From Roseococcus sp. SDR (lineage in GTDB: Bacteria; Pseudomonadota; Alphaproteobacteria; Acetobacterales; Acetobacteraceae), in the NCBI RefSeq assembly GCF_019083995.1, contig NZ_JAHRCU010000011.1:62001-126000 (forward strand): DNA of 64,000 nucleotides. Direction: 5' to 3'. Below the pieces are notes generated by a model, which ran no database searches, was not told where the DNA came from, and was given only the letters and a program-made list of their open reading frames with translations. Within the stretch, counting starts at the first letter, position 1. Every line of letters begins with the position of its first letter. Positions 1 through 64,000 of the stretch are shown here, in pieces. A program made the translations under genes and the position numbers.

Positions 1-297
1 CATGGGCCGATCTGGTCCATGCCCTATTCCGTCGAGCTGAACGATATCCCGATGATCATGGTGCAGCACCACCAGGCGGAGGAGTTGCAGGCGCGCACGC
101 TGGCGCAGCTCGACCGGCTGCTGGCGGAGGCCGAGACGGAGGGGTGCAAGGTCATGGGGCTTGCGGTGCACCCCTATATCTCGGGCGTGCCGCATCGCAT
201 CGGCGTGCTGGAAGCCACGCTCGATGCCATTGCCAGCCGGCCCGGGGCGGTGTTCGCTCAGGGGGCCGAGATCCTGGATTGGTGGGAAGCCGCATGA
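1..297 (+). CDS. Polysaccharide deacetylase (CE4/PuuE-like), C-terminal fragment
   Basis: The reading frame is open from base 1, so the start lies outside the window; about 98 residues are visible. The fragment has the ending typical of NodB/CE4-fold deacetylases of the PuuE (allantoinase-like) branch: a segment after an E-L-N-D-I-P motif, a G-L-A-V-H-P-Y-I-S-G strand that carries a late conserved His, and a last helix ending in D-W-W. The catalytic Asp-His-His motif would be upstream and is not visible. The stop overlaps the next gene's ATG (ATGA), so it belongs to the operon with the arylformamidase-like hydrolase, AtzF and CoA-transferase-like genes. That context suggests action on a small amide or ureide rather than on a polysaccharide. 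This is inference. Confidence 0.75.
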   Translation, partial: HGPIWSMPYSVELNDIPMIMVQHHQAEELQARTLAQLDRLLAEAETEGCKVMGLAVHPYISGVPHRIGVLEATLDAIASRPGAVFAQGAEILDWWEAA

Positions 298-1130
298 GCC
301 TTGATGTGACGAAGTCGAACTGGTTCAGCCTGACCCAGCGCGAACGTGATTCCGCCTACAACAACAATGAGGCGGTGCCCGATGCGCCGAGCCTGATCGA
401 GGAGCGCAACCAGGCCTCCGCCGCTTTCCGCGGCGCGCATGCCAAGGCGCTGGATCTGCCCTATGGCGAAAGTCAGCGCGAGCAATGGGACCTCTATGCG
501 GGGACGAATCCGCAGGCGCCGACGCTCGCTTTCATCCATGGCGGCTATTGGCAGCGCAACCGGCGCGAGGATTTCGCGGCCATGGCGGAAGGCGCGCTGG
601 CCATGGGGTGGAATGTCGCGATCTGCGGTTACAGCCTCTGCCCCGAGGTGACGCTGACGCGCATCGTCTATCAGATCCATGCGGCACTCGACTGGCTGGC
701 GGCGCATGGCGCGGAACATGGGCTGGCGGGGCCGATCGTGCTGACGGGCTGGAGTGCCGGCGGGCATCTGACGGCGCTGGGGGCGGAGCATCCGGCAGTG
801 ACGGCGGCGATCGCCATTTCCGGCATCTTCGAGCTGGGGCCGATCCGCGACACCTACCTGAACGCCGCGCTGAAGCTGACGGATGAGGAGCTGGTGGAGC
901 TTTCGCCGATGCGGCGGCCGGTGGTGCAGAAGCCCATCGCCATCGCCTATGGCGCGGCGGAACTGCCCGAGCTGTGCCGCCAGTCGCGCGATTTCCACCG
1001 CCTGCGCAGCGAGGCGCAGGCGCCGGGGCCGCTCTGGCCCATCCCGGGTGCCGATCATTTCCGCGTGCTGGAGGCGCTGCGCCGGCCGGATGGGGCGCTG
1101 CTGCGCCTCGCGGCCGAGCTGCTGCGATGA
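294..1130 (+). CDS. Alpha/beta hydrolase, arylformamidase-like
   Basis: 278 residues. An H-G-G-Y-W oxyanion-hole motif lies near residue 82, the nucleophile elbow G-W-S-A-G-G has Ser154, and a late G-A-D-H-F has His255, giving a complete hydrolase triad apart from the acid, which I cannot place with certainty. HGGYW is typical of the kynurenine formamidase-like (arylformamidase) branch, which hydrolyses N-formyl or ester bonds. There is no signal peptide, so it is cytoplasmic. I chose the ATG at 294 because it overlaps the stop of the deacetylase gene and gives the normal family length; the longer upstream reading frame is out-of-frame shadow. Translational coupling to AtzF downstream suggests a role in the same C-N catabolic pathway. 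Substrate unknown. Confidence 0.85.
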   Translation: MSLDVTKSNWFSLTQRERDSAYNNNEAVPDAPSLIEERNQASAAFRGAHAKALDLPYGESQREQWDLYAGTNPQAPTLAFIHGGYWQRNRREDFAAMAEGALAMGWNVAICGYSLCPEVTLTRIVYQIHAALDWLAAHGAEHGLAGPIVLTGWSAGGHLTALGAEHPAVTAAIAISGIFELGPIRDTYLNAALKLTDEELVELSPMRRPVVQKPIAIAYGAAELPELCRQSRDFHRLRSEAQAPGPLWPIPGADHFRVLEALRRPDGALLRLAAELLR

Positions 1131-2872
1131 GGCCGCCCGCCGCCTTCACGCTGGAGGCGCTGGCGGGGTTCTACGCCGCGGGCGGCTCGGCGGTGGAGGT
1201 GGCGCGCGAGGCGCTCTCCCGCATCAAGGCCTTCAACGACCCGGCGCTGTTCCTGGCCACCGTGCCGGAGGAGGAGTTGCTGGCGCGCGCCGCGGCTCTG
1301 CCGCCTGGGCCGCTGCATGGCGTGCCCTTCGTGGTGAAAGACAATATCGATGCGGCCGGTCTGCCGACCACGGCCGCCTGCCCCGATTTCTCGCGCATGC
1401 CGGAAGAGGATGCGCCGGCCGTGGCGCGGCTGCTGGCGGCCGGCGCGCTGCTGCTGGGCAAGGTCAATCTCGATCAGTTCGCGACAGGGCTGAACGGCAC
1501 GCGCAGCCCCTATGGCACGCCGCGCAACGCCGTGCGGGCCGACCTCATCCCCGGCGGGTCTTCCAGCGGTTCGGCGACGGCGGTGGCCGCCGGCATCGCC
1601 GCCTTCAGCTATGGCACGGACACGGCCGGTTCGGGCCGCGTGCCGGCGGCGGCGCAGAACATCGTGGGGCTGAAGCCGAGCCTGGGCCTGATCCCGACGC
1701 GGGGCGTGGTGCCGGCCTGCCGCTCGCTCGATTGCGTGTCCATCTTCGCGCAGAACGTGGCGGATGCGGCCGCCGTGCTCGCCATCGCGGCCGGGCCGGA
1801 TGCGGCGGACCCTTATGGCCGTGCGGCACCGTCCAGCTGGCGCACCATGGAAGCGGCGCCACCCGTGCTTCGGCTGGCCGTGCCGGAACAGGCGCAGCTC
1901 CTCTTCGACACGCCGGATGATGCGGCGCTCTTCGCTGGCGCGGTGGCGCGGGCGGAGGCGATGGGGGCCAAGGTCACGCGCGTGGATATCGCGCCCTTCC
2001 TCGCCGTCGCGCGGCGGCTTTATGACGGCGCCTGGGTCGCGGAGCGGACTTCCGCGCTGCGGGACTGGGTGACCCAGCGGCCTGATGCGCTGCATCCGGT
2101 GACGCGGAGCATCCTGGAAGGCGGCCTCGGGCGGCTGACCGTGGATGCGTTTGATGATTTCCACGCGGCGGCGGAGGCGCGGCTGCTGGCGCGGAAGCTG
2201 TTTGCGACGTGCGATGCGCTGCTGCTGCCGACCTGCCCAGGCGTGCCGACGCTGGCCACGCTGGCGGCGGAGCCGATCGCGGCGAATAGCCGCCTCGGCA
2301 CCTACACGAATTTCGTGAATCTCTGCGATCTCTCGGCGCTGGCGATTCCGGCCGGCTTCCGCGCGGATGGCGTGCCGGCCGGCGTGACGCTGGTGGGGCC
2401 GGCCTTCAGCGAAGGGCGCCTCGCGGCGATCGGCGCGGCCATGCATCATGCAGCCGGGCTGGGGCCGATGCCGCCGGCGCCGGCCGAGATGGCGGCGGAT
2501 GAGATCGGGCTGTTCTGCATCGGCGCCCATATGTCGGGCCTGCCACTGAACGGGCAGGTGCTGGGTTTCGGCGGGCGCTTCCTGCGCGCGGCCCGCACGG
2601 CGCCCACCTACCGGCTGTATGACCTCGGCAACCGGCCGGGCATGGTGCGAGCGGCCAGCGGGGGCGCCTCCATCCTGGGTGAGATCTGGGCGCTGCCGGC
2701 GGCCTCCATCGGGCCGTTCCTGGCGGCCATTCCGCCGCCGCTCGGCTTCGGGCGCGTGACGCTGGAGGATGGCAGCACGGTGCTGGGCTTCCAGGCGGAG
2801 AGCGAGGGCGTCGCCACCGCGCCCGAGATCACGGCACGCGGCGGCTGGCGCGCGCATCTGGCGGCGAAGTGA
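1127..2872 (+). CDS. atzF: Allophanate hydrolase (amidase-signature family, AtzF type)
   Basis: 581 residues. The amidase-signature Ser-cisSer-Lys triad is present: Lys71 in V-V-K-D-N-I-D, the G-G-S-S-S-G-S loop around residues 143-149, and nucleophile Ser169 in G-T-D-T-A-G-S-G-R. A C-terminal domain of about 125 residues (from roughly 455, I-G-L-F-C-I-G-A-H) is the feature that separates AtzF-type allophanate hydrolases from plain amidases. The family hydrolyses allophanate (urea-1-carboxylate) to ammonia and CO2, the second step of the urea amidolyase route, or the end of triazine or ureide breakdown. The ATG at 1127 overlaps the previous stop (ATGA). No urea carboxylase gene is visible here; it may lie upstream of the window, or the allophanate comes from another source. 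Confidence 0.9.
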   Translation: MRPPAAFTLEALAGFYAAGGSAVEVAREALSRIKAFNDPALFLATVPEEELLARAAALPPGPLHGVPFVVKDNIDAAGLPTTAACPDFSRMPEEDAPAVARLLAAGALLLGKVNLDQFATGLNGTRSPYGTPRNAVRADLIPGGSSSGSATAVAAGIAAFSYGTDTAGSGRVPAAAQNIVGLKPSLGLIPTRGVVPACRSLDCVSIFAQNVADAAAVLAIAAGPDAADPYGRAAPSSWRTMEAAPPVLRLAVPEQAQLLFDTPDDAALFAGAVARAEAMGAKVTRVDIAPFLAVARRLYDGAWVAERTSALRDWVTQRPDALHPVTRSILEGGLGRLTVDAFDDFHAAAEARLLARKLFATCDALLLPTCPGVPTLATLAAEPIAANSRLGTYTNFVNLCDLSALAIPAGFRADGVPAGVTLVGPAFSEGRLAAIGAAMHHAAGLGPMPPAPAEMAADEIGLFCIGAHMSGLPLNGQVLGFGGRFLRAARTAPTYRLYDLGNRPGMVRAASGGASILGEIWALPAASIGPFLAAIPPPLGFGRVTLEDGSTVLGFQAESEGVATAPEITARGGWRAHLAAK

Positions 2873-4233
2873 GCACGCTCTCTGGCCTGCTGGCGGGCGC
2901 GGGGCTGGAGCCCGGCCTCGCCGCGCAGGCGGATCTGACCGGGGCGGACCCCGCCCTGCCCTCCTCCTTCCGCATCGGCGAGGCGGCGCAGGCCTCCATC
3001 GCGGCCCTCGGGCTCGCGGCCGCCTCGATGCATGCGGCGCGGGGCGGCGCGATGCAGCGCGTGGCCGTCTCCATGGACGATGCCGCAGCGGAATTCCACT
3101 CAGAGCGGTATCTGCGCATCGGCGATACGCCGCCGAAGGATCCGTGGGATGCGATTGCGGGCGCCTATGGAACGGCGGATGACGGCGTGGTGCGGCTGCA
3201 CACGAATTTCCCGCATCACCGCGACGGCATCCTGAAGCTGCTGGGCTGCGCCTATGACCGGGCGGCGGTGGCCGCGGCGCTGGAGAAGCGCAAGGCGATC
3301 GCCTTCGAGACGGAGGCGACGGCGGCGGGGCTTTGCGTCTCGGCCATGCGCAGCTTCGCGGAGTGGGATGCGCATCCCCAGGCGCAGCATCTGGCGACGA
3401 CGCCGGTGCTGGCGATCGAGCGCATCGGCGATGCGGCCCCGCGCCCCCTGCCGCCTGTGGCCAGCCGGCCGCTGGAGGGGTTCCGCGTGCTGGATCTGAC
3501 GCGCGTGATCGCGGGGCCGGTCGCGGCGCGCGGGCTCGCGGCGCATGGGGCGGAGGTTCTGCACATCACCGGGCCGCATCTGCCGAGCATTCCGACGCTG
3601 GTGGTGGATACGGGACGCGGCAAGCGTTGCGCCATGCTCGATTTGCGCGATGCCGATGATGTCGCGCGCCTGGATGGGCTGGCGGCGGGGGCGGATGCCT
3701 TCGTGCAGTCCTATCGCGCGGGTTCGCTGGCGGCGAAGGGGTTTTCGGCCGAGGCGCTGGCGGCGCGGCATCCCGGGATCGTGGTGGGTGAGTTGTGCGC
3801 CTATGGCTGGGGCGGCCCTTGGGCGAACAAGCGCGGCTTTGACAGCCTGGTGCAGACCTCCACGGGCTTCAATGTCGCGGAGGCCGAGGCGGCGGGGGTG
3901 GCGGCGCCGAAGGTGATGCCGTGCCAGCCGCTGGATCACGCCTCGGGGTATCTGTTGGCCTTGGGCGTTGTGGCGGCGTGGCATCGGCGGGCCATCGAGG
4001 GCGGCTCTTGGCGCGTGCGGGTGACCCTGGCGCGGACCGGGTTGTGGTTGCGGAGCCTGGGGCGGATCGAGGATGGCTTTGGCGCCGTGGCGCATGCGCC
4101 TGGGTTGGTGACGGAAGAGGGCGCGTTTGGCGTGGTGCACCATCTGCCGCATTCGGCGCGCATGTCGCTGGCGCCCGCTTTTTGGTCGCGCCCCGCGGAG
4201 CCGTTGGGCGCGTCCCCGCCGAGCTGGGCCTAA
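2869..4233 (+). CDS. CaiB/BaiF CoA-transferase family protein with swapped domain order
   Basis: 454 residues, GTG start overlapping the atzF stop (GTGA). The canonical N-terminal CaiB signature (F-R-V-L-D-L-T-R-V-I-A-G-P) appears only at about residue 205 and is followed by the usual middle part (C-A-Y-G-W-G-G-P, R-G-F-D-S-L-V-Q). The first 200 residues (R-L-H-T-N-F-P-H-H, F-A-E-W-D-A-H-P-Q-A) look like the C-terminal half of a CaiB domain. Known members move CoA between carboxylic acids. Here the halves seem to be in reverse order, and the last 60 residues do not look like family sequence. Last gene of the plus-strand operon; a terminator follows at once. Activity is uncertain. Confidence 0.75.
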   Translation: MSTLSGLLAGAGLEPGLAAQADLTGADPALPSSFRIGEAAQASIAALGLAAASMHAARGGAMQRVAVSMDDAAAEFHSERYLRIGDTPPKDPWDAIAGAYGTADDGVVRLHTNFPHHRDGILKLLGCAYDRAAVAAALEKRKAIAFETEATAAGLCVSAMRSFAEWDAHPQAQHLATTPVLAIERIGDAAPRPLPPVASRPLEGFRVLDLTRVIAGPVAARGLAAHGAEVLHITGPHLPSIPTLVVDTGRGKRCAMLDLRDADDVARLDGLAAGADAFVQSYRAGSLAAKGFSAEALAARHPGIVVGELCAYGWGGPWANKRGFDSLVQTSTGFNVAEAEAAGVAAPKVMPCQPLDHASGYLLALGVVAAWHRRAIEGGSWRVRVTLARTGLWLRSLGRIEDGFGAVAHAPGLVTEEGAFGVVHHLPHSARMSLAPAFWSRPAEPLGASPPSWA

Positions 4234-4243
4234 GGATCGGGGT

Positions 4244-4282
4244 CTGGGGCCTTTCGGCCCCAGCCGCCGGAGGCCTTTTTTT
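4244..4282 (+). terminator. Rho-independent terminator after the AtzF operon
   Basis: An 8-bp perfect stem (CTGGGGCC at 4244-4251 with GGCCCCAG at 4256-4263) has a TTTC loop, followed by a GC-rich spacer and seven T at 4276-4282. It sits 10 bases after the stop of the CoA-transferase-like gene and abuts the stop of the convergent M20 gene. Confidence 0.75.
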
Positions 4283-5480
4283 ACTGCTTGAGATAGCTCT
4301 CCGCCGCATCCGCCAGGATGCGCAGCGCCAGCGTCAGGTCTTCTTCCTTCGTATCCTCCGCCCAATGGTGGCTGATGCCGCCGATGGAGGGCGTGAAGAG
4401 CATCGCGGTCGGCAGGATCTTCGCCATCTGCTGCGCGTCATGGATGGCGCCGGACGGCATGGGCTGCCATTGCCCGTTGGCGTGCTTGGTGGCCGCCTGG
4501 CGCAGCGCCTCGTGCATCGCCGGGTGGGCCAGCGCCGGGGGCGAGCGGTTCAGGCATTCGACGGAGAGGGTGCAGCGGTCGCGCCGGCCCACTTCCTGGA
4601 CGATGCTGTGGAGCAGGGCTTCCAGGCGGTCCATCACCTGTTCCGAGATGTCGCGGAACTGAAAGACGAGTTCGGCCTTGCCCGGGATGATATGCGGCGC
4701 GTTGGGCTCCAGCATGATGCGCCCGCAGGTCCAGACGGTGCGTTCCGAGATATGCATCGGAAAGCGTTCGTCGATGAGGCTCAGGACGCGCATGGCGGCG
4801 ACGGCGGCGTCCTTCCGTTCGGCCATGGTGGTGCCGCCGGTGTGGTCCTGCTGGCCGATGATCGTGATCTTGAAGTAGCGGATGCCGACGATGCCGGTGA
4901 CGACGCCGCTCCGCAGGCCGGCATTCTCGAGCTGCGTGCCCTGCTCGATATGCAGCTCGAAGAAGCCCTTGTAGCGGGACGGGTCCAGGCGCTCGCGCGG
5001 GAGGCCTTCCAGGCCGGCTTCGCGCAGCGCCTCGCGCAGCGGCTTGCCGGACATGTTGTGCTTCGCGGCGTCCATCTGGGCTTCGGTGACGTCGCCGATC
5101 AGGCTGCGGCTGCCGAGGAAGGTGCCGTAATGGCCTTCCTCATCGGCGAAGGCGACGACATCCACGGGCAGGCCGGCGCGGGCCAGGGCCAGGCCGGCGA
5201 GAACGCCGAGCGCGCCGTCGAGCCAGCCGGCCTCGTTCTGCGTCTCCAGGTGGGAGCCGACGAGGAGATGCGGCCCGGGGCCCGGATGGCGGCCGATGAC
5301 ATTGCCGATGCCGTCCATGCTCGGCGTCAGGCCCACCTCGCGCAGGCGGTCCATCAGCCAGTGGCGGCTTTGCATGTCTTCCGGCGTGTAGGTCGGGCGA
5401 TGCACGCCGGTCTTGAACTTGCCGATCTGGCGGAGCTCGTGGAGGTCGGCGAGGAAGCGGGCGGTATCGACATCAGCCAC
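4281..5480 (-). CDS. M20 Zn-dependent hydrolase (allantoate amidohydrolase / N-carbamoyl-L-amino-acid hydrolase family), copy 2
   Basis: 399 residues. Metal-site motifs run in family order: G-S-H-L-E-T-Q, W-L-D-G-A-L-G, A-D-E-E-G-H, H-I-E-Q-G, and the late I-S-H-H-W-A-E-D. Enzymes of this family cleave ureido or carbamoyl groups (allantoate, ureidoglycolate, N-carbamoyl amino acids) with two divalent metals. The exact substrate cannot be read from the sequence. It is the second gene of a two-gene operon and overlaps its paralogue by 8 bases; the two are alike along their full length. It converges on the AtzF operon, which also cleaves C-N bonds, so both blocks may serve ureide or pyrimidine nitrogen scavenging (inference). 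Confidence 0.88.
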   Translation of the reverse strand: MADVDTARFLADLHELRQIGKFKTGVHRPTYTPEDMQSRHWLMDRLREVGLTPSMDGIGNVIGRHPGPGPHLLVGSHLETQNEAGWLDGALGVLAGLALARAGLPVDVVAFADEEGHYGTFLGSRSLIGDVTEAQMDAAKHNMSGKPLREALREAGLEGLPRERLDPSRYKGFFELHIEQGTQLENAGLRSGVVTGIVGIRYFKITIIGQQDHTGGTTMAERKDAAVAAMRVLSLIDERFPMHISERTVWTCGRIMLEPNAPHIIPGKAELVFQFRDISEQVMDRLEALLHSIVQEVGRRDRCTLSVECLNRSPPALAHPAMHEALRQAATKHANGQWQPMPSGAIHDAQQMAKILPTAMLFTPSIGGISHHWAEDTKEEDLTLALRILADAAESYLKQ

Positions 5481-6672
5481 GGAGGAAGGCCTCCGCCGCG
5501 TCCGCCAGGATGCGGATGTTGAGCGCCAGATCCTCCTCCTTCGTGTCCTCCGCCCAGTGGTGGCTGATGCCGGCGATGGAGGGGGTGAAGAGCATCGCGG
5601 CCGGCATCACGCGCGCCATGTATTGCGCGTCATGGCCCGCACCGCTCGGCATGTGCTGCCATTGGCCGTTCGCGTGCTTGGTGGCCGCGTCGGCCAGGGC
5701 CGCCTGCATCGCCGGGTCGCAGGGCGCGGGCTTGCTGCGGCTCATCACTTCCACGGTGCTGACCGTGCGCTCGGTGCGGTTCATCTCCTGCACCACGCTG
5801 CGCATGCAGCGCTCCAGGCGCTCCAGCACCTCGGTGTCGATGTCGCGGAACTGGAAGAGCACCTCGGCGCGTCCGGGGATGATGGAGGGCGCGCCGGGGT
5901 CGAGCGCGATGCGGCCGCAGGTCCAGACGGTGCGCGGACCGCAGATCATCGGGAATTCACGGTCGATGCGGGCCAGCATGCGCACAGCGGTGAGGCCGGC
6001 ATCGCGGCGCTCGGCCATGGTGGTGCCGCCGGCATGGTCCTGCATGCCCTCGATGACGATGCGGAACTGCCAGATGGCGACGATGCCGGTGACGACGCCG
6101 GCGCGCAGATTCTGCGATTCGAGCTGCGTGCCCTGCTCGATATGCATCTCGAAGAAGCCCTTGTAGCGCGCAGGGTCGAGGCGTGGGCGGGGCAGGCCTT
6201 CGAGGCCCGCCTCCTTCAGCGCCTGGCGCAACGGCTTGCCGTGGTAGCGATTGGTGAGCGTGTCGATCTCGCTCTCCTCCAGCAGGCCGATGAGGCTGCG
6301 GCTGCCGATGAAGCTGCCGTAATGGCCCTCCTCATCGGCGAAGGCCACGACATCCACGGGCAGCCCGGCGCGGGCGAGGGCCACGCCGGCCATGACGCCC
6401 AGCGCGCCGTCCAGCCAGCCCGCCTGGTTCTGGCTCTCGATATGGCTGCCGACCAGCAGATGCGGCCCCGGGCCCTTGTGGCGGCCGAAGACATTGCCGA
6501 TGCCGTCGATCGAGGCTTCCAGGCCGCATTCGCGCATGCGCTCCATCAGCCAATGGCGGCTTTCCATGTCCTCCGGCGAATAGGTCGGGCGGTGAACGCC
6601 GGTCTTGAACTCCCCGATCTTCCGAAGCTCGTTGAGATCCCGAAGGAAGCGGTCCGTATCCACCTGCGCCAT
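5473..6672 (-). CDS. M20 Zn-dependent hydrolase (allantoate amidohydrolase / N-carbamoyl-L-amino-acid hydrolase family), copy 1
   Basis: 399 residues, the same length as its tandem paralogue and clearly the product of a local duplication: long blocks such as P-G-P-H-L-L-V-G-S-H and H-H-W-A-E-D-T-K-E-E-D are identical. All metal-binding motifs are kept (G-S-H-I-E-S-Q, W-L-D-G-A-L-G, A-D-E-E-G-H-Y-G, H-I-E-Q-G). First gene of the minus-strand pair, divergent from the epimerase gene across a 112-bp spacer. Differences cluster in the central dimerisation/lid part (for example I-W-Q-F-R-I-V-I-E-G-M against I-R-Y-F-K-I-T-I-I-G-Q), as expected if the copies took on different substrates. Confidence 0.88.
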   Translation of the reverse strand: MAQVDTDRFLRDLNELRKIGEFKTGVHRPTYSPEDMESRHWLMERMRECGLEASIDGIGNVFGRHKGPGPHLLVGSHIESQNQAGWLDGALGVMAGVALARAGLPVDVVAFADEEGHYGSFIGSRSLIGLLEESEIDTLTNRYHGKPLRQALKEAGLEGLPRPRLDPARYKGFFEMHIEQGTQLESQNLRAGVVTGIVAIWQFRIVIEGMQDHAGGTTMAERRDAGLTAVRMLARIDREFPMICGPRTVWTCGRIALDPGAPSIIPGRAEVLFQFRDIDTEVLERLERCMRSVVQEMNRTERTVSTVEVMSRSKPAPCDPAMQAALADAATKHANGQWQHMPSGAGHDAQYMARVMPAAMLFTPSIAGISHHWAEDTKEEDLALNIRILADAAEAFLRG

Positions 6673-6749
6673 GCTGCACCCCTGTTGCGAGGCGGGCAGG
6701 ATAGGCGAGGAATTTCATGCGGCAAGCGGCGTCGGCCGGGCCGTGACCT

Positions 6750-6785
6750 TTGAGAGTGGGGCCGGAACGGCCTATAAGCGCCCCA
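6750..6785 (+). promoter_or_regulatory. Sigma-70-type promoter giving a leaderless epimerase transcript
   Basis: TTGAGA at 6750-6755 and TATAAG at 6773-6778 are separated by exactly 17 bases. The start codon is at 6785, seven bases after the -10 box, so transcription should begin at or within a base or two of the ATG. There is no Shine-Dalgarno sequence in the short gap. This fits a leaderless mRNA. Confidence 0.6.
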
Positions 6786-8713
6786 TGGCCAGGGCCCCCA
6801 CGCGGATTTTGCTCAACCTCTCGCTGGACGCGGCGCTCGCGCTCCTGGCGCTGCCGCTTGCCCTGGCACTGGCTGGGCCGGGCTCCGTGCCGCCGGCCGG
6901 GTGGTGGGTGGCGGCCCTGCCGCTGGCGGTGCTGGCGCTGGTGCCACCGGGCTGGGCGCTCGGCCTGCCGCAGCAATATTGGCGTTATTCCGGCGTGCAG
7001 GACCTGCTGGCCGTGCTGGGCGCCTGTACCGCCGCCGCTCTGCTCTTCACGGGCACGCTTTGGGTCACGGGGCTCTGGCATTCGCCCAACCTGGCCTTCC
7101 CCGCCCTGCATGCGGTGGCGCTGACCGGGCTGCTCGGCGTGCCGCGGCTGATCGGGCGGCTGCGCACCATCCGCCGCACGGCGCTGGAGGGCGAGACGCA
7201 GCCCGTGCTGGTGGTGGGCGGGGTGGACCAGGCGGACCTTTTCATCCGCGCGCTCGCGCAGCAGCGCCAACCGGCCTATCGCGTGCAAGGCATCCTCGCC
7301 CGGCGGTCCCGCCAGGCGGGCCGGCGCATCCAGGGCCATCCCATCCTGGGAACGCTGGAGGAGACGGATGCGGTGCTGGAGCGGCTGCGCGCCGAGCAAC
7401 GCCTGCCCGCCCTGCTGGTACTCGCCTCACCCGATCTGAACGGCACGGCGCTGGAGGTGGTGCTGGACGCCGCCGACCGGCATGGCGTGCCGATCCGCCG
7501 CGCCCCACAGCCCACCTCGCTCGGCCATGCGGCGCGCAGCGCAGATGAGGCGGCGCGCATCGACCTGCGCCCCGTCTCCATCGAGGAATTGCTGGACCGG
7601 CCACAGGTGCCGCTGGACCGCGAGGGCATGGCGCGGCTGGTGCAGGGCAAGCGCGTGCTGGTGACGGGCGCGGGCGGCACCATCGGCGGCGAGCTGGCGC
7701 GGCAGGTGGCGGCCCTTGGCCCTTCCATGCTCACGCTGCTCGATCACGGCGAATACGTGCTCTACGAGATCGACCTGGAGCTGTCGGAGCGCCACCCCGC
7801 CGTCCCGCGCCGCGCCATGCTGGCCGATGTGCGCGACGAGGCGCGGATGCGCCGCCTGATGGAGGAGATCAAGCCCGAGCTCGTCTTCCACGCCGCGGCG
7901 CTGAAGCATGTGCCGATGGTCGAGAACGACCCGCTGGAGGGGCTGCTGACCAACGCGCATGGCACGCGCATCGTGGCCGATTCGGCGCGAGCGGTGGGCT
8001 GCACGCTGATGGTCTTCATCTCGACCGACAAGGCGGTGAATCCGACCAGCGTGATGGGCGCCTCCAAGCGCCTCGCCGAGATGTATTGCCAGGCGCTCGA
8101 CCGTGAGGCGCGGGCGAGCAGCCAGGGCATGCGTTGCATCACCGTCCGCTTCGGCAATGTGCTGGGCTCCACCGGCTCGGTCGTGCCGCTGTTCCGGCGC
8201 CAATTGGAGCGCGGCGGGCCGTTGACCGTCACCCACCCTGACATGCGCCGCTACTTCATGACGGTGCGCGAAGCGGTGGGCCTGGTGCTGCAGGCCGCCG
8301 TGGTGGGCGCCGTGGACCGCGACGACGCGCCACCTGAGCTGCGCGAAGGCGGCATCTTCGTGCTCGACATGGGCAGCCCGGTGAAGATCGTGGACCTCGC
8401 GCGGCGCATGATCCGCCTGGCCGGCCTGCGCCCGGAGGAGGATGTGGAGATCCGTTTCACCGGGCTGCGCCCCGGCGAGAAGCTCTTCGAGGAAATGTTC
8501 CACGGGCAGGAGCCGCCGCGCCCCACGCAATTCGACGGGCTGCTGGTGGCGACGCCGCGGACCGCCGATGCCGCGCTGGTCGGCCGCGCGCTGGATGAGA
8601 TCGCGGCAGCCGCGCGCGGCGGGCATGGGCGCATGGCGCTGGCGCAACTGGCGCGGCTGGTGCCGGAATTCGATCACCAGGACGGCAAGGCCGCCCAGAA
8701 AAGCGGCCATTGA
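6785..8713 (+). CDS. CapD/WbpM-like NDP-sugar epimerase/dehydratase (polysaccharide biosynthesis protein)
   Basis: 642 residues, the usual size for membrane-anchored CapD/FlaA1-type proteins. The N-terminal third is hydrophobic, with several membrane segments (L-L-A-L-P-L-A-L-A-L and following), then a CoA-binding-like domain. From about residue 290 there is a short-chain dehydrogenase domain with the Rossmann motif V-T-G-A-G-G-T-I-G-G-E, then F-H-A-A-A-L-K-H-V-P, S-T-D-K-A-V-N-P-T-S-V-M-G-A-S-K and V-R-F-G-N-V-L-G-S. The family makes 4-keto-6-deoxy UDP-sugars for surface glycans. The downstream PLP aminotransferase is the natural next step to an amino sugar. The ATG at 6785 was chosen by the protein's domain start and by the promoter placed directly before it. 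Confidence 0.9.
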   Translation: MARAPTRILLNLSLDAALALLALPLALALAGPGSVPPAGWWVAALPLAVLALVPPGWALGLPQQYWRYSGVQDLLAVLGACTAAALLFTGTLWVTGLWHSPNLAFPALHAVALTGLLGVPRLIGRLRTIRRTALEGETQPVLVVGGVDQADLFIRALAQQRQPAYRVQGILARRSRQAGRRIQGHPILGTLEETDAVLERLRAEQRLPALLVLASPDLNGTALEVVLDAADRHGVPIRRAPQPTSLGHAARSADEAARIDLRPVSIEELLDRPQVPLDREGMARLVQGKRVLVTGAGGTIGGELARQVAALGPSMLTLLDHGEYVLYEIDLELSERHPAVPRRAMLADVRDEARMRRLMEEIKPELVFHAAALKHVPMVENDPLEGLLTNAHGTRIVADSARAVGCTLMVFISTDKAVNPTSVMGASKRLAEMYCQALDREARASSQGMRCITVRFGNVLGSTGSVVPLFRRQLERGGPLTVTHPDMRRYFMTVREAVGLVLQAAVVGAVDRDDAPPELREGGIFVLDMGSPVKIVDLARRMIRLAGLRPEEDVEIRFTGLRPGEKLFEEMFHGQEPPRPTQFDGLLVATPRTADAALVGRALDEIAAAARGGHGRMALAQLARLVPEFDHQDGKAAQKSGH

Positions 8714-8793
8714 GACGTGGCTGACACCTTCCGTCACACGGCTTGAATCGCCGGGGGGTTGATCCTCGACGGCGGGTGGCTCACGAAGCGCGG

Positions 8794-9948
8794 ATGACCC
8801 AGACTCCGAAGCCCATCGCCCTTTTCGACATGCAGGCGCAGCAGGCGCTGATCCGCGCCGAGCTCGATCGCCGCGTGGCGCATGTCATCTCCTCCGGCCG
8901 CTTCATCAACGGCCCGGAAGTGGCCGAGCTGGAAGCCCGCCTCGCCGCCTTCTCCGGCGTGCATGCGGTGGGCGTCTCCTCCGGCACGGATGCGCTGCAG
9001 ATCGCGATGATGGCCGAGGGCATCGGCCGCGGCGATGCGGTGTTCCTGCCCGCCTTCACCTATACCGCGACGGCCGAGGTGCCGCTGGTGCTGGGTGCGA
9101 CGCCCGTCTTCGTGGATGTGGATGCCGAGACCTTCAACATGGACCTCGGCGACCTGGAGCGCAGGATCGCGCTGGTCCTGGCGGAGGGCAAGCTGAAGCC
9201 GCGCGCCATCGTCGGCGTGGACCTCTTTGGCCTGCCGGCGGATTGGGACGGCATCCGCGCCATCGCGGCGAAGCATGGGATGTTCACGCTGGATGACGCG
9301 GCCCAGGCCTTCGGCGCCACACTGCACGGCAAGTCGCTCGGCCAGCACAGCGATGCGACGACCCTCAGCTTCTACCCCACCAAGACGCTGGGCTGCTACG
9401 GCGATGGCGGCGCCATCCTGACACCGTCCGAGGAGCGCGCGGCGCTGTATCGCTCGCTCCGCACTCATGGCGAGGGCGGCGGGCGCTATGAGGTGCTGCG
9501 CATCGGCATGAATGGGCGGCTGGACACGATCCAGGCGGCCATCCTGCTCTGCAAGATGGATCTCTTCGCGCAGGAGCTGAAGGATCGCGCCAAGGTGGCC
9601 GGCTGGTATGCGCAGCGCCTCGCCGGCAAGGTGGCGCTCCAGCGCGTGCCGAATGAGGCGCAATCGGCCTGGGGCCTCTACACCATCCGCTGCCGGGACG
9701 CCGCCGAGCGGACGCGGGTCCAGGATTCGCTGAAGGCGGACGGCATTCCTTTTGGCGTCTACTATCCGAAGCCGCTGCACCACCAGCCCGCCTATGCGGC
9801 GAGCCATGCGGCGGCGCTCTCGGCCGCGCCCCCGCTCGCGGTGAGCGAGGCGCTGTGCCACCAGGTCATGTCGCTGCCCATGCATCCCTATCTGGATGAG
9901 GGCGAGGTGGAGCGCGTCTGCACCGCCGTGCTGCGCGGCCTGGGCTGA
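8794..9948 (+). CDS. DegT/DnrJ/EryC1/StrS-family sugar aminotransferase
   Basis: 384 residues. Fold-type I PLP enzyme with S-S-G-T-D-A-L, A-F-T-Y-T-A-T, the D-D-A-A-Q-A-F-G motif and the Schiff-base lysine in S-F-Y-P-T-K-T-L-G-C-Y-G-D-G-G. A late H-H-Q-P-A-Y motif closes the family pattern. These enzymes transaminate 4-keto (or 3-keto) NDP-hexoses to amino sugars. It follows the CapD-like dehydratase by 80 bases, fitting a keto-sugar to amino-sugar sequence for a surface glycan. The ATG at 8794 starts the conserved region (A-L-F-D-M-Q-A-Q); the longer frame upstream has no homology-like sequence. Confidence 0.9.
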   Translation: MTQTPKPIALFDMQAQQALIRAELDRRVAHVISSGRFINGPEVAELEARLAAFSGVHAVGVSSGTDALQIAMMAEGIGRGDAVFLPAFTYTATAEVPLVLGATPVFVDVDAETFNMDLGDLERRIALVLAEGKLKPRAIVGVDLFGLPADWDGIRAIAAKHGMFTLDDAAQAFGATLHGKSLGQHSDATTLSFYPTKTLGCYGDGGAILTPSEERAALYRSLRTHGEGGGRYEVLRIGMNGRLDTIQAAILLCKMDLFAQELKDRAKVAGWYAQRLAGKVALQRVPNEAQSAWGLYTIRCRDAAERTRVQDSLKADGIPFGVYYPKPLHHQPAYAASHAAALSAAPPLAVSEALCHQVMSLPMHPYLDEGEVERVCTAVLRGLG

Positions 9949-10048
9949 CCCACGCGAAAAACCGGCCCGCGCATGCAACCAGGCATTGCGTTTTGCCGGC
10001 GCGCGGCGCTTTGATGGTGTTCCTCCCCTGTGCGCGAGGTCGAACGCC

Positions 10049-10738
10049 ATGCGTCGTCGTTCCCTGCTGGCCGCATCCGCCGCCCTGCCGTTGACGGCCC
10101 GCGCCCAGGCGCCCGAGCCGGTTGATGTGCTGCTCGTGCTGGCCGTGGATGTCAGCCGTTCCATTGACGAGGATGAGGCCCGCCTCCAGCGCGAAGGCTA
10201 CCGCAACGCGGTGAGCGACCCGCGCGTGGTGGAGGTGATCCGGCGCGGGATGATCGGCGCCATCGGCCTTGCTTACGTCGAATGGGCGGGCTTCGAGTAC
10301 CAGCGCCTGGTGCTGCCCTGGACGCGCATCGCCAACCAGGCGGATGCCGATGCCTGGGCCTCGGCGCTGGCCGAGGCGCCGCGCGCCTCGCTCTCCTGGA
10401 CCTCCATCTCGGGCGGCATCGACTTCTCGCGCCGTGTCCTGGCCGAGGCGCCCTTCGAGGGCACGCGCCGCGTGATCGACGTCTCGGGCGATGGCGTGAA
10501 CAATTCGGGGCGCCCGGCGGAACTGGCGCGCGACGAGGCGGTGGCGCAGGGCATCGTCATCAACGGCCTGCCCATCATCAATGACCGGCCGACCTTCGGC
10601 CGCATGCCGCAGATCCCGCTCGACCAGTATTTCCAGCAGAGCGTCATCGGCGGCACCGGCGCCTTCATGATCGTGGCCGAGGATTTCGACGCCTTTGGCA
10701 CCGCCGTGCGCCGCAAGCTGATCCGGGAGATCGCTTGA
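10049..10738 (+). CDS. DUF1194 protein, exported, von Willebrand A-like
   Basis: 229 residues. The N-terminus is a twin-arginine-like signal (M-R-R-R-S-L-L-A-A-S) with a probable A-R-A cleavage site near residue 20. The mature protein starts with a VWA-type strand and MIDAS motif D-V-S-R-S, with I-S-G-G-I-D and D-V-S-G-D-G-V-N further on, the pattern of DUF1194. Family members are periplasmic or secreted; the biochemical role is unknown, but MIDAS domains bind a metal and partner proteins. It sits in a glycan-synthesis block without obvious co-function. The start at 10049 was chosen because the signal peptide begins there. Confidence 0.85.
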   Translation: MRRRSLLAASAALPLTARAQAPEPVDVLLVLAVDVSRSIDEDEARLQREGYRNAVSDPRVVEVIRRGMIGAIGLAYVEWAGFEYQRLVLPWTRIANQADADAWASALAEAPRASLSWTSISGGIDFSRRVLAEAPFEGTRRVIDVSGDGVNNSGRPAELARDEAVAQGIVINGLPIINDRPTFGRMPQIPLDQYFQQSVIGGTGAFMIVAEDFDAFGTAVRRKLIREIA

Positions 10739-10769
10739 CGCCGCAGGGGTGCGCGCGGAAAAGAGCAGC

Positions 10770-12035
10770 ATGGATCGCACCGGGACGCAGATTTCCTATG
10801 TGGAGGCCGTACGCTGGGCGTATCGCTTCCTGCTGGGGCGCGAGGCAGAGAGTGAAGCGGTGCTGGCTCACTGGGCTTCGCTGCAGGATGGGCGGCTGAT
10901 CCTCAATTACTTCGTGCGCTCGTCGGAAGCCGAGTCTCACATGATGGCGGGAGCGCCGGCCTATGGCACCTGGGCGCACTCACCGCTGGGCGCATCCGCC
11001 ATCCGTGCCGCCTGGCTGCTGCGCTTCAACACAACGCCGACCGACACTCAGATCCAGGCGGAGCTGGCGGCCCATGCCGATCTGCTGAGCTACCGCCGAG
11101 CCTTCCTCGCCGCGCCCGAACTGCGCGAACTGGCGGAGCAGCTTCCCTGGGGCCGGCCGGAAGCCCCCGCCACAGCGCCTGCGCCGTCCGCCCCTCCCGT
11201 GATCGCCCTGCGAGACCACACGCTGACGGTGCTGGACCGCAGCTTTCGCCTGCGCGGCGATGGGGAGGAAGGGTACTGGAATGGCTTGGTTGCAGGCCCG
11301 GTTGACCCGAGCCTGGAGCGGCTGGCCCGCCTGCTGCGGGCCGCCTTCCCGGATGGTGGCGCGGGCCGCGTGCTGGCGGATGCCGGGGCCAATATCGGCG
11401 TGACCAGCCTCGTCATGGGCGCCGCGGCACCCTACCACGCCGAACTCCTCTGCTTCGAGCCGGATGAGCGCAACCTCCCTCTGCTGCGCCACAATCTCGA
11501 TGCCAATGACTTCCCGCAGGCGCGGGTGCTGGATTGCGCGCTGGCCGAGCGCGACGGCGTGGCCCGCCTGCGCTGTGGCACCCGCAACGCGGCGACGAGC
11601 GCGCTGGCCGAGGCGCATAGCCGCACCCAGACGGCCGGCGCGGTCTTCCGGCAGGTCCCGGTCCGTCGCCTCGACAGCGTCCTGGCCGAGCTCGGCATCG
11701 AGCGGCTGGACTTCCTCAAGCTCGACATCGAGGGCGGCGAGACGCCGGCCATCCTGGGCGCCAGCGAGGCCCTGGCCCGCGACCGGGCCATTGTCTTCAC
11801 CGAGTTCAACACCTGGACGCAGATGACCGCCGGGGCGCGCAACCCCATGGAGGTGCTGGAGGAATGGCACGCCGCCTTCCGTCACCTGGTCGCCTTCGGG
11901 CCGGATGGACGCCCCCTGCCCATCGTGGACCATGATGGCCTGCTCTGGGTGCTGCACACCGTCCTGACCGAGCGCAACTGTGTGGATGACCTGATCCTCT
12001 GTGACGATCTCGACTGGCTGGAGCGATGGGAATGA
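10770..12035 (+). CDS. FkbM-family methyltransferase with N-terminal DUF4214-like module
   Basis: 421 residues. Residues 1-60 hold a module with A-V-R-W-A-Y-R-F-L-L-G-R that also begins the next gene. The FkbM SAM-dependent O-methyltransferase domain covers about 205-385, with motif I D-A-G-A-N-I-G-V-T-S, the acidic-loop C-F-E-P-D, and L-D-F-L-K-L-D-I-E-G-G-E. FkbM enzymes methylate hydroxyls of sugars or polyketides. The neighbouring sugar aminotransferase and GmhA-like gene suggest glycan methylation. Start: the ATG at 10770 is preferred over the GTG at 10749, which lies in the short gap after the DUF1194 gene. The stop overlaps the next gene. Confidence 0.85.
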   Translation: MDRTGTQISYVEAVRWAYRFLLGREAESEAVLAHWASLQDGRLILNYFVRSSEAESHMMAGAPAYGTWAHSPLGASAIRAAWLLRFNTTPTDTQIQAELAAHADLLSYRRAFLAAPELRELAEQLPWGRPEAPATAPAPSAPPVIALRDHTLTVLDRSFRLRGDGEEGYWNGLVAGPVDPSLERLARLLRAAFPDGGAGRVLADAGANIGVTSLVMGAAAPYHAELLCFEPDERNLPLLRHNLDANDFPQARVLDCALAERDGVARLRCGTRNAATSALAEAHSRTQTAGAVFRQVPVRRLDSVLAELGIERLDFLKLDIEGGETPAILGASEALARDRAIVFTEFNTWTQMTAGARNPMEVLEEWHAAFRHLVAFGPDGRPLPIVDHDGLLWVLHTVLTERNCVDDLILCDDLDWLERWE

Positions 12036-13105
12036 GCAGCGTGACGGCGGAACTCACACCCGCTGTGGTGCGCTGGGCCTATCGCTTCCTGCTGGGGCGT
12101 GACCCGGAGAACGAGACGGTCGTGCAGGGCTGGTGCGACGCCACCAACCTCACCGGTCTGCGCGACGGCATCCTCACAAGCCCGGAAATGGCGGCCGTGG
12201 CGATGGCGGGCTTCGTGGAGCGTGGCCACTGGGCGGAGAGCCGCGCCACCGAGGAGGCCGCCGCGGCCTGCCTCCTGCTCGGCACGGACCGGGTGCCGGA
12301 TGCGGCCGAGATCGAGGCGCTGCTGCTGCGCCACCCGAGCCTGCGAAGCCTGCGGCGCTTCCTGCTCGGTTGTCCCGCCATCGAGTCCCGCCTGCCACGC
12401 CCGGAAGGGCCGCGCAGCCGGACCATCCGCCTGCTGGGACGCGAGTTCAGCCTCAAGGGTGACAGCCGGGAGCCGGAGTTCATCGCTGCCCCCGGCCCCG
12501 CCCCCCGCCTCGCCGCCCTGCTGCGCGCGGCCTGGGTGAATGAGGGCGAGGGGCGCGTTGTCGTCGAGGCCGGTGCGGGCATCGGCGTCACCACGCTCGG
12601 CCTTGCCGCCGGCGCGCCACGGCACGCCATGATCATCGCGCATGAGGGTTCGATCCGACGCGCCGCCTCCCTCTCCGAGAACCTGGCCGATAACGGCCTG
12701 GAGCGGGTGGCCATGCGGGCTGTCGCCATGGGTTCCGTCGCCGGCATGATGGAGCGCGAGAAGCCTGCCCGGCTCGATCTGCTGCGCCTGAACGAACCGG
12801 GCGCGGCGCGTCAGGCCCCCGCCATCGCCCCCTGGCTGCGCGAGCGCGGCACGATGGCGCTCGTCCGCTTCGATCTGGCCGAGTTGCTGGCCGAGCCCGG
12901 CCCTGGCCCCCGCGAGCTGCTGGCCCAGTGCCTCGCCGCCTTCCCGCATGGCGTGGCCTTCGACGCGGCGCATGAGCCGCAGCCCATCCTGGACGAGGTG
13001 GGCCTCAACGCGGCGCTGCACCGGGCGCTGATGCGGCCGGACCGGGCCGATGAATTCCTGTTCTGCGCGGATCTCGATTGGCTGCCGCGCTACGAGGCGC
13101 CGTGA
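12032..13105 (+). CDS. Degenerate FkbM-like protein (probable pseudo-enzyme) with DUF4214-like module
   Basis: 357 residues. The ATG overlaps the stop of the intact FkbM gene (ATGA). The layout copies the upstream protein: V-V-R-W-A-Y-R-F-L-L-G-R at the N-terminus, a SAM-fold region with E-A-G-A-G-I-G-V-T-T, and the shared tail D-L-D-W-L-P-R-Y-E. Key positions have changed: the F-E-P-D acidic motif reads A-H-E-G-S, and L-K-L-D-I-E-G reads L-R-L-N-E-P-G, losing the conserved Asp. The SAM domain is also shorter. Most likely a tandem duplicate that lost methyltransferase activity but kept its fold, perhaps as a partner of the active copy (inference). Confidence 0.75.
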   Translation: MSSVTAELTPAVVRWAYRFLLGRDPENETVVQGWCDATNLTGLRDGILTSPEMAAVAMAGFVERGHWAESRATEEAAAACLLLGTDRVPDAAEIEALLLRHPSLRSLRRFLLGCPAIESRLPRPEGPRSRTIRLLGREFSLKGDSREPEFIAAPGPAPRLAALLRAAWVNEGEGRVVVEAGAGIGVTTLGLAAGAPRHAMIIAHEGSIRRAASLSENLADNGLERVAMRAVAMGSVAGMMEREKPARLDLLRLNEPGAARQAPAIAPWLRERGTMALVRFDLAELLAEPGPGPRELLAQCLAAFPHGVAFDAAHEPQPILDEVGLNAALHRALMRPDRADEFLFCADLDWLPRYEAP

Positions 13106-13129
13106 GGCGCCATCCGGAGAGCTGACCCC

Positions 13130-13726
13130 ATGGCGGAAACGCCGACCATCCTGGGTGCGCTGCGCGCCGCCGCCGCCCTGATCGCGCGCATGGAGGCGGA
13201 CGGCACCTTGCAGGCAGCCGCCAACGAGGCGGCTCATGCCTGCATCACGGCACTGCGCGCCGGCGGCAAGATCCTGATCTGCGGCAATGGCGGCAGCGCG
13301 GCGGACGCCCAGCACTGGGCGGGCGAGCTGGTCAGCCGCTTCCACTACGACCGGCCCGGGCTGCCCGCCATCGCGCTGACAACGGACAGCTCGATCCTGA
13401 CCGCGATCGGCAACGACTATGGCTATGAGCGGGTCTTCGCGCGCCAGGTGGAAGCGCTGGGCCGCGCGGGCGACGTGCTGATGGGCCTCACCACCTCAGG
13501 CCGCTCGCCCAACATCCTGGCCGCGATGCGCGCGGCGCGGGAGCGCGGCATCACCACCATCGGCTTTACCGGCAACGGGCCGGGCGCGGTGGAACTGGCC
13601 GCCGTGTCGGACATCGTGATCTGCGTGCCCAGCAGCGTCACACCCTCCATCCAGGAAGGGCATGAGGTGCTGGGCCATGCGCTGTGCGCGATGATCGAGG
13701 CGGCGATGTTCCCGCGCGGGGCCTGA
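13130..13726 (+). CDS. gmhA: SIS-domain phosphoheptose isomerase (D-sedoheptulose-7-phosphate isomerase family)
   Basis: 198 residues, standard GmhA length. SIS motifs: I-C-G-N-G-G-S-A-A-D-A-Q-H-W-A-G-E-L near residue 50, L-T-T-D-S-S, G-L-T-T-S-G-R-S-P-N and the C-terminal S-I-Q-E-G-H-E helix with the catalytic-type Glu and His. GmhA converts sedoheptulose 7-phosphate to D-glycero-manno-heptose 7-phosphate for LPS core or S-layer glycan heptose. A purine-rich GGAGAG stretch precedes the ATG at a normal distance. The other heptose genes (hldE, gmhB) are not in the window, so a related aldose/ketose isomerase role is possible. Confidence 0.88.
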   Translation: MAETPTILGALRAAAALIARMEADGTLQAAANEAAHACITALRAGGKILICGNGGSAADAQHWAGELVSRFHYDRPGLPAIALTTDSSILTAIGNDYGYERVFARQVEALGRAGDVLMGLTTSGRSPNILAAMRAARERGITTIGFTGNGPGAVELAAVSDIVICVPSSVTPSIQEGHEVLGHALCAMIEAAMFPRGA

Positions 13727-13732
13727 GGCCCC
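13718..13732. terminator. Hairpin spanning the gmhA stop codon
   Basis: GGGGCC (13718-13723) and GGCCCC (13727-13732) pair perfectly, with the gmhA stop codon TGA as the three-base loop. It lies between convergent genes. There is no T tract, so intrinsic termination is only a possibility. Confidence 0.4.
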
Positions 13733-13745
13733 ATACGGGCGCTCC

Positions 13746-14153
13746 TCAGCGCTCCACTTCCTCGATGGCGAGGCCGAAGGCGCCCACACCCTCGCTCAAC
13801 AGGTCACCCAGGCCCTCCATGCCGGCCAGGTAGGTGCTGGCATCGCCGCGGGCATTGCGTTCCGCGGCCATCTTCAGCGCCTCCTCCCATTCCTCGGGCT
13901 CGTAGTCGCCGCGGCCGATCCAGGCGAGCGCGATGAGGGCAACCTGCTGCTCCTCGTTCAACTCGTCGATGAAGTCGGTCAGCATTTCCTCGCTGATCTC
14001 GTCCTCGTCCTCGTCTTCCTCGTCGTCATCCTCGCCGCTGAGCAGGCCCTCCTCGGCGTCCTGCACGGCATTGGCGAGGTCCACGACGGTGGCCACGATC
14101 TCCAGGCTGATGCCGAGATCGAACTCCTCGCCCTCTTCTTCGGATTGCGACAT
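13746..14153 (-). CDS. DUF3775 family acidic protein
   Basis: 135 residues, very acidic. The N-terminal third carries a run of Asp/Glu around residues 40-55 (G-E-D-D-D-E-E-D-E-D-E-D-E), coded by a TCC/TCG-rich microsatellite-like stretch on the plus strand near 14000-14035. The following block (F-I-D-E-L-N-E-E-Q-Q-V-A-L-I-A-L, then W-I-G-R-G-D-Y) is the DUF3775 core found in alphaproteobacteria. No signal peptide or membrane segment, so cytoplasmic. Function unknown. It converges on gmhA. Confidence 0.75.
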   Translation of the reverse strand: MSQSEEEGEEFDLGISLEIVATVVDLANAVQDAEEGLLSGEDDDEEDEDEDEISEEMLTDFIDELNEEQQVALIALAWIGRGDYEPEEWEEALKMAAERNARGDASTYLAGMEGLGDLLSEGVGAFGLAIEEVER

Positions 14154-14219
14154 CGTTGGGGCCTCCCTCCTGCCTTCAGGCCAGCATAATGCCGCGGCGC
14201 AGCCGGCGCGACATCTGGA

Positions 14220-15056
14220 TCACGCGTCCGGCGAATCCCAGGTCGGCGCGAAGGCGGGGTTCACGAAGCGGCGATTCTTCGGCAGGGCGGCGATGGCGGC
14301 GAGGTCGGCCTCGCTCAGCTTGAGCCGGGCCGCGGCGAGGTTCTCGGCCTGGCGGGCGGCGCTGGCCGCCTTGGGCACGGCAGCGACCAGCTTCTTCGAC
14401 AGCAGCCAGGCCAGCGCCACCTGGGCCGGCGTCGCGCCATGGCGGGCCGCCATGCCGGTCAGCACCGGGTGTTCCAGCACCTCGCCCTTGCCGAGCGGCG
14501 TGTAGCTGGTCATCACGATGCCCGCCGGCTGCGTGATGTCGAGCAGGGTCTGCTGGCCGAGCATGGCGTGCTGCTCCACCTGGAGGCAGGCGATGGGCGC
14601 GATGTCCAGCGCCAAGGCCTGGCGCAGCAGCCCACTCGGAAAGTTCGAGACGCCGACGGCGCGCGCCAGCCCCTCGGCCTGGAGATGGGCGAGCGCGGTG
14701 AGCACCGATGGCAGGTTCAGCGCGGGCGATGGCCAATGGACCAGCAGCAAATCCACGTAAGGCTGGCGCAGCCGCTCCAGCGAGGCGGCGAAGGCGGCGC
14801 GGAAGGACGTGCCATCGGGCTTGTCGTGCCAGATCTTGGTGGTGAGGAAGACATCGCCGCGCGCGACACCGCTTGCCGCCATGCCGGCGCCCACCGCGTC
14901 CTCATTGCCGTACATCTCGGCGGTGTCGATGTGACGGTAGCCAAGGGCCAGCGCGCTCTCCACCGCGCCTTGGCATTCCGCGCCGCGCAGCGGCCAGGTG
15001 CCGAGGCCGAGCGCCGGCATGGTGAGGCGGGGTGTTGTCAGAAGCGGCACGCTCAT
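14220..15056 (-). CDS. Aldo/keto reductase (2,5-diketo-gluconate reductase-like)
   Basis: 278 residues. AKR barrel with G-L-G-T-W-P-L near the N-terminus, catalytic D-T-A-E-M-Y-G-N-E (Asp and Tyr), T-K-I-W-H-D-K (Lys), L-L-L-V-H-W-P (His), G-V-S-N-F, and a C-terminal cofactor loop (A-A-V-P-K-A-A-S-A-A-R). This gives the full Asp-Tyr-Lys-His tetrad of NADPH-dependent carbonyl reductases, closest in pattern to the DkgA/DkgB group. Its ATG overlaps the stop of the WD40 gene (ATGA), so it is the third cistron of a cobW-WD40-AKR operon. Substrate unknown. Confidence 0.9.
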   Translation of the reverse strand: MSVPLLTTPRLTMPALGLGTWPLRGAECQGAVESALALGYRHIDTAEMYGNEDAVGAGMAASGVARGDVFLTTKIWHDKPDGTSFRAAFAASLERLRQPYVDLLLVHWPSPALNLPSVLTALAHLQAEGLARAVGVSNFPSGLLRQALALDIAPIACLQVEQHAMLGQQTLLDITQPAGIVMTSYTPLGKGEVLEHPVLTGMAARHGATPAQVALAWLLSKKLVAAVPKAASAARQAENLAAARLKLSEADLAAIAALPKNRRFVNPAFAPTWDSPDA

Positions 15057-16084
15057 CGGGCGGAGAGGTCCAGCAGGCCCACGAAGCCACTCTCGGTCCC
15101 GAAGGCGAGGTGGGATCCCGTGGGGTTCCAGGCCAGCGCCGAGACGCCGCCATGGCCCGGCGGCGCCACCGGCAGGACGCGGCCCGTGTTGATGTCGGCC
15201 AGCAGGACGAGGCCATCCTCGAAGCCGGCGGCGACCATCTCATGCACCGGGTGGCAGAGCACCCGGGTGCACATCACGCCATCGCCGCCCGCGAGTTCCG
15301 TTGGCGCCTTGCCCATCGGGCCGCCGCCGAAGAAGGGCCAGAGCACGACGGCCTCGGCCCCGCTGGTGGCAAGCCACTTGCCCTTCGTCGTGAAGGAGAG
15401 ACTGTGCGTCTTGGCGGGATAGCCCGACATCCGCATGTGCTGGCCATCGGCGAGGCGCCAGCCATGCAGCGACATCTCCTGCATGGCGGTGACCACATGC
15501 CCGCCCTCGGGGTGCATGGCGATGGCGGCGTGGCTGCCCTTCCATTCGAGCGCGCGGGGCTTGTCCTCCTTCGCGTTCACGAACCAGAGGGAGGCGCCGT
15601 TGTAGTGGCTGGCCGCGATCCGTTTGCCCTTGGCGTCGAAGGTGATGCCGCCGACGGTGGAGGGATGGGCGAGCGACTTCAGAACCTCGCCCTTGGCGTC
15701 CAGCACGTGCACGGCCTTGGCGACCGAGGCGGCGCGCACGCCGCTCTCATGCGCGGCCACATGCTCCACCCACTTGCTGCCGAACTTCGCGATCTCGGTC
15801 GCGGTGCCGTCGGGGGCGATCCGCATCACCCGTCCGTCATCGCCGCCGCTCAGCGCGCCATCCTTCGCATCGGCGCAGAGCGACATGACGGCGCCCTTAT
15901 GGGCTTCCACCGTCAGCCATTCGCCGGGCGAGGCGACCTGCGCCACGCGCACCGTGCCATCGCCCAGGCCCGCATGGAGCGAGCGCCCCTCGCGCCCGAA
16001 GGCGAGGCCGATGACCCAGGCGCCGAAATCCTGCGAGGTGCCGCGCTGGCCCAGCAGGAACTCGATATCGGGCGCGTCGCTCAC
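15053..16084 (-). CDS. WD40-repeat protein coupled to CobW
   Basis: 343 residues with no signal peptide. Repeated beta-blade units are visible, e.g. [45 protein letters not shown], about six or seven blades, consistent with a single beta-propeller. The ATG overlaps the end of the CobW gene, and its own stop overlaps the AKR start. WD40 proteins encoded next to COG0523 GTPases are a recurring alphaproteobacterial pair; a scaffold or client role for the metallochaperone is inference. Confidence 0.82.
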
Positions 16085-17055
16085 GCCGAAGCTTCCACCT
16101 GGCAGGATTCGAAACCGCGGCGGAGTTGCGGGCGATTCAGGTCACGGCCGATGAAGACGATCTTGGACTTGCGCGGATCACCCTCCTTCCAGGGGCCGAT
16201 ATAATCGCCATCGGCAACCATGTGGACGGCCTGGAAGGCGAAGCGGCGATCCTCGCCCGGATAGGCGAGGATGCCCTTGGTGCGCAGCAGGTCCTGGCCC
16301 TTGGCGGCCAGCAGGTCGGTCATCCAGGTGTTGAACTTCTCGGGGTCGATCGGGCGCGAGACCTCGAAGGAGACGGAATTCACCTCGCTGTCATGCTCAT
16401 GATGGTCCTCGCCCGAGAGGAAATCAGGCTCGCGCACCAGGATGCGCTCGAGGTTGAAGGCATCGCGGCCGATCACGCTCTCGATCGGCGCGTCGGATTT
16501 GGTGCTGCGGATCAGCTCCACCATCGGGTTGATGGCGCGGATACGGCGCTCGACCTCGGCCGCTTCCTCCTCGCTGACCAGGTCCATCTTGTTGAGCAGG
16601 ATGAGGTCGGCGAAGGCGATCTGTTCCTCGGCCTCCTTGCTGTCCTCGAGGCGGGCCAGAAGGTGCTTGGCGTCCACCACGGTCACGATGGCGTCGAGCT
16701 TGGTGGCGCGCTTCACGTCGTCATCCACGAAGAAGGTCTGGGCGACGGGGGCAGGATCGGCAAGGCCCGTGGTCTCGACGATGATGCCGTCGAACTTCTC
16801 ACGCCGCTTCATGAGGTTCGAGAGGATGCGGATCAGGTCGCCGCGGACGGTGCAGCAGATGCAGCCATTGTTCATCTCGAAGACTTCCTCGTCGGCATCC
16901 ACCACGAGGTCATTGTCGACGCCCAGCTCGCCGAACTCGTTGATCACGACGGCGAATTTCTTGCCGTGCTGCTCGGTGAGGATGCGGTTCAAGAGCGTGG
17001 TCTTGCCGGCGCCGAGATAGCCGGTGAGGACGGTGACGGGAATCTGGTCGGACAT
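16081..17055 (-). CDS. CobW/COG0523 family GTP-binding metallochaperone
   Basis: 324 residues. Walker [12 protein letters not shown] near residue 11, the diagnostic metal-binding [11 protein letters not shown] (CxCC) near 64, [10 protein letters not shown], the base-recognition L-N-K-M-D-L, and a short His/Asp-rich loop E-D-H-H-E-H-D around 230, before the CobW C-terminal domain. COG0523 GTPases deliver zinc or other transition metals to client proteins in a GTP-dependent way. First gene of the cobW-WD40-AKR operon. I saw no convincing Zur operator in the 149-bp upstream region. Confidence 0.92.
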
Positions 17056-17141
17056 GGAAGGCGGGCTCCGCGAAGGGGGGAGGTTTTCTGGGACCTATAT
17101 GGGCTGGCCCGGCGGGGAAGGCCAAGGGGGCGGCCGGAACG

Positions 17142-17174
17142 AAAACGCCCCCGGCCTCGCGGGAGGCCGGGGGC
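17142..17174 (-). terminator. Intrinsic terminator of the aminotransferase gene
   Basis: An 11-bp perfect GC-rich stem (17147-17157 with 17164-17174, six-base loop) lies just after the aminotransferase stop on the minus strand. It is followed on that strand by four U (AAAA at 17142-17145 on the plus strand). Confidence 0.75.
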
Positions 17175-17204
17175 GCGTGGCAGGGTCAGGCTGGACCGTT
17201 CGGC

Positions 17205-18533
17205 TCAGGCGGCTTCCTTGTGGATCGCATCCGCGAGCGTGGTGAAGATGCGGTCCACATGCGACTTCTCGATGATGAGCGGGGGGCTGAGCGCCACGAT
17301 GTCGCCCGTCACGCGCACCAGCAGCCCGTCATCGAAGCAGCGGCGGAAGACGCGGTTGGCGCGTTCCGTCGGCTTGCCGGGCAGCGGCGCCAGCTCGATG
17401 CCCGCGATCAGGCCGTGGTTGCGGATGTCGATCACATTGGGGGCGGAGCGCATCGAATGCGCGGCCTCCTGCCAGTAATCCTCGATGGCGCGGACGCGGC
17501 CGGGCAGGTCCTCGCGCACATGGATGTCGATGGCGGCGAGTGCCGCGGCGGCGGCCAGCGGGTGGCCGGAATAGGTGTAGCCGTGGAAGAACTCGATGCC
17601 GGCCGCGGTGCCGCCGATGATCGTGTCATAGACCTCGTTGTTCACGGCGACGGCGCCCATGGGCACGGCGGCGTTGGTCAGCCCCTTGGCCATGGTCATG
17701 ATGTCGGGCGTCACACCCAGGCGCTCAGAGCCGAAATGCGTGCCGATGCGGCCGAAGCCCGTGATCACCTCGTCGAAGATGAGCAGGATGCCGTGCTTGT
17801 CGCAGAGCTCGCGCAGGCGCTGGAGGTAGCCCACGGGCGGCACCAGCACGCCGGTGGAGCCGGCCAGCGGCTCCACCATCACGGCGGCGATGGTATCGCC
17901 ATGCAGCGCCACCAGGCGCTCCAGCTCATCGGCCAGATGCGCGCCATGGGCGGGCAGGCCGCGGGAGAAGGCGTTCTGCTCGGGCAGGTGGGTGTGCGGC
18001 AGGTGGTCCACATAGGGGAGCATGGCGCCGAACTGCTTGCGGTTGGGGCCGATGCCGCCCACCGACATGCCGCCGAAGCCGACGCCGTGATAGCCGCGCT
18101 CACGCCCCACGAGGCGCACGCGCTGCGCCTGGCCGCGGGCGCGCTGATAGGCGAGCGCGATCTTCAGCGCGGTGTCCGCGCTTTCGCTGCCGGAATTGGT
18201 GAAGAAGACGCGGTCCAGCCCCTCGGGCGTCATCTCCGCCACGCGGGCCGCGGCCTCGAAGGCGATGGGGTGGCCGAGCTGGAAGGTGGGCGCGAAGTCG
18301 AGGATGGCGGCCTGCTTCTGGATCGCCTCGGTGATCTCGCGGCGGCCATGCCCCGCATTGCAGCACCAGAGGCCGGCCGTGCCGTCCAGGATCTCGCGGC
18401 CCTCGGGCGTGAAGTAGAGCATGCCCTCGGCCCGGGCGAGCAGGCGCGGGGTATCCTTGAAATACTTGTTGTCCGAATAGGGCATCCAGAAGGCGTCGAG
18501 GTTGTTCGGACGCGGGACGCTGATCTCATTCAT
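17205..18533 (-). CDS. Class III PLP aminotransferase (omega-amino acid/beta-alanine:pyruvate type)
   Basis: 442 residues. Characteristic N-terminus with F-W-M-P-Y-S-D-N-K-Y-F, then D-G-T-A-G-L-W-C-C-N-A-G-H, the cofactor loop N-S-G-S-E-S-A-D-T-A, G-Y-H-G-V-G, and the D-E-V-I-T-G-F-G-R-I-G segment; the Schiff-base lysine is in T-M-A-K-G-L-T-N-A-A. Length and the F-W-M-P-Y-S start match omega-amino acid:pyruvate aminotransferases, which convert beta-alanine or other omega-amino acids to semialdehydes. Lies between the giant adhesin gene and cobW, transcribed on its own with its own terminator. Beta-alanine is a pyrimidine breakdown product, so a link to the carbamoylase-like genes 11 kb away is conceivable (inference). 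Confidence 0.9.
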   Translation of the reverse strand: MNEISVPRPNNLDAFWMPYSDNKYFKDTPRLLARAEGMLYFTPEGREILDGTAGLWCCNAGHGRREITEAIQKQAAILDFAPTFQLGHPIAFEAAARVAEMTPEGLDRVFFTNSGSESADTALKIALAYQRARGQAQRVRLVGRERGYHGVGFGGMSVGGIGPNRKQFGAMLPYVDHLPHTHLPEQNAFSRGLPAHGAHLADELERLVALHGDTIAAVMVEPLAGSTGVLVPPVGYLQRLRELCDKHGILLIFDEVITGFGRIGTHFGSERLGVTPDIMTMAKGLTNAAVPMGAVAVNNEVYDTIIGGTAAGIEFFHGYTYSGHPLAAAAALAAIDIHVREDLPGRVRAIEDYWQEAAHSMRSAPNVIDIRNHGLIAGIELAPLPGKPTERANRVFRRCFDDGLLVRVTGDIVALSPPLIIEKSHVDRIFTTLADAIHKEAA

Positions 18534-18641
18534 GGCGGCAGGCTCCTGGAGCGGATCGGATACCGGCCATACTGCGCCAAGGGGGCCGTCCGGGCCAGAT
18601 ATCCCGCCGCCGAAATCGCCGTGAATTGCCGATGGCCGGCC

Positions 18642-18671
18642 CCACCGCAGGGCATGGCTGCCCCGCGGTGG
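18642..18671 (-). terminator. Strong hairpin after the giant adhesin gene
   Basis: CCACCGC-A-GGGCA, loop TGGC, TGCCC-C-GCGGTGG forms a 12-bp stem with one A/C mismatch, eight bases beyond the adhesin stop. No T tract follows, so it may act as an mRNA 3' end stabiliser or Rho-assisted terminator. Confidence 0.5.
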
Positions 18672-18678
18672 ACCGTGG

Positions 18679-21600
18679 TCAAAGCACGAAGTCGGTGTTC
18701 ACCAGCACATGCAGGCCGGTCAGGATGATGACCGCCTCCGCCGCGCCGCCATTGCCCTGATCGATCTCGATGCGCGTATCGGTGCCCGATTGCGACTGGC
18801 GGATGGAGCCCTGGCCGCCGCCCAGGAAGGCGTTGCCCGCCACCAGGGTGAAAGCCTGGTCGCCCGCCAGGGTCAGGTTGGCGTCGATGGCCGACAGGTC
18901 GATGACATCGCCCTCGGCCCAGGCGAAATCCGCCACCCGGTCCGGGCTGGCCGCTGCGCTTTCACTGAGCGTGGCCCAGGTGAAGCGGTCCGCGCCCGTG
19001 CCGCCGGTCAGCGAGTCCTGCCCGGCGCCGCCGGCCAGCGTGTCATTGCCGCCACCACCGGAAAGGGTGTCATTGCCCGCCGCGCCATCCAGGCGGTTTG
19101 CGCCGCCATCGCCGGTCAAGCGGTCATTGAAGCCGCCGCCCAGCAGGTTCTCGATCCCCGCATAGGTGTCGCCATTGGCGATGCCCTGCGTGCCGGCGCC
19201 CGTGGCGAGATTGGCGGTGACGGCGCCGGTCGCGTCCTGGAAGCTCGCCGTGTCATTGCCAGCGCCACCGTCCAGCGCGTCCGCGCCGGCGCCGCCGACC
19301 AGCAGGTCATCGCCGAGCTGGCCCTCCAGCGTGTCGTTGCCGGCGAGGCCGGTCAGCGTATCGTTGCCCTGCAGACCCTCGATCAGGTCGTGGCCCGCGG
19401 TGCCGGTCAGGTTGTCATGACCGACGCCACCCTGGATGGGTGCACGCTCCACCGGCAGCGGCGCCACCGGCGTGCCGGGCACGAAGGTGATGCCAGGGAA
19501 GGGACCGGCCGGATTGGTATAGGGGTAGTGGCTGTTGATGATGATGGCGTTGTCGGTGTCGAAATAGAGCACCGTCTGGCCATTGACGGCCTGGACCGCA
19601 GTGAAGCCGGAATACCCGTAGATGGTGAGCGTGTCGCCCTGGCTTGGGTTGAAGCCGTCGAAGCGGTCCACACCGTCGCCACGCTGGTAGATGAAGTTGT
19701 CGGCGCCGCCGCCGCCATTCACCTGGTCGCCGACGACGAGGCCGGTGATGACACCGGCGACCAGCCGCGCCTTGCCGCTGTCCGTGCCGCCACCGATGGT
19801 GTCGTTGTTGTCGCCGCCGTCGATGATGTCGTTGCCGCTGCCGCCGAGGACGATGTCGTTGCCCTCATTGCCGACGATCGTGTCGTCGCCGCTGCCGCCG
19901 AGCACGGTGTCATCGCCGCGCTCACCCTGCATGTTGTCGTTGCCGGCGCCGCCCTCTTCCCAGTCATTGCCGTCGCCGCCCTCGACGACGTCGTTGCCGT
20001 CGCCGCCATAGATGACGTCATTGCCCTCATTGGCGTGAAGGTTGTCGTTGCCGCGGCCGCCCTGGATCTTGTCGTCGCCGGCATGGCCGATGATGGCGTC
20101 GTCGCCGTCATTGCCCTGCAGGCAGTCATTGCCGGCGAGGCCGTGGATCTGGTCGTTGCCGCCCAGGCCATCCACATGGTCCGAGCCCGTGGTGCCGACG
20201 AAGCCGTCATTGCCCGGGGTCAGCAGGGTGGTCGGCAGGTCGCAGGCGCCGACGACGTTGGGGATGAAGCCGGCATCCACAGTCGTTACGTTTTGCCCCT
20301 GGACCAGGGTGATGGTGCCGGTGCGGCCACCCGCGCCCGCGTCGCTGTCGCTCACGTCACTGCCGATGTCGCGCAGCGTGGGCGTGGTGCCGGGGGGCGT
20401 CACGAACTCGACGCTGTAGCTCCCCGGGCGGAGGTTGCCGAAATTGTAGAAGCCGCCGGCATCGGTGGTCGTCGTGGCGATCACGGCGCCGCCGGTATCA
20501 AGCAGGCGGACGGTGGCGCCGGCGATGCCGGGCTCCTCGCTGTCCTGCTGGCCGTCCCGGTCGAGATCGGCCCAGACGCGGTCACCGATCGAGCCGGCAA
20601 GCAGCAGCCCGGCGTCGCGGGTGTTGTTCGTCTGGCCCGAGGTGAGCGTGATCTGGCTCGTCCGCCCGTTGTTGATCTGGGCATCGCTGTCCAGCGCATC
20701 ATTTCCGGCATCGCGCGTGGTGAAGACCGTGCCGCCGGGCGCCACGAAGGTCACGCTGTAGGTGCCGGGAAGCAGGTTGGCGAAGCTGTAGGCGCCGCTG
20801 GTGCTGGTCACCGTGGTCGCGATGACCGTGCCGGTCGCGTCGAGCAGCCGCACCGTGACGCCGCGGGCATCGGCCTCGCCGCTGTCTTGCAGGCCGTTGC
20901 CATTGCTGTCCATCCAGACGCGATCGCCAATGGCGACGCGCTGGAAGAGGCCGGCATCCAGATCCGTCCGGGCATCGCCCGAGAAGATCATGGTGGGCGC
21001 GATCACGCCCGCCGCCGTCGCGTCACTGTCCGTGGCGTCATTGCCGCCCTGGTCAATCGGCGAGGTTTCGTAGCCGCTGGGGGCCACCACGCGCACCCCA
21101 TACTGGCCCGGGGCCAGGTCGCCGAAGCTGTAGAGGCCGCTGGCATTGGTGGTGGTGGTGGCGATCTCCGTCACGCCATCGGCCGCGAGCAGCCGGACCG
21201 AGACGCCGGACAGGCCAGCCTCGCCCGGATCCTGCACGCCATTGGCGTTCAGGTCGTGCCAGACGCGGTCGCCCAGCGTGGCGGGGACATAGACGCCCGC
21301 ATCCACGTCGCGCGTCGTCGTCGCCGGGACCACGGCGACGAGGCCGGTGATGCCGCTCGTCGCGTTCGGATCGCTGTCGATCGTATCGTTGCCGCCCTGG
21401 TCCTGCAGGGTGAGCTTGAGGCCGGAGGGCATGACGAACTGCACGCGGTAGTTGCCGGCCACCACCTCGTCGAAGAGGTATTCACCGCTGGCATTGGTGG
21501 TGGTGGTGCGGCCGGTCGGCGTGCCGTCGGCGCTCAGCAGGTTGACGGTGATGCCGGCGCGCGAGGCCTCGCCGGATTCCTCGAGGCCATCGCCGTCGCG

Positions 21601-24600
21601 GTCCACCCAGACGCGGCCGGTGAGGGCGCCGAGTTCGACGATCGCGGCATCCACGCTGTCATCATTTTCGCCGGATTCCAGGCTGATGATGCCGGTGCGG
21701 CCGGTGGTTGGGTTGGCGTCGCTGTCACGCGCGTCATTCCCGCCCAGATCCTGCTTGCCAATGGCGCGGTTGAGCGGCGCCACGAACTCGACACGGTAGT
21801 CGCCGGGGGCGAGATTGGTGAAGCTGTAGGCGCCCGCCGCATCGGTGGTGGTGGTCAGGCCCGTCGGCGTGCCGTCGGCGCGCAGCAGGCGCACCGTGAC
21901 ATTGGCCACGCCCAGCTCGCCGGCATCCTGGTCACCGTCATTGTTGGTGTCGAGCCAGACGAAATTGCCGATGGAGCCGGTGCGGTAGAGGCCGCCATCC
22001 ACGGTGTTCTCCACCTCGCCGGAGACGAGGTTCACCACATCGGTGCGGCCATTGGCGGCGATGTCGCTGTCGCTGCCATCGGCGCCGCTGTCCTTCAGCG
22101 TCGGGAAATAGCCGGGGCGGGTGATCTCCACGCGGTAGTCGCCCGGGGCGAGCTGCGTGAAATTGTAGCCGCCGGTGGCATCCGTCGTGATCGGCAGGAC
22201 GCCGGCGACGGGCGTGCCATCGGCGTTCAGCAGGCGGACCGTGGCGCCGGCCAGGCCCAGTTCGCCCGGATCCTGCTGGCCATTGCCGTTCATGTCCTCG
22301 AAGACCCGGTCACCGATCGAGGCCGGGCGATAGACACCGCCATCCAGCGAGTAGTCCTCGCCACCCGAAAGCAGCGTGACCGTCTCGGTCTTGCCGGTGG
22401 TGACGTTCGCGTCGCTGTCCAACGCGTTGTTCAGGCCGATATTGGCCTTGGTGAAGGGCGTGCCGGCATTGGGCGTGAACTGCACGGAGTAGGTGCCGGG
22501 GCGCAGATCGTCGAAGAGGTAGTTGCCGTTCGCATCCGTGACCGTGGTGCGGCCCGTCGGATTGCCCGAGGCATCCAGCAGGGCCACGACGCGGCCGGCG
22601 ATGCCGCCCTCGCCAGGGCCGCCCTGCAGGCCATCCCCGTTCACATCCTCGAAGAGCGTGCCGCCGAGCTTGGCGCCCTTGAAGAAGCCCGCATCCAGCC
22701 GCGCCTCGTTCTGGTCGCTCACCAGGGTGAAGGCGTCGCTGCGGCCGGTGCCGTTCACGTCGCTGTCGGTCGCCTCATTGGCGTTGGCGCCGGCATTCTG
22801 CGTGGAAGCGGTGAAGCCCGCGGGCAGGACCTGGACGGAGTAGCTGCCGGGGATCAGCCCGGTGAACTGGTAGAAGCCATCCGCCCCGGTCGTGGTGGTG
22901 GCGATGACATTGTTGCTGCCGTCCAGCAGCTGCACGGTCGCGCCGACGATGCCCGTCGCGCCGTCATTCTGCAGCCCGTCGGCGTTCATGTCCTCCCAGA
23001 CGCGGTCGCCGATGGTGGCGAGCTTGTAGAAGCCGCCATCCACGTTGCGGACATTGTCGCCGCTGGCCAGCGTGTAGACGGGCGTGATGCCGGAGCCCTG
23101 CGCCGCGTCGCTGTCCGTGGTGTCGGGACCGGTGTTGTCCAGCGTGCGCTTGAAGCCGCCGCTCTCGTCGAAGCGGACGCGATAGCTGCCGGGGATCAGA
23201 CCATCGAAGAGGTAGGAGCCATCGCCCGCCGTCACCGCCGTGCGGCCGGTGGGGGTGCCATCGCCATTCAGCAGCGTGACGGTGATGCCGGCCAGCACCG
23301 TGTCGCCCACATTGCGCTGGCCGTTGCCGTTCACGTCGGTGAAGGCGATGCCGCCGAGCGAGGCGCGGACGACCTGGACCGCCTCGTTCTCGCTCACCGT
23401 GACGGGCGAGGAGCCGGGGGCCACCGCATAGGGGTTCACCGGCACGGAGGAGACGACCTGGCCGGAATTGTCCAGCACCTTGCCCGCCGTGTTGCCCGCG
23501 ATGTCGGCCACCTTGGCCACCACGCGGAACACCACCTGGTCATTGGCGGTGACGGCATTGTCGAAGGCGTTGTGAATGTCGCCCAGGTTGAAGGAGAGCG
23601 TGCGCGTGCCGGCATCATAGGTGCCGGCGCTGCCGATGCTCAGCGCCGAGCCGGTGATGCCGCCGAGCGAGACCAGCTCGCTGCTGACGAGGTCGAGACC
23701 CGTGGGCAGCACGTCCCGCAGCACGATGCGCTGCGAGCCCTCGCCCAGCGTGGCGGTGACCAGGAAGGTCGCCTCCTCGCCGATGCCGACCGCATTGCCG
23801 ACCGTCGCACCGAGCGAGGTGGAGACCAGCGTCTTCACCACCGTGTTCACGATGTCGGTCGTCAGCACCGCCGGATCGGTCTCGGTGACCGAGACGCCGA
23901 GCACGGGGGCGGAGCTGTAGGTGACGCTCGCCGTGTTCGTGATGGCCTGGCCATCCACGATGTTGCCGGCCAGGCGCGCCTGATAGGTGATGGTGACGGG
24001 GGCCGCGCTCAGCAGGAACTGGTTGAGCGTGAAGTCGATATTGCCGCCCGTCTCGGTGACCGTTCCGGCCGTGGCCGTGGCGGTGCCCGCCACCAGCGTG
24101 ATGCCGGCCGGGATGATGTCGGAGAGGTTCACCAGGTAGGCGGGCGAGGTGCTGCCGGGCGCGTGGCTCAGCGTGATCTGGTAGGTGACCAGATCCCCCG
24201 CATCGCCGCCCTGGCCCGCGATCACGTCCTTGGCGATGACGAGGTCGGGGCGGACGATGTCGATCGCCGCGGGGTCGGTGGCGGTGCCGAGGCCCGGCTT
24301 GCCGCCGCCCGGCGCGAAGGTCTCCACGCGGCCCGTGTTGGTGAGCGTGCTGCCGCCGGTCGCCGTCGTCGCGACGCGGGCATTGACCAGGATGGTGACG
24401 GTATCGCCCGCATCCGTGTCATTGTCGCCGATGTTGACGATGGTGCCGAAGTCGAAGGTATAGGCGCCACCCGAAACGGAGGTGGCGGCCGAGCCCACGC
24501 TGAGCGAGGAGCCGCTGATGGTGGAGCCGATGCTCTCGACCGAGGCATTCAGGAAGGTCAGGCCGGTCGGCAGGCTGTCGGTGACGACGAGGCGCTGCGT

Positions 24601-27600
24601 GCCCTCGCCCACCGTGACGGTGAGGCGATAGGTGACCGTCTCGCCCGGCGCGGCGTCCGGATTGCCCGCATTGACGAAGCCCGAGCCGGTATTGGCGTCA
24701 CCGGTCGCGATCACCGACTTGTCGATGGTCGGCGCCAGCACGACGGTGCGGCTCTCGGTGTCCTGGATGTTGTAGCTGCGGCTGGCGAGATCCTCGGCCG
24801 CCGTCGGGTTGAGCGGATCGACCGGATCGGCCGGGTTGGTGTCGTAGGTCAGGCGGGCGGTGTTCGCCAGCACCTGGCCGGGCGTCACCGTATCGAGCGC
24901 GCGGGCCTGGTAGGTGATGGTGATCGTGGGCGCGCCCAGCGCGTAGAAATCCGTGCTCCAGGAAATGGCGTTGCCGACATTGCTGAGGATGCCGGCGGAG
25001 GTCGCCAGCGTGCCGGCGACGAGGACCATGCCCGTCGGGATCAGGTCGGTCAGCGCCAGGTCAAAGGCTGGCGCGTCCGAGTTCGCGTCGTGGCGGATGG
25101 TGATGCTGTAGTTCACCAGCGCGCCCGCATCGAGCGGCTGGCCGGGGGTGGCGAGCGTCGAGGATTTGTCGATGACGAGCAGCGGCTCGACCACATCCAC
25201 ATCCACGGTGGACATGTTGCTGGTGCTGGTGGGCGTCGTGCCGGAGATGCCGGTCTGTGCGCTGGCGGAGTTGGAGAGCAGGTCACGGTCGCCATTGGCG
25301 GCCACGTCGGTGACGATGGCCTTCAGGCGGATCACGATCACCTCGGCATCGGTATTCCCGTTGACGAGCGTGTTGCGGACATTGCCGAAGTTCAGCGTCC
25401 AGGTGTCGTTGCTGCTGTTGTTGCCGACATTGGACGAGGTGATGGTGGGCGCGCCGATCACGCCGCCCGAATAGGTGGTGAGCGCGGAGCCGACCGAGAC
25501 CACCTCGATGGAGCCGGGGATGAGCTGGAGATAGCCATTGCGGCTGCCCGTCGCATCCTCCAGCGCATCGATGATGCGCAGGTTGGGGCTGTCGCCCTCG
25601 GGCAGGCGGACGCGGATCTCGTAGGTCACCTCCTCGCCGATGGCGAGGTCGGGCTTGCCCGCATCATGCCGATCGCTCGGGATGATCCCCTCGGCGGCGG
25701 GCCCGCGGGTATCGATGAGCGAGGTGGCGATGATGGTCTTGGTGACCGTGGGCGCCACGATGGTGACGTTCTTGGTGGAGGAGCTGTCGACCACCCGGTC
25801 ATCCGGCGCCACATTGTCCATGGAGGAGCCCGACGCGGTGGCGGTGTTGGCCAGCACCTCGCCGGCATTGGCGTCGGCATCCACCTTCACGGCGAAGGTG
25901 ACGGTGACCGTCTCGCCCGGGTCGAGATATTCGACCAGGAAGTCGACATCCTGCAGGTTCGCGGCGGTGACGTCGGTGATGACGCGGCCGGCGGGGCCGC
26001 TGATGGTCACATTGCCCTGGACGGTCGCGTCCTGCAGCACGTCGGTCAGCGCATCCTTGATGCTGACGTCCCAGGCGCGGGCGGTGAAGTCGTTGGTGGC
26101 GGAGCCGGCGGCCGGCCTGTTGGGGTTGGTGACGGTGATCGTGTAGTTGATCGTGTCGTGTGCGTCGGCCGTGCTGGTGGGCGAGGTCTTGCTGATGGTG
26201 ACGTTGGGCGCCACCACCTCGACCTGCGACGTCGCCGTGGTCTCGTTGCGGCCGCTGCCGTTCGGATTGGCGGCGCTGACCTTCACCGTGTTGGTCAGCA
26301 CGTCGCCGCGCTGATTGAGGAAGGCGGCGAGGGCGTCCACCGAGTTCTTGACGCGGGCATCCACCTCCATCGTCACGGTCGCGGCCTGGGTGCCGGTCGT
26401 GTTGGCCGTGTTCAGGACGTCGCCGAATTCGAAGGTGGCGCGGTCATTTCCGTTGATGCCGTCGCTGTCGGAGAGGGTGATGGTGGGCGTCGTGTCGAAG
26501 ACGCTGCCGCCGCCAAGGCCGGTCACGCCCACGAAGCGCGCGGCCAGCATCTCCATCACGCCGCCGCCAGCGGCGTTGCTGGTGGGCAGCCAGTCTTCCA
26601 CGCGGAAATCGGTCATCCGGCCTTCCGGCACGGTGACGGTGATGACGTAGGTGACCGTCTCGCCGATGGTCACGTCGTCCAGCGCGTCATTGCCGGCGAG
26701 CTTGCCGGTGTGGCTCTCGCTGGTGGAGAGCACGGCCTTGATGGGCGTGGGCGCCTGGGTGGTGACCACGGCCGTGTCGGTGAGCGTGCCGCCGGGCGCA
26801 TAGGGCGTGCGGTCAATGCCGCCTTCCATCGCGGCGAAGTGCTCGATCGTGGCGGTGTTGGTGAGGTTCGCGCCGAAGGCGGCGACATTGTCCACCAGCT
26901 CGAGGTCGTAGGTGATGACGACGATGTTGTCGCCGCTGGTCGCGTGGAAGGCGCCGATGCTGCCGCTGTTCGTCGCGTCATCCAGGCGCAGGCCGCCCGC
27001 CGTGTCGAACAGGCCACCACCGACCAGGGTGTAGGTCAGCACATTGCCCGCGCCATCGGTGACGCGCAGGTTGAGGCCGCCGGCCGGGATCTCGAAACCC
27101 GGCGGCAGCGTGTCATGGATCAGGACGTCGAAGGCGCCCTTCAGGGAGGAGCCGGTATTCTCGACGACGATGGCGAAGGAGACGCGGTCGCCCGCATCCG
27201 CGCCGCGCAGATTGGCGTCGATCGGCGCGATGTCGAGATTGTTGCTGTTGATCACGCCGCTGAAGCGGTTGCCCGCGCTGCCCGGCGCGGTGAAGGTGAC
27301 GGGGCCGACGGAGCCCGTGGTGGTCGCCGCCGCGTTCGTGTCGGCGATCACGCCCTTCTTGATGTTCAGCTCGGGCTCACCCAGCACGAACTGGACGATG
27401 GCGTTGTCCTGGAACTCCTTGCCGAAGCTGTTGGTCTCGGTGCTGGTGACCTGGTTGGTCAGCAGCAGCCCGTCACCGAATTCCTCATCGCCCACCACGA
27501 CGGTGAACAGCAGATCAATGGTCGAGGACGGATTGCCCGGCGCGACTGCGTCGCCGAAGTCGAAGGTCAGCGAGTTGCTGGCGCTGTCATAGCTGATGCT

Positions 27601-29457
27601 GGGCAGCGTGGTCGGATCGCCCGAGCTGTCATAGGTGGCGCCCGGGCCCCACTTGGCGGCATTCACGCCCGGCGTCGCGCCATCCACAAGGTCGGCGAAG
27701 GTCATGCCGGAAATGGCCTTGAGCACCGGCAGCGGCAGGTAGTCGCGCAGCTGCACGTCATGCGCGCCGGTCAGCGGCATGTCGAGCTTGAGGCGGAAGG
27801 TGATCTGATCGCCGGCGGAGACGGGGCCCGGCGTGAAGGCGGTGTTGCCGTTGATGGCGTAGATGGATTTGGAGACCTCGCTCACGGGCAGCGAGACGCC
27901 GGCGCCGCTCACATCGGCCTTGTAGTTGTCGTGCTCATCCACGACGCCGCCGAAGTCGATGCCGTTGGAGAGCGGGTCGCCCTGGTCCACCAGCGGTTCG
28001 TTCGAGGGGGCGGGCGCGGTCGAGATGTAGCTCTGCTCGATCGTGCTCTGGAACTTCACCAGGACGGTGGCCTGGTTCTCGATGCCGCCGGGGCGGCCGT
28101 TCAGCACATCATCGATGCCGCGGTCCCGCATTTCCTGCGAAACGTTGAAGGTGATGGTCGAGATGCCCGTCGCGGCGTCGCGCACCACGTTGATGTTGGC
28201 GGCGGCGATGACGCCGCTGAACAGCGTGGCGCCGCCCTCGCGCATGGTGATGGTGACGGGCTTCGTCGCATCGAAGACCTGGCCGTCACCGAGTTTGTCG
28301 ATGAGGACGAGGTCGTCCATGTTGAAGTAGTTGGAGACCTGGCCGTCCAGCGTCCATTCCAGGTTCTCGCCGGCCTTGAGCGTCGTGACGGGCGCGACCG
28401 ACTTCTGCACGGCGATGGACTTCGCCGTGATGATGTCCTCGGGCCCCACGGGGTTGATTGCGAAGACCTGGATCGGGTCCCGCGCGTCCGTCGGATCCCA
28501 GGTGGCGTCGAGGCGGGCGTTGTTCTCCAGCACGCGGAAGGCGCCGGTCACCGGGTCGAGCACGGGCGTCACGCCGTCGCGCAGGAATTCGGGGACGTAG
28601 AACTCGATCTTCAGCGTGGGCACGCCGCCGACGCCGCCGGTGTAGCTGCCGGTGAAGTCGGCGCGGACCTCGCCCGTCGCGTTGTCGAAGAAGGTGGTGC
28701 CCGTGCCGTTCACGATGGAGACGGACTTGATGAAGGTGCCGTCCGGCATGGTGTCATGCAGCGTCAGGCCGGTCATGGTCTGGCCATCGGCGATCAGCGC
28801 CTTCACCAGCCATTCGCGCGGATAGGAGGGGCCGGTCGCCGTCTCCTGCTCGGGGCCGACATAATCCACGTCCAGCGCGATGACGGTGGGGTTGATGGCG
28901 AGGTTGGCGCTGGGGCCGAAGACGGGCGAATCGGTGGTGGGGTTCACCAGCGGGTCGAGGCCATAGGCGAAGCCGCCGCTGGCCTGGAGGTTGAGCGGCG
29001 TGCCGAGATCGGCCGAGCTCGAAACCTGAAGCTTCACCTCGACGTCGGCGGCGGTCTGGTCGGGCGTGAAGCTGCCGAAAGGCAGGCGCAGGACGACGAG
29101 CGTTTCGCCCGGCGTGCCGGTGATGGTGAGGGGGTTGCCCGCCGCGTCCTTGCTGAACGGGTGTGTGACAGAGCCGCTCGGCGGGAATTCGATGACCCAT
29201 TGTTCGAGCGCGGCGCCGAGATAGGTGGCCCCCTGGAAGATCACGCCGTCATTGGACGTCAGGCCCGTGCTGCCGAAGCCGGCCCCATCGGCGCCGTTCG
29301 TCGGCAGGACAAGGTTGATGTAGGGCGAGTAGCCGACGTTGGAGCCAGGCGCGCCATCCGGGACGTTGTCAAAGCGGAGCGTGAGCGTCTGCAGCCCACC
29401 GATCGGGGCGTTCAACGTGGAGCCGGCGAGGAACGAGACGATCGGGCGCGCTGACAT
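18679..29457 (-). CDS. Giant secreted adhesin-like protein: DUF11-like repeats, nine SdrD_B domains, RTX repeats
   Basis: 3592 residues. There is no N-terminal signal peptide. Residues 1-200 form a unique beta-rich domain; about 200-2030 is a long series of DUF11-type beta-sandwich repeats (pattern G-E-x-V-T-Y-x-I-T-V, then L-x-N-T-A-x-V). Nine SdrD_B (Cna-B-like) domains cover about 2034-3064, each opening with I-G-D-R-V-W-x-D-x-N-x-D-G-x-Q. Two blocks of RTX nonapeptides (G-G-x-G-x-D-x) lie at about 3080-3490, and a serralysin-like C-terminus of about 90 residues follows. The plan matches a type I-secreted, Ca2+-folded surface adhesin; transporter genes are not nearby. Only two cysteines are visible (C3072, C3112). 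It has its own promoter and structured leader upstream. Confidence 0.9.
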   Translation of the reverse strand: MSARPIVSFLAGSTLNAPIGGLQTLTLRFDNVPDGAPGSNVGYSPYINLVLPTNGADGAGFGSTGLTSNDGVIFQGATYLGAALEQWVIEFPPSGSVTHPFSKDAAGNPLTITGTPGETLVVLRLPFGSFTPDQTAADVEVKLQVSSSADLGTPLNLQASGGFAYGLDPLVNPTTDSPVFGPSANLAINPTVIALDVDYVGPEQETATGPSYPREWLVKALIADGQTMTGLTLHDTMPDGTFIKSVSIVNGTGTTFFDNATGEVRADFTGSYTGGVGGVPTLKIEFYVPEFLRDGVTPVLDPVTGAFRVLENNARLDATWDPTDARDPIQVFAINPVGPEDIITAKSIAVQKSVAPVTTLKAGENLEWTLDGQVSNYFNMDDLVLIDKLGDGQVFDATKPVTITMREGGATLFSGVIAAANINVVRDAATGISTITFNVSQEMRDRGIDDVLNGRPGGIENQATVLVKFQSTIEQSYISTAPAPSNEPLVDQGDPLSNGIDFGGVVDEHDNYKADVSGAGVSLPVSEVSKSIYAINGNTAFTPGPVSAGDQITFRLKLDMPLTGAHDVQLRDYLPLPVLKAISGMTFADLVDGATPGVNAAKWGPGATYDSSGDPTTLPSISYDSASNSLTFDFGDAVAPGNPSSTIDLLFTVVVGDEEFGDGLLLTNQVTSTETNSFGKEFQDNAIVQFVLGEPELNIKKGVIADTNAAATTTGSVGPVTFTAPGSAGNRFSGVINSNNLDIAPIDANLRGADAGDRVSFAIVVENTGSSLKGAFDVLIHDTLPPGFEIPAGGLNLRVTDGAGNVLTYTLVGGGLFDTAGGLRLDDATNSGSIGAFHATSGDNIVVITYDLELVDNVAAFGANLTNTATIEHFAAMEGGIDRTPYAPGGTLTDTAVVTTQAPTPIKAVLSTSESHTGKLAGNDALDDVTIGETVTYVITVTVPEGRMTDFRVEDWLPTSNAAGGGVMEMLAARFVGVTGLGGGSVFDTTPTITLSDSDGINGNDRATFEFGDVLNTANTTGTQAATVTMEVDARVKNSVDALAAFLNQRGDVLTNTVKVSAANPNGSGRNETTATSQVEVVAPNVTISKTSPTSTADAHDTINYTITVTNPNRPAAGSATNDFTARAWDVSIKDALTDVLQDATVQGNVTISGPAGRVITDVTAANLQDVDFLVEYLDPGETVTVTFAVKVDADANAGEVLANTATASGSSMDNVAPDDRVVDSSSTKNVTIVAPTVTKTIIATSLIDTRGPAAEGIIPSDRHDAGKPDLAIGEEVTYEIRVRLPEGDSPNLRIIDALEDATGSRNGYLQLIPGSIEVVSVGSALTTYSGGVIGAPTITSSNVGNNSSNDTWTLNFGNVRNTLVNGNTDAEVIVIRLKAIVTDVAANGDRDLLSNSASAQTGISGTTPTSTSNMSTVDVDVVEPLLVIDKSSTLATPGQPLDAGALVNYSITIRHDANSDAPAFDLALTDLIPTGMVLVAGTLATSAGILSNVGNAISWSTDFYALGAPTITITYQARALDTVTPGQVLANTARLTYDTNPADPVDPLNPTAAEDLASRSYNIQDTESRTVVLAPTIDKSVIATGDANTGSGFVNAGNPDAAPGETVTYRLTVTVGEGTQRLVVTDSLPTGLTFLNASVESIGSTISGSSLSVGSAATSVSGGAYTFDFGTIVNIGDNDTDAGDTVTILVNARVATTATGGSTLTNTGRVETFAPGGGKPGLGTATDPAAIDIVRPDLVIAKDVIAGQGGDAGDLVTYQITLSHAPGSTSPAYLVNLSDIIPAGITLVAGTATATAGTVTETGGNIDFTLNQFLLSAAPVTITYQARLAGNIVDGQAITNTASVTYSSAPVLGVSVTETDPAVLTTDIVNTVVKTLVSTSLGATVGNAVGIGEEATFLVTATLGEGSQRIVLRDVLPTGLDLVSSELVSLGGITGSALSIGSAGTYDAGTRTLSFNLGDIHNAFDNAVTANDQVVFRVVAKVADIAGNTAGKVLDNSGQVVSSVPVNPYAVAPGSSPVTVSENEAVQVVRASLGGIAFTDVNGNGQRNVGDTVLAGITVTLLNGDGTPTGRTAVTAGDGSYLFDGLIPGSYRVRFDESGGFKRTLDNTGPDTTDSDAAQGSGITPVYTLASGDNVRNVDGGFYKLATIGDRVWEDMNADGLQNDGATGIVGATVQLLDGSNNVIATTTTGADGFYQFTGLIPGSYSVQVLPAGFTASTQNAGANANEATDSDVNGTGRSDAFTLVSDQNEARLDAGFFKGAKLGGTLFEDVNGDGLQGGPGEGGIAGRVVALLDASGNPTGRTTVTDANGNYLFDDLRPGTYSVQFTPNAGTPFTKANIGLNNALDSDANVTTGKTETVTLLSGGEDYSLDGGVYRPASIGDRVFEDMNGNGQQDPGELGLAGATVRLLNADGTPVAGVLPITTDATGGYNFTQLAPGDYRVEITRPGYFPTLKDSGADGSDSDIAANGRTDVVNLVSGEVENTVDGGLYRTGSIGNFVWLDTNNDGDQDAGELGVANVTVRLLRADGTPTGLTTTTDAAGAYSFTNLAPGDYRVEFVAPLNRAIGKQDLGGNDARDSDANPTTGRTGIISLESGENDDSVDAAIVELGALTGRVWVDRDGDGLEESGEASRAGITVNLLSADGTPTGRTTTTNASGEYLFDEVVAGNYRVQFVMPSGLKLTLQDQGGNDTIDSDPNATSGITGLVAVVPATTTRDVDAGVYVPATLGDRVWHDLNANGVQDPGEAGLSGVSVRLLAADGVTEIATTTTNASGLYSFGDLAPGQYGVRVVAPSGYETSPIDQGGNDATDSDATAAGVIAPTMIFSGDARTDLDAGLFQRVAIGDRVWMDSNGNGLQDSGEADARGVTVRLLDATGTVIATTVTSTSGAYSFANLLPGTYSVTFVAPGGTVFTTRDAGNDALDSDAQINNGRTSQITLTSGQTNNTRDAGLLLAGSIGDRVWADLDRDGQQDSEEPGIAGATVRLLDTGGAVIATTTTDAGGFYNFGNLRPGSYSVEFVTPPGTTPTLRDIGSDVSDSDAGAGGRTGTITLVQGQNVTTVDAGFIPNVVGACDLPTTLLTPGNDGFVGTTGSDHVDGLGGNDQIHGLAGNDCLQGNDGDDAIIGHAGDDKIQGGRGNDNLHANEGNDVIYGGDGNDVVEGGDGNDWEEGGAGNDNMQGERGDDTVLGGSGDDTIVGNEGNDIVLGGSGNDIIDGGDNNDTIGGGTDSGKARLVAGVITGLVVGDQVNGGGGADNFIYQRGDGVDRFDGFNPSQGDTLTIYGYSGFTAVQAVNGQTVLYFDTDNAIIINSHYPYTNPAGPFPGITFVPGTPVAPLPVERAPIQGGVGHDNLTGTAGHDLIEGLQGNDTLTGLAGNDTLEGQLGDDLLVGGAGADALDGGAGNDTASFQDATGAVTANLATGAGTQGIANGDTYAGIENLLGGGFNDRLTGDGGANRLDGAAGNDTLSGGGGNDTLAGGAGQDSLTGGTGADRFTWATLSESAAASPDRVADFAWAEGDVIDLSAIDANLTLAGDQAFTLVAGNAFLGGGQGSIRQSQSGTDTRIEIDQGNGGAAEAVIILTGLHVLVNTDFVL
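18985..20220 (-). repeat. RTX (hemolysin-type Ca2+-binding) repeat blocks
   Basis: Coding repeats of 27 bases (nine residues, G-G-x-G-N-D-x-I-x). The first block lies at about 19790-20220 and the second at about 18985-19440, separated by a non-repetitive segment of about 110 residues (I-Y-Q-R-G-D-G-V-D-R-F and following). The repeats bind Ca2+ outside the cell and drive folding after type I secretion. The DNA repeats are imperfect. Confidence 0.85.
20265..23358 (-). repeat. Nine tandem SdrD_B-domain coding repeats
   Basis: Nine units averaging about 344 bp (about 115 residues). Each has the same plan: I-G-D-R-V-W-x-D-x-N at the start, V-x-L-L-x-A-D-G in the middle, T-T-T-D-A-x-G-x-Y-x-F, L-x-P-G-x-Y-x-V, N-D-A-x-D-S-D and a closing D-x-G-x-Y/F. 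The D-x-N-x-D-G loops look Ca2+-binding. Units are diverged at DNA level, so this is an old expansion rather than a recent slippage array. Confidence 0.85.
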
Positions 29458-29471
29458 GGCTTTTGCCTCCG

Positions 29472-29507
29472 AACAGGGTGCCGCGGGGGCGGCAATGGAC
29501 TCCTGTT
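29472..29507 (-). promoter_or_regulatory. Nested hairpin in the adhesin 5' leader
   Basis: An outer stem AACAGG (29472-29477) with CCTGTT (29502-29507) encloses a perfect inner stem TGCCGC (29479-29484) with GCGGCA (29489-29494), loop GGGG on the plus strand. The structure runs from the predicted transcription start to two bases before the GGAGG ribosome-binding site (29466-29470). It could be an RNA control element or an operator. Confidence 0.5.
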
Positions 29508-29514
29508 AAGAGGA

Positions 29515-29543
29515 TTTTTACAGTTTTTGAGATTGGCCGTCAA
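29515..29543 (-). promoter_or_regulatory. Promoter of the giant adhesin gene
   Basis: On the minus strand TTGACG (plus 29538-29543) and TAAAAA (plus 29515-29520) are separated by exactly 17 bases. Predicted start of transcription is near 29508, giving a leader of about 50 nt with GGAGG eight bases before the ATG. Confidence 0.65.
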
Positions 29544-29815
29544 CCTTCCAATGAATGAATCTGTCCATGAGACGGATTTTTGAGACGGCTTCGCGCGCCA
29601 CCTCAGAATCCTCCTTGAAGTCTCAGAATAAAGGTATTTTCCTTTGTCAGGACATGGCCTGCCAGGCCCTTCATTCGCCTGGGCATGGAGGGATTGTCCG
29701 ATTTTTTATCGGTTTCTTTGTTACGAGATGAGCTCCTGTGGCGGACGACGCCGAGGCTTCCTCTGGCCAATCGTCCAGATTTTCGAGACATCGACGCCGC
29801 CGCTGATCGGGCGCC

Positions 29816-30922
29816 TCAGCCCCCGCCGCAACCCTCGCGCCGCAGGCCACGCGGCGCGGAGGCTGGCGGGGCCTGCACCAACGTCACCACGCAGCCGGCG
29901 TAGTCACGCGTGAAGCGCCAGTCCGACACCCCGGAATGACCGCGCGCCGGCCCCGTGGCCCAGAGCGCCAGAGTCGGCACGCTGCGCCGCTGCGCCAGGG
30001 CCGCCACCGCTTGTGCCCTCTCCTCGGGCGAGGGATCGAACTCGTCCCGGTCGAACAGCATGACGGCGAGGCGGGTGCGCCGTTCGTCGAGTCCGGCGAT
30101 GACCCGGCGGAAATCCTCCAGCGCCACGGCCCTCTGCTCGGGCCGCTCGCCATGCGCGGCCGGGGCAGCGGCGAGCACCGTGTCCACCAGATCCGGCCGC
30201 TCGGCCGCGGCCTGGATCGCCTGCCAGGCGCCGCGCGACTGCCCGGCCAGGACGATGCGGCGATAGCCCGCCTCGCGCAGCGCCGGCAGGGCGCGGACCA
30301 GCCGCGGCAGCGTGACGAAGAGGTTGTCATCCCCCGGGTGGCGGTCGAAGCGGAAGACGTCGAAGCCGGCCTCGTTCAGCGGCGTCATGATCCCGGGCAG
30401 GGCGTGGCCGCGATGATCCTCCTCGGCGCCGCCATAGCCATGCGCCCAGATCACGGCGCCTTCCGCCGCGCGCGGGCCGCGGTGCAGGTGGAAGGGGCTG
30501 CGTGTGAAGGGGCCGATGCCGCCGCGCTCAGGGCTCACGCTCGGCGCGCCGGGCTGCGGCCGGCCATCCGGTCCGCGCAGATCGCCATCCACGGCGAGGA
30601 TGCGGCAGGGGCTGCCCACCCCCTCGCCCCGCATGCGCGTGAGTTGGCGGTTGCAATTGGCCAGCGCCATGCGCTGTGCCTCCTCCGGGCTGTCATGGCC
30701 GGAGACGAGGGACCAGGCGGCGCGGCCATCCGTTCCCTGCGCGAAAGCGAAGGCGGAATGCGGCACGGCGCCCCGATAATGCTGGGTGAAGGAGAGGGAC
30801 AGGCCGGTCGAGGGCAGCGGGACAGGAATGCTTCGGGCCGAGAAGAAGCGCGCATGCGCCGCCTCATCCGCGCCGGCCGCCAGGGGGGTGAACAGCAGCA
30901 GGAGGATCATCAGCCGACGCAT
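29816..30922 (-). CDS. Exported alpha/beta-hydrolase-fold protein
   Basis: 368 residues. The ATG at 30922 starts a clear signal peptide ([11 protein letters not shown], cleavage probably after A-A-G-A). The first half (residues 20-150) includes a segment with A-L-A-N-C-N-R-Q-L, recalling PA-lyase-like/DUF4189-type small domains. The second half is a hydrolase: W-A-H-G-Y-G-G oxyanion motif, nucleophile elbow A-G-Q-S-R-G-A, and a G-H-S-G near the C-terminus for the histidine. Exact family not recognised; serine esterase or peptidase activity in the periplasm is likely. Transcribed towards the adhesin gene, but separated from it by the regulatory region, and divergent from leuS. Confidence 0.7.
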
Positions 30923-31008
30923 GGGGTGCAGTTTGGCACAATTTGCCCCGCCGCAAGACCGAACGCCGCCTTGAGGTGCCCGGCCGGGGGCTCTATTCAC
31001 CTTCCATC

Positions 31009-33585
31009 ATGCCTGACACACCCCAACCGCTCCATCACGACACGCGCTACGACTTCGCCGCCGCCGAGCCCCGCTGGCAGCAGGCCTGGGAGGCGGCGCG
31101 CTGCTTCTCCGTGCCTGACGTCCCGCCGGCCGGCGCCAAGAAATACTATGTGCTGGAGATGTTCCCCTACCCCTCGGGCAAGATCCACATGGGGCATGTG
31201 CGGAACTACACGCTGGGCGATGTGGTGGCGCGCTACAAGCGGGCGCAGGGGCACCTCGTCATGCACCCGATGGGCTGGGACGCCTTCGGCCTGCCGGCCG
31301 AGAACGCGGCGCGCGAGCGCGGCACCCACCCGGCGAAATGGACCTACGCCAATATCGCCAATATGCGCGCCGAGCTGAAGCGCATGGGTCTCTCGCTGGA
31401 ATGGGAGCGGGAGTTCGCCACCTGCGACCCCGAGTATTACGGCCAGCAGCAGAAGCTATTTCTCGATTGCCTCAAGGCCGGCCTGGTCGAGCGCAAGGAA
31501 AGCTGGGTCAACTGGGACCCGGTGGATGGCACCGTACTGGCCAATGAACAGGTGATCGACGGCAAGGGCTGGCGCTCCGGCGCGCCGGTCGAGAAGAAGA
31601 AGCTGAGCCAGTGGTTCTTCGCCATCACGAAGTTCGCGCCGGAGCTGCTGGAAGCGCTGGGCACGCTGGAGCGCTGGCCCGAGCGCGTGCGGCTGATGCA
31701 GGCCAACTGGATCGGCCGCAGCGAAGGCGCCCGCTTCGCCTTCCAGCTGGCCGAGCCGGTGGATGGCATGACGGATTGCGAGGTCTTCACCACGCGCCCG
31801 GACACCCTCTTCGGCATGAGCTTCCTGGCCGTGGCCGCCGAGCATCCGCTGGCCGCGGCGGCCGCCGCCCGCAACCCGGAGGCCGCGGCCTTCATCGCCG
31901 AATGCCGCGCCATGGGCACGAGCGAGGCGGTGATCGAGCAGGCGGAGAAGAAGGGCTTCGACACCGGCTTCCGCGTGGTGCACCCCTTCACCGGCGAGAG
32001 CTTCCCGGTCTGGATCGCGAATTTCGTGCTGATGGAATACGGCACCGGCGCGCTCTTCGGCTGCCCGGGCCATGACGAGCGCGACCACGAATTCGCCAGC
32101 AAGTATGGCCTGCCCATCCTGCCCGTGGTGCAGCCGCGGGGCGCCGCGCCCGATTTCTCGGTGGCCGCCAAGCCCTATACCGATGACGGCGTGATCGTGA
32201 ACTCGCAATGGCTGGATGGCCTCGACGTGCCAGCCGCCAAGCGCGCCGCGATCGCGAAGCTGGAGGAGATGGGCGCGGGCCAGGGTGTCACGAACTGGCG
32301 CCTGCGCGACTGGGGGGTCTCCCGCCAGCGCTACTGGGGCTGCCCCATTCCCGTCATCCATTGCGATGATTGCGGCGTGGTGCCTGTGCCGGCCGATCAG
32401 CTGCCGGTGGTGCTGCCCGAGGATGTGGATTTCTCCAGGCCCGGCAACCCGCTGGACCACCACCCCACCTGGAAGCACGTGAACTGCCCCTGCTGCGGCA
32501 AGCCCGCGCGGCGCGAGACCGACACCTTCGACACCTTCGTGGACAGCAGCTGGTATTTCGCGCGCTTCTGCTCACCCCGCGCGGGCGAACCGGTGACGAA
32601 GGCGGCGGTGGATGCCTGGCTGCCGGTGGACCAGTATATCGGCGGCATCGAGCACGCGATCCTGCACCTGCTCTACAGCCGCTTCTTCACCCGCGCGATG
32701 AAGGCGACCGGCCATGTGAAGCTGGACGAGCCCTTCGCCGGCCTCTTCACCCAGGGCATGGTCACGCATGAGAGCTATCGCTCGGCGGTGGATCAGCGCT
32801 GGCTCTACCCGGAAGAGGTGGAAAAGCTCGGCGACGGCACCGCCGTCGTGAAGGGCACGAATGAGCCGGTGATCGTCGGCCGTATCGAGAGCATGTCCAA
32901 GTCGAAGCGGAACACGGTGGACCCGGGCGCCATCATCAACCGCTACGGTGCGGATACGGCGCGCTGGTTCATCCTGAGCGACAACCCCCCCGAGCGCGAC
33001 ATGGAGTGGTCGGAATCCGGCGTGGCCGGCGCCAGCCGTTTCATCGGCCGCATCTGGCGCCTCGCGCAGAGCATGGTCGAGGCGGACAAGCCGGACGAGG
33101 CGGTCGGCAAGAAGCTGCGCCAGGCGACGCACCGCGCCATCGCCGCCGTGACCGAGGCGCTGGAGGCCTTCACCTTCAACGTGGCCGTGGCCAAGATCCA
33201 CGAACTCGCCAACACCATCGGCGACAGCGCCACCGCCCCGCTCGCCGCGCGGCGCGAAGCGATGGAGGCGCTGGTGCGCCTCAGCGCTCCGATGATGCCG
33301 CATCTCGCCGAGGAGATCTGGGCGCTGCTCAATCCGGGCCGGGGCCTTGTCGCGCAACTGCCATGGCTGGAAGCCGACCCCGCCCTGTTGCGCGCCGAGA
33401 CCGCCACCCTCGCCGTTCAGGTGCTGGGCAAGCTGCGCGGCACGATCGAGGTCTCGGTGGATGCGAGCGACGAGGAGGTCTTCGCCCTCGCCGAGGCCGA
33501 GCCGAACGTGATCCGCGCGCTGGACGGCAAGCCGGTGAAGAAGCGCATCCATGTGAAAGGCCGGGTGGTCAACCTTGTCATCTAG
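31009..33585 (+). CDS. leuS: Leucyl-tRNA synthetase
   Basis: 858 residues, normal for bacterial LeuRS. Class I signature [14 protein letters not shown] near residue 52-64 (HIGH-type), the CP1 editing domain with T-T-R-P-D-T-L-F-G, zinc-binding C-D-D-C and C-P-C-C-G-K segments, and K-M-S-K-S-type M-S-K-S-K-R-N near residue 628. It charges tRNA-Leu and edits mischarged products in the cytoplasm. Start at 31009 (M-P-D-T-P-Q) fits family N-termini; an upstream in-frame extension has no family-like sequence. The 3' end overlaps lptE by 11 bases. Confidence 0.97.
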
Positions 33586-34120
33586 ACGCGCCCTGCTCGC
33601 CGCCCCGCTGCTTGCCCTAGGCGCTTGCGGCTTCCAGCCTCTCTATGGCGAGGGGGGCACCGGCGCCGCGGTCGGAGCCAATGAGCCAAGCCTCGCCGAG
33701 GCCCTGGCTTCGGTACGGGTCGGCCTCATCCCCGAACGCAACGGGCAGCTGATGCGGCGCGCGCTGCAGCGCCAGCTCGAAGGCGGGCGCCCGGGCGTGC
33801 AGGCCCGCTACGACCTCGAGGTGCAGCTGATCTACGCGACCGAAGTGCTGGGGTACCAGACCGACGGCCTGGCGACGCGCGTGCGCATCGTCGCAACAGC
33901 CAGCTGGGTGCTGGCCACCCAATCCGTTCCGCGCGAAGTCGTGGATCGTGGCTCGGCGCGCACGGTGGACGCCTATAACTTGCCCAACCTGCAGTTCTTC
34001 GCCTCGGACGCCTCGCGGGAGGATATGGAGCGCCGCCTGGTGGCCGAGCTCAGCCAGCGCGTGACGGTGGGCGTCGCCGCCGCGCTCCGGCGCCGGATGT
34101 CGTCCCCCGCAGCGACCTGA
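33575..34120 (+). CDS. lptE: LPS-assembly lipoprotein LptE
   Basis: 181 residues. Lipoprotein signal with lipobox L-A-L-G-A-C, lipidated Cys18, directly followed by the LptE hallmark G-F-Q-P-L-Y-G. Residues beyond form the small alpha/beta domain that plugs the LptD barrel at the outer membrane, where the pair inserts lipopolysaccharide. It overlaps the end of leuS and precedes holA by two bases; leuS-lptE-holA is a standard proteobacterial order. Confidence 0.92.
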
Positions 34121-34122
34121 CC

Positions 34123-35136
34123 GTGGTTGCGAAGCTCGATCCGCGACGCCTTGCCGGCTTTCTGGCCGAGCCACCGGCCGAATGCCGCGTCGTGCTGCTG
34201 ATCGGTGATGATGCGGGCCTGGTGAATGAGCGCGCCGCGGCGCTGGTGCGTGCGGTGGCGGGCAATGACCCCATCTGCATCGTGGAGCCGCCGCGCGAGG
34301 CGGCGCGCGACCCGGGCTCGCTGGCCGGCGAAGCGGCTTCCGTGCCACTGATGGGCGGACGCATGGCGATCCGCATCCGCGATCCGCGCGATGCCTGGGC
34401 CGAGGCGGTGAAGGCGGCGCTGGCCGGGCCTGGCCCCGGCCTCGTCATCATCGAGGGCGCGGGGCTCACCGGCAAATCCAAGCTGAAGGCGCTGGTGGCC
34501 GCCGATCCGCGCGGCCAGGTGATCGAATGCTATGCCGAACGCGGGCGGGACCTGACCGCCTCCATCACGCGCATCCTGGGTGAGCTGGGTGCGGCAGCCG
34601 AACCGGCGGCGCTGGATTGGCTGACCGAACGCGCGGGCGAAGACCGCATGGCCATGCGCCGCGCTCTGGAGGTGCTGGCGCTGCATGCCGAGCCCGGTCA
34701 GAAGATCTCCGTCGAGGATGCGATGGAGCTGCTGGGCGAGGGCAGCATGCTGGACCTGGACGAGGCGCTGATGGCGGCCTCGCTGGGCGAGGTGGCGGTG
34801 GCGGACCGCGCCATCGCCAAGGCCTTCGGCGAGGGGGCCAACCCGGTGCAGGTGCTCCGCGCCGCCCTGCGCCACACGCAGCGGCTGCACATGGCGCGGC
34901 TCGCCATGGAAGGCGGCGCCTCGGCCGATGAAGCGGTGGGCGCGCTGCGCCCGCCGGTCTTCTGGAAGGCGAAGCCGGCGATGGTGCGGGCGCTCTCGCG
35001 CTGGTCCGTGGCACGGCTGGAGGCGCTGGGCGCCGCGCTGCTGCGCGCGGAGCGGCAGGCGAAGACGACCGGGCTGCCGGATGAGACGGTGGCGCGGCAG
35101 GTGGTGCTGGGGCTCGCCCGGAGCGCGGCGCGTTAG
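34123..35136 (+). CDS. holA: DNA polymerase III subunit delta
   Basis: 337 residues, GTG start two bases after the lptE stop. HolA pattern: an N-terminal AAA+-like fold with V-V-L-L-I-G-D-D-A-G-L, D-P-R-D-A-W-type loading region, L-K-A-L-V, and the C-terminal collar domain with A-R-L-A-M-E-G-G-A-S-A-D-E and F-W-K-A-K-P-A. Delta opens the beta sliding clamp in the clamp loader. The stop overlaps the convergent phzF stop by four bases. Confidence 0.93.
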   Translation: MVAKLDPRRLAGFLAEPPAECRVVLLIGDDAGLVNERAAALVRAVAGNDPICIVEPPREAARDPGSLAGEAASVPLMGGRMAIRIRDPRDAWAEAVKAALAGPGPGLVIIEGAGLTGKSKLKALVAADPRGQVIECYAERGRDLTASITRILGELGAAAEPAALDWLTERAGEDRMAMRRALEVLALHAEPGQKISVEDAMELLGEGSMLDLDEALMAASLGEVAVADRAIAKAFGEGANPVQVLRAALRHTQRLHMARLAMEGGASADEAVGALRPPVFWKAKPAMVRALSRWSVARLEALGAALLRAERQAKTTGLPDETVARQVVLGLARSAAR

Positions 35137-36020
35137 AGCCGGAAGCGGCCCTCGAAGACTGGGACACAGCGGCCCGCCACGCGCGCGCGCACGCCATCGG
35201 GCGCACGACACGCGGTGGCGCTGAGAAGGCTTGGGCGCCCCATCTCGACGCCCTGCGTGATCTCGACGCTGAGCGACTCCGCACTGGTGAGGGAGAGCAG
35301 CAAGGCCGCCAGCGGCGTGGCGGCGCTGCCGGTTGCCGCATCCTCGACCGTGCCGGAGAGTGGCGAGAACATGCGCGTGCGCAGCCGCCCCTCCCCCGCA
35401 TGCGCGTAGAGGTAGAGCGGCAGGCGGCGCGGGCCGAGATGCGGGAATTCCAGCGCCGCCGCGGCGAAGCGCGCGAGGTCCGGCTTCGCGCGGCCCATCG
35501 CCTCTGGCGTGACTTCCGCCACCACGAAGGAATTGCCGACCGAGGCCATGACAGGGCGATGCGCGCTGGTCACCACATCCGCCTCCGCCAGGCCGACACA
35601 GCCCGCCACCAGCGCGGGCGGCATCTCGGGGCCGAGAGAGAGCGGCTGCGGCGCGCCGATCTCGGCGCCGATCACGGCACCGGCGGCATCGCGCTGCACC
35701 GTCACCTCGACGAGCCCAGCGATCTCCTCGAAGCGGAGCAATCCGTCGGTCGCGCGATCCGCCAGCACGAAACCGGTGCCGACATTGGGATGGCCGGCGA
35801 AGGGCATCTCGGCCACGCGGTTGAAGATGCGCACGCGGGCGGTGTTGCCGGGGTTCTCCGGCGGCAGGACGAAGGTGGTCTCGCTCAGGTTCAACTCGGC
35901 GGCGAGCGACTGCATCTGCGCATCCGTCAGCCCGCGCGCATCGGGAAAGACGGCGAGCTGATTGCCGCCGAAGCGCGTGTCGGTGAAGACGTCCAGCGTC
36001 ACGAAATCCCAGGCGTTCAC
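35133..36020 (-). CDS. PhzF-family isomerase/epimerase
   Basis: 295 residues, typical PhzF length. Begins D-V-F-T-D-T-R-F-G-G-N-Q-L-A-V-F-P, with the catalytic-type Glu in N-L-S-E-T-T-F-V, then R-I-F-N-R-V-A-E-M-P-F-A-G-H-P-N-V-G-T and the late E-D-A-A-T-G-S-A motif. Members isomerise small molecules by proton shifts; only some act in phenazine synthesis and no phz genes are here. The GTG at 36020 overlaps the xth stop (GTGA), so the two genes are coupled. A longer frame upstream runs into xth and is not used. Confidence 0.88.
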   Translation of the reverse strand: MNAWDFVTLDVFTDTRFGGNQLAVFPDARGLTDAQMQSLAAELNLSETTFVLPPENPGNTARVRIFNRVAEMPFAGHPNVGTGFVLADRATDGLLRFEEIAGLVEVTVQRDAAGAVIGAEIGAPQPLSLGPEMPPALVAGCVGLAEADVVTSAHRPVMASVGNSFVVAEVTPEAMGRAKPDLARFAAAALEFPHLGPRRLPLYLYAHAGEGRLRTRMFSPLSGTVEDAATGSAATPLAALLLSLTSAESLSVEITQGVEMGRPSLLSATACRAPDGVRARVAGRCVPVFEGRFRL

Positions 36021-36826
36021 AGCTTCATCTCCACCATCACGGGCACGTGGTCGCTGGCCTTTTCCCAGCCGCGCGCGGGCTTGAGGATGTGGTGGCTGGC
36101 CAGGCTCCCGCGCAGATCCTGGCTGACCCAGACGTGATCGAGCCGGCGACCGCGATCCGCCGCCTCCCAATCCTTCGCGCGGTAGGACCACCATGTGTAG
36201 AGCTTCTGCTCCGCCGGCACGAAGTGGCGCAGCGCGTCATGCCAATCGCCCGCGCGCATCCAGCCCTGCAGGGCTTCCACCTCGATCGGCGTATGGGAGA
36301 CGACGTCGAGCAATTGCTTGTGGGACCAGACGTCATGCTCCAGCGGCGCGATGTTGAGGTCGCCCACCAGCACGGCGCGGCGCAGCGGCGTCTGCTGCGC
36401 GAACCAGGCGGTTGCTTCCGCGATCAGGTCGAGCTTGTGGGCGAATTTCGGATTGGCCTCGCGGTCCGGAATGTCGCCGCCGGCGGGGACGTAGAAATTG
36501 TGCAGGTCGAGCGGGCCGGAGGGCAGCGCCAGTGTCACGCCGACATGGCGGCAATCGCCCTTCATGCACCAGTCCGGGTCGCCCTCGCGCGCGGTGAAGG
36601 GGATGCGCGAGAGCACGGCGACGCCGTTATAGCCCTTCATGCCGCGCATGGTGACGTGCTCGAAGCCGAGTGCTCGGATGCCTTCCAGCGGGAAGAGCTC
36701 ATCCGGGCACTTCGTCTCCTGCAGGCAGAGGACGTCGGGCTTCAGCGCGGCGTCGAGATCCGCCAGCAAAGGCAGGCGGAGCCGGACGGAGTTGATGTTC
36801 CAGGTGGCGATGCGCAGCGCGGGCAA
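36017..36826 (-). CDS. xth: Exodeoxyribonuclease III family AP endonuclease
   Basis: 269 residues. EEP nuclease motifs: A-T-W-N-I-N-S-V-R at the N-terminus, C-L-Q-E-T-K (catalytic Glu), N-F-Y-V-P-A-G-G-D, L-V-G-D-L-N-I-A-P (Asp/Asn), R-L-D-H-V-W-V-S and the terminal S-D-H-V-P (catalytic Asp-His). The enzyme cuts DNA at abasic sites and has 3'-repair exonuclease activity. Coupled to phzF downstream, 58 bases from the YghU-type gene upstream. Confidence 0.93.
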   Translation of the reverse strand: MPALRIATWNINSVRLRLPLLADLDAALKPDVLCLQETKCPDELFPLEGIRALGFEHVTMRGMKGYNGVAVLSRIPFTAREGDPDWCMKGDCRHVGVTLALPSGPLDLHNFYVPAGGDIPDREANPKFAHKLDLIAEATAWFAQQTPLRRAVLVGDLNIAPLEHDVWSHKQLLDVVSHTPIEVEALQGWMRAGDWHDALRHFVPAEQKLYTWWSYRAKDWEAADRGRRLDHVWVSQDLRGSLASHHILKPARGWEKASDHVPVMVEMKL

Positions 36827-36884
36827 GGGCAGGACTCGCTGGTCGTGAGCCCTTGGTTTGCCGCGCTGCGCGCCGTTTGGGAAG

Positions 36885-37763
36885 TCAGCCGCCGGCGGCT
36901 TCGATCTTGTCCTGCGTCTTCGTCTCGAAGTCGCTGGCGTCGTGGCGCTCGCGCAGCTGGCCCTCGGGCTCGCCCACCATGCGGTTCACCATGCGGCCGC
37001 GCTTCACGGCGGGGCGGGCATGGATCTGATCGGCCCAGCGGAGCACGTTCTTGTACTCATGCACCGAGAGGAACTCGGCCGCGCCATAGGACCAGCCCTT
37101 CACCAGGCCGCCATACCAGGGCCAGACGGCGATGTCGGCGATGGTGTAGTCAGGGCCGGCCAGGTACTCGCTCTCGGCCAGGCGGCGGTCCAGCACGTCG
37201 AGCTGGCGCTTCACTTCCATGGCGAAGCGGTCGATCGGGTATTCCTGCTTGGTCGGCGCATAGGCGTAGAAATGGCCGAAGCCGCCGCCGAGATAGGGCG
37301 CGCTGCCCATCTGCCAGAAGAGCCAGGAGAGGGTTTCGGCGCGCGCCGCCGTCTCCGTCGGCAGGAATTCGCCGAATTTCTCCGCGAGATGCATCAGGAT
37401 GGCGCCTGATTCGAAGACGCGGATGGGCTTGGGGCCGCTGCGATCCAGCAGCGCGGGGATCTTGGAATTGGGGTTCACGGCCACGAAGCCGGAGCCGAAC
37501 TGCTCGCCCTCGCCGATGCGGATCAGCCAGGCGTCGTATTCGGCGCCTTTGTGGCCGCGGGCCAGCAGCTCCTCCAGCATCACCGTCACCTTCACGCCAT
37601 TGGGCGTGCCGAGCGAATAGAGCTGGAGCGGATGCTTGCCGACCGGCAGCTCCTTCTCATGCGTCGGGCCCGCGATGGGGCGGTTGATGTTGGCGAAGCG
37701 GCCGCCACTGGCCTTCACCCAGGTCCAGACCTTGGGCGGGGTGTATTCGGGGGCGTCGGTCAT
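36885..37763 (-). CDS. yghU: YghU-type glutathione S-transferase (disulfide-bond oxidoreductase)
   Basis: 292 residues. Starts with the YghU-type N-terminal arm (Y-T-P-P-K-V-W, then N-R-P-I-A-G-P-T-H-E), followed by a thioredoxin-fold domain (L-Y-S-L-G-T-P-N-G-V-K-V) and an alpha-helical GST domain (D-Y-T-I-A-D-I-A-V-W-P-W). Such enzymes bind two glutathiones and reduce small disulfides rather than conjugate xenobiotics. The ATG at 37763 was chosen because the arm starts there. 41 bases downstream of the ABC operon, so may be co-transcribed. Confidence 0.9.
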   Translation of the reverse strand: MTDAPEYTPPKVWTWVKASGGRFANINRPIAGPTHEKELPVGKHPLQLYSLGTPNGVKVTVMLEELLARGHKGAEYDAWLIRIGEGEQFGSGFVAVNPNSKIPALLDRSGPKPIRVFESGAILMHLAEKFGEFLPTETAARAETLSWLFWQMGSAPYLGGGFGHFYAYAPTKQEYPIDRFAMEVKRQLDVLDRRLAESEYLAGPDYTIADIAVWPWYGGLVKGWSYGAAEFLSVHEYKNVLRWADQIHARPAVKRGRMVNRMVGEPEGQLRERHDASDFETKTQDKIEAAGG

Positions 37764-37804
37764 GCGAGGGGCTCCTGTGCTGCCCCTCATGTCGGGCCGT
37801 GGCG

Positions 37805-38775
37805 TCAGCCGCGCAAGTGGCAGGAGACCCAGTGGCCTGGCGTCACCTCGCGCAGCTCCGGCGCTTCGCTGCGGCATTGGCCGGCATTGGCGATGGGGCA
37901 GCGCGTGTGGAAATGGCAGCCCGAGGGCGGGCGCAGCGGGCTCGGCACATCGCCCTTCAGCATGATGCGGCTCCGCTTCACCGTCGGGTCCGGAATCGGC
38001 ACGGCGGAAAGCAGGGCTTCCGTGTAGGGGTGCAGCGGGTTGGTGTAGAGGTCGCGCGCGCTCGCGATCTCGACGATGCGGCCGAGATACATCACCGCGA
38101 CACGGTCGCTGATGTGCTCCACCACCGAGAGATCGTGGGCGATGAAGAGGAAGGTGAGGCCGAACTTCTCCTGCAGGTCTTCCAGCAGGTTCACCACCTG
38201 CGCCTGGATGGAGACGTCGAGCGCGCTCACCGGCTCATCGCAGATGACGAGCTTGGGCTTGACCGCCAGCGCGCGCGCGATGCCGATGCGCTGGCGCTGC
38301 CCGCCCGAGAATTCATGCGGGAAGCGGCGCATATGGTCGGCGTTGAGGCCCACCGTCTCCAGCAGCTCCACCACGCGGTCCTCACGCTCGCGCGCGGTCC
38401 TGGCCAACTTATGGATGATCAGCGCCTCGGCGATGATGCTGCCCACCGTCATGCGCGGATTGAGCGAGGCGAAGGGGTCCTGGAAGATGATCTGCATGTC
38501 CCGGCGCAGGTCGCCGAGCTTTTCGTGATCCAGCGCCGTGACGTCGCGCCCCTCGAACTTCACCTCGCCGGAGGTGGGCTCGATGAGGCGGAGGATGAGG
38601 CGGCCGGTGGTGGACTTGCCGCAGCCGGATTCGCCCACCAGGCCCAGCGTCTCGCCGGCCTGGAGGTCGAAACTCACACCACTGACGGCATGCACGTGAT
38701 CCACCGTGCGGCGCAGCAGCCCGCCCTTCACGGGGAAGCGCTTCACCAGTTTCTTCACGCTGAGCAGAGGCTGGG

Positions 38776-38779
<4 letters not shown>
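37805..38779 (-). CDS. dppF: Dipeptide/oligopeptide ABC transporter ATP-binding protein (DppF type)
   Basis: 324 residues. Walker [13 protein letters not shown], signature [13 protein letters not shown], Walker [14 protein letters not shown]-loop F-I-A-H-D-L-S-V-V. The C-terminal oligo_HPY extension contains the Fe-S-type cysteine set (C-H-F-H-T-R-C-P and later Cys) found in Dpp/Opp ATPases. Coupled to the DppD gene by a four-base overlap. It supplies ATP hydrolysis for peptide import at the inner membrane. Confidence 0.92.
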
Positions 38780-39749
<970 letters not shown>

Positions 39750-39753
<4 letters not shown>

Positions 39754-40682
39754 TGCACGCGCCTCGGGTCGAGCGCGTCGCGCAGGCCATCCCCCACGAA
39801 GTTGATGGTCAGCACCGTCAGGAAGATGGCGAGGCCGGGGAAGATCGCCCAATGCGGGGCGAAGTCCAGATTGTCCTTCGCGTCGAAGAGCAGGCGCCCC
39901 CAGGTCGGCGTATCGGGCGGGAAGCCAAGGCCGAGGAAGGAGAGCGTGGATTCCGCCAGGATCGCGCCCGCCACGTCGATCGAGGCGGCGACGATCACGG
40001 GGCCCAGCGCATTGGGCAGGATGTGCTGCACCACGATCCGCACGCGGGAGGCGCCGAGCGCCCGGGCCGCCTCGACGAATTCCTTCTCCCGCAGGGAGAA
40101 GAATTGCGCGCGCACGAGGCGGGCCACCTGCATCCAGTTGAACAGGCCGATCACGGCCACGATCATGATGAAGACGCCGAGCTCCTGCCCCACCAGATCG
40201 GCCAGCGCGTCGCGGAAGAGGTAGATGATGAGCAGCAGCAGCGGCAGCTGCGGCAGGGAGAGAAACAGGTCCGTCACCCACATCAGCGCCACATCCACCG
40301 GCCCCTTGGACATGCCGGCGATGGCGCCGACCAGCACGCCGACGGTGACGGCGACCCCCATGGCGGCGAAGCCCACGGCCAGCGAGATGCGGCCACCATA
40401 GAGCACGCGCGCGAGCAGATCCTGCCCCAAATCATCCGTGCCGAAGGGATGCGCGAGCGAAGGCCCCTGCAAGCGGGCGGTGAAATCGATCTCGTCGATC
40501 GGCACGGTCCAAAAGAGCGGGCCGAAGAGCACGGCCAGGATCATCAGGCCCAGCACCACGGCGCTGCCCACCGCGAGCTTGTGCTTGCGGAAGCGGCGCC
40601 AGGCCTCGCCCGCCGGCGTCACCGGCGCGCGCCTGGCAGGAGCCGCGCTAGCTGTAGCTGATGCGGGGGTCGAGCCAGCCAT
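39750..40682 (-). CDS. dppC: Peptide ABC transporter permease (DppC type)
   Basis: 310 residues. Short N-terminal tail, first membrane helix around 38-58 (A-V-G-S-A-V-V-L-G-L-M-I), the P-F-G-T-D-D-L-G-Q-D-L-L-A-R-V-L-Y-G-G-R motif typical of DppC/OppC, and the coupling-helix EAA loop E-A-A-R-A-L-G-A-S. The ATG at 40682 overlaps dppB by 35 bases and has no clear ribosome-binding site; a GTG at 40622 (AGG nine bases before it) would give 290 residues and no overlap, and may be the true start. Confidence 0.9.
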
Positions 40683-41607
40683 AGATCACGTCCGCGAGCA
40701 GGTTGAAGAAGATGACGAGGCAGGCGAAGACGAAGGTCACCGCCATGATCACCGGCGTGTCATTGGCCAGCACCGCCGAGATGAGCAGCGAGCCGATGCC
40801 GGGCACGCGGAAGATCTGCTCCGTCACGATGGCGCCGCCGAAGACGGCCGGCATCTGGAGCGCCACCAGCGTCACCACCGGGATCAGCGCATTGCGCACC
40901 ACATGGCGGTTGATGACGCGCCGCTCCGGGATGCCCTTGGCGCGCGCCGTCGTCACGTAGTCCAGGCGCACCACGTCAAGCACGGCGGAGCGGACGAAGC
41001 GCGTCCAGGCCGCCCCCTGGAACAGGCCCAGCACGGTGATGGGCATGATGGATTGCTTGATGTGCTCCCACCACCATTGCCAACCCGTGGCGTCGATCTG
41101 CGCGCGATAGACGAAGGGCAGCCAGTCCAGGTGGATGGAAAACAGCATGATGAGCAGCAGCCCGGTGAAGAAGGTGGGCAGCGAGAAGCCGACAAAGGCG
41201 AGCGTATTGGCCACCTGGTCGAAGATCGAATAGGGCCGCGTCGCCGCCATGATGCCGACCGGCAGCGCGATGGCGAGTGCGAGGATCTGCGAGGAACCGA
41301 TGACGATGAGCGTCACCGGCAGGCGCTGCAAGATCAGCTGGTCCACATCCACGCGGCTGACGAAGGAGAAGCCCCATTCGCCCTGCAGCATGGAGGTCAG
41401 CCAGCGGAAATAGCGGATATGCACCGGGTCATCGATGCCGAGGCTGGCGCGCAGGGCGAGCCGCACCTCGGGCGGGATGGCCGGGTTGGTGGCCAATTCC
41501 TCGAAGGGGTCACCCGGTGCCAGCGCCAGCACGGTGAAGAGGATCACGCTGATCCCGAGCAGGCTCGGGATCGCGATCAGCAGGCGGCGGAGAAGATACT
41601 GGGCCAC
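40648..41607 (-). CDS. dppB: Peptide ABC transporter permease (DppB type)
   Basis: 319 residues from a GTG at 41607, seven bases after the stop of the binding-protein gene. DppB start pattern Q-Y-L-L-R-R-L-L-I-A-I-P-S-L-L-G-I-S, then A-P-G-D-P, six predicted membrane helices, and the EAA loop T-A-R-A-K-G-I-P-E-R-R-V-I. It ends near L-D-P-R-I, the usual DppB terminus. Forms the channel with DppC. Confidence 0.92.
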   Translation of the reverse strand: MAQYLLRRLLIAIPSLLGISVILFTVLALAPGDPFEELATNPAIPPEVRLALRASLGIDDPVHIRYFRWLTSMLQGEWGFSFVSRVDVDQLILQRLPVTLIVIGSSQILALAIALPVGIMAATRPYSIFDQVANTLAFVGFSLPTFFTGLLLIMLFSIHLDWLPFVYRAQIDATGWQWWWEHIKQSIMPITVLGLFQGAAWTRFVRSAVLDVVRLDYVTTARAKGIPERRVINRHVVRNALIPVVTLVALQMPAVFGGAIVTEQIFRVPGIGSLLISAVLANDTPVIMAVTFVFACLVIFFNLLADVIYGWLDPRISYS

Positions 41608-41614
41608 GGGGCGA

Positions 41615-43414
41615 TCAGGTCTCGCGCCACCAGTCCTGCAGCGCCCAGAAGGTGCCATCCCAGCCGCTCAGCACGTGGCGCAGGTTGTTCACGCTGCCGC
41701 TGACGGTGGGCCGCTTCACCAGCGGGATGATGTGGTTGCTGCCCACGATGAGGTCGTTCATGCGGATGAAGAGGGCCGCGCGCTTGACCGGATCGATCTC
41801 GCTCTCGGCGGCGCGGAAGGCGGCGTCGTACTCGTCGTTCCTCCACCGCACGATGTTGCGGCCCTGCCAGGAATTGGCACGGGTCGACAGCTCCCAGGAG
41901 ACATACTGGTTCATGAAGCGCTGCGGATCCGCCTGCGGCATCGTGGTCGTGTACATCTGCATGTCGGCGTAGAACTTCGTGAAGGTGTCGGGGTTCGCGA
42001 CATCCGACGAGAAGAACACCGAGGCAGTGACCGACTTCAGCTCGAGGTCGATGCCCGCGCGCTGCGCCGCCTGCTTGTACACCGCCTGGGTGCGCTGGCG
42101 CGGCGCATTGACCGAGGTCTGGTAGATGAAGCGCAGGCGCACATTGTTCTTGGCGCGGATGCCGTCCCGCCCGCGGACCCATCCGGCGGCGTCCAGGATC
42201 TCGTTCGCGCGGGCGATGTTGAACTCCCAGCGCATGTTGCGCGAGGTGAAGCGCGGCGGGTTGTTGAGGAAGTTGGCGGTGGCCGGGCCGCCGCGGCCGT
42301 AGATGAACTGCTCCAGCGCGTTGCGGTCGATCAGCAGCGCCATGGCCTGGCGCACCGCGGGGTCGCTGAAGGCCGGATGCTGCGTGCTGATATGCGAGCG
42401 CTCGCCGTCGATCTCGCGGTTCGGGTCGGTGCAGTTGAGCTGCACGAACTCGATGCCGCCGCTCTCCACGATGTTCACGCGGCCGCGATTCGCGGCCTCG
42501 AGGCGCTTCAGCAGCTCATCCTCGACCTGCAGGTTCCAGGCATAGTCGAAATCGCCCGTCTGCAGCACGGCGCGCGCGGCCGAGACCGCATCGCCGCCGC
42601 CCTTCACCTCCAGCGTGTCGAAGAAGGGGCGGTTGTTCATGTGGTAGTTGGGGTTCAGCTCGGCGCGCAGCGTATCGCCCGGCAGGAAGCTGACGAAGCG
42701 ATAGGCGCCGGTGCCGACGGGGCGCAGATTGGTGGGCGCGTCGCGCGAATTGGCGCCGTTGAAGGCCTGGAACAGGTGCTTCGGGATGAGCTGGCCGGTG
42801 GCGGCCACGAAGGCATCCGCCCAGAAGGGCGTGGGCTGGGCGAATTCGACGCGGACGGTGTGGTCATCCACCTTCACCGCGTTCACGTCACGATAGCTGC
42901 CGGAGGTGACGGCGGCGACGGCGGGGTTGCGCGAATATTCCCAGTTGAAGATCACGTCATCGGCCGAGAAATCCTGGCCGTCATGCCACTTCACGCCGCG
43001 CTTCAGCTTCCAGGTGACCGAGCGGCCATCGGCGGAAAGCCCGCCATTCTCGATCGAGGGGATCTCGGCCGCCAGAACGGGGTGCAGCGTGCCATCGGCC
43101 GCCCAGCCGGCCAGCGGTTCGTAGAAGACGCGGCTCGCATCCTGGTTGGTGGTGCCGACGGCGAAATGCGGGTTCAGCAGCGTCGAGGCCTGCCAGTAGA
43201 GCACCTTGAGCTGGCCGCCGCCGCCGCGCCGGGTCGGGCGATAGGCCGGCACGCTGCCCTGGGCCTGGGCGGAACCGGCGCCGGCAATGGCGAGCAGCTG
43301 CGTCGCCATCGGCGCCGTCAGGCCCACCGCCGCCATGCGGCGCATGAAGCCGCGGCGCGAGAGGCTGCCATTCTTCACGCGCCCGATCATCTGGCGCAGA
43401 TCGTCTTCACCCAT
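41615..43414 (-). CDS. Peptide ABC transporter substrate-binding protein (SBP_bac_5), copy A
   Basis: About 599 residues. N-terminal Tat signal with S-R-R-G-F-M followed by a hydrophobic stretch and an A-Q-A-Q cleavage zone, so exported folded. SBP_bac_5 features include W-K-L-K-R-G-V-K-W-H-D-G-Q-D-F and R-Q-A-M-A-L-L-I-D-R. GGGAG stands seven bases before the ATG at 43414 but only one before the ATG at 43420, so the former is preferred. Directly upstream of dppB. A paralogue of similar length precedes it, making two receptors for one transporter. Confidence 0.88.
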   Translation of the reverse strand: MGEDDLRQMIGRVKNGSLSRRGFMRRMAAVGLTAPMATQLLAIAGAGSAQAQGSVPAYRPTRRGGGGQLKVLYWQASTLLNPHFAVGTTNQDASRVFYEPLAGWAADGTLHPVLAAEIPSIENGGLSADGRSVTWKLKRGVKWHDGQDFSADDVIFNWEYSRNPAVAAVTSGSYRDVNAVKVDDHTVRVEFAQPTPFWADAFVAATGQLIPKHLFQAFNGANSRDAPTNLRPVGTGAYRFVSFLPGDTLRAELNPNYHMNNRPFFDTLEVKGGGDAVSAARAVLQTGDFDYAWNLQVEDELLKRLEAANRGRVNIVESGGIEFVQLNCTDPNREIDGERSHISTQHPAFSDPAVRQAMALLIDRNALEQFIYGRGGPATANFLNNPPRFTSRNMRWEFNIARANEILDAAGWVRGRDGIRAKNNVRLRFIYQTSVNAPRQRTQAVYKQAAQRAGIDLELKSVTASVFFSSDVANPDTFTKFYADMQMYTTTMPQADPQRFMNQYVSWELSTRANSWQGRNIVRWRNDEYDAAFRAAESEIDPVKRAALFIRMNDLIVGSNHIIPLVKRPTVSGSVNNLRHVLSGWDGTFWALQDWWRET

Positions 43415-43507
43415 TCCCATTCTCCCAGCGCATCGAAACGACGCTCAGTTCTGGATTAACTATTACCAGGACACATAGCAGGGTTGCGCGCCAATGCGAG
43501 TCCCGCC

Positions 43508-45295
43508 TCACGCCTCCCGCCACCACCCACTCAGGAAGGCCAGGGTGCCGTCCCAGCCGCTCCGATGGGTGCGGAGATTGTTCAGCGCGGCGCTCAGCCC
43601 AGGCCGTGCCAGGAGCGGAATGAGGTGGTGGCTGCCCACCACCAGATCATTCATCCGGATGAAGAGGGCGACGCGCTTCACCGGGTCCAGCTCGACATCG
43701 GCGGCCCGCAAGGCGGCGTCATACTCGGCATTGCGCCAGCGCATGATGTTGCGGCCCTGCCAGGCATTGGCACGCGTCGCCGCCTCCCAGGAGGCGAATT
43801 GGCTCATGTAGCGCTGCGGATCGCCCGAGGGGCCGTTCGCGTACATCTGCATGTCCGCATAGAACTTCGAGAAGGTGTCGGGGTTCGCGACATCGGCCGA
43901 GAAGAAGACCGAGGCGGTGACGCCCTTCAGGTCCAGCTCGATCCCCGCGCGCTGCGCCGCCTGCTTGATCACCGCCTGGCTGCGCTGGCGCGGCGCGTTC
44001 ACCGAGGTCTGGAACAGGAATTTCAGCCGTGTGCCGCCCTTGGCGCGGATGCCGTCCCGCCCGCGCGCCCAGCCGGCGGCGTCCAGCACCTCATTCGCGC
44101 GCTGGATGCTGAAGGGCAGGCCGGCATTGGGCGAGGTGAAGCGCGAATTGTTGAGGATGTTCACCGTGGCGCTGCCGGCGCGGCCGAAGATGAAGCGCTC
44201 GATCGCGGCGCGATCCACCAGCATGGCCATGGCCTGGCGCACCGCGGGGTCGGAGAAGGCGGGGTGCGTGGTGGCGAGGCTCGAACGCTCGCCATCCACC
44301 TCGCGATTGGGGTCGGTGACGTTGAGCTGGATGAACTCGGTGGAGCCGCCAGGCGTCACCTCCACGCGGCCACGCCCCACGGCTTCCAGCCTCGTCAGGA
44401 TGTCGTCCTCCACCAGGACGTTCCAGGCATAGTCGTAATCGCCGGTCTGCAGCACGGCGCGCGCGGCGGAGACGGCGTCGCCGCCGCCCTTGATCTCGAG
44501 CGTGTCGAAATGCGGCTGGTTGTCCTGGTGGTAGAGCGGGTTCAGCTCGGCCCGCAGCATGTCACCCGGCGTGAAGCTGACGAAGCGATAGGGCCCGGTG
44601 CCGACGGGGCGGAAATTCGTGGGCGCGTCGCGCGCATTGGGGCCGTTGAAGGCGGCAAAGAGATGGCGCGGGATGATCATGCCGGCATTGCCGACGAAGG
44701 CATCCGCCCAGAAGGCGGTGGGCTGGGCGAAATCGAGCCGCACGGTGAGATCGTCGAGCTTCGTGATCGCCACGTCGCGATAGCTGCCGGAGGTGCTGGC
44801 GGCCACCGCCGGGTTGCGCGCGTAGTCCCAGTTGAAGATCAGGTCATCCGCCGTCACGGGCGCGCCGTCATGCCAGCGCGCATTCGGCTTGAGCTTCCAG
44901 GTGACCGAGCGGCCATCGGGGCTGAGGCCGCCATTTTCCAGCGAGGGGATCTCGGCCGCGAGGATGGGCACCAGCGACGCATCGCGCGCCCAGGCGGCGA
45001 GCGGCTCATAGAAGACGCGGCTCGCATCCGAGTTGGTGGTGCCGATGGCGAAATGCGGATTGAGCAGCGTGGCCGCCTGCCAGTAGAGGATCTTCAGCGC
45101 GCCGCCGCCGCCGCGCCGCGTGGGGCGATAGGCGGGGGCCTGGGCCGCGGCCGGCGCCGCACCGGTGAGGGCGAGAAGCTGCGTCGCCATGGGCGCCGTC
45201 AGGCCCCAGCCAGCGACGCGGCGCGCGAAGGCCCGGCGGGTCATCACGCCCGCCCGGACCTCTTCGATCATCGCCCGCAGATGCGCCTCGTCCAT
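43508..45295 (-). CDS. Peptide ABC transporter substrate-binding protein (SBP_bac_5), copy B
   Basis: 595 residues, alike to copy A along its full length (shared blocks G-L-T-A-P-M-A-T-Q-L-L-A, A-Y-R-P-T-R-R-G-G-G-G, F-Y-E-P-L-A). Tat-like signal T-R-R-A-F-A with A-A-A-Q-A cleavage zone. Binding-domain motifs W-K-L-K-P-N-A-R-W-H-D-G-A-P-V and R-Q-A-M-A-M-L-V-D-R. It lies between the amidohydrolase and copy A; the 93-bp spacer to copy A is AT-richer and may carry a secondary promoter. A tandem duplication with changed ligand range is likely (inference). Confidence 0.88.
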   Translation of the reverse strand: MDEAHLRAMIEEVRAGVMTRRAFARRVAGWGLTAPMATQLLALTGAAPAAAQAPAYRPTRRGGGGALKILYWQAATLLNPHFAIGTTNSDASRVFYEPLAAWARDASLVPILAAEIPSLENGGLSPDGRSVTWKLKPNARWHDGAPVTADDLIFNWDYARNPAVAASTSGSYRDVAITKLDDLTVRLDFAQPTAFWADAFVGNAGMIIPRHLFAAFNGPNARDAPTNFRPVGTGPYRFVSFTPGDMLRAELNPLYHQDNQPHFDTLEIKGGGDAVSAARAVLQTGDYDYAWNVLVEDDILTRLEAVGRGRVEVTPGGSTEFIQLNVTDPNREVDGERSSLATTHPAFSDPAVRQAMAMLVDRAAIERFIFGRAGSATVNILNNSRFTSPNAGLPFSIQRANEVLDAAGWARGRDGIRAKGGTRLKFLFQTSVNAPRQRSQAVIKQAAQRAGIELDLKGVTASVFFSADVANPDTFSKFYADMQMYANGPSGDPQRYMSQFASWEAATRANAWQGRNIMRWRNAEYDAALRAADVELDPVKRVALFIRMNDLVVGSHHLIPLLARPGLSAALNNLRTHRSGWDGTLAFLSGWWREA

Positions 45296-45376
45296 CGCCC
45301 GCTCCCGGATCGCCGGGGGCGAGGCTAGCGGAGGTTCAGCGCCGGTTGCGAAGGGAATTCGCGCCGCGGGGCGGGC

Positions 45377-46573
45377 TCAGCCCTCCGGATTGCCCAATTC
45401 CTGCGCGACCAGGCTCGCCCAATAGGCGACGCCGAGCGGAATCGTCGCGTCGTTGAAGTCGAACAGCGGCGTGTGCAGCGCGGGCGATGAACCGTCCGGC
45501 GCGCCGCCGCCGATGGACATGAAGGCGCCGGGCCGCTGTTCCAGCATCAGCGCGAAATCCTCCGCTCCCGTGCTGGGATCGGGGTTCGGGTCCACCGCGG
45601 CCGCGCCCACCACGGCGGCGGCGGCGGCATAGGCCACCTTGGTCTGCTCGGGGTGGTTCACGGTCGCCGGCACGCCGCGCCGATACTCGACCTCGGCCGT
45701 GCAGCCATGGGCGGCGGCGAGGCCGTGCGCGAGTTCGCCGATCCGGCGCTCCAGCAGGTCCCGCACCGCCGGCGTGTAGCTGCGCGCCGTGCCGCTGATG
45801 GTGAGCTCGGCCGGCATCACATTGGCGCCGATATGGTTGCCCGCGCTGATCGCGCCGACGCTCAGCACCGCCGCATCCTTGGCCGCCACGTTGCGCCCGA
45901 TGATGGTCTGCAGGGCGAGCACGAAATGCGCCTGCACGATGGTGATGTCGGTGGCGAGATGCGGGGTGTAGCCGCCATGCCCGCCGGTGCCGCGGAAGAT
46001 CACGGTGAAGCGGTCCGCCGCCGCCATGGTCGGGCCGGGACGGATGGCGAAATGCCCGGCCGGGCGGCGCGGCGCATTGTGCAGGCCGTAGATCGCATCA
46101 CAGGGGAAGCGCTCGAAGAGGCCATCGGCCAGCATGGCGCGCGCACCGCCGCGGCCTTCCTCGGCCGGCTGGAAGATCAGGTGGACGGTGCCGGCAAAGT
46201 CGCGATTCTCTGAGAGCCAGCGCGCCGCGCCCAGCAGCATGGTGGTGTGCCCGTCATGGCCGCAGGCATGCATGACGCCGGGGTTCTTCGAGGCGTAGGG
46301 CAGGCCCGTCTGCTCGGGGATGGGCAGCGCGTCCATGTCGGCGCGCAGGCCGATGGTGCGGTTGCCCGGACGCGTGCCACGGATGGTGCCGACGACGCCG
46401 AGCTGGCCGACACCCTCGGTCACCTCCACGCCCCATTCGCGGAGGTGGCGGGCGACGAGGCCAGCGGTCCGCACCTCCTCCATGCCGAGTTCGGGGTGGG
46501 CGTGGATGTCCTGGCGGATCGCCGCCAGCTCCGGCTGCCAGGCCTGGACCGCCTCGATGATGTGTCGGCTCAT
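45377..46573 (-). CDS. M20D amidohydrolase (hippurate/N-acyl-amino-acid hydrolase-like)
   Basis: 398 residues. Metal site H-A-C-G-H-D-G-H-T-T-M-L-L-G, P-A-E-E-G-R-G-G-A, G-L-H-N-A-P, the dimerisation domain with F-R-G-T-G-G-H-G-G-Y, and the late G-A-E-D-F-A. The family cleaves N-acyl amino acids, hippurate or aminoacyl conjugates. The ATG at 46573 has AGGGG seven bases upstream, better placed than for the ATG at 46579. It is the first gene of the ABC operon, so the imported ligand is probably an acylated or peptide-like compound that this enzyme hydrolyses (inference). Confidence 0.88.
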   Translation of the reverse strand: MSRHIIEAVQAWQPELAAIRQDIHAHPELGMEEVRTAGLVARHLREWGVEVTEGVGQLGVVGTIRGTRPGNRTIGLRADMDALPIPEQTGLPYASKNPGVMHACGHDGHTTMLLGAARWLSENRDFAGTVHLIFQPAEEGRGGARAMLADGLFERFPCDAIYGLHNAPRRPAGHFAIRPGPTMAAADRFTVIFRGTGGHGGYTPHLATDITIVQAHFVLALQTIIGRNVAAKDAAVLSVGAISAGNHIGANVMPAELTISGTARSYTPAVRDLLERRIGELAHGLAAAHGCTAEVEYRRGVPATVNHPEQTKVAYAAAAAVVGAAAVDPNPDPSTGAEDFALMLEQRPGAFMSIGGGAPDGSSPALHTPLFDFNDATIPLGVAYWASLVAQELGNPEG

Positions 46574-46635
46574 GCGCATTCCCCTGTCGCGTGAGGCGGG
46601 ATGATCCCTCCGCCGCGCGGCGAGGTCCAGACGGC

Positions 46636-48411
46636 TCAGGCGGGGCGCGGGCTGCGGATGCCGGAGCGCGCGGAGAGATAGCGCAGCTGTGCCGCCTGGT
46701 CGGTGGCAGTGCAGAGCATCAGCCCGGTGAAGAAGATCCGTGGCCGGCGCCCCTCCTCCGGCACGGGCGCGCCGGTATCGAACTCGATGACGAGGTCGCC
46801 CGCCTGGCAGGCCGGGATCTCGAGCCGGACCAGTTGCAACTGGCCGGTCGGAATCTCCTCCATGAGCCAAGGGCCGGGCGCCTCCTCCGGCCGTCGGACG
46901 CGCAGGCGGAACTGTGCGGGAACAGTGACCGACGCCGCGATCTCGAGCGTGAGGACGAGGCCTTCCGGCGCCGGCGCGCCGAGCGGAAGGCGAAGCAGCA
47001 CGGGGCCGCTGCCGGCGCCGATGGCCCAGCGCTCCTGCTCGGCCCAGCCCTCGCCCTCGCAGAGGAGCTGGTGCAGCAGGCTGAAGGGCGTCATCAGGGC
47101 CGGCAGGTCGGGCACGGCGGGCTCTTCGAAGACGATTCGCTCGCCGAGTGGGAAATAGAGACGCCGGACCGGGTCCGGCAGGGCGGGCGCCTCGGCCGAG
47201 AGGGTGGCGATCAGCCCCTCCGCCACCTCGCGCCAGGAGCGGATGCGCACGCGCTCGGGGATCCTGGACTCCAGGTGCTGGCGATGCGCCGGATCGCGGA
47301 TCAGGCTCCAGGCGAGATCGGCCAGCTCCGGTTCGCTCTGCGGCGAGAAATACTGGGCAGCGGCGCCGCCCGCCTCGCGCAGGCTGGTGTGGTCGGGCGT
47401 CAGCGGAATCTTGCCGTGGGCCAGGGCCTCGGTGACGGGCAGGCCCCAGCCCTCGTAGAAGCTGTTGAAGACGGTGAAGAGGCAGCGCTGGTAGAGCTGG
47501 GCGAGCAAGGCGTCGCCCACATCCTGGAGGTGGATCACCCGCCGCCGGAGCTCCGGCGCCGCCTGCAACAGGTGCAGCACGGGCTCCGCCTGGAAGCCGG
47601 GGCGGCCGACCAGCACGAGGTCGGGGATCACCGCATCGCCATGGCGGCGCAGCAGTGTGAGCCAGGCCTGCAGCAACAGCGCATGGTTCTTTCGGGATTC
47701 GATCGTGGCCACGCAGAGGACAAAGGGCCGCCCGTCAGCGAGGCGCTCGGGCCATTCGGGCGGCGCCGCAGCGGTCATCGCCGGGAAGCGGGCATCGAGC
47801 GGCATGACGCCGACCGGGATGTCGAGATGCGGCAGCATGCGCCGCTGCCAGAGGCGAAAATCCCGCGCGGCGCAGGCGCTGATCGCGACAGCGCGGTCCA
47901 TCTGCAGGCAGAGGCCGAGGAAATGCTCGGCGAAGCTGCGCGTCAGGCTCCGCTCGCAATGCTCGGGCGTGGCCAGCGGAATCGCGTCGTAGAACAGAAC
48001 GCAGACCAGGACGCGATGGGCCTGCCGCACCTCGCGCAGGCGGCGGAGCTGTGCCGGGTTGCGGCCGGTGAGGCCGAGGGCAAGCAGCCGGTCGCCGGGG
48101 TGGAACACGAAGGGCGCGCCGGCACGGCAGGCACCCGCACGCGCCTCCTGCAGGGCGAGCCACGCAGGCTCGTCCAGGCGCCCGCCCTGTCGTCCGCCCT
48201 GGATCAGCGCCAACAGCAGCGCCGCCGGGAACTGCACGAAGCGCCCTTGCGCCACCGAGAAGGCGGTCAACTCGAAAAGCGGCTCCTCATCCAGCGCGAG
48301 GGCCGCCTCCAGCAATGCCATCTGCACGCGCGCCACGCCCATGGGCGTGCGGAACTGCTCCAGGAAATCCAGGAGGTCGGTGAGGTCGACCACGAAGCGG
48401 GGCGTGGACAT
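46636..48411 (-). CDS. GT4-type glycosyltransferase with extra C-terminal beta-rich domain
   Basis: 591 residues, longer than usual GT4 enzymes (about 380). N-terminal M-G-V-A-R-V-Q-M region recalls glycosyltransferases that start on V-T-G-I-G-R-V. The GT-B donor domain shows F-V-L-C-V-A-T-I-E-S-R-K-N-H, V-G-R-P-G, and F-Y-E-G-W-G-L-P-V-T-E-A-L (donor-binding Glu). The last 160 residues contain little helix and several strands (L-V-I-E-F-D-T-G-A-P), perhaps glycan binding. Probably co-transcribed with manC 14 bases upstream, so a GDP-mannose-using enzyme is plausible. Confidence 0.82.
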   Translation of the reverse strand: MSTPRFVVDLTDLLDFLEQFRTPMGVARVQMALLEAALALDEEPLFELTAFSVAQGRFVQFPAALLLALIQGGRQGGRLDEPAWLALQEARAGACRAGAPFVFHPGDRLLALGLTGRNPAQLRRLREVRQAHRVLVCVLFYDAIPLATPEHCERSLTRSFAEHFLGLCLQMDRAVAISACAARDFRLWQRRMLPHLDIPVGVMPLDARFPAMTAAAPPEWPERLADGRPFVLCVATIESRKNHALLLQAWLTLLRRHGDAVIPDLVLVGRPGFQAEPVLHLLQAAPELRRRVIHLQDVGDALLAQLYQRCLFTVFNSFYEGWGLPVTEALAHGKIPLTPDHTSLREAGGAAAQYFSPQSEPELADLAWSLIRDPAHRQHLESRIPERVRIRSWREVAEGLIATLSAEAPALPDPVRRLYFPLGERIVFEEPAVPDLPALMTPFSLLHQLLCEGEGWAEQERWAIGAGSGPVLLRLPLGAPAPEGLVLTLEIAASVTVPAQFRLRVRRPEEAPGPWLMEEIPTGQLQLVRLEIPACQAGDLVIEFDTGAPVPEEGRRPRIFFTGLMLCTATDQAAQLRYLSARSGIRSPRPA

Positions 48412-48425
48412 GCGGGCGCGCCGGC

Positions 48426-49850
48426 TCAGCTTCGCCCGTAATTGTCCTCGATGCGGACGATGTCATCCTCGCCGAGATAGGAGCCCACCTGCACCTCGAT
48501 GAGCGCGAGCGGGATCATGCCCGGATTCTCCAGGCGATGGACGCAGCCGAGCGGCAGATAGACCGACTGGTTCTCGGAGAGCAGCAGGCTTTCCGCGTCC
48601 CGATGCACGCGCGCAGTGCCCTTCACCACCACCCAGTGCTCGGCGCGGTGATGATGCTTCTGCAGGGAGAGCCGGCCGCCCGGGCGGACGACGATCTGCT
48701 TCACCTGGAAGCGGTCGCCCATGATCAGGCCCTCGTAATGGCCCCAGGGGCGGTACATGCGGCGATGCTCGCTGGCCTGCTTCAGGCCGCGCGCCTTCAG
48801 CCGCTCGACCATCTTCTTCACATCCTGCGCGCGGGAGCGCGGCATGGCCAGCACCGCGTCGTCGGTCGTGACCACCACCACGTCCTTCAGGCCGAGGACA
48901 GCCGTCAGGATGCCCTCCGAGCGGACATAGCAGCCCTCGGCGTCCAGCAGCTCCACAGGGCCCTTGGCGGCGTTGCCCGCGGCATCCTTCGGCGTCACCT
49001 CCCACAGCGCATCCCAGCTGCCGACATCGCTCCAGCCGAGATCGGCCGGCACCACGGCCGCATGGCGCGTGCGCTCCATCACCGCATAGTCGATCGAGAT
49101 GGCCGGAGCCTCGCGGAAGGCATCCGCGCCCAGGCGGATGAAGTCGAGGTCGCGCACGGCGCCGTCCAGCGCGGCCCGGGCCGCGGCCAGCACGGCGGGC
49201 GCATGCTCGCGCAGTTCCGCGATGAGGGTGCCCGCGGTGGCCACGAACATGCCGCTGTTCCAGACATGCCGGCCACCGCCCACCAGCCGCTCGGCCGTCG
49301 CGCGGTCGGGCTTTTCGGTGAAGCTCTGCACGGCCTGTACGCCGGGCACATCGGCCAGCGCCTCGCCAAGCTCGATATAGCCGAAGCCGGTATGCGCCTC
49401 GGTCGGGCGCATGCCGAATGTCACGATGCGGCCGGTGCGCGCCGCCGCCGCCGCGCGGTCCAGCGCGGCATGCAGCGCCGCGACGTCGCTGATCGCCGCA
49501 TCGGCAGCCATGATCCAGAGCACGGCATCGGGCTGAGCCTCCGCCACCAGAAGGGCGGCGACGGCGATGGCGGGCGCGCTGTTGCGCCCCTCTGGCTCCA
49601 GGACGATCTGCGGGTCCGCGACGCCGCCATCGCGCAGCTGCTCCGCCACCAGGAAGCGATGCGCCTCACCCACCACCACCACGGGCGGCGCGAAGCCGGA
49701 TCCGGTCGCGCGGCGGGCCGTCTCCTGCACCATGCTCCGCTCGGAGAGGAGCGGCCAGAACTGCTTGGGATTGGATTCGCGCGAGAGAGGCCAGAGGCGG
49801 CTGCCCGTGCCGCCGGAGAGGATGACGGGAACGATGTCGGGGACGCTCAT
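48426..49850 (-). CDS. manC: Mannose-1-phosphate guanylyltransferase / mannose-6-phosphate isomerase
   Basis: 474 residues, the bifunctional type II enzyme. N-terminal nucleotidyltransferase with L-S-G-G-T-G-S-R-L-W-P-L-S-R and P-K-Q-F; F-T-E-K-P-D in the middle. C-terminal cupin isomerase domain has R-P-W-G-H-Y-E, Q-K-H-H-H-R-A-E-H-W and E-N-Q-S-V-Y-L-P. It produces GDP-mannose from mannose 6-phosphate (with a phosphomannomutase) for exopolysaccharide or LPS. Divergent from the second glycosyltransferase gene over 97 bp; leads the minus-strand GT. Confidence 0.94.
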   Translation of the reverse strand: MSVPDIVPVILSGGTGSRLWPLSRESNPKQFWPLLSERSMVQETARRATGSGFAPPVVVVGEAHRFLVAEQLRDGGVADPQIVLEPEGRNSAPAIAVAALLVAEAQPDAVLWIMAADAAISDVAALHAALDRAAAAARTGRIVTFGMRPTEAHTGFGYIELGEALADVPGVQAVQSFTEKPDRATAERLVGGGRHVWNSGMFVATAGTLIAELREHAPAVLAAARAALDGAVRDLDFIRLGADAFREAPAISIDYAVMERTRHAAVVPADLGWSDVGSWDALWEVTPKDAAGNAAKGPVELLDAEGCYVRSEGILTAVLGLKDVVVVTTDDAVLAMPRSRAQDVKKMVERLKARGLKQASEHRRMYRPWGHYEGLIMGDRFQVKQIVVRPGGRLSLQKHHHRAEHWVVVKGTARVHRDAESLLLSENQSVYLPLGCVHRLENPGMIPLALIEVQVGSYLGEDDIVRIEDNYGRS

Positions 49851-49947
49851 GGCTGACCTTTCAGGAACTCGGCGGGCATATGAAACGGAATCCCGGTGAT
49901 TTCATGGCACCCTTGTCGCCTTGTCGCCCGAAAGGCAAGTTGCGGTC

Positions 49948-51288
49948 ATGTCTTCGCTTGCACCCCGGGTCTGGACGGATGGCTTTCCCCTGACCCTCTC
50001 GCACGGGACCGGCATCACGACCTATGCGCGCGGCCATGCGGCGACGCTGCGGCGCCTCGGCGTTTCGCTCGGCATGCTCTACGGCCGGCCGCTTCCCGCC
50101 ATCGCCGACCCGGCGGAGCGCGAGGTGCGCTTCTTCGATGCCCGCGTCCTGCCCGGCCGGCCCCTGCACCAGCGTTTCATCGGCTTGCTGCGCGATCCGC
50201 GCGGACCCATGGCGCAACTCATCCCGCTTTCGCGCATGGTGGACACGGCGGCGACATCCGCCATCACCTACGAGACCTTCGCCACGGCGAACCTGCCCGA
50301 TGTGGACGAGCTGTGGAACGCGGACGACGCCTTCGGACGTGCGCAGCTGCATTTCGCCGTCCGCCGGAACCTGATGGCCGTGCGCGCCCCGCGCCCGCCG
50401 GAGCTGATGCACTGGACGCATATCCACCCCATCCGCCTGGCCGGGACGCGCAACATCTACACGGTGCATGACCTGATCCCGCTGCGCCTGCCCTGGGCCA
50501 CGCTGGATTTCAAGGCGAACTGGCTCAACACCGTGCGCCGCCTCGCCCAGCAGGCTGAGCACATCGTCACCGTCTCGGAGCATGCGAGGCGGGACCTGAT
50601 CGAGCAGATCGGCGTTCCGGAGGAGCGCGTGACCAACACCTACCAGGCCGTGTTCCCGCCCATGTTCGCGATGGCGGAGGAGATGTCGGTGGCACGGCTG
50701 CGGCGCGCCCACCAGCTGGAGCCGCGCGGCTATTTCCTGTTCCTCTCGCGCATCGAGCCGCGGAAGAACCTGGCTCGAATGCTGGACGCCTACATCGCCT
50801 CCGGCTCGCAGCTGCCCTTCATCATCGTGGGCGGCATGGCGCATCACGGCAAGCAGGAGCTGCGGCTGCTGACCGAGGCGGGCGGAACGCGCTCGGCCGA
50901 TGGGCGCATCCGCTACGTCGGCTATGTGCCGCAGCTCGACGTGGAGATCCTGGTGCGCCACGCCCGCGCCCTCTGCTTCGCTTCGCTCTATGAAGGCTTC
51001 GGACTGCCGGCGGTGGAGGCGATGCAGGCGGGCACCGCCGTGCTGACCTCCAACACCTCCTGCATGCCCGAGGTGGTGGGCGATGCGGCGCTGACCGTGA
51101 CGCCGACCGATACAAGGGCCCTGGCCGAGGCGCTGAAGGCGCTGGACAGCAATGACGATCTGCGGCGGGGGCTGGAGGCGGCGGGCCCGAAGCGGGCCGC
51201 TCATTTCAGCCCGGAGCGCTATGCGGAGCGGCTGCGCGCGCTCTACGCCCGCCTCGGCGTCCTCACGGCGGGTGAAGAACCGGCATGA
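49948..51288 (+). CDS. GT4-family glycosyltransferase
   Basis: 446 residues. GT-B enzyme with acceptor-side T-W/L-S-H-G-T-G-I-T-T-Y-A-R and donor side L-S-R-I-E-P-R-K-N-L-A-R-M-L, G-Y-V-P-Q-L-D, Y-E-G-F-G-L-P-A-V-E-A-M (EX7E-type) and S-N-T-S-C-M-P-E-V-V-G-D-A-A. Typical retaining mannosyl- or glucosyltransferase of cytoplasmic glycan assembly. Start at 49948 where homology-like sequence begins; an in-frame TTG at 49921 is possible. Its stop overlaps the next gene (ATGA). Confidence 0.88.
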   Translation: MSSLAPRVWTDGFPLTLSHGTGITTYARGHAATLRRLGVSLGMLYGRPLPAIADPAEREVRFFDARVLPGRPLHQRFIGLLRDPRGPMAQLIPLSRMVDTAATSAITYETFATANLPDVDELWNADDAFGRAQLHFAVRRNLMAVRAPRPPELMHWTHIHPIRLAGTRNIYTVHDLIPLRLPWATLDFKANWLNTVRRLAQQAEHIVTVSEHARRDLIEQIGVPEERVTNTYQAVFPPMFAMAEEMSVARLRRAHQLEPRGYFLFLSRIEPRKNLARMLDAYIASGSQLPFIIVGGMAHHGKQELRLLTEAGGTRSADGRIRYVGYVPQLDVEILVRHARALCFASLYEGFGLPAVEAMQAGTAVLTSNTSCMPEVVGDAALTVTPTDTRALAEALKALDSNDDLRRGLEAAGPKRAAHFSPERYAERLRALYARLGVLTAGEEPA

Positions 51289-51860
51289 TCACGCTGGGCG
51301 CATTGCTGCATGGCGCGGACGAGGATTTCCTCGTGAACCTCTACCTCGCGGCGCTGGGCCGCTGGCCGGATGAGGCGGGTTATGCCCATCACCTGGGGCT
51401 CATTGCCGGCCAGCCCGAGGCGCGGGTTGGGCTGGTCCAGGCCTTTCTCGGTTCCGAGGAGGCGCGGCAGCGACCGGCCACCATCCAGATGGACGCGCCG
51501 GGGCCCGTGCCGGCCGAGCAGGCGCTGGCCGCCCAGCTCCGCCTGCGCACCGAGATTCTGCGCGCGGCCATCGCCGCCCCGCGCGAAGCCGCCGCGGCCG
51601 CGGAACAATCGGCGCTCGCGGGCGAGATCATGGCGCTCGGCGCGGCGCTGGAGGGGTTGCGGACCGAGCTGACGGAGCGCATCGCGGCGTTGGAGGCCGC
51701 GCTGGCGGGCACCGTGCCGCCCGCCCCTGCCCTCTCGCCGGCCCTGTCGCTCGACTATGTGAACGACCTGGTGGAGGGCGCGCAGGCACCGCTGCTGCGC
51801 CGCATCCGCGGGCTGGAAGCGCGCTTGCTGGAGCGTGACGCGGGCGTCAGCGGCAGCTGA
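51285..51860 (+). CDS. Small DUF4214-like protein with coiled coil
   Basis: 191 residues. The first 65 residues (F-L-V-N-L-Y-L-A-A-L-G-R-W-P-D-E-A-G-Y) match the DUF4214-type module seen in modified form in the two FkbM-like proteins at 10.8-13.1 kb. Residues about 75-140 are Ala/Glu/Leu-rich, heptad-like, a probable coiled coil. The tail ends with V-N-D-L-V-E. No signal peptide. Translationally coupled to the GT4 gene, suggesting a scaffold or substrate-recognition partner for glycan synthesis (inference). Its 3' end overlaps the convergent DUF2155 gene by 14 bases. Confidence 0.7.
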   Translation: MITLGALLHGADEDFLVNLYLAALGRWPDEAGYAHHLGLIAGQPEARVGLVQAFLGSEEARQRPATIQMDAPGPVPAEQALAAQLRLRTEILRAAIAAPREAAAAAEQSALAGEIMALGAALEGLRTELTERIAALEAALAGTVPPAPALSPALSLDYVNDLVEGAQAPLLRRIRGLEARLLERDAGVSGS

Positions 51861-52215
51861 GGATCCGCAGGTCGTAGACCGGGTGCTCGAACATGTTCAC
51901 CGCTGGCGCATCGGCGAAGAGCCAGCCGCGAAAGACCTGCTGATCTCCACCGCCGCGCTGCGCGTCCGTGACGTCGAGAAAGGCCGCGGCATCGGGCACC
52001 TCGTCGGGTGGTCGGGCATGGCAGGCACGCAGCGTGATGGTGAGCGTGCCGAAGCGCGTGGGCTCGCCCACCGTCGCGCGCAGCGTGGCGACGCGCGCGT
52101 TCACCTTGTCGAGCGCCTGGATCTCGCCCACGCGGCGCGGCACCCATTCCTGGGCGGCAAGCGGAAGGGGCGCGGCGAGGAGCAGCACCAGCAGGATGGG
52201 GGGCAGCGCCTTCAT
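51847..52215 (-). CDS. DUF2155 family exported protein
   Basis: 122 residues. Signal peptide at the N-terminus (L-L-V-L-L-L-A-A-P-L-P-L-A-A). The mature part has the DUF2155 pattern: A-L-D-K-V-N-A-R-V-A, a strand with T-L-T-I-T-L-R-A-C, then F-R-G-W-L-F-A-D-A-P-A-V-N-M-F-E-H-P-V-Y-D. Two Cys (in R-A-C and L-S-C) may form a disulfide. Family known in alphaproteobacteria; role unknown, probably periplasmic. Start 52215 overlaps the stop of the preceding ORF (ATGA). Confidence 0.88.
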   Translation of the reverse strand: MKALPPILLVLLLAAPLPLAAQEWVPRRVGEIQALDKVNARVATLRATVGEPTRFGTLTITLRACHARPPDEVPDAAAFLDVTDAQRGGGDQQVFRGWLFADAPAVNMFEHPVYDLRILSCR

Positions 52216-52424
52216 TTGCGGCGCGGGCTCGGGAGGGTGGCGATGATCTCGGCGAGGATGCCCCGCATGGCGGCCTCGTCCACGCCCATCAGCACGGCAT
52301 CCTCGAAGGCGTCGCGCAGCACCTGTGTGGCTTCGGCGTGGTTCTCCAGCAGTACCTTCACCTTCTCGCGGCAGGAGATGGGCTGGCCGTCGCTGCCCGG
52401 CCAGAGGGCGGGCGGCGCGCTCAT
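52212..52424 (-). CDS. Small conserved-position hypothetical protein
   Basis: 70 residues. Helical, with V-K-V-L-L-E-N-H-A-E-A-T and M-R-G-I-L-A-E-I-I-A-T-L. No signal or membrane segment. It overlaps mlaD (52421-52424) and DUF2155 (52212-52215) on either side by ATGA-type joints, which makes it a real gene of the mlaD operon. I do not recognise the family. Confidence 0.7.
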   Translation of the reverse strand: MSAPPALWPGSDGQPISCREKVKVLLENHAEATQVLRDAFEDAVLMGVDEAAMRGILAEIIATLPSPRRK

Positions 52425-52924
52425 CGCGGCGGGGCCGGCGTCGCCTCGGCGGCGGCGGCACCGCCCCCTGAATTCATCTGCGTCACCGAAAAGATGAAGC
52501 GGCCGAGCAGGCTCTCGAGGCTCACCGAGCCCTGGGTCTCGGTGATGCGGCCGCCATCGGCCAGCACGCGGTCCGCACCGCCGGGCACGATGGAGACATA
52601 GCGGCCGCCGAGCAGCCCCTCGGAGGTGATCTCAGCCGAGGAATCGGCCGGCAGGCCCAGGTCACGGCGGACGCGCAGCGTGACCACCGCCTGGAAGGTG
52701 CGCGGGTCGATCCGCAGATCGCTGACCGAGCCGACCTTCACGCCGCCGATCTTCACATCGGCGCCCTGGTTCAGCCCGTCCACGCGGTCGAACTCGGCGG
52801 TCAGCGCGATGCCGTCGGTCTGGGGGGTGCGGCCGCCATGCAGGATGGCATAGGCCAGGAAGACCCCGGCGCAGACCAGGACCACGGCGCCCGTCAACAC
52901 CTCGGCGAGGCTGCGGCCCTTCAT
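52421..52924 (-). CDS. mlaD: MlaD-type MCE lipid-transport protein
   Basis: 167 residues. One N-terminal membrane helix (A-V-V-L-V-C-A-G-V-F-L-A-Y-A-I) followed by the MCE domain: L-T-A-E-F-D-R-V-D-G-L-N-Q-G-A-D-V-K-I-G-G-V at the start, L-R-V-R-R-D-L-G-L-P-A-D-S-S-A and S-E-G-L-L-G-G-R-Y-V-S. MlaD forms the periplasmic hexameric ring of the Mla phospholipid transporter. The permease and ATPase genes (mlaE, mlaF) are not adjacent here, as is common in Rhodospirillales-like genomes (inference). Confidence 0.9.
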   Translation of the reverse strand: MKGRSLAEVLTGAVVLVCAGVFLAYAILHGGRTPQTDGIALTAEFDRVDGLNQGADVKIGGVKVGSVSDLRIDPRTFQAVVTLRVRRDLGLPADSSAEITSEGLLGGRYVSIVPGGADRVLADGGRITETQGSVSLESLLGRFIFSVTQMNSGGGAAAAEATPAPPR

Positions 52925-52959
52925 GCGTTCAACTTTTCCATGGACGGACAGATGGACTG

Positions 52960-53313
52960 TCAGCCGCCCGGCGTCCAGGCCTCATAATCGCCCCCGGTCA
53001 CGCGGCGCTGCCCGCCGGCATAGTCGTGGCCCTTGGGGCGCCAGGCCTGGGGCGTGCCGGTGAGGTTCGGCTGGTGCGGCTTCTGCCAGGGATACTTGGC
53101 CTCGGGCAGAGGCGCATCCGTGGTGTGGTGCAGCCAAGCGTGCCATTCGGGGGGCACGACCGACGAGTCCAGGCCCTTGGCCAGCGCCACCGTGCGACGG
53201 GTGCGGCCATAGACCGGGTCCGGCCGGCGCGACTCGTAATAGGTGTTGCCGGCCTCATCCCGGCCGACCTTGCGGCTGGTCATGCGGGTGAGGAAGAGAT
53301 CGATCGTGGACAT
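52960..53313 (-). CDS. NDUFA12-family complex I accessory protein
   Basis: 117 residues. NDUFA12/B17.2-type features: D-E-A-G-N-T-Y-Y-E-S-R, Y-G-R-T-R-R-T-V, P-P-E-W-H-A-W-L-H-H and Y-P-W-Q-K-P-H-Q-P-N. This small accessory subunit of NADH:ubiquinone oxidoreductase occurs in alphaproteobacteria and mitochondria. It marks the window as alphaproteobacterial. Start at 53313 fits the family; upstream sequence in frame reads into the intergenic region. First gene of the mlaD-DUF2155 operon. Confidence 0.9.
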   Translation of the reverse strand: MSTIDLFLTRMTSRKVGRDEAGNTYYESRRPDPVYGRTRRTVALAKGLDSSVVPPEWHAWLHHTTDAPLPEAKYPWQKPHQPNLTGTPQAWRPKGHDYAGGQRRVTGGDYEAWTPGG

Positions 53314-53380
53314 GCCGCATCTTCCCACAATTTCGCGGCGCGGCAAAGCATCCGGCGGCGTGCAGGGGCATGGGAGTTTT

Positions 53381-53428
53381 CCACAAGATGTTGTGGGCCG
53401 TTCCCGTTCTGGCCACATCATGCGGCTT
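53381..53428 (+). promoter_or_regulatory. NrdR-box-like palindrome upstream of the RNR-like gene
   Basis: CCACAAGATGTTGTGG (53381-53396) is a perfect 6+6 palindrome around GATG. A second, weaker half-conserved copy, CCACATCATGCGG (53413-53425), starts 32 bp further, three helical turns on. NrdR sites (consensus about ACACwATATwTwGTGT) occur in pairs at whole-turn spacing before ribonucleotide-reductase genes; this sequence has the CACAA/TTGTG arms. The ATG of the RNR-like gene is 65 bp downstream. TTTTCCACA (53377-53385) also resembles a DnaA box, so a DnaA site is an alternative. Confidence 0.45.
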
Positions 53429-53461
53429 CCCGGCGGAGGGGGCGCGGGTTAGGCTCAGGGC

Positions 53462-54964
53462 ATGGCACGCATCGCTGGAAGCTTGTGGGAAGGGGTCGCG
53501 CTGAGGCGCACCCGCATCGGCGCGGACCCCGACGCGCCGCCCCGCGCCGTCGCCCTGCCGGATTCCTGGGAGGATGACGCCGCGGCCGCGCTCGCCTCGC
53601 TGGTCCCGGGGGAGCGCCCCATCGCCCTGCCCCGGATTGCCGAGGCCTGGATCGCGCGGGCGCTGAAATCCGGTGAGAAGGCCGGGCTGATCACAGCGGC
53701 CGAGGCGCCGCATCTGGCCGAGGGCTGGCGCGCCCTGCTGCTGACGCGCCGCGGCGCGCCCGGCGCCGAATGCTGGCGCGGCGACGCCAAGGCCGAGCCT
53801 CGCTTCGTGCTGAACCTGCCCGCCTTCCTGGAACCCGAGGGCGGACTCGACCTCGAAGGCTATGCCGAGGCCTGTGCGCTGGCTGTGGTCTTCCTGGACG
53901 CCGTGACGGGCGGCAAGGCCGTCAAGCTGCGCCTGGGCTTCGCCGACCTCGCGGGCCTGCTGGCCGGGCTTGGCCTGCCCTATGACAGCGCCGAGGCGCG
54001 CGAGGTGGCGGCCGGGATCGCGGCGCTCACACGCGGTGCCGCCGAGGCGCAGAGCGGCCGGATGGCCGAGCGCCTGGGCGCGCGTGAGCCGATCGCACTG
54101 ATCTGGCCCGAGCCGCCGATGCAGACGCCGGTGCCCGGCCTCGCCGCCGCGGCCCGCGCTGCGCTGGATGCCGCCATGGCCTCGCCCGGATTGCGCCACC
54201 AGGCGCTGGTGGCCCTGGCCCCGGCCGACGCGGCCGAGGCGCTGCTGGGGGCCGAGACCGCCGGCATCGCGCCCGCGCCGGGTGCGACCCGCGCCGTGGA
54301 AACGCCGACCGGTGTGGTGGATGTGCCGACGCGGGCTGCGATGCGCGCGCCGCAATCGCGCGTGGCGGCGCTGCTGGGCCCGGTCAGCCAGGCCTCGCGC
54401 CGGGCGATGCAGGCGGCTGTCGCGCCCTTCCTGCACGCGGCCCCGCCCGGGCCGGTGGCGCTGCCTGCCGCGCCGCGCCCCGCCCCCGCCCCCAGGCCCA
54501 CGCTGCGCCGGCAGTCGGGCCAGACGCTGCATGTCACCGTCGGCGGGCATCGCGTGGCGCTGCGGACCGCCGAGGAGGATGGCGTGCTTCGTGAGATCGC
54601 CTTCAGCCTCTCCAAGGAGGGTGCCGCCTATCGCAGCCTGATGGATGCCTTCGCCCAGGCGGTCTCGGCCGGCCTCGCGCGGGGCGTGCCGCTCGCGGAT
54701 TACGTGGACGCCTTCGCCTATACGCGCTTCGGCCCGGCCGGCGCGGTCGAGGGCGACCCGGACATTCCCCGCGCGACCTCGGTGCTGGACTGGGCCTTCC
54801 GGCGGCTCGCCATGGATTATCTGGGCGGTGCGCTGCCGCAGCCCGAGGCCGAGGATGTGGCGCCGGGCAGCCTCTCCCGCGCGGCGGAGCAATCGCCGCT
54901 GCTGCCGCTCGACCTGCCGACGGTGGCGGAACGTCCGAAACGCAATCTGAGGGTTGTTGCCTGA
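53462..54964 (+). CDS. Shrunken class II ribonucleotide-reductase-like protein with TSCPD-type C-terminal domain
   Basis: 500 residues. From memory of alphaproteobacterial NrdJ (about 1200 residues), four segments match in order: V-A-L-P-D-S-W (near 30) to the NrdJ N-terminal V-x-V-P-x-x-W; D-L-E-G-Y-A-E-A-C and G-L-P-Y-D-S (171-176) to the barrel segment D-V-E-G-Y and G-L-P-Y-D-S; T-A-G-I-A-P (266-271) to T-T-G-I-E-P; and residues about 350-455 to the C-terminal domain (K-E-G-A-A-Y-R-S-L-M, G-V-P-L-A-D-Y-V-D-A-F, T-R-F-G-P). Only two cysteines (C104, C138) remain, too few for reductase chemistry. It probably binds or regulates rather than catalyses. Overlaps ridA by one base. Confidence 0.75.
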   Translation: MARIAGSLWEGVALRRTRIGADPDAPPRAVALPDSWEDDAAAALASLVPGERPIALPRIAEAWIARALKSGEKAGLITAAEAPHLAEGWRALLLTRRGAPGAECWRGDAKAEPRFVLNLPAFLEPEGGLDLEGYAEACALAVVFLDAVTGGKAVKLRLGFADLAGLLAGLGLPYDSAEAREVAAGIAALTRGAAEAQSGRMAERLGAREPIALIWPEPPMQTPVPGLAAAARAALDAAMASPGLRHQALVALAPADAAEALLGAETAGIAPAPGATRAVETPTGVVDVPTRAAMRAPQSRVAALLGPVSQASRRAMQAAVAPFLHAAPPGPVALPAAPRPAPAPRPTLRRQSGQTLHVTVGGHRVALRTAEEDGVLREIAFSLSKEGAAYRSLMDAFAQAVSAGLARGVPLADYVDAFAYTRFGPAGAVEGDPDIPRATSVLDWAFRRLAMDYLGGALPQPEAEDVAPGSLSRAAEQSPLLPLDLPTVAERPKRNLRVVA

Positions 54965-55428
54965 TGTCGAAGATCGAAACGCGCCTGGCCGAGCTGGGCC
55001 TGACCCTGCCCGAGGCCGGCGCGCCCATCGCCAACTACGTGCCCTTCACCGTCTCGGGGAAGATCATCTACGTCTCGGGCCAGGTGCCGCGGAAGGATGG
55101 CAAGATCCATCCGGCCGGCCATGTCGGCGCGGGCGTCTCCGTCGAGGAGGCAAAGGCCGCGGCGCAGCAATGTTTCCTCTCGGTGCTGGCCCACGCGAAG
55201 GTGGCGGCGGGCGGTGACCTGGACCGCATCAAGCGCGTGCTCCGCCTCACGGGCTATGTGAATTCCACGCCGGATTTCGGCGATCAGCCGACGGTCATCA
55301 ATGGCGCCTCGGACTGCGCCGTAGCCGTCTTCGGCGAGGCCGGGCGGCACGCGCGCAGCGCGGTGGGCGTCGCGGCGCTGCCGGGTGGCGCGGCCGTCGA
55401 GGTCGAGGCGATTCTCGAACTGGCCTAA
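54964..55428 (+). CDS. RidA-family protein (YjgF/YER057c/UK114)
   Basis: 154 residues. Family pattern: L-P-E-A-G-A-P-I-A-N-Y at the start, S-G-Q-V-P-R-K-D-G, Q-Q-C-F-L-S-V-L-A-H and the late A-R-S-A-V-G-V-A-A-L-P, where the conserved Arg binds the carboxylate of imine or enamine intermediates. The length matches the longer RidA subgroup (about 150). It is joined TGATG to the RNR-like gene upstream. RidA detoxifies reactive enamines from PLP enzymes; the link to the upstream protein is unclear. Confidence 0.9.
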   Translation: MSKIETRLAELGLTLPEAGAPIANYVPFTVSGKIIYVSGQVPRKDGKIHPAGHVGAGVSVEEAKAAAQQCFLSVLAHAKVAAGGDLDRIKRVLRLTGYVNSTPDFGDQPTVINGASDCAVAVFGEAGRHARSAVGVAALPGGAAVEVEAILELA

Positions 55429-55454
55429 TCCGGGTTTCGCCCCATTATCGGGCG

Positions 55455-56600
55455 ATGGATTCCGCCGAGCTCCGCCTCTCCCTGCATCCCGCCATCGCCG
55501 AGATTCCGGCGGCGGAGTGGGATGCCTGCGCGGGCGACAATCCCTTCGTGAGCCATGCCTTCCTCGCGGCGCTGGAGGAAAGCGGCAGCGCCTCGGCCAA
55601 GACGGGCTGGCTGCCGCAGCACCTGGCGCTGCGCGATGCGGGAGGTGAGCTGGTCGCCTGTGCGCCGGCCTATGCGAAGTCGCACTCCTATGGCGAATAC
55701 GTCTTCGACCATGGCTGGGCCCAGGCCTATGAGCAGGCCGGCGGGCGCTATTATCCCAAGCTGCAGGTGGCGGTGCCCTTCAGCCCGGTGCCCGGGCCGC
55801 GCCTGCTGCGGCGGCCGGGCGTGCCGGTGGCGGCGATGGCGCAGGGGCTGGCGCAGGCCATGGCGGCGCTGAAATTCTCCTCCACGCACATCACCTTCTG
55901 CACGCGGGAGGAATGGGAGGCGCTGGGCGAGGCCGGGTGGCTGCAGCGCATCGGCGTGCAGTTCCATTGGCAGAACCGGGGCTATGGCTGCTTCGAGGAT
56001 TTCCTCGGCGCGCTCTCCAGCCGCAAGCGCAAGACGCTGAAGCGCGAGCGGCGGGCGGTGGCGGAAAGCGGGCTGACGCTGAAGACGCTGCGCGGGGCAG
56101 AGATCACGCCCGCGCATTGGAACGCCTTTCATCGCTTCTATCGCAACACGGTGGATGCGCGCTGGGGCAGCGCCTACCTGACCAAATCCTTCTGGCCGCT
56201 GCTGGGCGAGAAGCTCGGCGATCGCGTCGTGCTGATGTGGGCGGAGCGGGATGGCACGCCCGTGGCCGGCGCACTGAACCTGCTGGGCGGCGAGGCGCTC
56301 TATGGGCGCAACTGGGGTTGCACCGAGGAAGTGCCCTTCCTGCATTTCGAGCTCTGCTATCTGCGCGCGATCGATTTCGCGATCGAGCACGGCATCGGCC
56401 GCGTCGAGGCCGGCGCGCAGGGCGAGCACAAGATCCAGCGCGGCTATCTGCCCGCCACCACCTATTCCGCGCATCTCATCGCGCATCGCGGATTGTCGGA
56501 TGCGGTAGCGCGCTTCCTGGAGCATGAGCGGCCGGCCCTGCGCGAGCGCATGGAAGAGCTGGCGGCGCTTTCGCCCTATCGGCGCGAGGGCGAGGCCTGA
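55455..56600 (+). CDS. GNAT family protein of the COG3146 (peptidogalycan biosynthesis-like) type
   Basis: 381 residues. Two GNAT-like halves. Early W-D-A-C-A-G-D-N-P-F-V-S-H-A-F-L is diagnostic of this family, followed by Y-A-K-S-H-S-Y-G-E-Y-V-F-D, F-L-G-A-L-S-S-R-K-R-K-T-L-K-R-E and E-A-G-A-Q-G-E-H-K-I-Q-R-G-Y. Such proteins are FemAB-like acyltransferases of unknown substrate. Cytoplasmic. Its stop overlaps the ATG of the MGMT-like remnant (TGATGG). Confidence 0.9.
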   Translation: MDSAELRLSLHPAIAEIPAAEWDACAGDNPFVSHAFLAALEESGSASAKTGWLPQHLALRDAGGELVACAPAYAKSHSYGEYVFDHGWAQAYEQAGGRYYPKLQVAVPFSPVPGPRLLRRPGVPVAAMAQGLAQAMAALKFSSTHITFCTREEWEALGEAGWLQRIGVQFHWQNRGYGCFEDFLGALSSRKRKTLKRERRAVAESGLTLKTLRGAEITPAHWNAFHRFYRNTVDARWGSAYLTKSFWPLLGEKLGDRVVLMWAERDGTPVAGALNLLGGEALYGRNWGCTEEVPFLHFELCYLRAIDFAIEHGIGRVEAGAQGEHKIQRGYLPATTYSAHLIAHRGLSDAVARFLEHERPALRERMEELAALSPYRREGEA

Positions 56601-56719
56601 TGGCGAAGTCGCCCTTCTTTGCGCGCATCAAGGCCCATGTGCTGACGATCGTGGCGAGCCTGCCGCATGGCGTGCCGAAGCAGACCCGGCCGGCGAATGC
56701 GCCGGTTTCGCGCGGATGA
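56600..56719 (+). pseudogene. Truncated MGMT/alkyltransferase-like protein remnant
   Basis: A 39-codon ORF too short for the usual gene finders. It begins M-A-K-S-P-F-F-A-R-I-K-A-H-V-L-T-I-V-A-S, the N-terminal sequence of MGMT-family (alkyltransferase-like) DNA-binding proteins of about 110-160 residues, then departs after L-P-H-G and stops. The DNA-recognition helix-turn-helix and the PCHRV active site are missing. It joins both neighbours by overlapping starts and stops, so it may still be translated as a coupling leader for the EamA gene. Deletion remnant most likely. Confidence 0.55.
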
Positions 56720-57594
56720 TCCTCGCCTACGGGCAATTGGCGCTGGCGATGATCCTGGTCGGCGCCAATGTGGGCGTGGCCAAGCTGCTGGCCGATGCGC
56801 TGCCCATCGCGATGATCGCATGCCTGCGCTGCCTGCTGGCCGTGGTGGTGCTCTGGCCGCTGGCACGCCTGATCGAGGGGCGCGTGGCCGTGCCGGGCGC
56901 GGTGAAGCACAACCTGTTCCTCCAGGCCGTGTTCGGCACGGCGATCTACAATGCAGGGCTGCTGGCGGGCTTGCGCTTCACCTCGGCGCTGGAGGGCGGC
57001 CTCGTTCTGGCGACGCTGCCGGCGGTGGTGGCGTTGGGCAGCTTCCTCTGGCTGCGGGAGCGGCTTTCCGCGCGGCAATGGTTGGCGGCGGGGCTCGCCG
57101 GCTTCGGCATGGCGGCGATCACGTTGGCGCGGCTGGGGGGAGGCAGCGGCGGCTCGGCGCTGGGGAACCTGCTGGTGTTCCTGGGCGTCTGCGGCGAGGC
57201 GATCTATGTGCTGCTGGCCCGCCGCGTGGCGGGGGCGGTGCCGGTGATCACCGCCTCGCTCTGGATGCAGGCGTTTTCGGCCGTGTTCCTGCTGCCCTTC
57301 GCCGCACCCGGCTATGCGAGCGTTGCGGCACTGGCGGACCCCACCCTGCTCGCGCTGCTGCTGTTCCATTCGCTCACGGCGAGCGTGCTCTGCCTGCTGC
57401 TCTGGTACGCCGGCATGAAGCGCGTGCCGGCGGCCACGGCGGGCGTCTTCACCGCCTTCCTGCCGGCGAGTGCGGCCGTCACCGCCGTGCTCTTCCTGGG
57501 CGAGGGGTTCGGGCTGGTGCATGCGGCGGGCTTCGCGTTGATGATGACGAGCCTGCTGCTGGCGACCTGGCCGGGGCGGGGGAATTCCCGCTGA
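56716..57594 (+). CDS. EamA/DMT-family transporter
   Basis: 292 residues, ten predicted membrane helices in two EamA halves (first half about 1-140 with A-L-P-I-A-M-I-A-C-L-R-C-L-L-A, second half about 150-285 with A-I-Y-V-L-L-A-R-R and A-A-T-A-G-V-F-T-A-F-L-P). Drug/metabolite transporters export amino acids or other small metabolites across the inner membrane; substrate unknown. The ATG at 56716 overlaps the stop of the MGMT-like remnant (ATGA), leaving no room for a separate strong leader, so expression probably depends on reading from upstream. Confidence 0.88.
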   Translation: MILAYGQLALAMILVGANVGVAKLLADALPIAMIACLRCLLAVVVLWPLARLIEGRVAVPGAVKHNLFLQAVFGTAIYNAGLLAGLRFTSALEGGLVLATLPAVVALGSFLWLRERLSARQWLAAGLAGFGMAAITLARLGGGSGGSALGNLLVFLGVCGEAIYVLLARRVAGAVPVITASLWMQAFSAVFLLPFAAPGYASVAALADPTLLALLLFHSLTASVLCLLLWYAGMKRVPAATAGVFTAFLPASAAVTAVLFLGEGFGLVHAAGFALMMTSLLLATWPGRGNSR

Positions 57595-57652
57595 CAGACG
57601 GACGCGGGGCCTGGTAGCCTGATTTCATGCCATCGCCACTTCTTGCTCCCCC

Positions 57653-59626
57653 ATGAGGGCCTGGTTCGCCTGCACGGGCGCCGAGTTGCTGGCGCGTGAC
57701 CCGGCCGACACGGTGGGCCGCCTCGCCTCGGCCCAGCAGGGGCGCGGCTTCGCCGGCAGCGCCGAGCAGGAGGCGGCCTGGCAGCACCAGGTTGCCACGC
57801 TGCGTGAGGCTCTGCGCGCGCATGACAGCGCCGGCTGGACCGTCGCGCTGGAATTCGACCTGATGCGGCTGGAAAAGCGCATTGACGCCGTGCTGCTGAC
57901 CGACCGTGCGATCCTCTGCCTGGAGTTCAAGCTGAACGACCGTTCGCCCGCGGCGCGGCGCGAGGCGGAGGATTATGCGCTCGACCTGCGCGACTTCCAT
58001 GCCGGCAGCCGCGCGCATCCGATCGTGCCCATCCTGGTCACGGGCGGCGCGCCGGTGGGCCTGCCACAGCCGAACCTGTTCCTCGATGCAGTGCTGCCCG
58101 CGCTGCACGCCACGGATCGCGAACTGGGCGCCATCATTGGCTGGGTCCAGGCGCAGGCGCCGGTCAAGCCGCTCGATGGGCAGGCGTGGCTCAACGCACC
58201 CTACCGGCCGGTGCCCAACATCGTCGAGGCCGCGACCATGCTCTATGCGCGGCACGGCGTGGGCGAGATCGCTGCTGCCGGCGCGGATCGCGCGAGCCTG
58301 ACACGCACCACCGCAGCCATCGCGCGCGCGATCGAAACGGCGCGGCGGGAGGAGGCGCGGATCGTGGTCTTCGTCACCGGCGTGCCGGGGGCGGGGAAGA
58401 CGCTGTGCGGGTTGAACACGGTGTTCGGCGCGGCGCAGGGCGATGGCGCGGCCTTCCTGACGGGCAATGCGCCGCTGGTCGCCGTGCTGCGCGCAGCACT
58501 TGCGCGCGATGCCGTGGCGCGCGGTGAATGTGACGCGCAGGAAGCAGAACGCCGCGTGAAGGCCGGGCTGCAGAACGTCCATCGGTTCCTGGAGGAATGC
58601 GTCGAAGCGCCCACGCGCCTCCCGCCCGAGCGCGTCATCGTCTTCGACGAGGCGCAGCGCGCCTGGGACGAGGCGAAGGCCCGGGCTGGCAGCCGCAACC
58701 GCGCCTCCCGGCTCACCATGAGCGAGCCCGCGCATACGCTGGAGATCATGGGCCGCCGGCCAGGCTGGGCGGTGGTGGTCGCGCTGATCGGCCAAGGGCA
58801 GGAGATCAACACGGGCGAGGCGGGGCTCGCCGAATGGGGGCTTGTGGTGCCGCGCTTCGGCTGGCGGGCCTGGGCCGCGCCGATGGCCGGGCCGCTGCTG
58901 GCCGATGGGCCGCGCCCCTGGCTCACGGAGGAGCCGGATCTCGACCTCACCGTGCCGATCCGCAGCCTGCGCACCGAGGCCTCGGCCGCCTGGGTGGATG
59001 CGGTGCTGACGGGCGAGGCGGAGGTCGCACGACGGATCGCTGCCGGCATCCTGGACTTCCCCTTCTTCCTGACGCGCAGCCTGGAGGCCGTGCGCGCCGG
59101 GCTGCGCCGCTTCGCGCGCGGGCAGCGGCGGGCCGGCCTCCTGCGCAGTTCGGGCGCCAAGCGGCTGCGCGCAGAGGGCCTCGCCGCCGAGGTGGAGGCG
59201 AAGGACGTGCCCGACTGGTTCCTGCGCCGCTGGCCGGACATCCGCGCCTCCGACGCGCTGGAGGTCGCCGCCACCGAGTATGCCTGCCAGGGGCTGGAGC
59301 TCGACGTGGCCGGTGTGGCCTGGGGCGGGGACTATCTGCGCGGCCCGGCCGGGTGGGAGGCGCGGCGCTTCGCGGGCCATGGCTGGCAGCGCGACGCCAA
59401 GGATTTCCACTTCGTCCGCAACACATACCGCGTGCTGCTCACGCGGGCGCGCGGCGAGACGATCCTTTGGGTGCCGCCCGGCAGCGATCCCGCCGAGCCC
59501 TTCCATGATCGCACGCGCCCCATGGCGGAGATGGACGCCATCGCCGCCTTCCTCCAAGCCTGCGGCGCGCGCCCGCTGCCCGTCCTTGCTCCGGAGCCTG
59601 TCGTCGAGCCGTTCCGCCTTCTCTGA
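57653..59626 (+). CDS. DUF2075-family nuclease/helicase-like ATPase
   Basis: 657 residues. N-terminal region (60-130) has a PD-(D/E)XK-like pattern: R-I-D-A-V-L-L and L-E-F-K-L, then D-Y-A-L-D-L-R-D-F-H. DUF2075 P-loop core: Walker A V-T-G-V-P-G-A-G-K-T near 240, Walker B V-I-V-F-D-E-A-Q-R-A near 325, a helicase-V-like E-Y-A-C-Q-G-L-E-L-D and motif-VI-like Y-R-V-L-L-T-R-A-R near the C-terminus. This is a complete SF1-like helicase set joined to a nuclease-like domain, as in several phage-defence and repair proteins. No defence genes flank it. Nuclease and defence roles are inference. Confidence 0.8.
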   Translation: MRAWFACTGAELLARDPADTVGRLASAQQGRGFAGSAEQEAAWQHQVATLREALRAHDSAGWTVALEFDLMRLEKRIDAVLLTDRAILCLEFKLNDRSPAARREAEDYALDLRDFHAGSRAHPIVPILVTGGAPVGLPQPNLFLDAVLPALHATDRELGAIIGWVQAQAPVKPLDGQAWLNAPYRPVPNIVEAATMLYARHGVGEIAAAGADRASLTRTTAAIARAIETARREEARIVVFVTGVPGAGKTLCGLNTVFGAAQGDGAAFLTGNAPLVAVLRAALARDAVARGECDAQEAERRVKAGLQNVHRFLEECVEAPTRLPPERVIVFDEAQRAWDEAKARAGSRNRASRLTMSEPAHTLEIMGRRPGWAVVVALIGQGQEINTGEAGLAEWGLVVPRFGWRAWAAPMAGPLLADGPRPWLTEEPDLDLTVPIRSLRTEASAAWVDAVLTGEAEVARRIAAGILDFPFFLTRSLEAVRAGLRRFARGQRRAGLLRSSGAKRLRAEGLAAEVEAKDVPDWFLRRWPDIRASDALEVAATEYACQGLELDVAGVAWGGDYLRGPAGWEARRFAGHGWQRDAKDFHFVRNTYRVLLTRARGETILWVPPGSDPAEPFHDRTRPMAEMDAIAAFLQACGARPLPVLAPEPVVEPFRLL

Positions 59627-59734
59627 CGCCTGTTCACGAAGCCTTCACCTTTTCCGCGCATCCCTCATCCGACTGCCGCGAAGGACGGCGCCGCGGGCCA
59701 GCCTGGAGCCGCGGTGAGAGATCGGGAAAAGCCC

Positions 59735-60301
59735 ATGCCGCACAGCCTCCCCTCCGACGCCCCGCCCTCCGAGGCGGACGCCACAGCACTCCAGCCGCTC
59801 ATCCAGCGCACCTGCCAGGCGCTGCACGCCATGGCGCGCAGCCTGGAGGCGCTGGAGAGCGTCTTCGAACGCATGGAAGCACTGGAGCAGCGCGAGGCCG
59901 AACATCACGACCTGCTCTCCGGCACGCAGGAGACGGTGGCGCATGTCATCGCGCTGCTGCGGCGCGAGGGGCCGCCCCTCTTGCATCGGGCCCAGGCGCT
60001 GCGGCTGCGGCTCAGGCTGCAGGGCTTTGCCGCCAACAGCAGCACGGCGCAGGCACTCCGCACGTTGCATGCCGATCTCGACGGTCTCGCCGCTTTCGCG
60101 CCGGAACCCGGCGGCAGCGTGGCATTGCTCTGGGCGCCCTATGTGCGGCGCGCGCGCAGCAACACGCTCATCATGCTCTCGGAATTCGACCGGCATGCGC
60201 GACAGATGGCGGAACAGCAGGTCGCGGGCACCGAGGTCATCGCCGTCACGCGTCCGGAGGGGGCCAACATCCTGCCCTTCGAGGCGCCGAAGCCCGGCTA
60301 A
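59735..60301 (+). CDS. Hypothetical helical protein
   Basis: 188 residues from the ATG at 59735; an in-frame GTG at 59714 would add seven. Residues 30-75 (A-R-S-L-E-A-L-E-S-V-F-E-R-M-E-A-L-E-Q-R-E-A-E) are a likely coiled coil, and the rest is mainly helical with R-L-R-L-R-L-Q-G-F. No signal peptide, membrane segment or known motif. It follows the DUF2075 gene by 108 bp and overlaps the convergent GNAT stop by four bases. Family not recognised. Confidence 0.6.
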   Translation: MPHSLPSDAPPSEADATALQPLIQRTCQALHAMARSLEALESVFERMEALEQREAEHHDLLSGTQETVAHVIALLRREGPPLLHRAQALRLRLRLQGFAANSSTAQALRTLHADLDGLAAFAPEPGGSVALLWAPYVRRARSNTLIMLSEFDRHARQMAEQQVAGTEVIAVTRPEGANILPFEAPKPG

Positions 60302-60819
60302 TCCTTCGCCAGGCTCTCGAACACCACCATGCGGTGGCCGCGATGCTGGAACTCGCCGCATTCGCGCATGCCGCAATCGCTCAGGACCGCACGCGACGCG
60401 AGGTTCGTCTCCCGCGCCACGCCGATGATGCGGGGCAAGCCCACCGCATGGCCGAATTCCAGCGCGGCCCGTGCGGCCTCCCGCGCATAGCCCTTGCCGC
60501 GGCATTCGGGCCAGAGAGCAAAACGCACGGCGATGCCGCGCCCATCCGGCCGTTCCATCAGCCCGGCAATGCCCAGGAATTCGCCCGTCTCGCGCAGGAA
60601 GACGCTCCAGGTGCCATAGCCGCGCACCTGCCAGAAATCGATGTCGTCCTCCAGCTCCTCGCGCGTGCGCTCGGGCGTGCGGGTGCCGTGCAGCATATAG
60701 CCGAACACCGCCTCATCCGCCTTCAGCCGGATCAGGTCGGGCAGGTGCTCCAGGCCCGGTGGCAGCAGGGAGAGGCGCTGCGTCGTGATGCTGCGCCGCT
60801 GGCCGAGCACCTGGGACAC
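60298..60819 (-). CDS. GNAT N-acetyltransferase (RimJ/RimL-like)
   Basis: 173 residues from a GTG at 60819, five bases after the upstream gene's stop; the longer frame runs through that gene. The family order is visible: T-T-Q-R-L-S-L-L-P-P at the start, F-L-G-I-A-G-L, the acetyl-CoA loop R-G-K-G-Y-A-R-E-A-A (R/QxxGxG/A), and E-T-N-L-A-S-R-A-V-L near the end. RimJ/L-like acetyltransferases modify N-termini of proteins or small amines. Substrate unknown. Confidence 0.85.
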   Translation of the reverse strand: MSQVLGQRRSITTQRLSLLPPGLEHLPDLIRLKADEAVFGYMLHGTRTPERTREELEDDIDFWQVRGYGTWSVFLRETGEFLGIAGLMERPDGRGIAVRFALWPECRGKGYAREAARAALEFGHAVGLPRIIGVARETNLASRAVLSDCGMRECGEFQHRGHRMVVFESLAKD

Positions 60820-60823
60820 CGCC

Positions 60824-61402
60824 TCAGCCTTCCAGCCGGATGAGATAGCCGCCGGCCTCGTCGGGCTCGAACTCGGCATAGCCGGTGGCGATGCGCGCCA
60901 GCGGTGCCGCCGCATGCAGCGCACGGAACAATCCGTCCGGGCTGCCGGGCCGGACCCAGCCGCGCGGCATGGCGCCGATGCGGATGAGGGCACCCGCGAT
61001 CACCTGTGCGCAATTGCCGCCGACGGCGAGAAAGAGCGGCGGATTCTCGGCAATCTCCTGCCAGATGGAGACGAAATCGGCGGCGCGGGATTCGCCCACG
61101 CGCAGGATGCAGAAGGTGGTCGGGCAAATGCGCGCCCGCGCCTCGGTCGCGCGCATGTATTCCGGCCGGTCGCGCAGCAGGGCCGCCGCATCGCGCACCA
61201 TGCCGGGCGCGATCAGCGCGAGGCGCCGGTCCCGCTTCGTGCGCGCGTAGTAACCGACCGGCACGCCGCGCGGCAGGATGGCGTCAGCATGGCCGCCCTC
61301 ATCCGTGCTGCGTGCGAAGGGCCCCGCCTTGTAGCGGCAGGCGATCCCCACCTCATCCGGCCCCACGACAAGCACGCCGGGCGCATGCGCGGATTCGATC
61401 AT
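60824..61402 (-). CDS. Hypothetical protein of unknown family
   Basis: 192 residues, no signal peptide or membrane segment. Recognisable traits: G-V-P-V-G-Y-Y-A-R-T-K-R-D, P-T-T-F-C-I-L-R-V-G-E, and G-G-N-C-A-Q-V-I-A-G-A-L-I-R with a Cys at a helix start that would suit a cysteine-peptidase or acyltransferase nucleophile, but a partner His is not obvious. Lies between ettA and the GNAT gene, three to five bases from each, so part of one operon. Function not assigned. Confidence 0.6.
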   Translation of the reverse strand: MIESAHAPGVLVVGPDEVGIACRYKAGPFARSTDEGGHADAILPRGVPVGYYARTKRDRRLALIAPGMVRDAAALLRDRPEYMRATEARARICPTTFCILRVGESRAADFVSIWQEIAENPPLFLAVGGNCAQVIAGALIRIGAMPRGWVRPGSPDGLFRALHAAAPLARIATGYAEFEPDEAGGYLIRLEG

Positions 61403-61405
61403 GAC

Positions 61406-63085
61406 CTACCGGACCAGCGGACGATACTTGATGCGGTGCGGCTGGTCGGCGGCCGCACCCAGACGGCGGCGCTTATCCGCCTCGTAGGCCTGGAAATTGC
61501 CCTCGAACCACTCGACATGGCTGTCGCCCTCGAAGGCGAGGATGTGCGTGGCCAGGCGGTCGAGGAACCAGCGATCGTGGCTGATCACCACCACGCAGCC
61601 GGCGAATTCCATCAGCGCCTCTTCCAGCGCGCGCAGCGTGTCCACGTCGAGGTCGTTGGTCGGCTCGTCGAGCAGCAGGACGTTGTGCGGCTCGCGCAGC
61701 ATCTTCGCCAGGTGCACACGGTTGCGCTCACCGCCCGAGAGCACGCCCACACGCTTCTGCTGATCCGCGCCGCGGAAATTGAAGGCGGCCGTATAGGCGC
61801 GCGAGGCGATGCTGCGCTTGCCGATGTTGATCGTGTCGTCGCCGCCCGAGATCTCCTCCCAGACGGTCTTCTTGTCATCCAGGCTGTCGCGCGACTGGTC
61901 CACGTAACCGAGGTTCACCGTGTCGCCGATGCGCAAGCTTCCGGCATCGGGCGCCTCATTGCCGGTGATCATGCGGAACAGCGTGGTCTTGCCCGCGCCA
62001 TTGGGGCCGATGACGCCCACGATGCCGCCGGGCGGCAGCTTGAAGCTGAGATCGTCGATCAGCAGGCGGTTGCCATAGGCCTTGCGCAGCCCCTCCGCCT
62101 CGATGACGGTGTTGCCGAGGCGCGGCGGAGGCGAGATGAGGATTTCGACCTCGCCGGGGCCGCGCTCCTGGCTCTTCTCCAGCAGTTCCTCGTAACGGGC
62201 GATGCGCGCCTTGCTCTTGGCCTGGCGGGCGGAGGGGCTGCGCCCGATCCACTCCTGCTCGGCGGCGAGCGTGCGGATGCGCGCCGTGTCCTCGCGGTTC
62301 TCCTGCTCCAGGCGCTTGCGCTTGGCTTCGAGGTAGGAGGAGTAGTTGCCCTGGTAGGGGAAGCCGCGCCCGCGATCCACCTCCAGGATCCAGTTGGTGA
62401 CATTGTCCAGGAAGTAGCGGTCATGCGTCACGACCAGCACGGCGCCCGGATAGTCGCGCAGCGTGTGTTCGAGCCAGGAGACGCTTTCCGCATCCAGGTG
62501 GTTGGTCGGCTCGTCCAGCAGCAGCAGGTCGGGCTTTTCCAGCAGCAGGCGGCAGAGCGCGACACGGCGGCGCTCACCACCCGAGAGCTTCTCGACCGAG
62601 GCTTCCGCCGGCGGGCAGCGCAGCGCGTCGAGCGCGATCTCGACGCGGCGGTCCAGCTCCCAGCCATCGGCGGCGTCGATCGCCTCCTGCAGCTGGCCCT
62701 GCTCGGCGAGGAGTTCGTTCATCTCCTCCTCGCTCATCTCCTCCATGAAGCGCTCGCTGATCTCGTTGAAGCGCTTGAGCTGGGCTTCCAGCGTGGCGAA
62801 GGCGGCGCGGACATTCTCGCCCACCGTCTTGTCGGGATCGAGCTGCGGCTCCTGCGCGAGGTAACCGACGCGGGCCCCTTCGGCGGCCCAGGCCTCGCCG
62901 CCGAAATCCTTGTCCATACCGGCCATGATCTTCATCAGCGTGGACTTGCCGGCGCCGTTCGGGCCGAGCACGCCGATCTTGGCATCGGGCAGGAAGGAGA
63001 GGGTGATGCCCTTGAAGACCTCGCGGCCGCCCGGATAGGACTTCGTCAGGTCCTTCATCACATAGACATACTGGTAGGCGGGCAT
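61406..63085 (-). CDS. ettA: Energy-dependent translational throttle protein EttA
   Basis: 559 residues. Two ABC-F cassettes: Walker A G-P-N-G-A-G-K-S-T with signature L-S-G-G-E-R-R-R-V-A and Walker A G-P-N-G-A-G-K-T-T with L-S-G-G-E-R-N-R-V-H; D-E-P-T-N-H-L-D in the first and D-E-P-T-N-D-L-D in the second. The linker carries Y-L-E-A-K-R-K-R-L-E-Q-E, the P-site tRNA interaction motif. N-terminus A-Y-Q-Y-V-Y-V-M-K is typical of EttA. It binds the ribosomal E site and gates translation by the ATP/ADP ratio. Start 63085; the longer frame upstream is a shadow. Confidence 0.95.
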   Translation of the reverse strand: MPAYQYVYVMKDLTKSYPGGREVFKGITLSFLPDAKIGVLGPNGAGKSTLMKIMAGMDKDFGGEAWAAEGARVGYLAQEPQLDPDKTVGENVRAAFATLEAQLKRFNEISERFMEEMSEEEMNELLAEQGQLQEAIDAADGWELDRRVEIALDALRCPPAEASVEKLSGGERRRVALCRLLLEKPDLLLLDEPTNHLDAESVSWLEHTLRDYPGAVLVVTHDRYFLDNVTNWILEVDRGRGFPYQGNYSSYLEAKRKRLEQENREDTARIRTLAAEQEWIGRSPSARQAKSKARIARYEELLEKSQERGPGEVEILISPPPRLGNTVIEAEGLRKAYGNRLLIDDLSFKLPPGGIVGVIGPNGAGKTTLFRMITGNEAPDAGSLRIGDTVNLGYVDQSRDSLDDKKTVWEEISGGDDTINIGKRSIASRAYTAAFNFRGADQQKRVGVLSGGERNRVHLAKMLREPHNVLLLDEPTNDLDVDTLRALEEALMEFAGCVVVISHDRWFLDRLATHILAFEGDSHVEWFEGNFQAYEADKRRRLGAAADQPHRIKYRPLVR

Positions 63086-63159
63086 GGCTCGGTCCTGCAG
63101 GGAAGGAGAGGGATGCGCGGCTTCTATCCCAGGATGATGCCGATGGGGAGGGCTTGGAT

Positions 63160-63741
63160 GTGCTGACGCTCCATCTGGCGCCGGGCTCCAGTTCGATGGC
63201 CGCGCATATCGCGCTGCGCGAGGTGGGGGCGGATTTCGAGACGCGGCAGGTCTCGCTCGCGGCGCGGGAGACGCGGCGGCCCGAATTCCTGGCGCTGAAC
63301 CCGGCCGGGCAGGTGCCGCTGCTGATGACACCCGAGGGCCCGCTGACCGAGGTGGCAGCCATTCTCTTCTGGCTGGCCCGGCGGCACCCGGAGACGGGGC
63401 TGCTGCCCGAGGGCACCATGGCCGAGGCGCGGGCCATCTCCTGGATGAGCTTCCTGGCGGCCACGGTACATCCGGCGCGGCGGCAGGGGCTGGAGCATGC
63501 CCGCATGGTATGGGCGCAGGCCGAGGCGCGGCTGGGCGCGGCGCCCTATACGCTGGGCGAGGCCTATTCCATCGCCGACATCCATCTGTTCCGCCTGTTC
63601 TGGCGCTTCCGCGGCGGCGCGGCGCTGGAGCCGGGGGAATTCCCACGCCTCACCGCCCATCACGACCGGGTGCTGGCGCGCCCCGCCGTGCAGCGCGTGC
63701 TGCGGGAGGAGGCGGCGATGGGGTATGAGCTGCCGCGTTAG
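63160..63741 (+). CDS. Glutathione S-transferase family protein
   Basis: 193 residues from GTG 63160, with GGGGAGG eight bases upstream; a TTG at 63154 is too close to that site. Thioredoxin-fold half with L-H-L-A-P-G-S-S-S (catalytic-type Ser), N-P-A-G-Q-V-P-L-L (cis-Pro) and L-T-E-V-A-A-I (glutathione-binding Glu-like), then a helical half with Y-S-I-A-D-I-H-L-F-R. Beta-class-like GST; conjugation or peroxidase role not determinable. Divergent from ettA. Confidence 0.88.
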   Translation: MLTLHLAPGSSSMAAHIALREVGADFETRQVSLAARETRRPEFLALNPAGQVPLLMTPEGPLTEVAAILFWLARRHPETGLLPEGTMAEARAISWMSFLAATVHPARRQGLEHARMVWAQAEARLGAAPYTLGEAYSIADIHLFRLFWRFRGGAALEPGEFPRLTAHHDRVLARPAVQRVLREEAAMGYELPR

Positions 63742-63749
63742 AGTCTGAT

Positions 63750-63775
63750 CGCCTTTGGTGCTGGCACCAAAGGCG
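63750..63775. terminator. Bidirectional hairpin between convergent genes
   Basis: A perfect 12-bp inverted repeat (CGCCTTTGGTGC at 63750-63761, GCACCAAAGGCG at 63764-63775) with a two-base TG centre lies between the GST gene and the convergent deaminase gene. No T tract in either direction, so termination would rely on the stem alone. Confidence 0.6.
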
Positions 63776-63779
63776 TGAA

Positions 63780-64000
63780 TCAGCCTCCAGGCGCGTGATC
63801 CCAGGCGCCGTCGTGCAGGGCGATGGCTTCGGGATCCTCTTCCAGCAGCGGGCCGACGACCTCCACCGGCCGCTGGCCGGCCGCCAGCACGGTGCGGCAG
63901 GGCAGGTCCAGCGTCAGATTGTCCGGATGCGGGCCGATGATGCGGCCGAGCTTGTGCTCGCTCATCGCATAGACCAGCCGCCCGATGCCGGCCCAGTAGA
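63780..64000 (-). CDS. Nucleoside/cytidine-deaminase-family protein, C-terminal fragment
   Basis: The start lies beyond base 64000; about 73 residues to the stop at 63780 are visible. The frame continues upstream of the internal Met as Y-W-A-G-I-G-R-L-V-Y-A, which is the segment after the zinc-binding P-C-x-x-C motif in guanine/tRNA-adenosine-type deaminases, followed by L-T-L-D-L-P-C-R-T-V-L and G-P-L-L-E-E-D. The zinc site itself is outside the window. Likely a nucleoside deaminase (guanine deaminase or similar). Confidence 0.75.
   Translation of the reverse strand, partial: YWAGIGRLVYAMSEHKLGRIIGPHPDNLTLDLPCRTVLAAGQRPVEVVGPLLEEDPEAIALHDGAWDHAPGG

Follow-up and report, generated by a model that had tools for sequence, protein, structure and literature searches.

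The window analyzed here, a stretch of 64,000 nucleotides from a contig of Roseococcus sp. SDR (Acetobacteraceae), carries on the plus strand at 53462-54964 a gene with an ATG start that encodes a 500-residue, non-catalytic derivative of the class II ribonucleotide reductase (RNR) NrdJ, hereafter the relict. Its stop codon overlaps by one base (TGATG) the start of a RidA-like gene (54964-55428, plus strand), and it is divergent from an NDUFA12-like gene (52960-53421, minus strand, for which a later start near 53313 looks likelier) and the MlaD and DUF2155 genes. The names of these four neighbors are putative and rest on inspection of their sequences. An open reading frame of 545 codons lies opposite the relict on the minus strand (53255-54892) and was regarded as a shadow frame due to the high GC content of the coding DNA. 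A search of the window with Rfam for a riboswitch or other RNA gave 0 matches above the gathering scores. Elsewhere in the window, both strands are open for about 10.8 kb at 18679-29457 (3592 aa on the minus and 3581 aa on the plus strand), probably one giant gene and its shadow.

Two Pfam domains were identified in the relict. The RNR barrel (PF02867) was matched over 156 residues, 117-272 (53810-54277; E 2.4e-8, 33.5 bits against a cut-off of 23.9), which indicates homology to that barrel, and the TSCPD or IscU-like domain (PF12637) was matched at residues 358-451 (54533-54814; E 2.8e-9, 37.6 bits against a gathering score of 22.8). The similarity is thus not confined to the last 100 residues. 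No Pfam match was found within residues 1-115 (53462-53806), but the alignment with NrdJ identified this region as a shrunken N-terminal part (LWEGVALRR..DPD..LPDSWED), in which RRGAPGAECW of the relict is aligned with QmaAPNSPQW of NrdJ. The top NCBIfam match was NF005736 (PRK07562, an NrdJ of 1222 aa) with 151.6 bits, which does not reach the equivalog cut-off of 1737, and a sequence search of the PDB found 7b9q/7b9p, a vitamin B12-dependent RNR (from R. sphaeroides according to the title), at E about 1e-6. The first-pass annotation had described a shrunken, probably non-catalytic class II RNR relative with segments in NrdJ order, and the profiles and the landmark alignment described below bear this out across 50 relatives, whose homologous segments follow one another as in NrdJ. 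The details that it had listed were also present: 500 residues, two cysteines (residues 104 and 138 in the translation) and the motifs GLPYDS and TAGIAP, which are aligned with YDS and CDTTGIEP of NrdJ.

After the TSCPD domain the relict ends in a tail of its own, which consists of a PLLPLDLP motif (residues 479-486; 54896-54919), an R-rich stretch and a final LRVVA. P479, L481, P482, L483 and P486 are conserved at 90% or more of 47 aligned rows, and most of the relict C-termini end in a PLLPLDLP...RR.LRLV-like tail, with those at L104 and L105 as exceptions. Two functions considered for this tail were rejected. The hexapeptide clamp-binding motif, which the tail resembles, has a leading Gln, which was found in only 1 of 50 C-termini (L020, where the tail is one residue shorter), and mimicry of the NrdB C-terminal tail does not fit the NrdB of the host, which ends in ...PEGAIEIDARH, unlike ...LRVVA.

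To locate what had been lost, we aligned the 50 relicts with 16 full-length NrdJ and read off the columns of the landmark sites, namely the redox Cys, loop-1, loop-2, the finger loop and the phosphate loop. The stretches of the first redox Cys, loop-1, loop-2, the finger loop (NPCSE) and ACNLAS were unfilled in all 50 relicts, and neither the finger loop with its thiyl-radical Cys nor the two active-site redox Cys was found in any of them. Compared with the NrdJ at L095, the gap amounts to about 330 residues in two pieces that flank a short doubtful segment. The phosphate loop APTGTI is rewritten as APADAA in the relict of the window, the majority of relicts having PPDAA. In the alignment, the relict C-terminus has nothing that corresponds to the Zn-finger redox tail of NrdJ; the near-complete C-terminal domain noted in the first pass is therefore correct for TSCPD but not for this tail. 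The number of Cys per relict varies from 0 to 9, with none in four of the 50, and no column has Cys in more than 13 of 50. Given that the radical loop, the active-site Cys and the Zn-finger tail are gone and that no Cys is conserved, thiyl-radical chemistry is excluded and the relict is unable to work as an RNR. Full-length NrdJ (NF005736/PRK07562; 7b9p) shares its locus and the order of homologous segments with the relict, but has 1200 aa against about 500, and the effector loops are among the parts that the relict lacks. A C-terminal Zn-finger/redox tail is not universal in class II RNRs; in full-length NrdJ of this group it stands where the relict has PLLPLDLP...LRVVA.

These losses also bear on the suggestion that the relict senses nucleotide or cobalamin through an old effector or cofactor site. 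The ancestral enzyme bound both ligands and the promoter described below looks dNTP-controlled, but the first redox-Cys, loop-1, loop-2 and finger-loop stretches are unfilled in 50/50 relicts and PTGTI has become PADAA here. Such a sensor, which the first-pass annotation had offered as one option, is thus weakened by the missing effector-loop stretches and the rewritten substrate phosphate loop, and we consider it improbable.

The relict is an in-place descendant of alphaproteobacterial nrdJ, which encodes an adenosylcobalamin-dependent RNR, and not a second copy. Among 29 relict rows examined for neighbors (two of which, L044 and L103, are probably one genome), MlaD was found on the other strand in 29, NDUFA12 in 23 and RidA in 20; the locus L091 had the neighbors, while its relict fell below that cut-off. 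Full-length nrdJ of other alphaproteobacterial families lies at the NDUFA12/MlaD/DUF2155 locus in 6 of 11 genomes and is linked via RidA-FemAB in one further genome, with no match at E 1e-15 in the remaining four. In family f119, full-length nrdJ was found at the same NDUFA12 locus as the relict in all three genomes. Because full-length nrdJ of other families occupies this locus, we conclude that nrdJ shrank in place. In a quick tree of 487 shared columns, the 30 relicts included form a single clade with a long stem (SH-aLRT 100). In its C-terminal TSCPD part, the relict shares 42-57% identity with NrdJ from the other sampled families. A recent copy of another NrdJ was also considered and rejected: in the tree, the full-length g74 NrdJ falls among those of other families, away from the relict, and NDUFA12-MlaD neighbors were found at 0 of 5 g74 full NrdJ loci. 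The term paralogue, used in the first pass, does not suit a gene at the ancestral nrdJ locus, the more so as the RNR barrel search of the host genome described below gave no other NrdJ.

The relict is widely retained. The relict alignment matched 115 of 120 genomes sampled from the order, all listed under Acetobacteraceae, and most of the matches constitute one open frame, including those in genomes of 1.7-2.2 Mb, while several are split by contig ends. The matches were weak in three genomes of genus g112 and contained a stop in two genomes, G155 and G213. In G155 (genus g68; C1:19411-20954) the match is split in two, and a TGA interrupts one of the halves. TSCPD was found in 232 of 249 Acetobacteraceae genomes, a count that takes in other TSCPD-bearing class II enzymes. 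A second search, in which the relict alignment was run against the 17 TSCPD-less genomes plus an incomplete one, matched 13 of the 18; those without a match were G013, G106, G163, G206 and G237, the last two being fragmented and 90-92% complete. No relict was matched in the four genomes of genus g83 (G102, G163, G200 and G233) or in G106, though NrdB is present in them. The absence of a match in g83, G106, G206 and G237 suggests that NrdAB can work without the relict. At the g83 loci (L153-L156) NDUFA12 is found without an adjoining relict, and another class II NrdJ above the TIGR02504 cut-off is found in three of the four genomes (G102, G200 and G233). A distant relative was also found in a viral contig collection (L152:3001-4317; 29% identity over query residues 117-455).

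Pairwise dN/dS varied from 0.066 to 0.385 in 12 of 13 relict pairs, the other pair being saturated, and of three segments cut by length the one with TSCPD had the lowest dN/dS in 10 of the 12 pairs. Constraint is seen in TSCPD, in the tail and in a small number of barrel segments. In genera g67 and g112, however, remnants of the N-terminal part and the barrel persist without a recognizable TSCPD (Pfam was run on one of them, L157), so that TSCPD is not in every lineage the part that was kept. Their proteins (L157-L161) keep further barrel segments (HGTL.GAP and an ERHAIG-like one), the opposite cut to that of the relict in the window. That the relict is a decaying, functionless gene, i.e., a pseudogene before its loss, could be argued from the missing catalytic part, from g83 and G106, which are without it, and from the stops in G155 and G213, but we find this scarcely credible, as 115 of 120 genomes match, most of them in one open frame, dN/dS is far below 1 and the promoter box is conserved. 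Given the breadth of retention, the low dN/dS and the conserved promoter palindrome, the relict is not a pseudogene.

An RNR barrel search of the host genome found only the relict and a class I NrdA, with NrdB adjoining NrdA; the full-length nrdJ whose presence elsewhere in the genome had been proposed for checking was not among the matches. Pfam found no ATP-cone in the host NrdA or NrdB. The working enzyme of the host is thus predicted to be a class I NrdAB without an ATP-cone. Across the 120 sampled genomes NrdB was found in all, whereas class II NrdJ_Z exceeded its cut-off in 6, and in genus g74 a full-length NrdJ was found at another place, plus the relict. A second, apparently functional class II NrdJ also occurs in part of Acetobacteraceae (L056, L059, L063, L066, L071, L072, L111 and L116), with frames of about 760-860 aa, an NPCGE/NPCAE loop and a Cys-rich end.

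The coexistence of both proteins in g74 (L095/L096, L098/L099, L100/L101 and L102/L103) raises the question of whether the relict assists or inhibits a full class II NrdJ encoded separately, in the way that NrdJb is a partner to NrdJa. We regard this as very improbable, given that the host has no class II enzyme, that 114 of 120 genomes have no NrdJ above the NrdJ_Z cut-off and that the relict has no counterpart of the Zn-finger electron-transfer tail of NrdJb. NrdJa and NrdJb of Pseudomonas aeruginosa constitute a split class II RNR (PMC4520616), the IscU-like domain being on a chain of its own (PMC9669993), and the f88 and f9 proteins described below are the closest to this layout. NrdJb, however, has a Zn finger and a redox Cys pair and works with NrdJa, while the relict has no Zn finger and the host no NrdJa.

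Upstream of the relict lies a 16-base palindrome resembling the NrdR box, CCACAAGATGTTGTGG (53381-53396, plus strand), 81 bases before the start codon, and 32 bases downstream of it a degenerate second box (53413-53428, plus strand), which is weak, with 5 mismatches, and has kept the left half. NrdR boxes described in the literature come as two 16-bp palindromes with a spacing of 15 bp in E. coli (PMC12176259). A scan with an NrdR consensus found 53381-53396 as the only site in the 64 kb, which by itself is not significant, since 45 of 100 shuffles did likewise, and found nothing in the nrdAB region. With an adapted pattern and up to 2 mismatches, the box was found in 34 of 48 relict promoters compared to 0.06 in dinucleotide shuffles, but this pattern was adapted after the window had been seen and the promoters of related genomes are not independent. 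Only promoters with 150 nt upstream were counted, and 2 of 50 were dropped as too short. The box lies at -80 to -84 in 31 of the 34 promoters that have it; it is missing in the other 14, and the second copy, 32 bases on, is mostly half-degenerate.

Because the pattern had been adapted in this way, a matrix was also trained on 25 promoter sites of nrdJ and nrdAB outside Acetobacteraceae, picked by the NrdR consensus, although some of these sites look spurious. With this matrix, 34 of 48 relict promoters exceeded the 99th percentile set by 1883 control windows, which is a conservative control, since some windows may partly overlap the box; the control maximum equals the best score of the relicts. 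The host nrdA frame is also preceded by a similar box, at -91, which is followed 31 bases further by a poor one, and box pairs 31-32 bases apart were found upstream of several nrdJ or nrdAB elsewhere. These observations suggest that the relict promoter is under RNR-type control via a putative NrdR-like box.

Shortened forms of nrdJ are not limited to Acetobacteraceae. In a class-wide sample, the relict search matched 81 of 114 genomes, and the lack of any match in the other 33 indicates that outright loss of nrdJ is common. Of 79 matches outside Acetobacteraceae, 75 were in the TSCPD region and three, among the matches listed (G400 is outside these), were barrel-only. By eye and among the matches listed, 72 of the 75 TSCPD-region matches lie in frames of 1180-1364 aa and three in short frames, namely those of G380 (family f88, 278 aa), G043 (f9, 282 aa) and G381 (f89, 667 aa), all three at the NDUFA12 locus; f89 is represented by this one genome, whose assembly is listed as 10% contaminated. 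Further analyses of the order of G380 revealed the short form (273-294 aa) in 23 of 24 f88 genomes and the full form (1196-1218 aa) in 24 of 25 f119 genomes, while in the order of G043 TSCPD was found in 14 of 16 f9 genomes, in frames of 279-301 aa in 12 and shorter ones in two. The NDUFA12 locus was read in 11 f88, six f9 and one f89 genomes. In nine f88 genomes, one f9 genome and one f89 genome, the RNR barrel search found no full NrdJ, and all 11 had a class I NrdA, 61-72% identical to that of the host, with NrdB adjoining. In three of three searched f119 genomes, full NrdJ was the only RNR.

Of NrdJ, only the C-terminal TSCPD part is left in the f88 and f9 proteins, and the G380 protein shares 69% identity with full NrdJ across 121 residues (L165 compared to L086). 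The linker motif SxG(F/Y)xR after TSCPD was found in 16 of 19 full NrdJ, 11 of 11 f88 proteins and 5 of 6 f9 proteins, of which the remaining one is truncated; the f9 protein retains part of the Zn finger without the last redox cysteines. The f88 proteins (L165:7391-8224 and L168-L177), whose genomes are 1.0-1.5 Mb, have a conserved N-terminal stretch, in most of them ..YLVETYYTCTFKVNH..LDVKLDNRKTK.., that was not recognizable as a part of NrdJ. In a tree that includes the cut-down forms, with L167 and several relicts as long branches, f88 is placed beside full-length f119, a family of the same order (SH-aLRT 94.9). Separate shrinkage events are favored because the layouts differ and f88 adjoins full-length f119, though the AU tests do not settle this, as a single origin of the cut-down forms is not rejected (p 0.29-0.31, 127 columns).

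The predicted structure of the whole relict is too weak for details (mean pLDDT 56.6, pTM 0.48), and the alignments behind both models consist of 11 mostly close relatives. The Foldseek matches of this low-confidence model are nevertheless RNRs, with 7b9p at the top (E 1.3e-6, TM only 0.25, rmsd 10), which agrees with the RNR fold anticipated in the first pass. For TSCPD (73.3/0.67), the top PDB matches are IscU/SufU, which are weak (E 0.03, TM about 0.4-0.5). A 2022 paper places the IscU-like (TSCPD) domain at the C-terminus of class II RNRs or NrdJb, gives two Cys, an Asp and a further Cys or His as the cluster ligands of IscU, and states that no role of the IscU-like domain has been reported (PMC9669993); C-terminal parts of class II RNRs have been tied to oligomer formation and electron transfer (PMC5704485, PMC4520616). 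The relict shares PF12637 and, weakly, the fold class with these domains, but in the relict the domain outlives the enzyme, and the Cys ligands of an IscU scaffold are absent, with no Cys in residues 340-500.

The main rival to a role in dNTP supply is that the relict keeps a job of NrdJ apart from dNTPs, via TSCPD or the remnant barrel, for example as a scaffold for a neighboring pathway (NDUFA12/complex I, RidA) or as an IscU/SufU-like sulfur-transfer adaptor. It could explain the linkage to NDUFA12 and MlaD across families, often with RidA, the weak resemblance of the TSCPD model to IscU/SufU and the closeness of the TSCPD-only protein of G380 to full NrdJ. However, Fe-S or persulfide chemistry would lack a conserved cysteine, RNR control is suggested by the NrdR-like box, and descent from an nrdJ that stood at this locus accounts for the linkage with the neighbors. 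We therefore judge such a job unlikely, if worth serious attention.

We favor instead, tentatively and with a little less than even confidence, that the relict, as an RNR derivative without catalysis but still under RNR-type control, acts through contacts with other proteins and probably influences dNTP supply. Protein contact fits the observations that the nucleotide-binding parts are gone or rewritten while TSCPD, barrel segments and the tail are constrained, and the regulatory or scaffolding role named in the first-pass annotation is still the best class of explanation. We infer the following sequence of events. With class I NrdAB in place, the catalytic part of nrdJ, about 330 residues round the radical loop and smaller pieces, would have been cut out, and the non-catalytic protein would have been kept as a small barrel remnant, TSCPD and a conserved new C-terminal tail. 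The NrdR-box-like site would have been kept as well, so that, if NrdR binds this site, a shortage of dNTPs probably leads to joint production of the relict and NrdAB. TSCPD may then dock on a former partner of NrdJ, or on NrdAB itself, and tune dNTP supply. Such tuning would be useful because the resident NrdA shows no ATP-cone to sense dATP.

The near-universal retention of the relict and the cut-down versions elsewhere suggest that the original enzyme had a second job. More tentatively still, we propose that alphaproteobacterial class II RNR had a second, catalysis-free function, mainly in TSCPD, and that several lineages independently cut nrdJ in place after takeover by NrdAB, keeping this function in a protein of its own (of about 500 aa in Acetobacteraceae and 273-301 aa, the C-terminal part only, in two small-genome lineages), which perhaps supplies the allosteric arm that an NrdA without ATP-cone is missing. 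Betaherpesvirus M45/UL45 are R1 homologues without activity that are kept for another job and act on host signaling. Like the relict, they are descendants of an RNR large subunit kept without activity, but they are viral and class I derived. Among the matches listed in a search of open PubMed Central full texts, no description of the relict was found.

A TSCPD domain kept without the enzyme separates two questions, in that a deletion phenotype could not stem from lost catalysis and the role of the domain becomes testable. The findings suggest that a switch of RNR class need not end in gene loss, and they make such proteins candidate regulators of class I RNRs without an ATP-cone.
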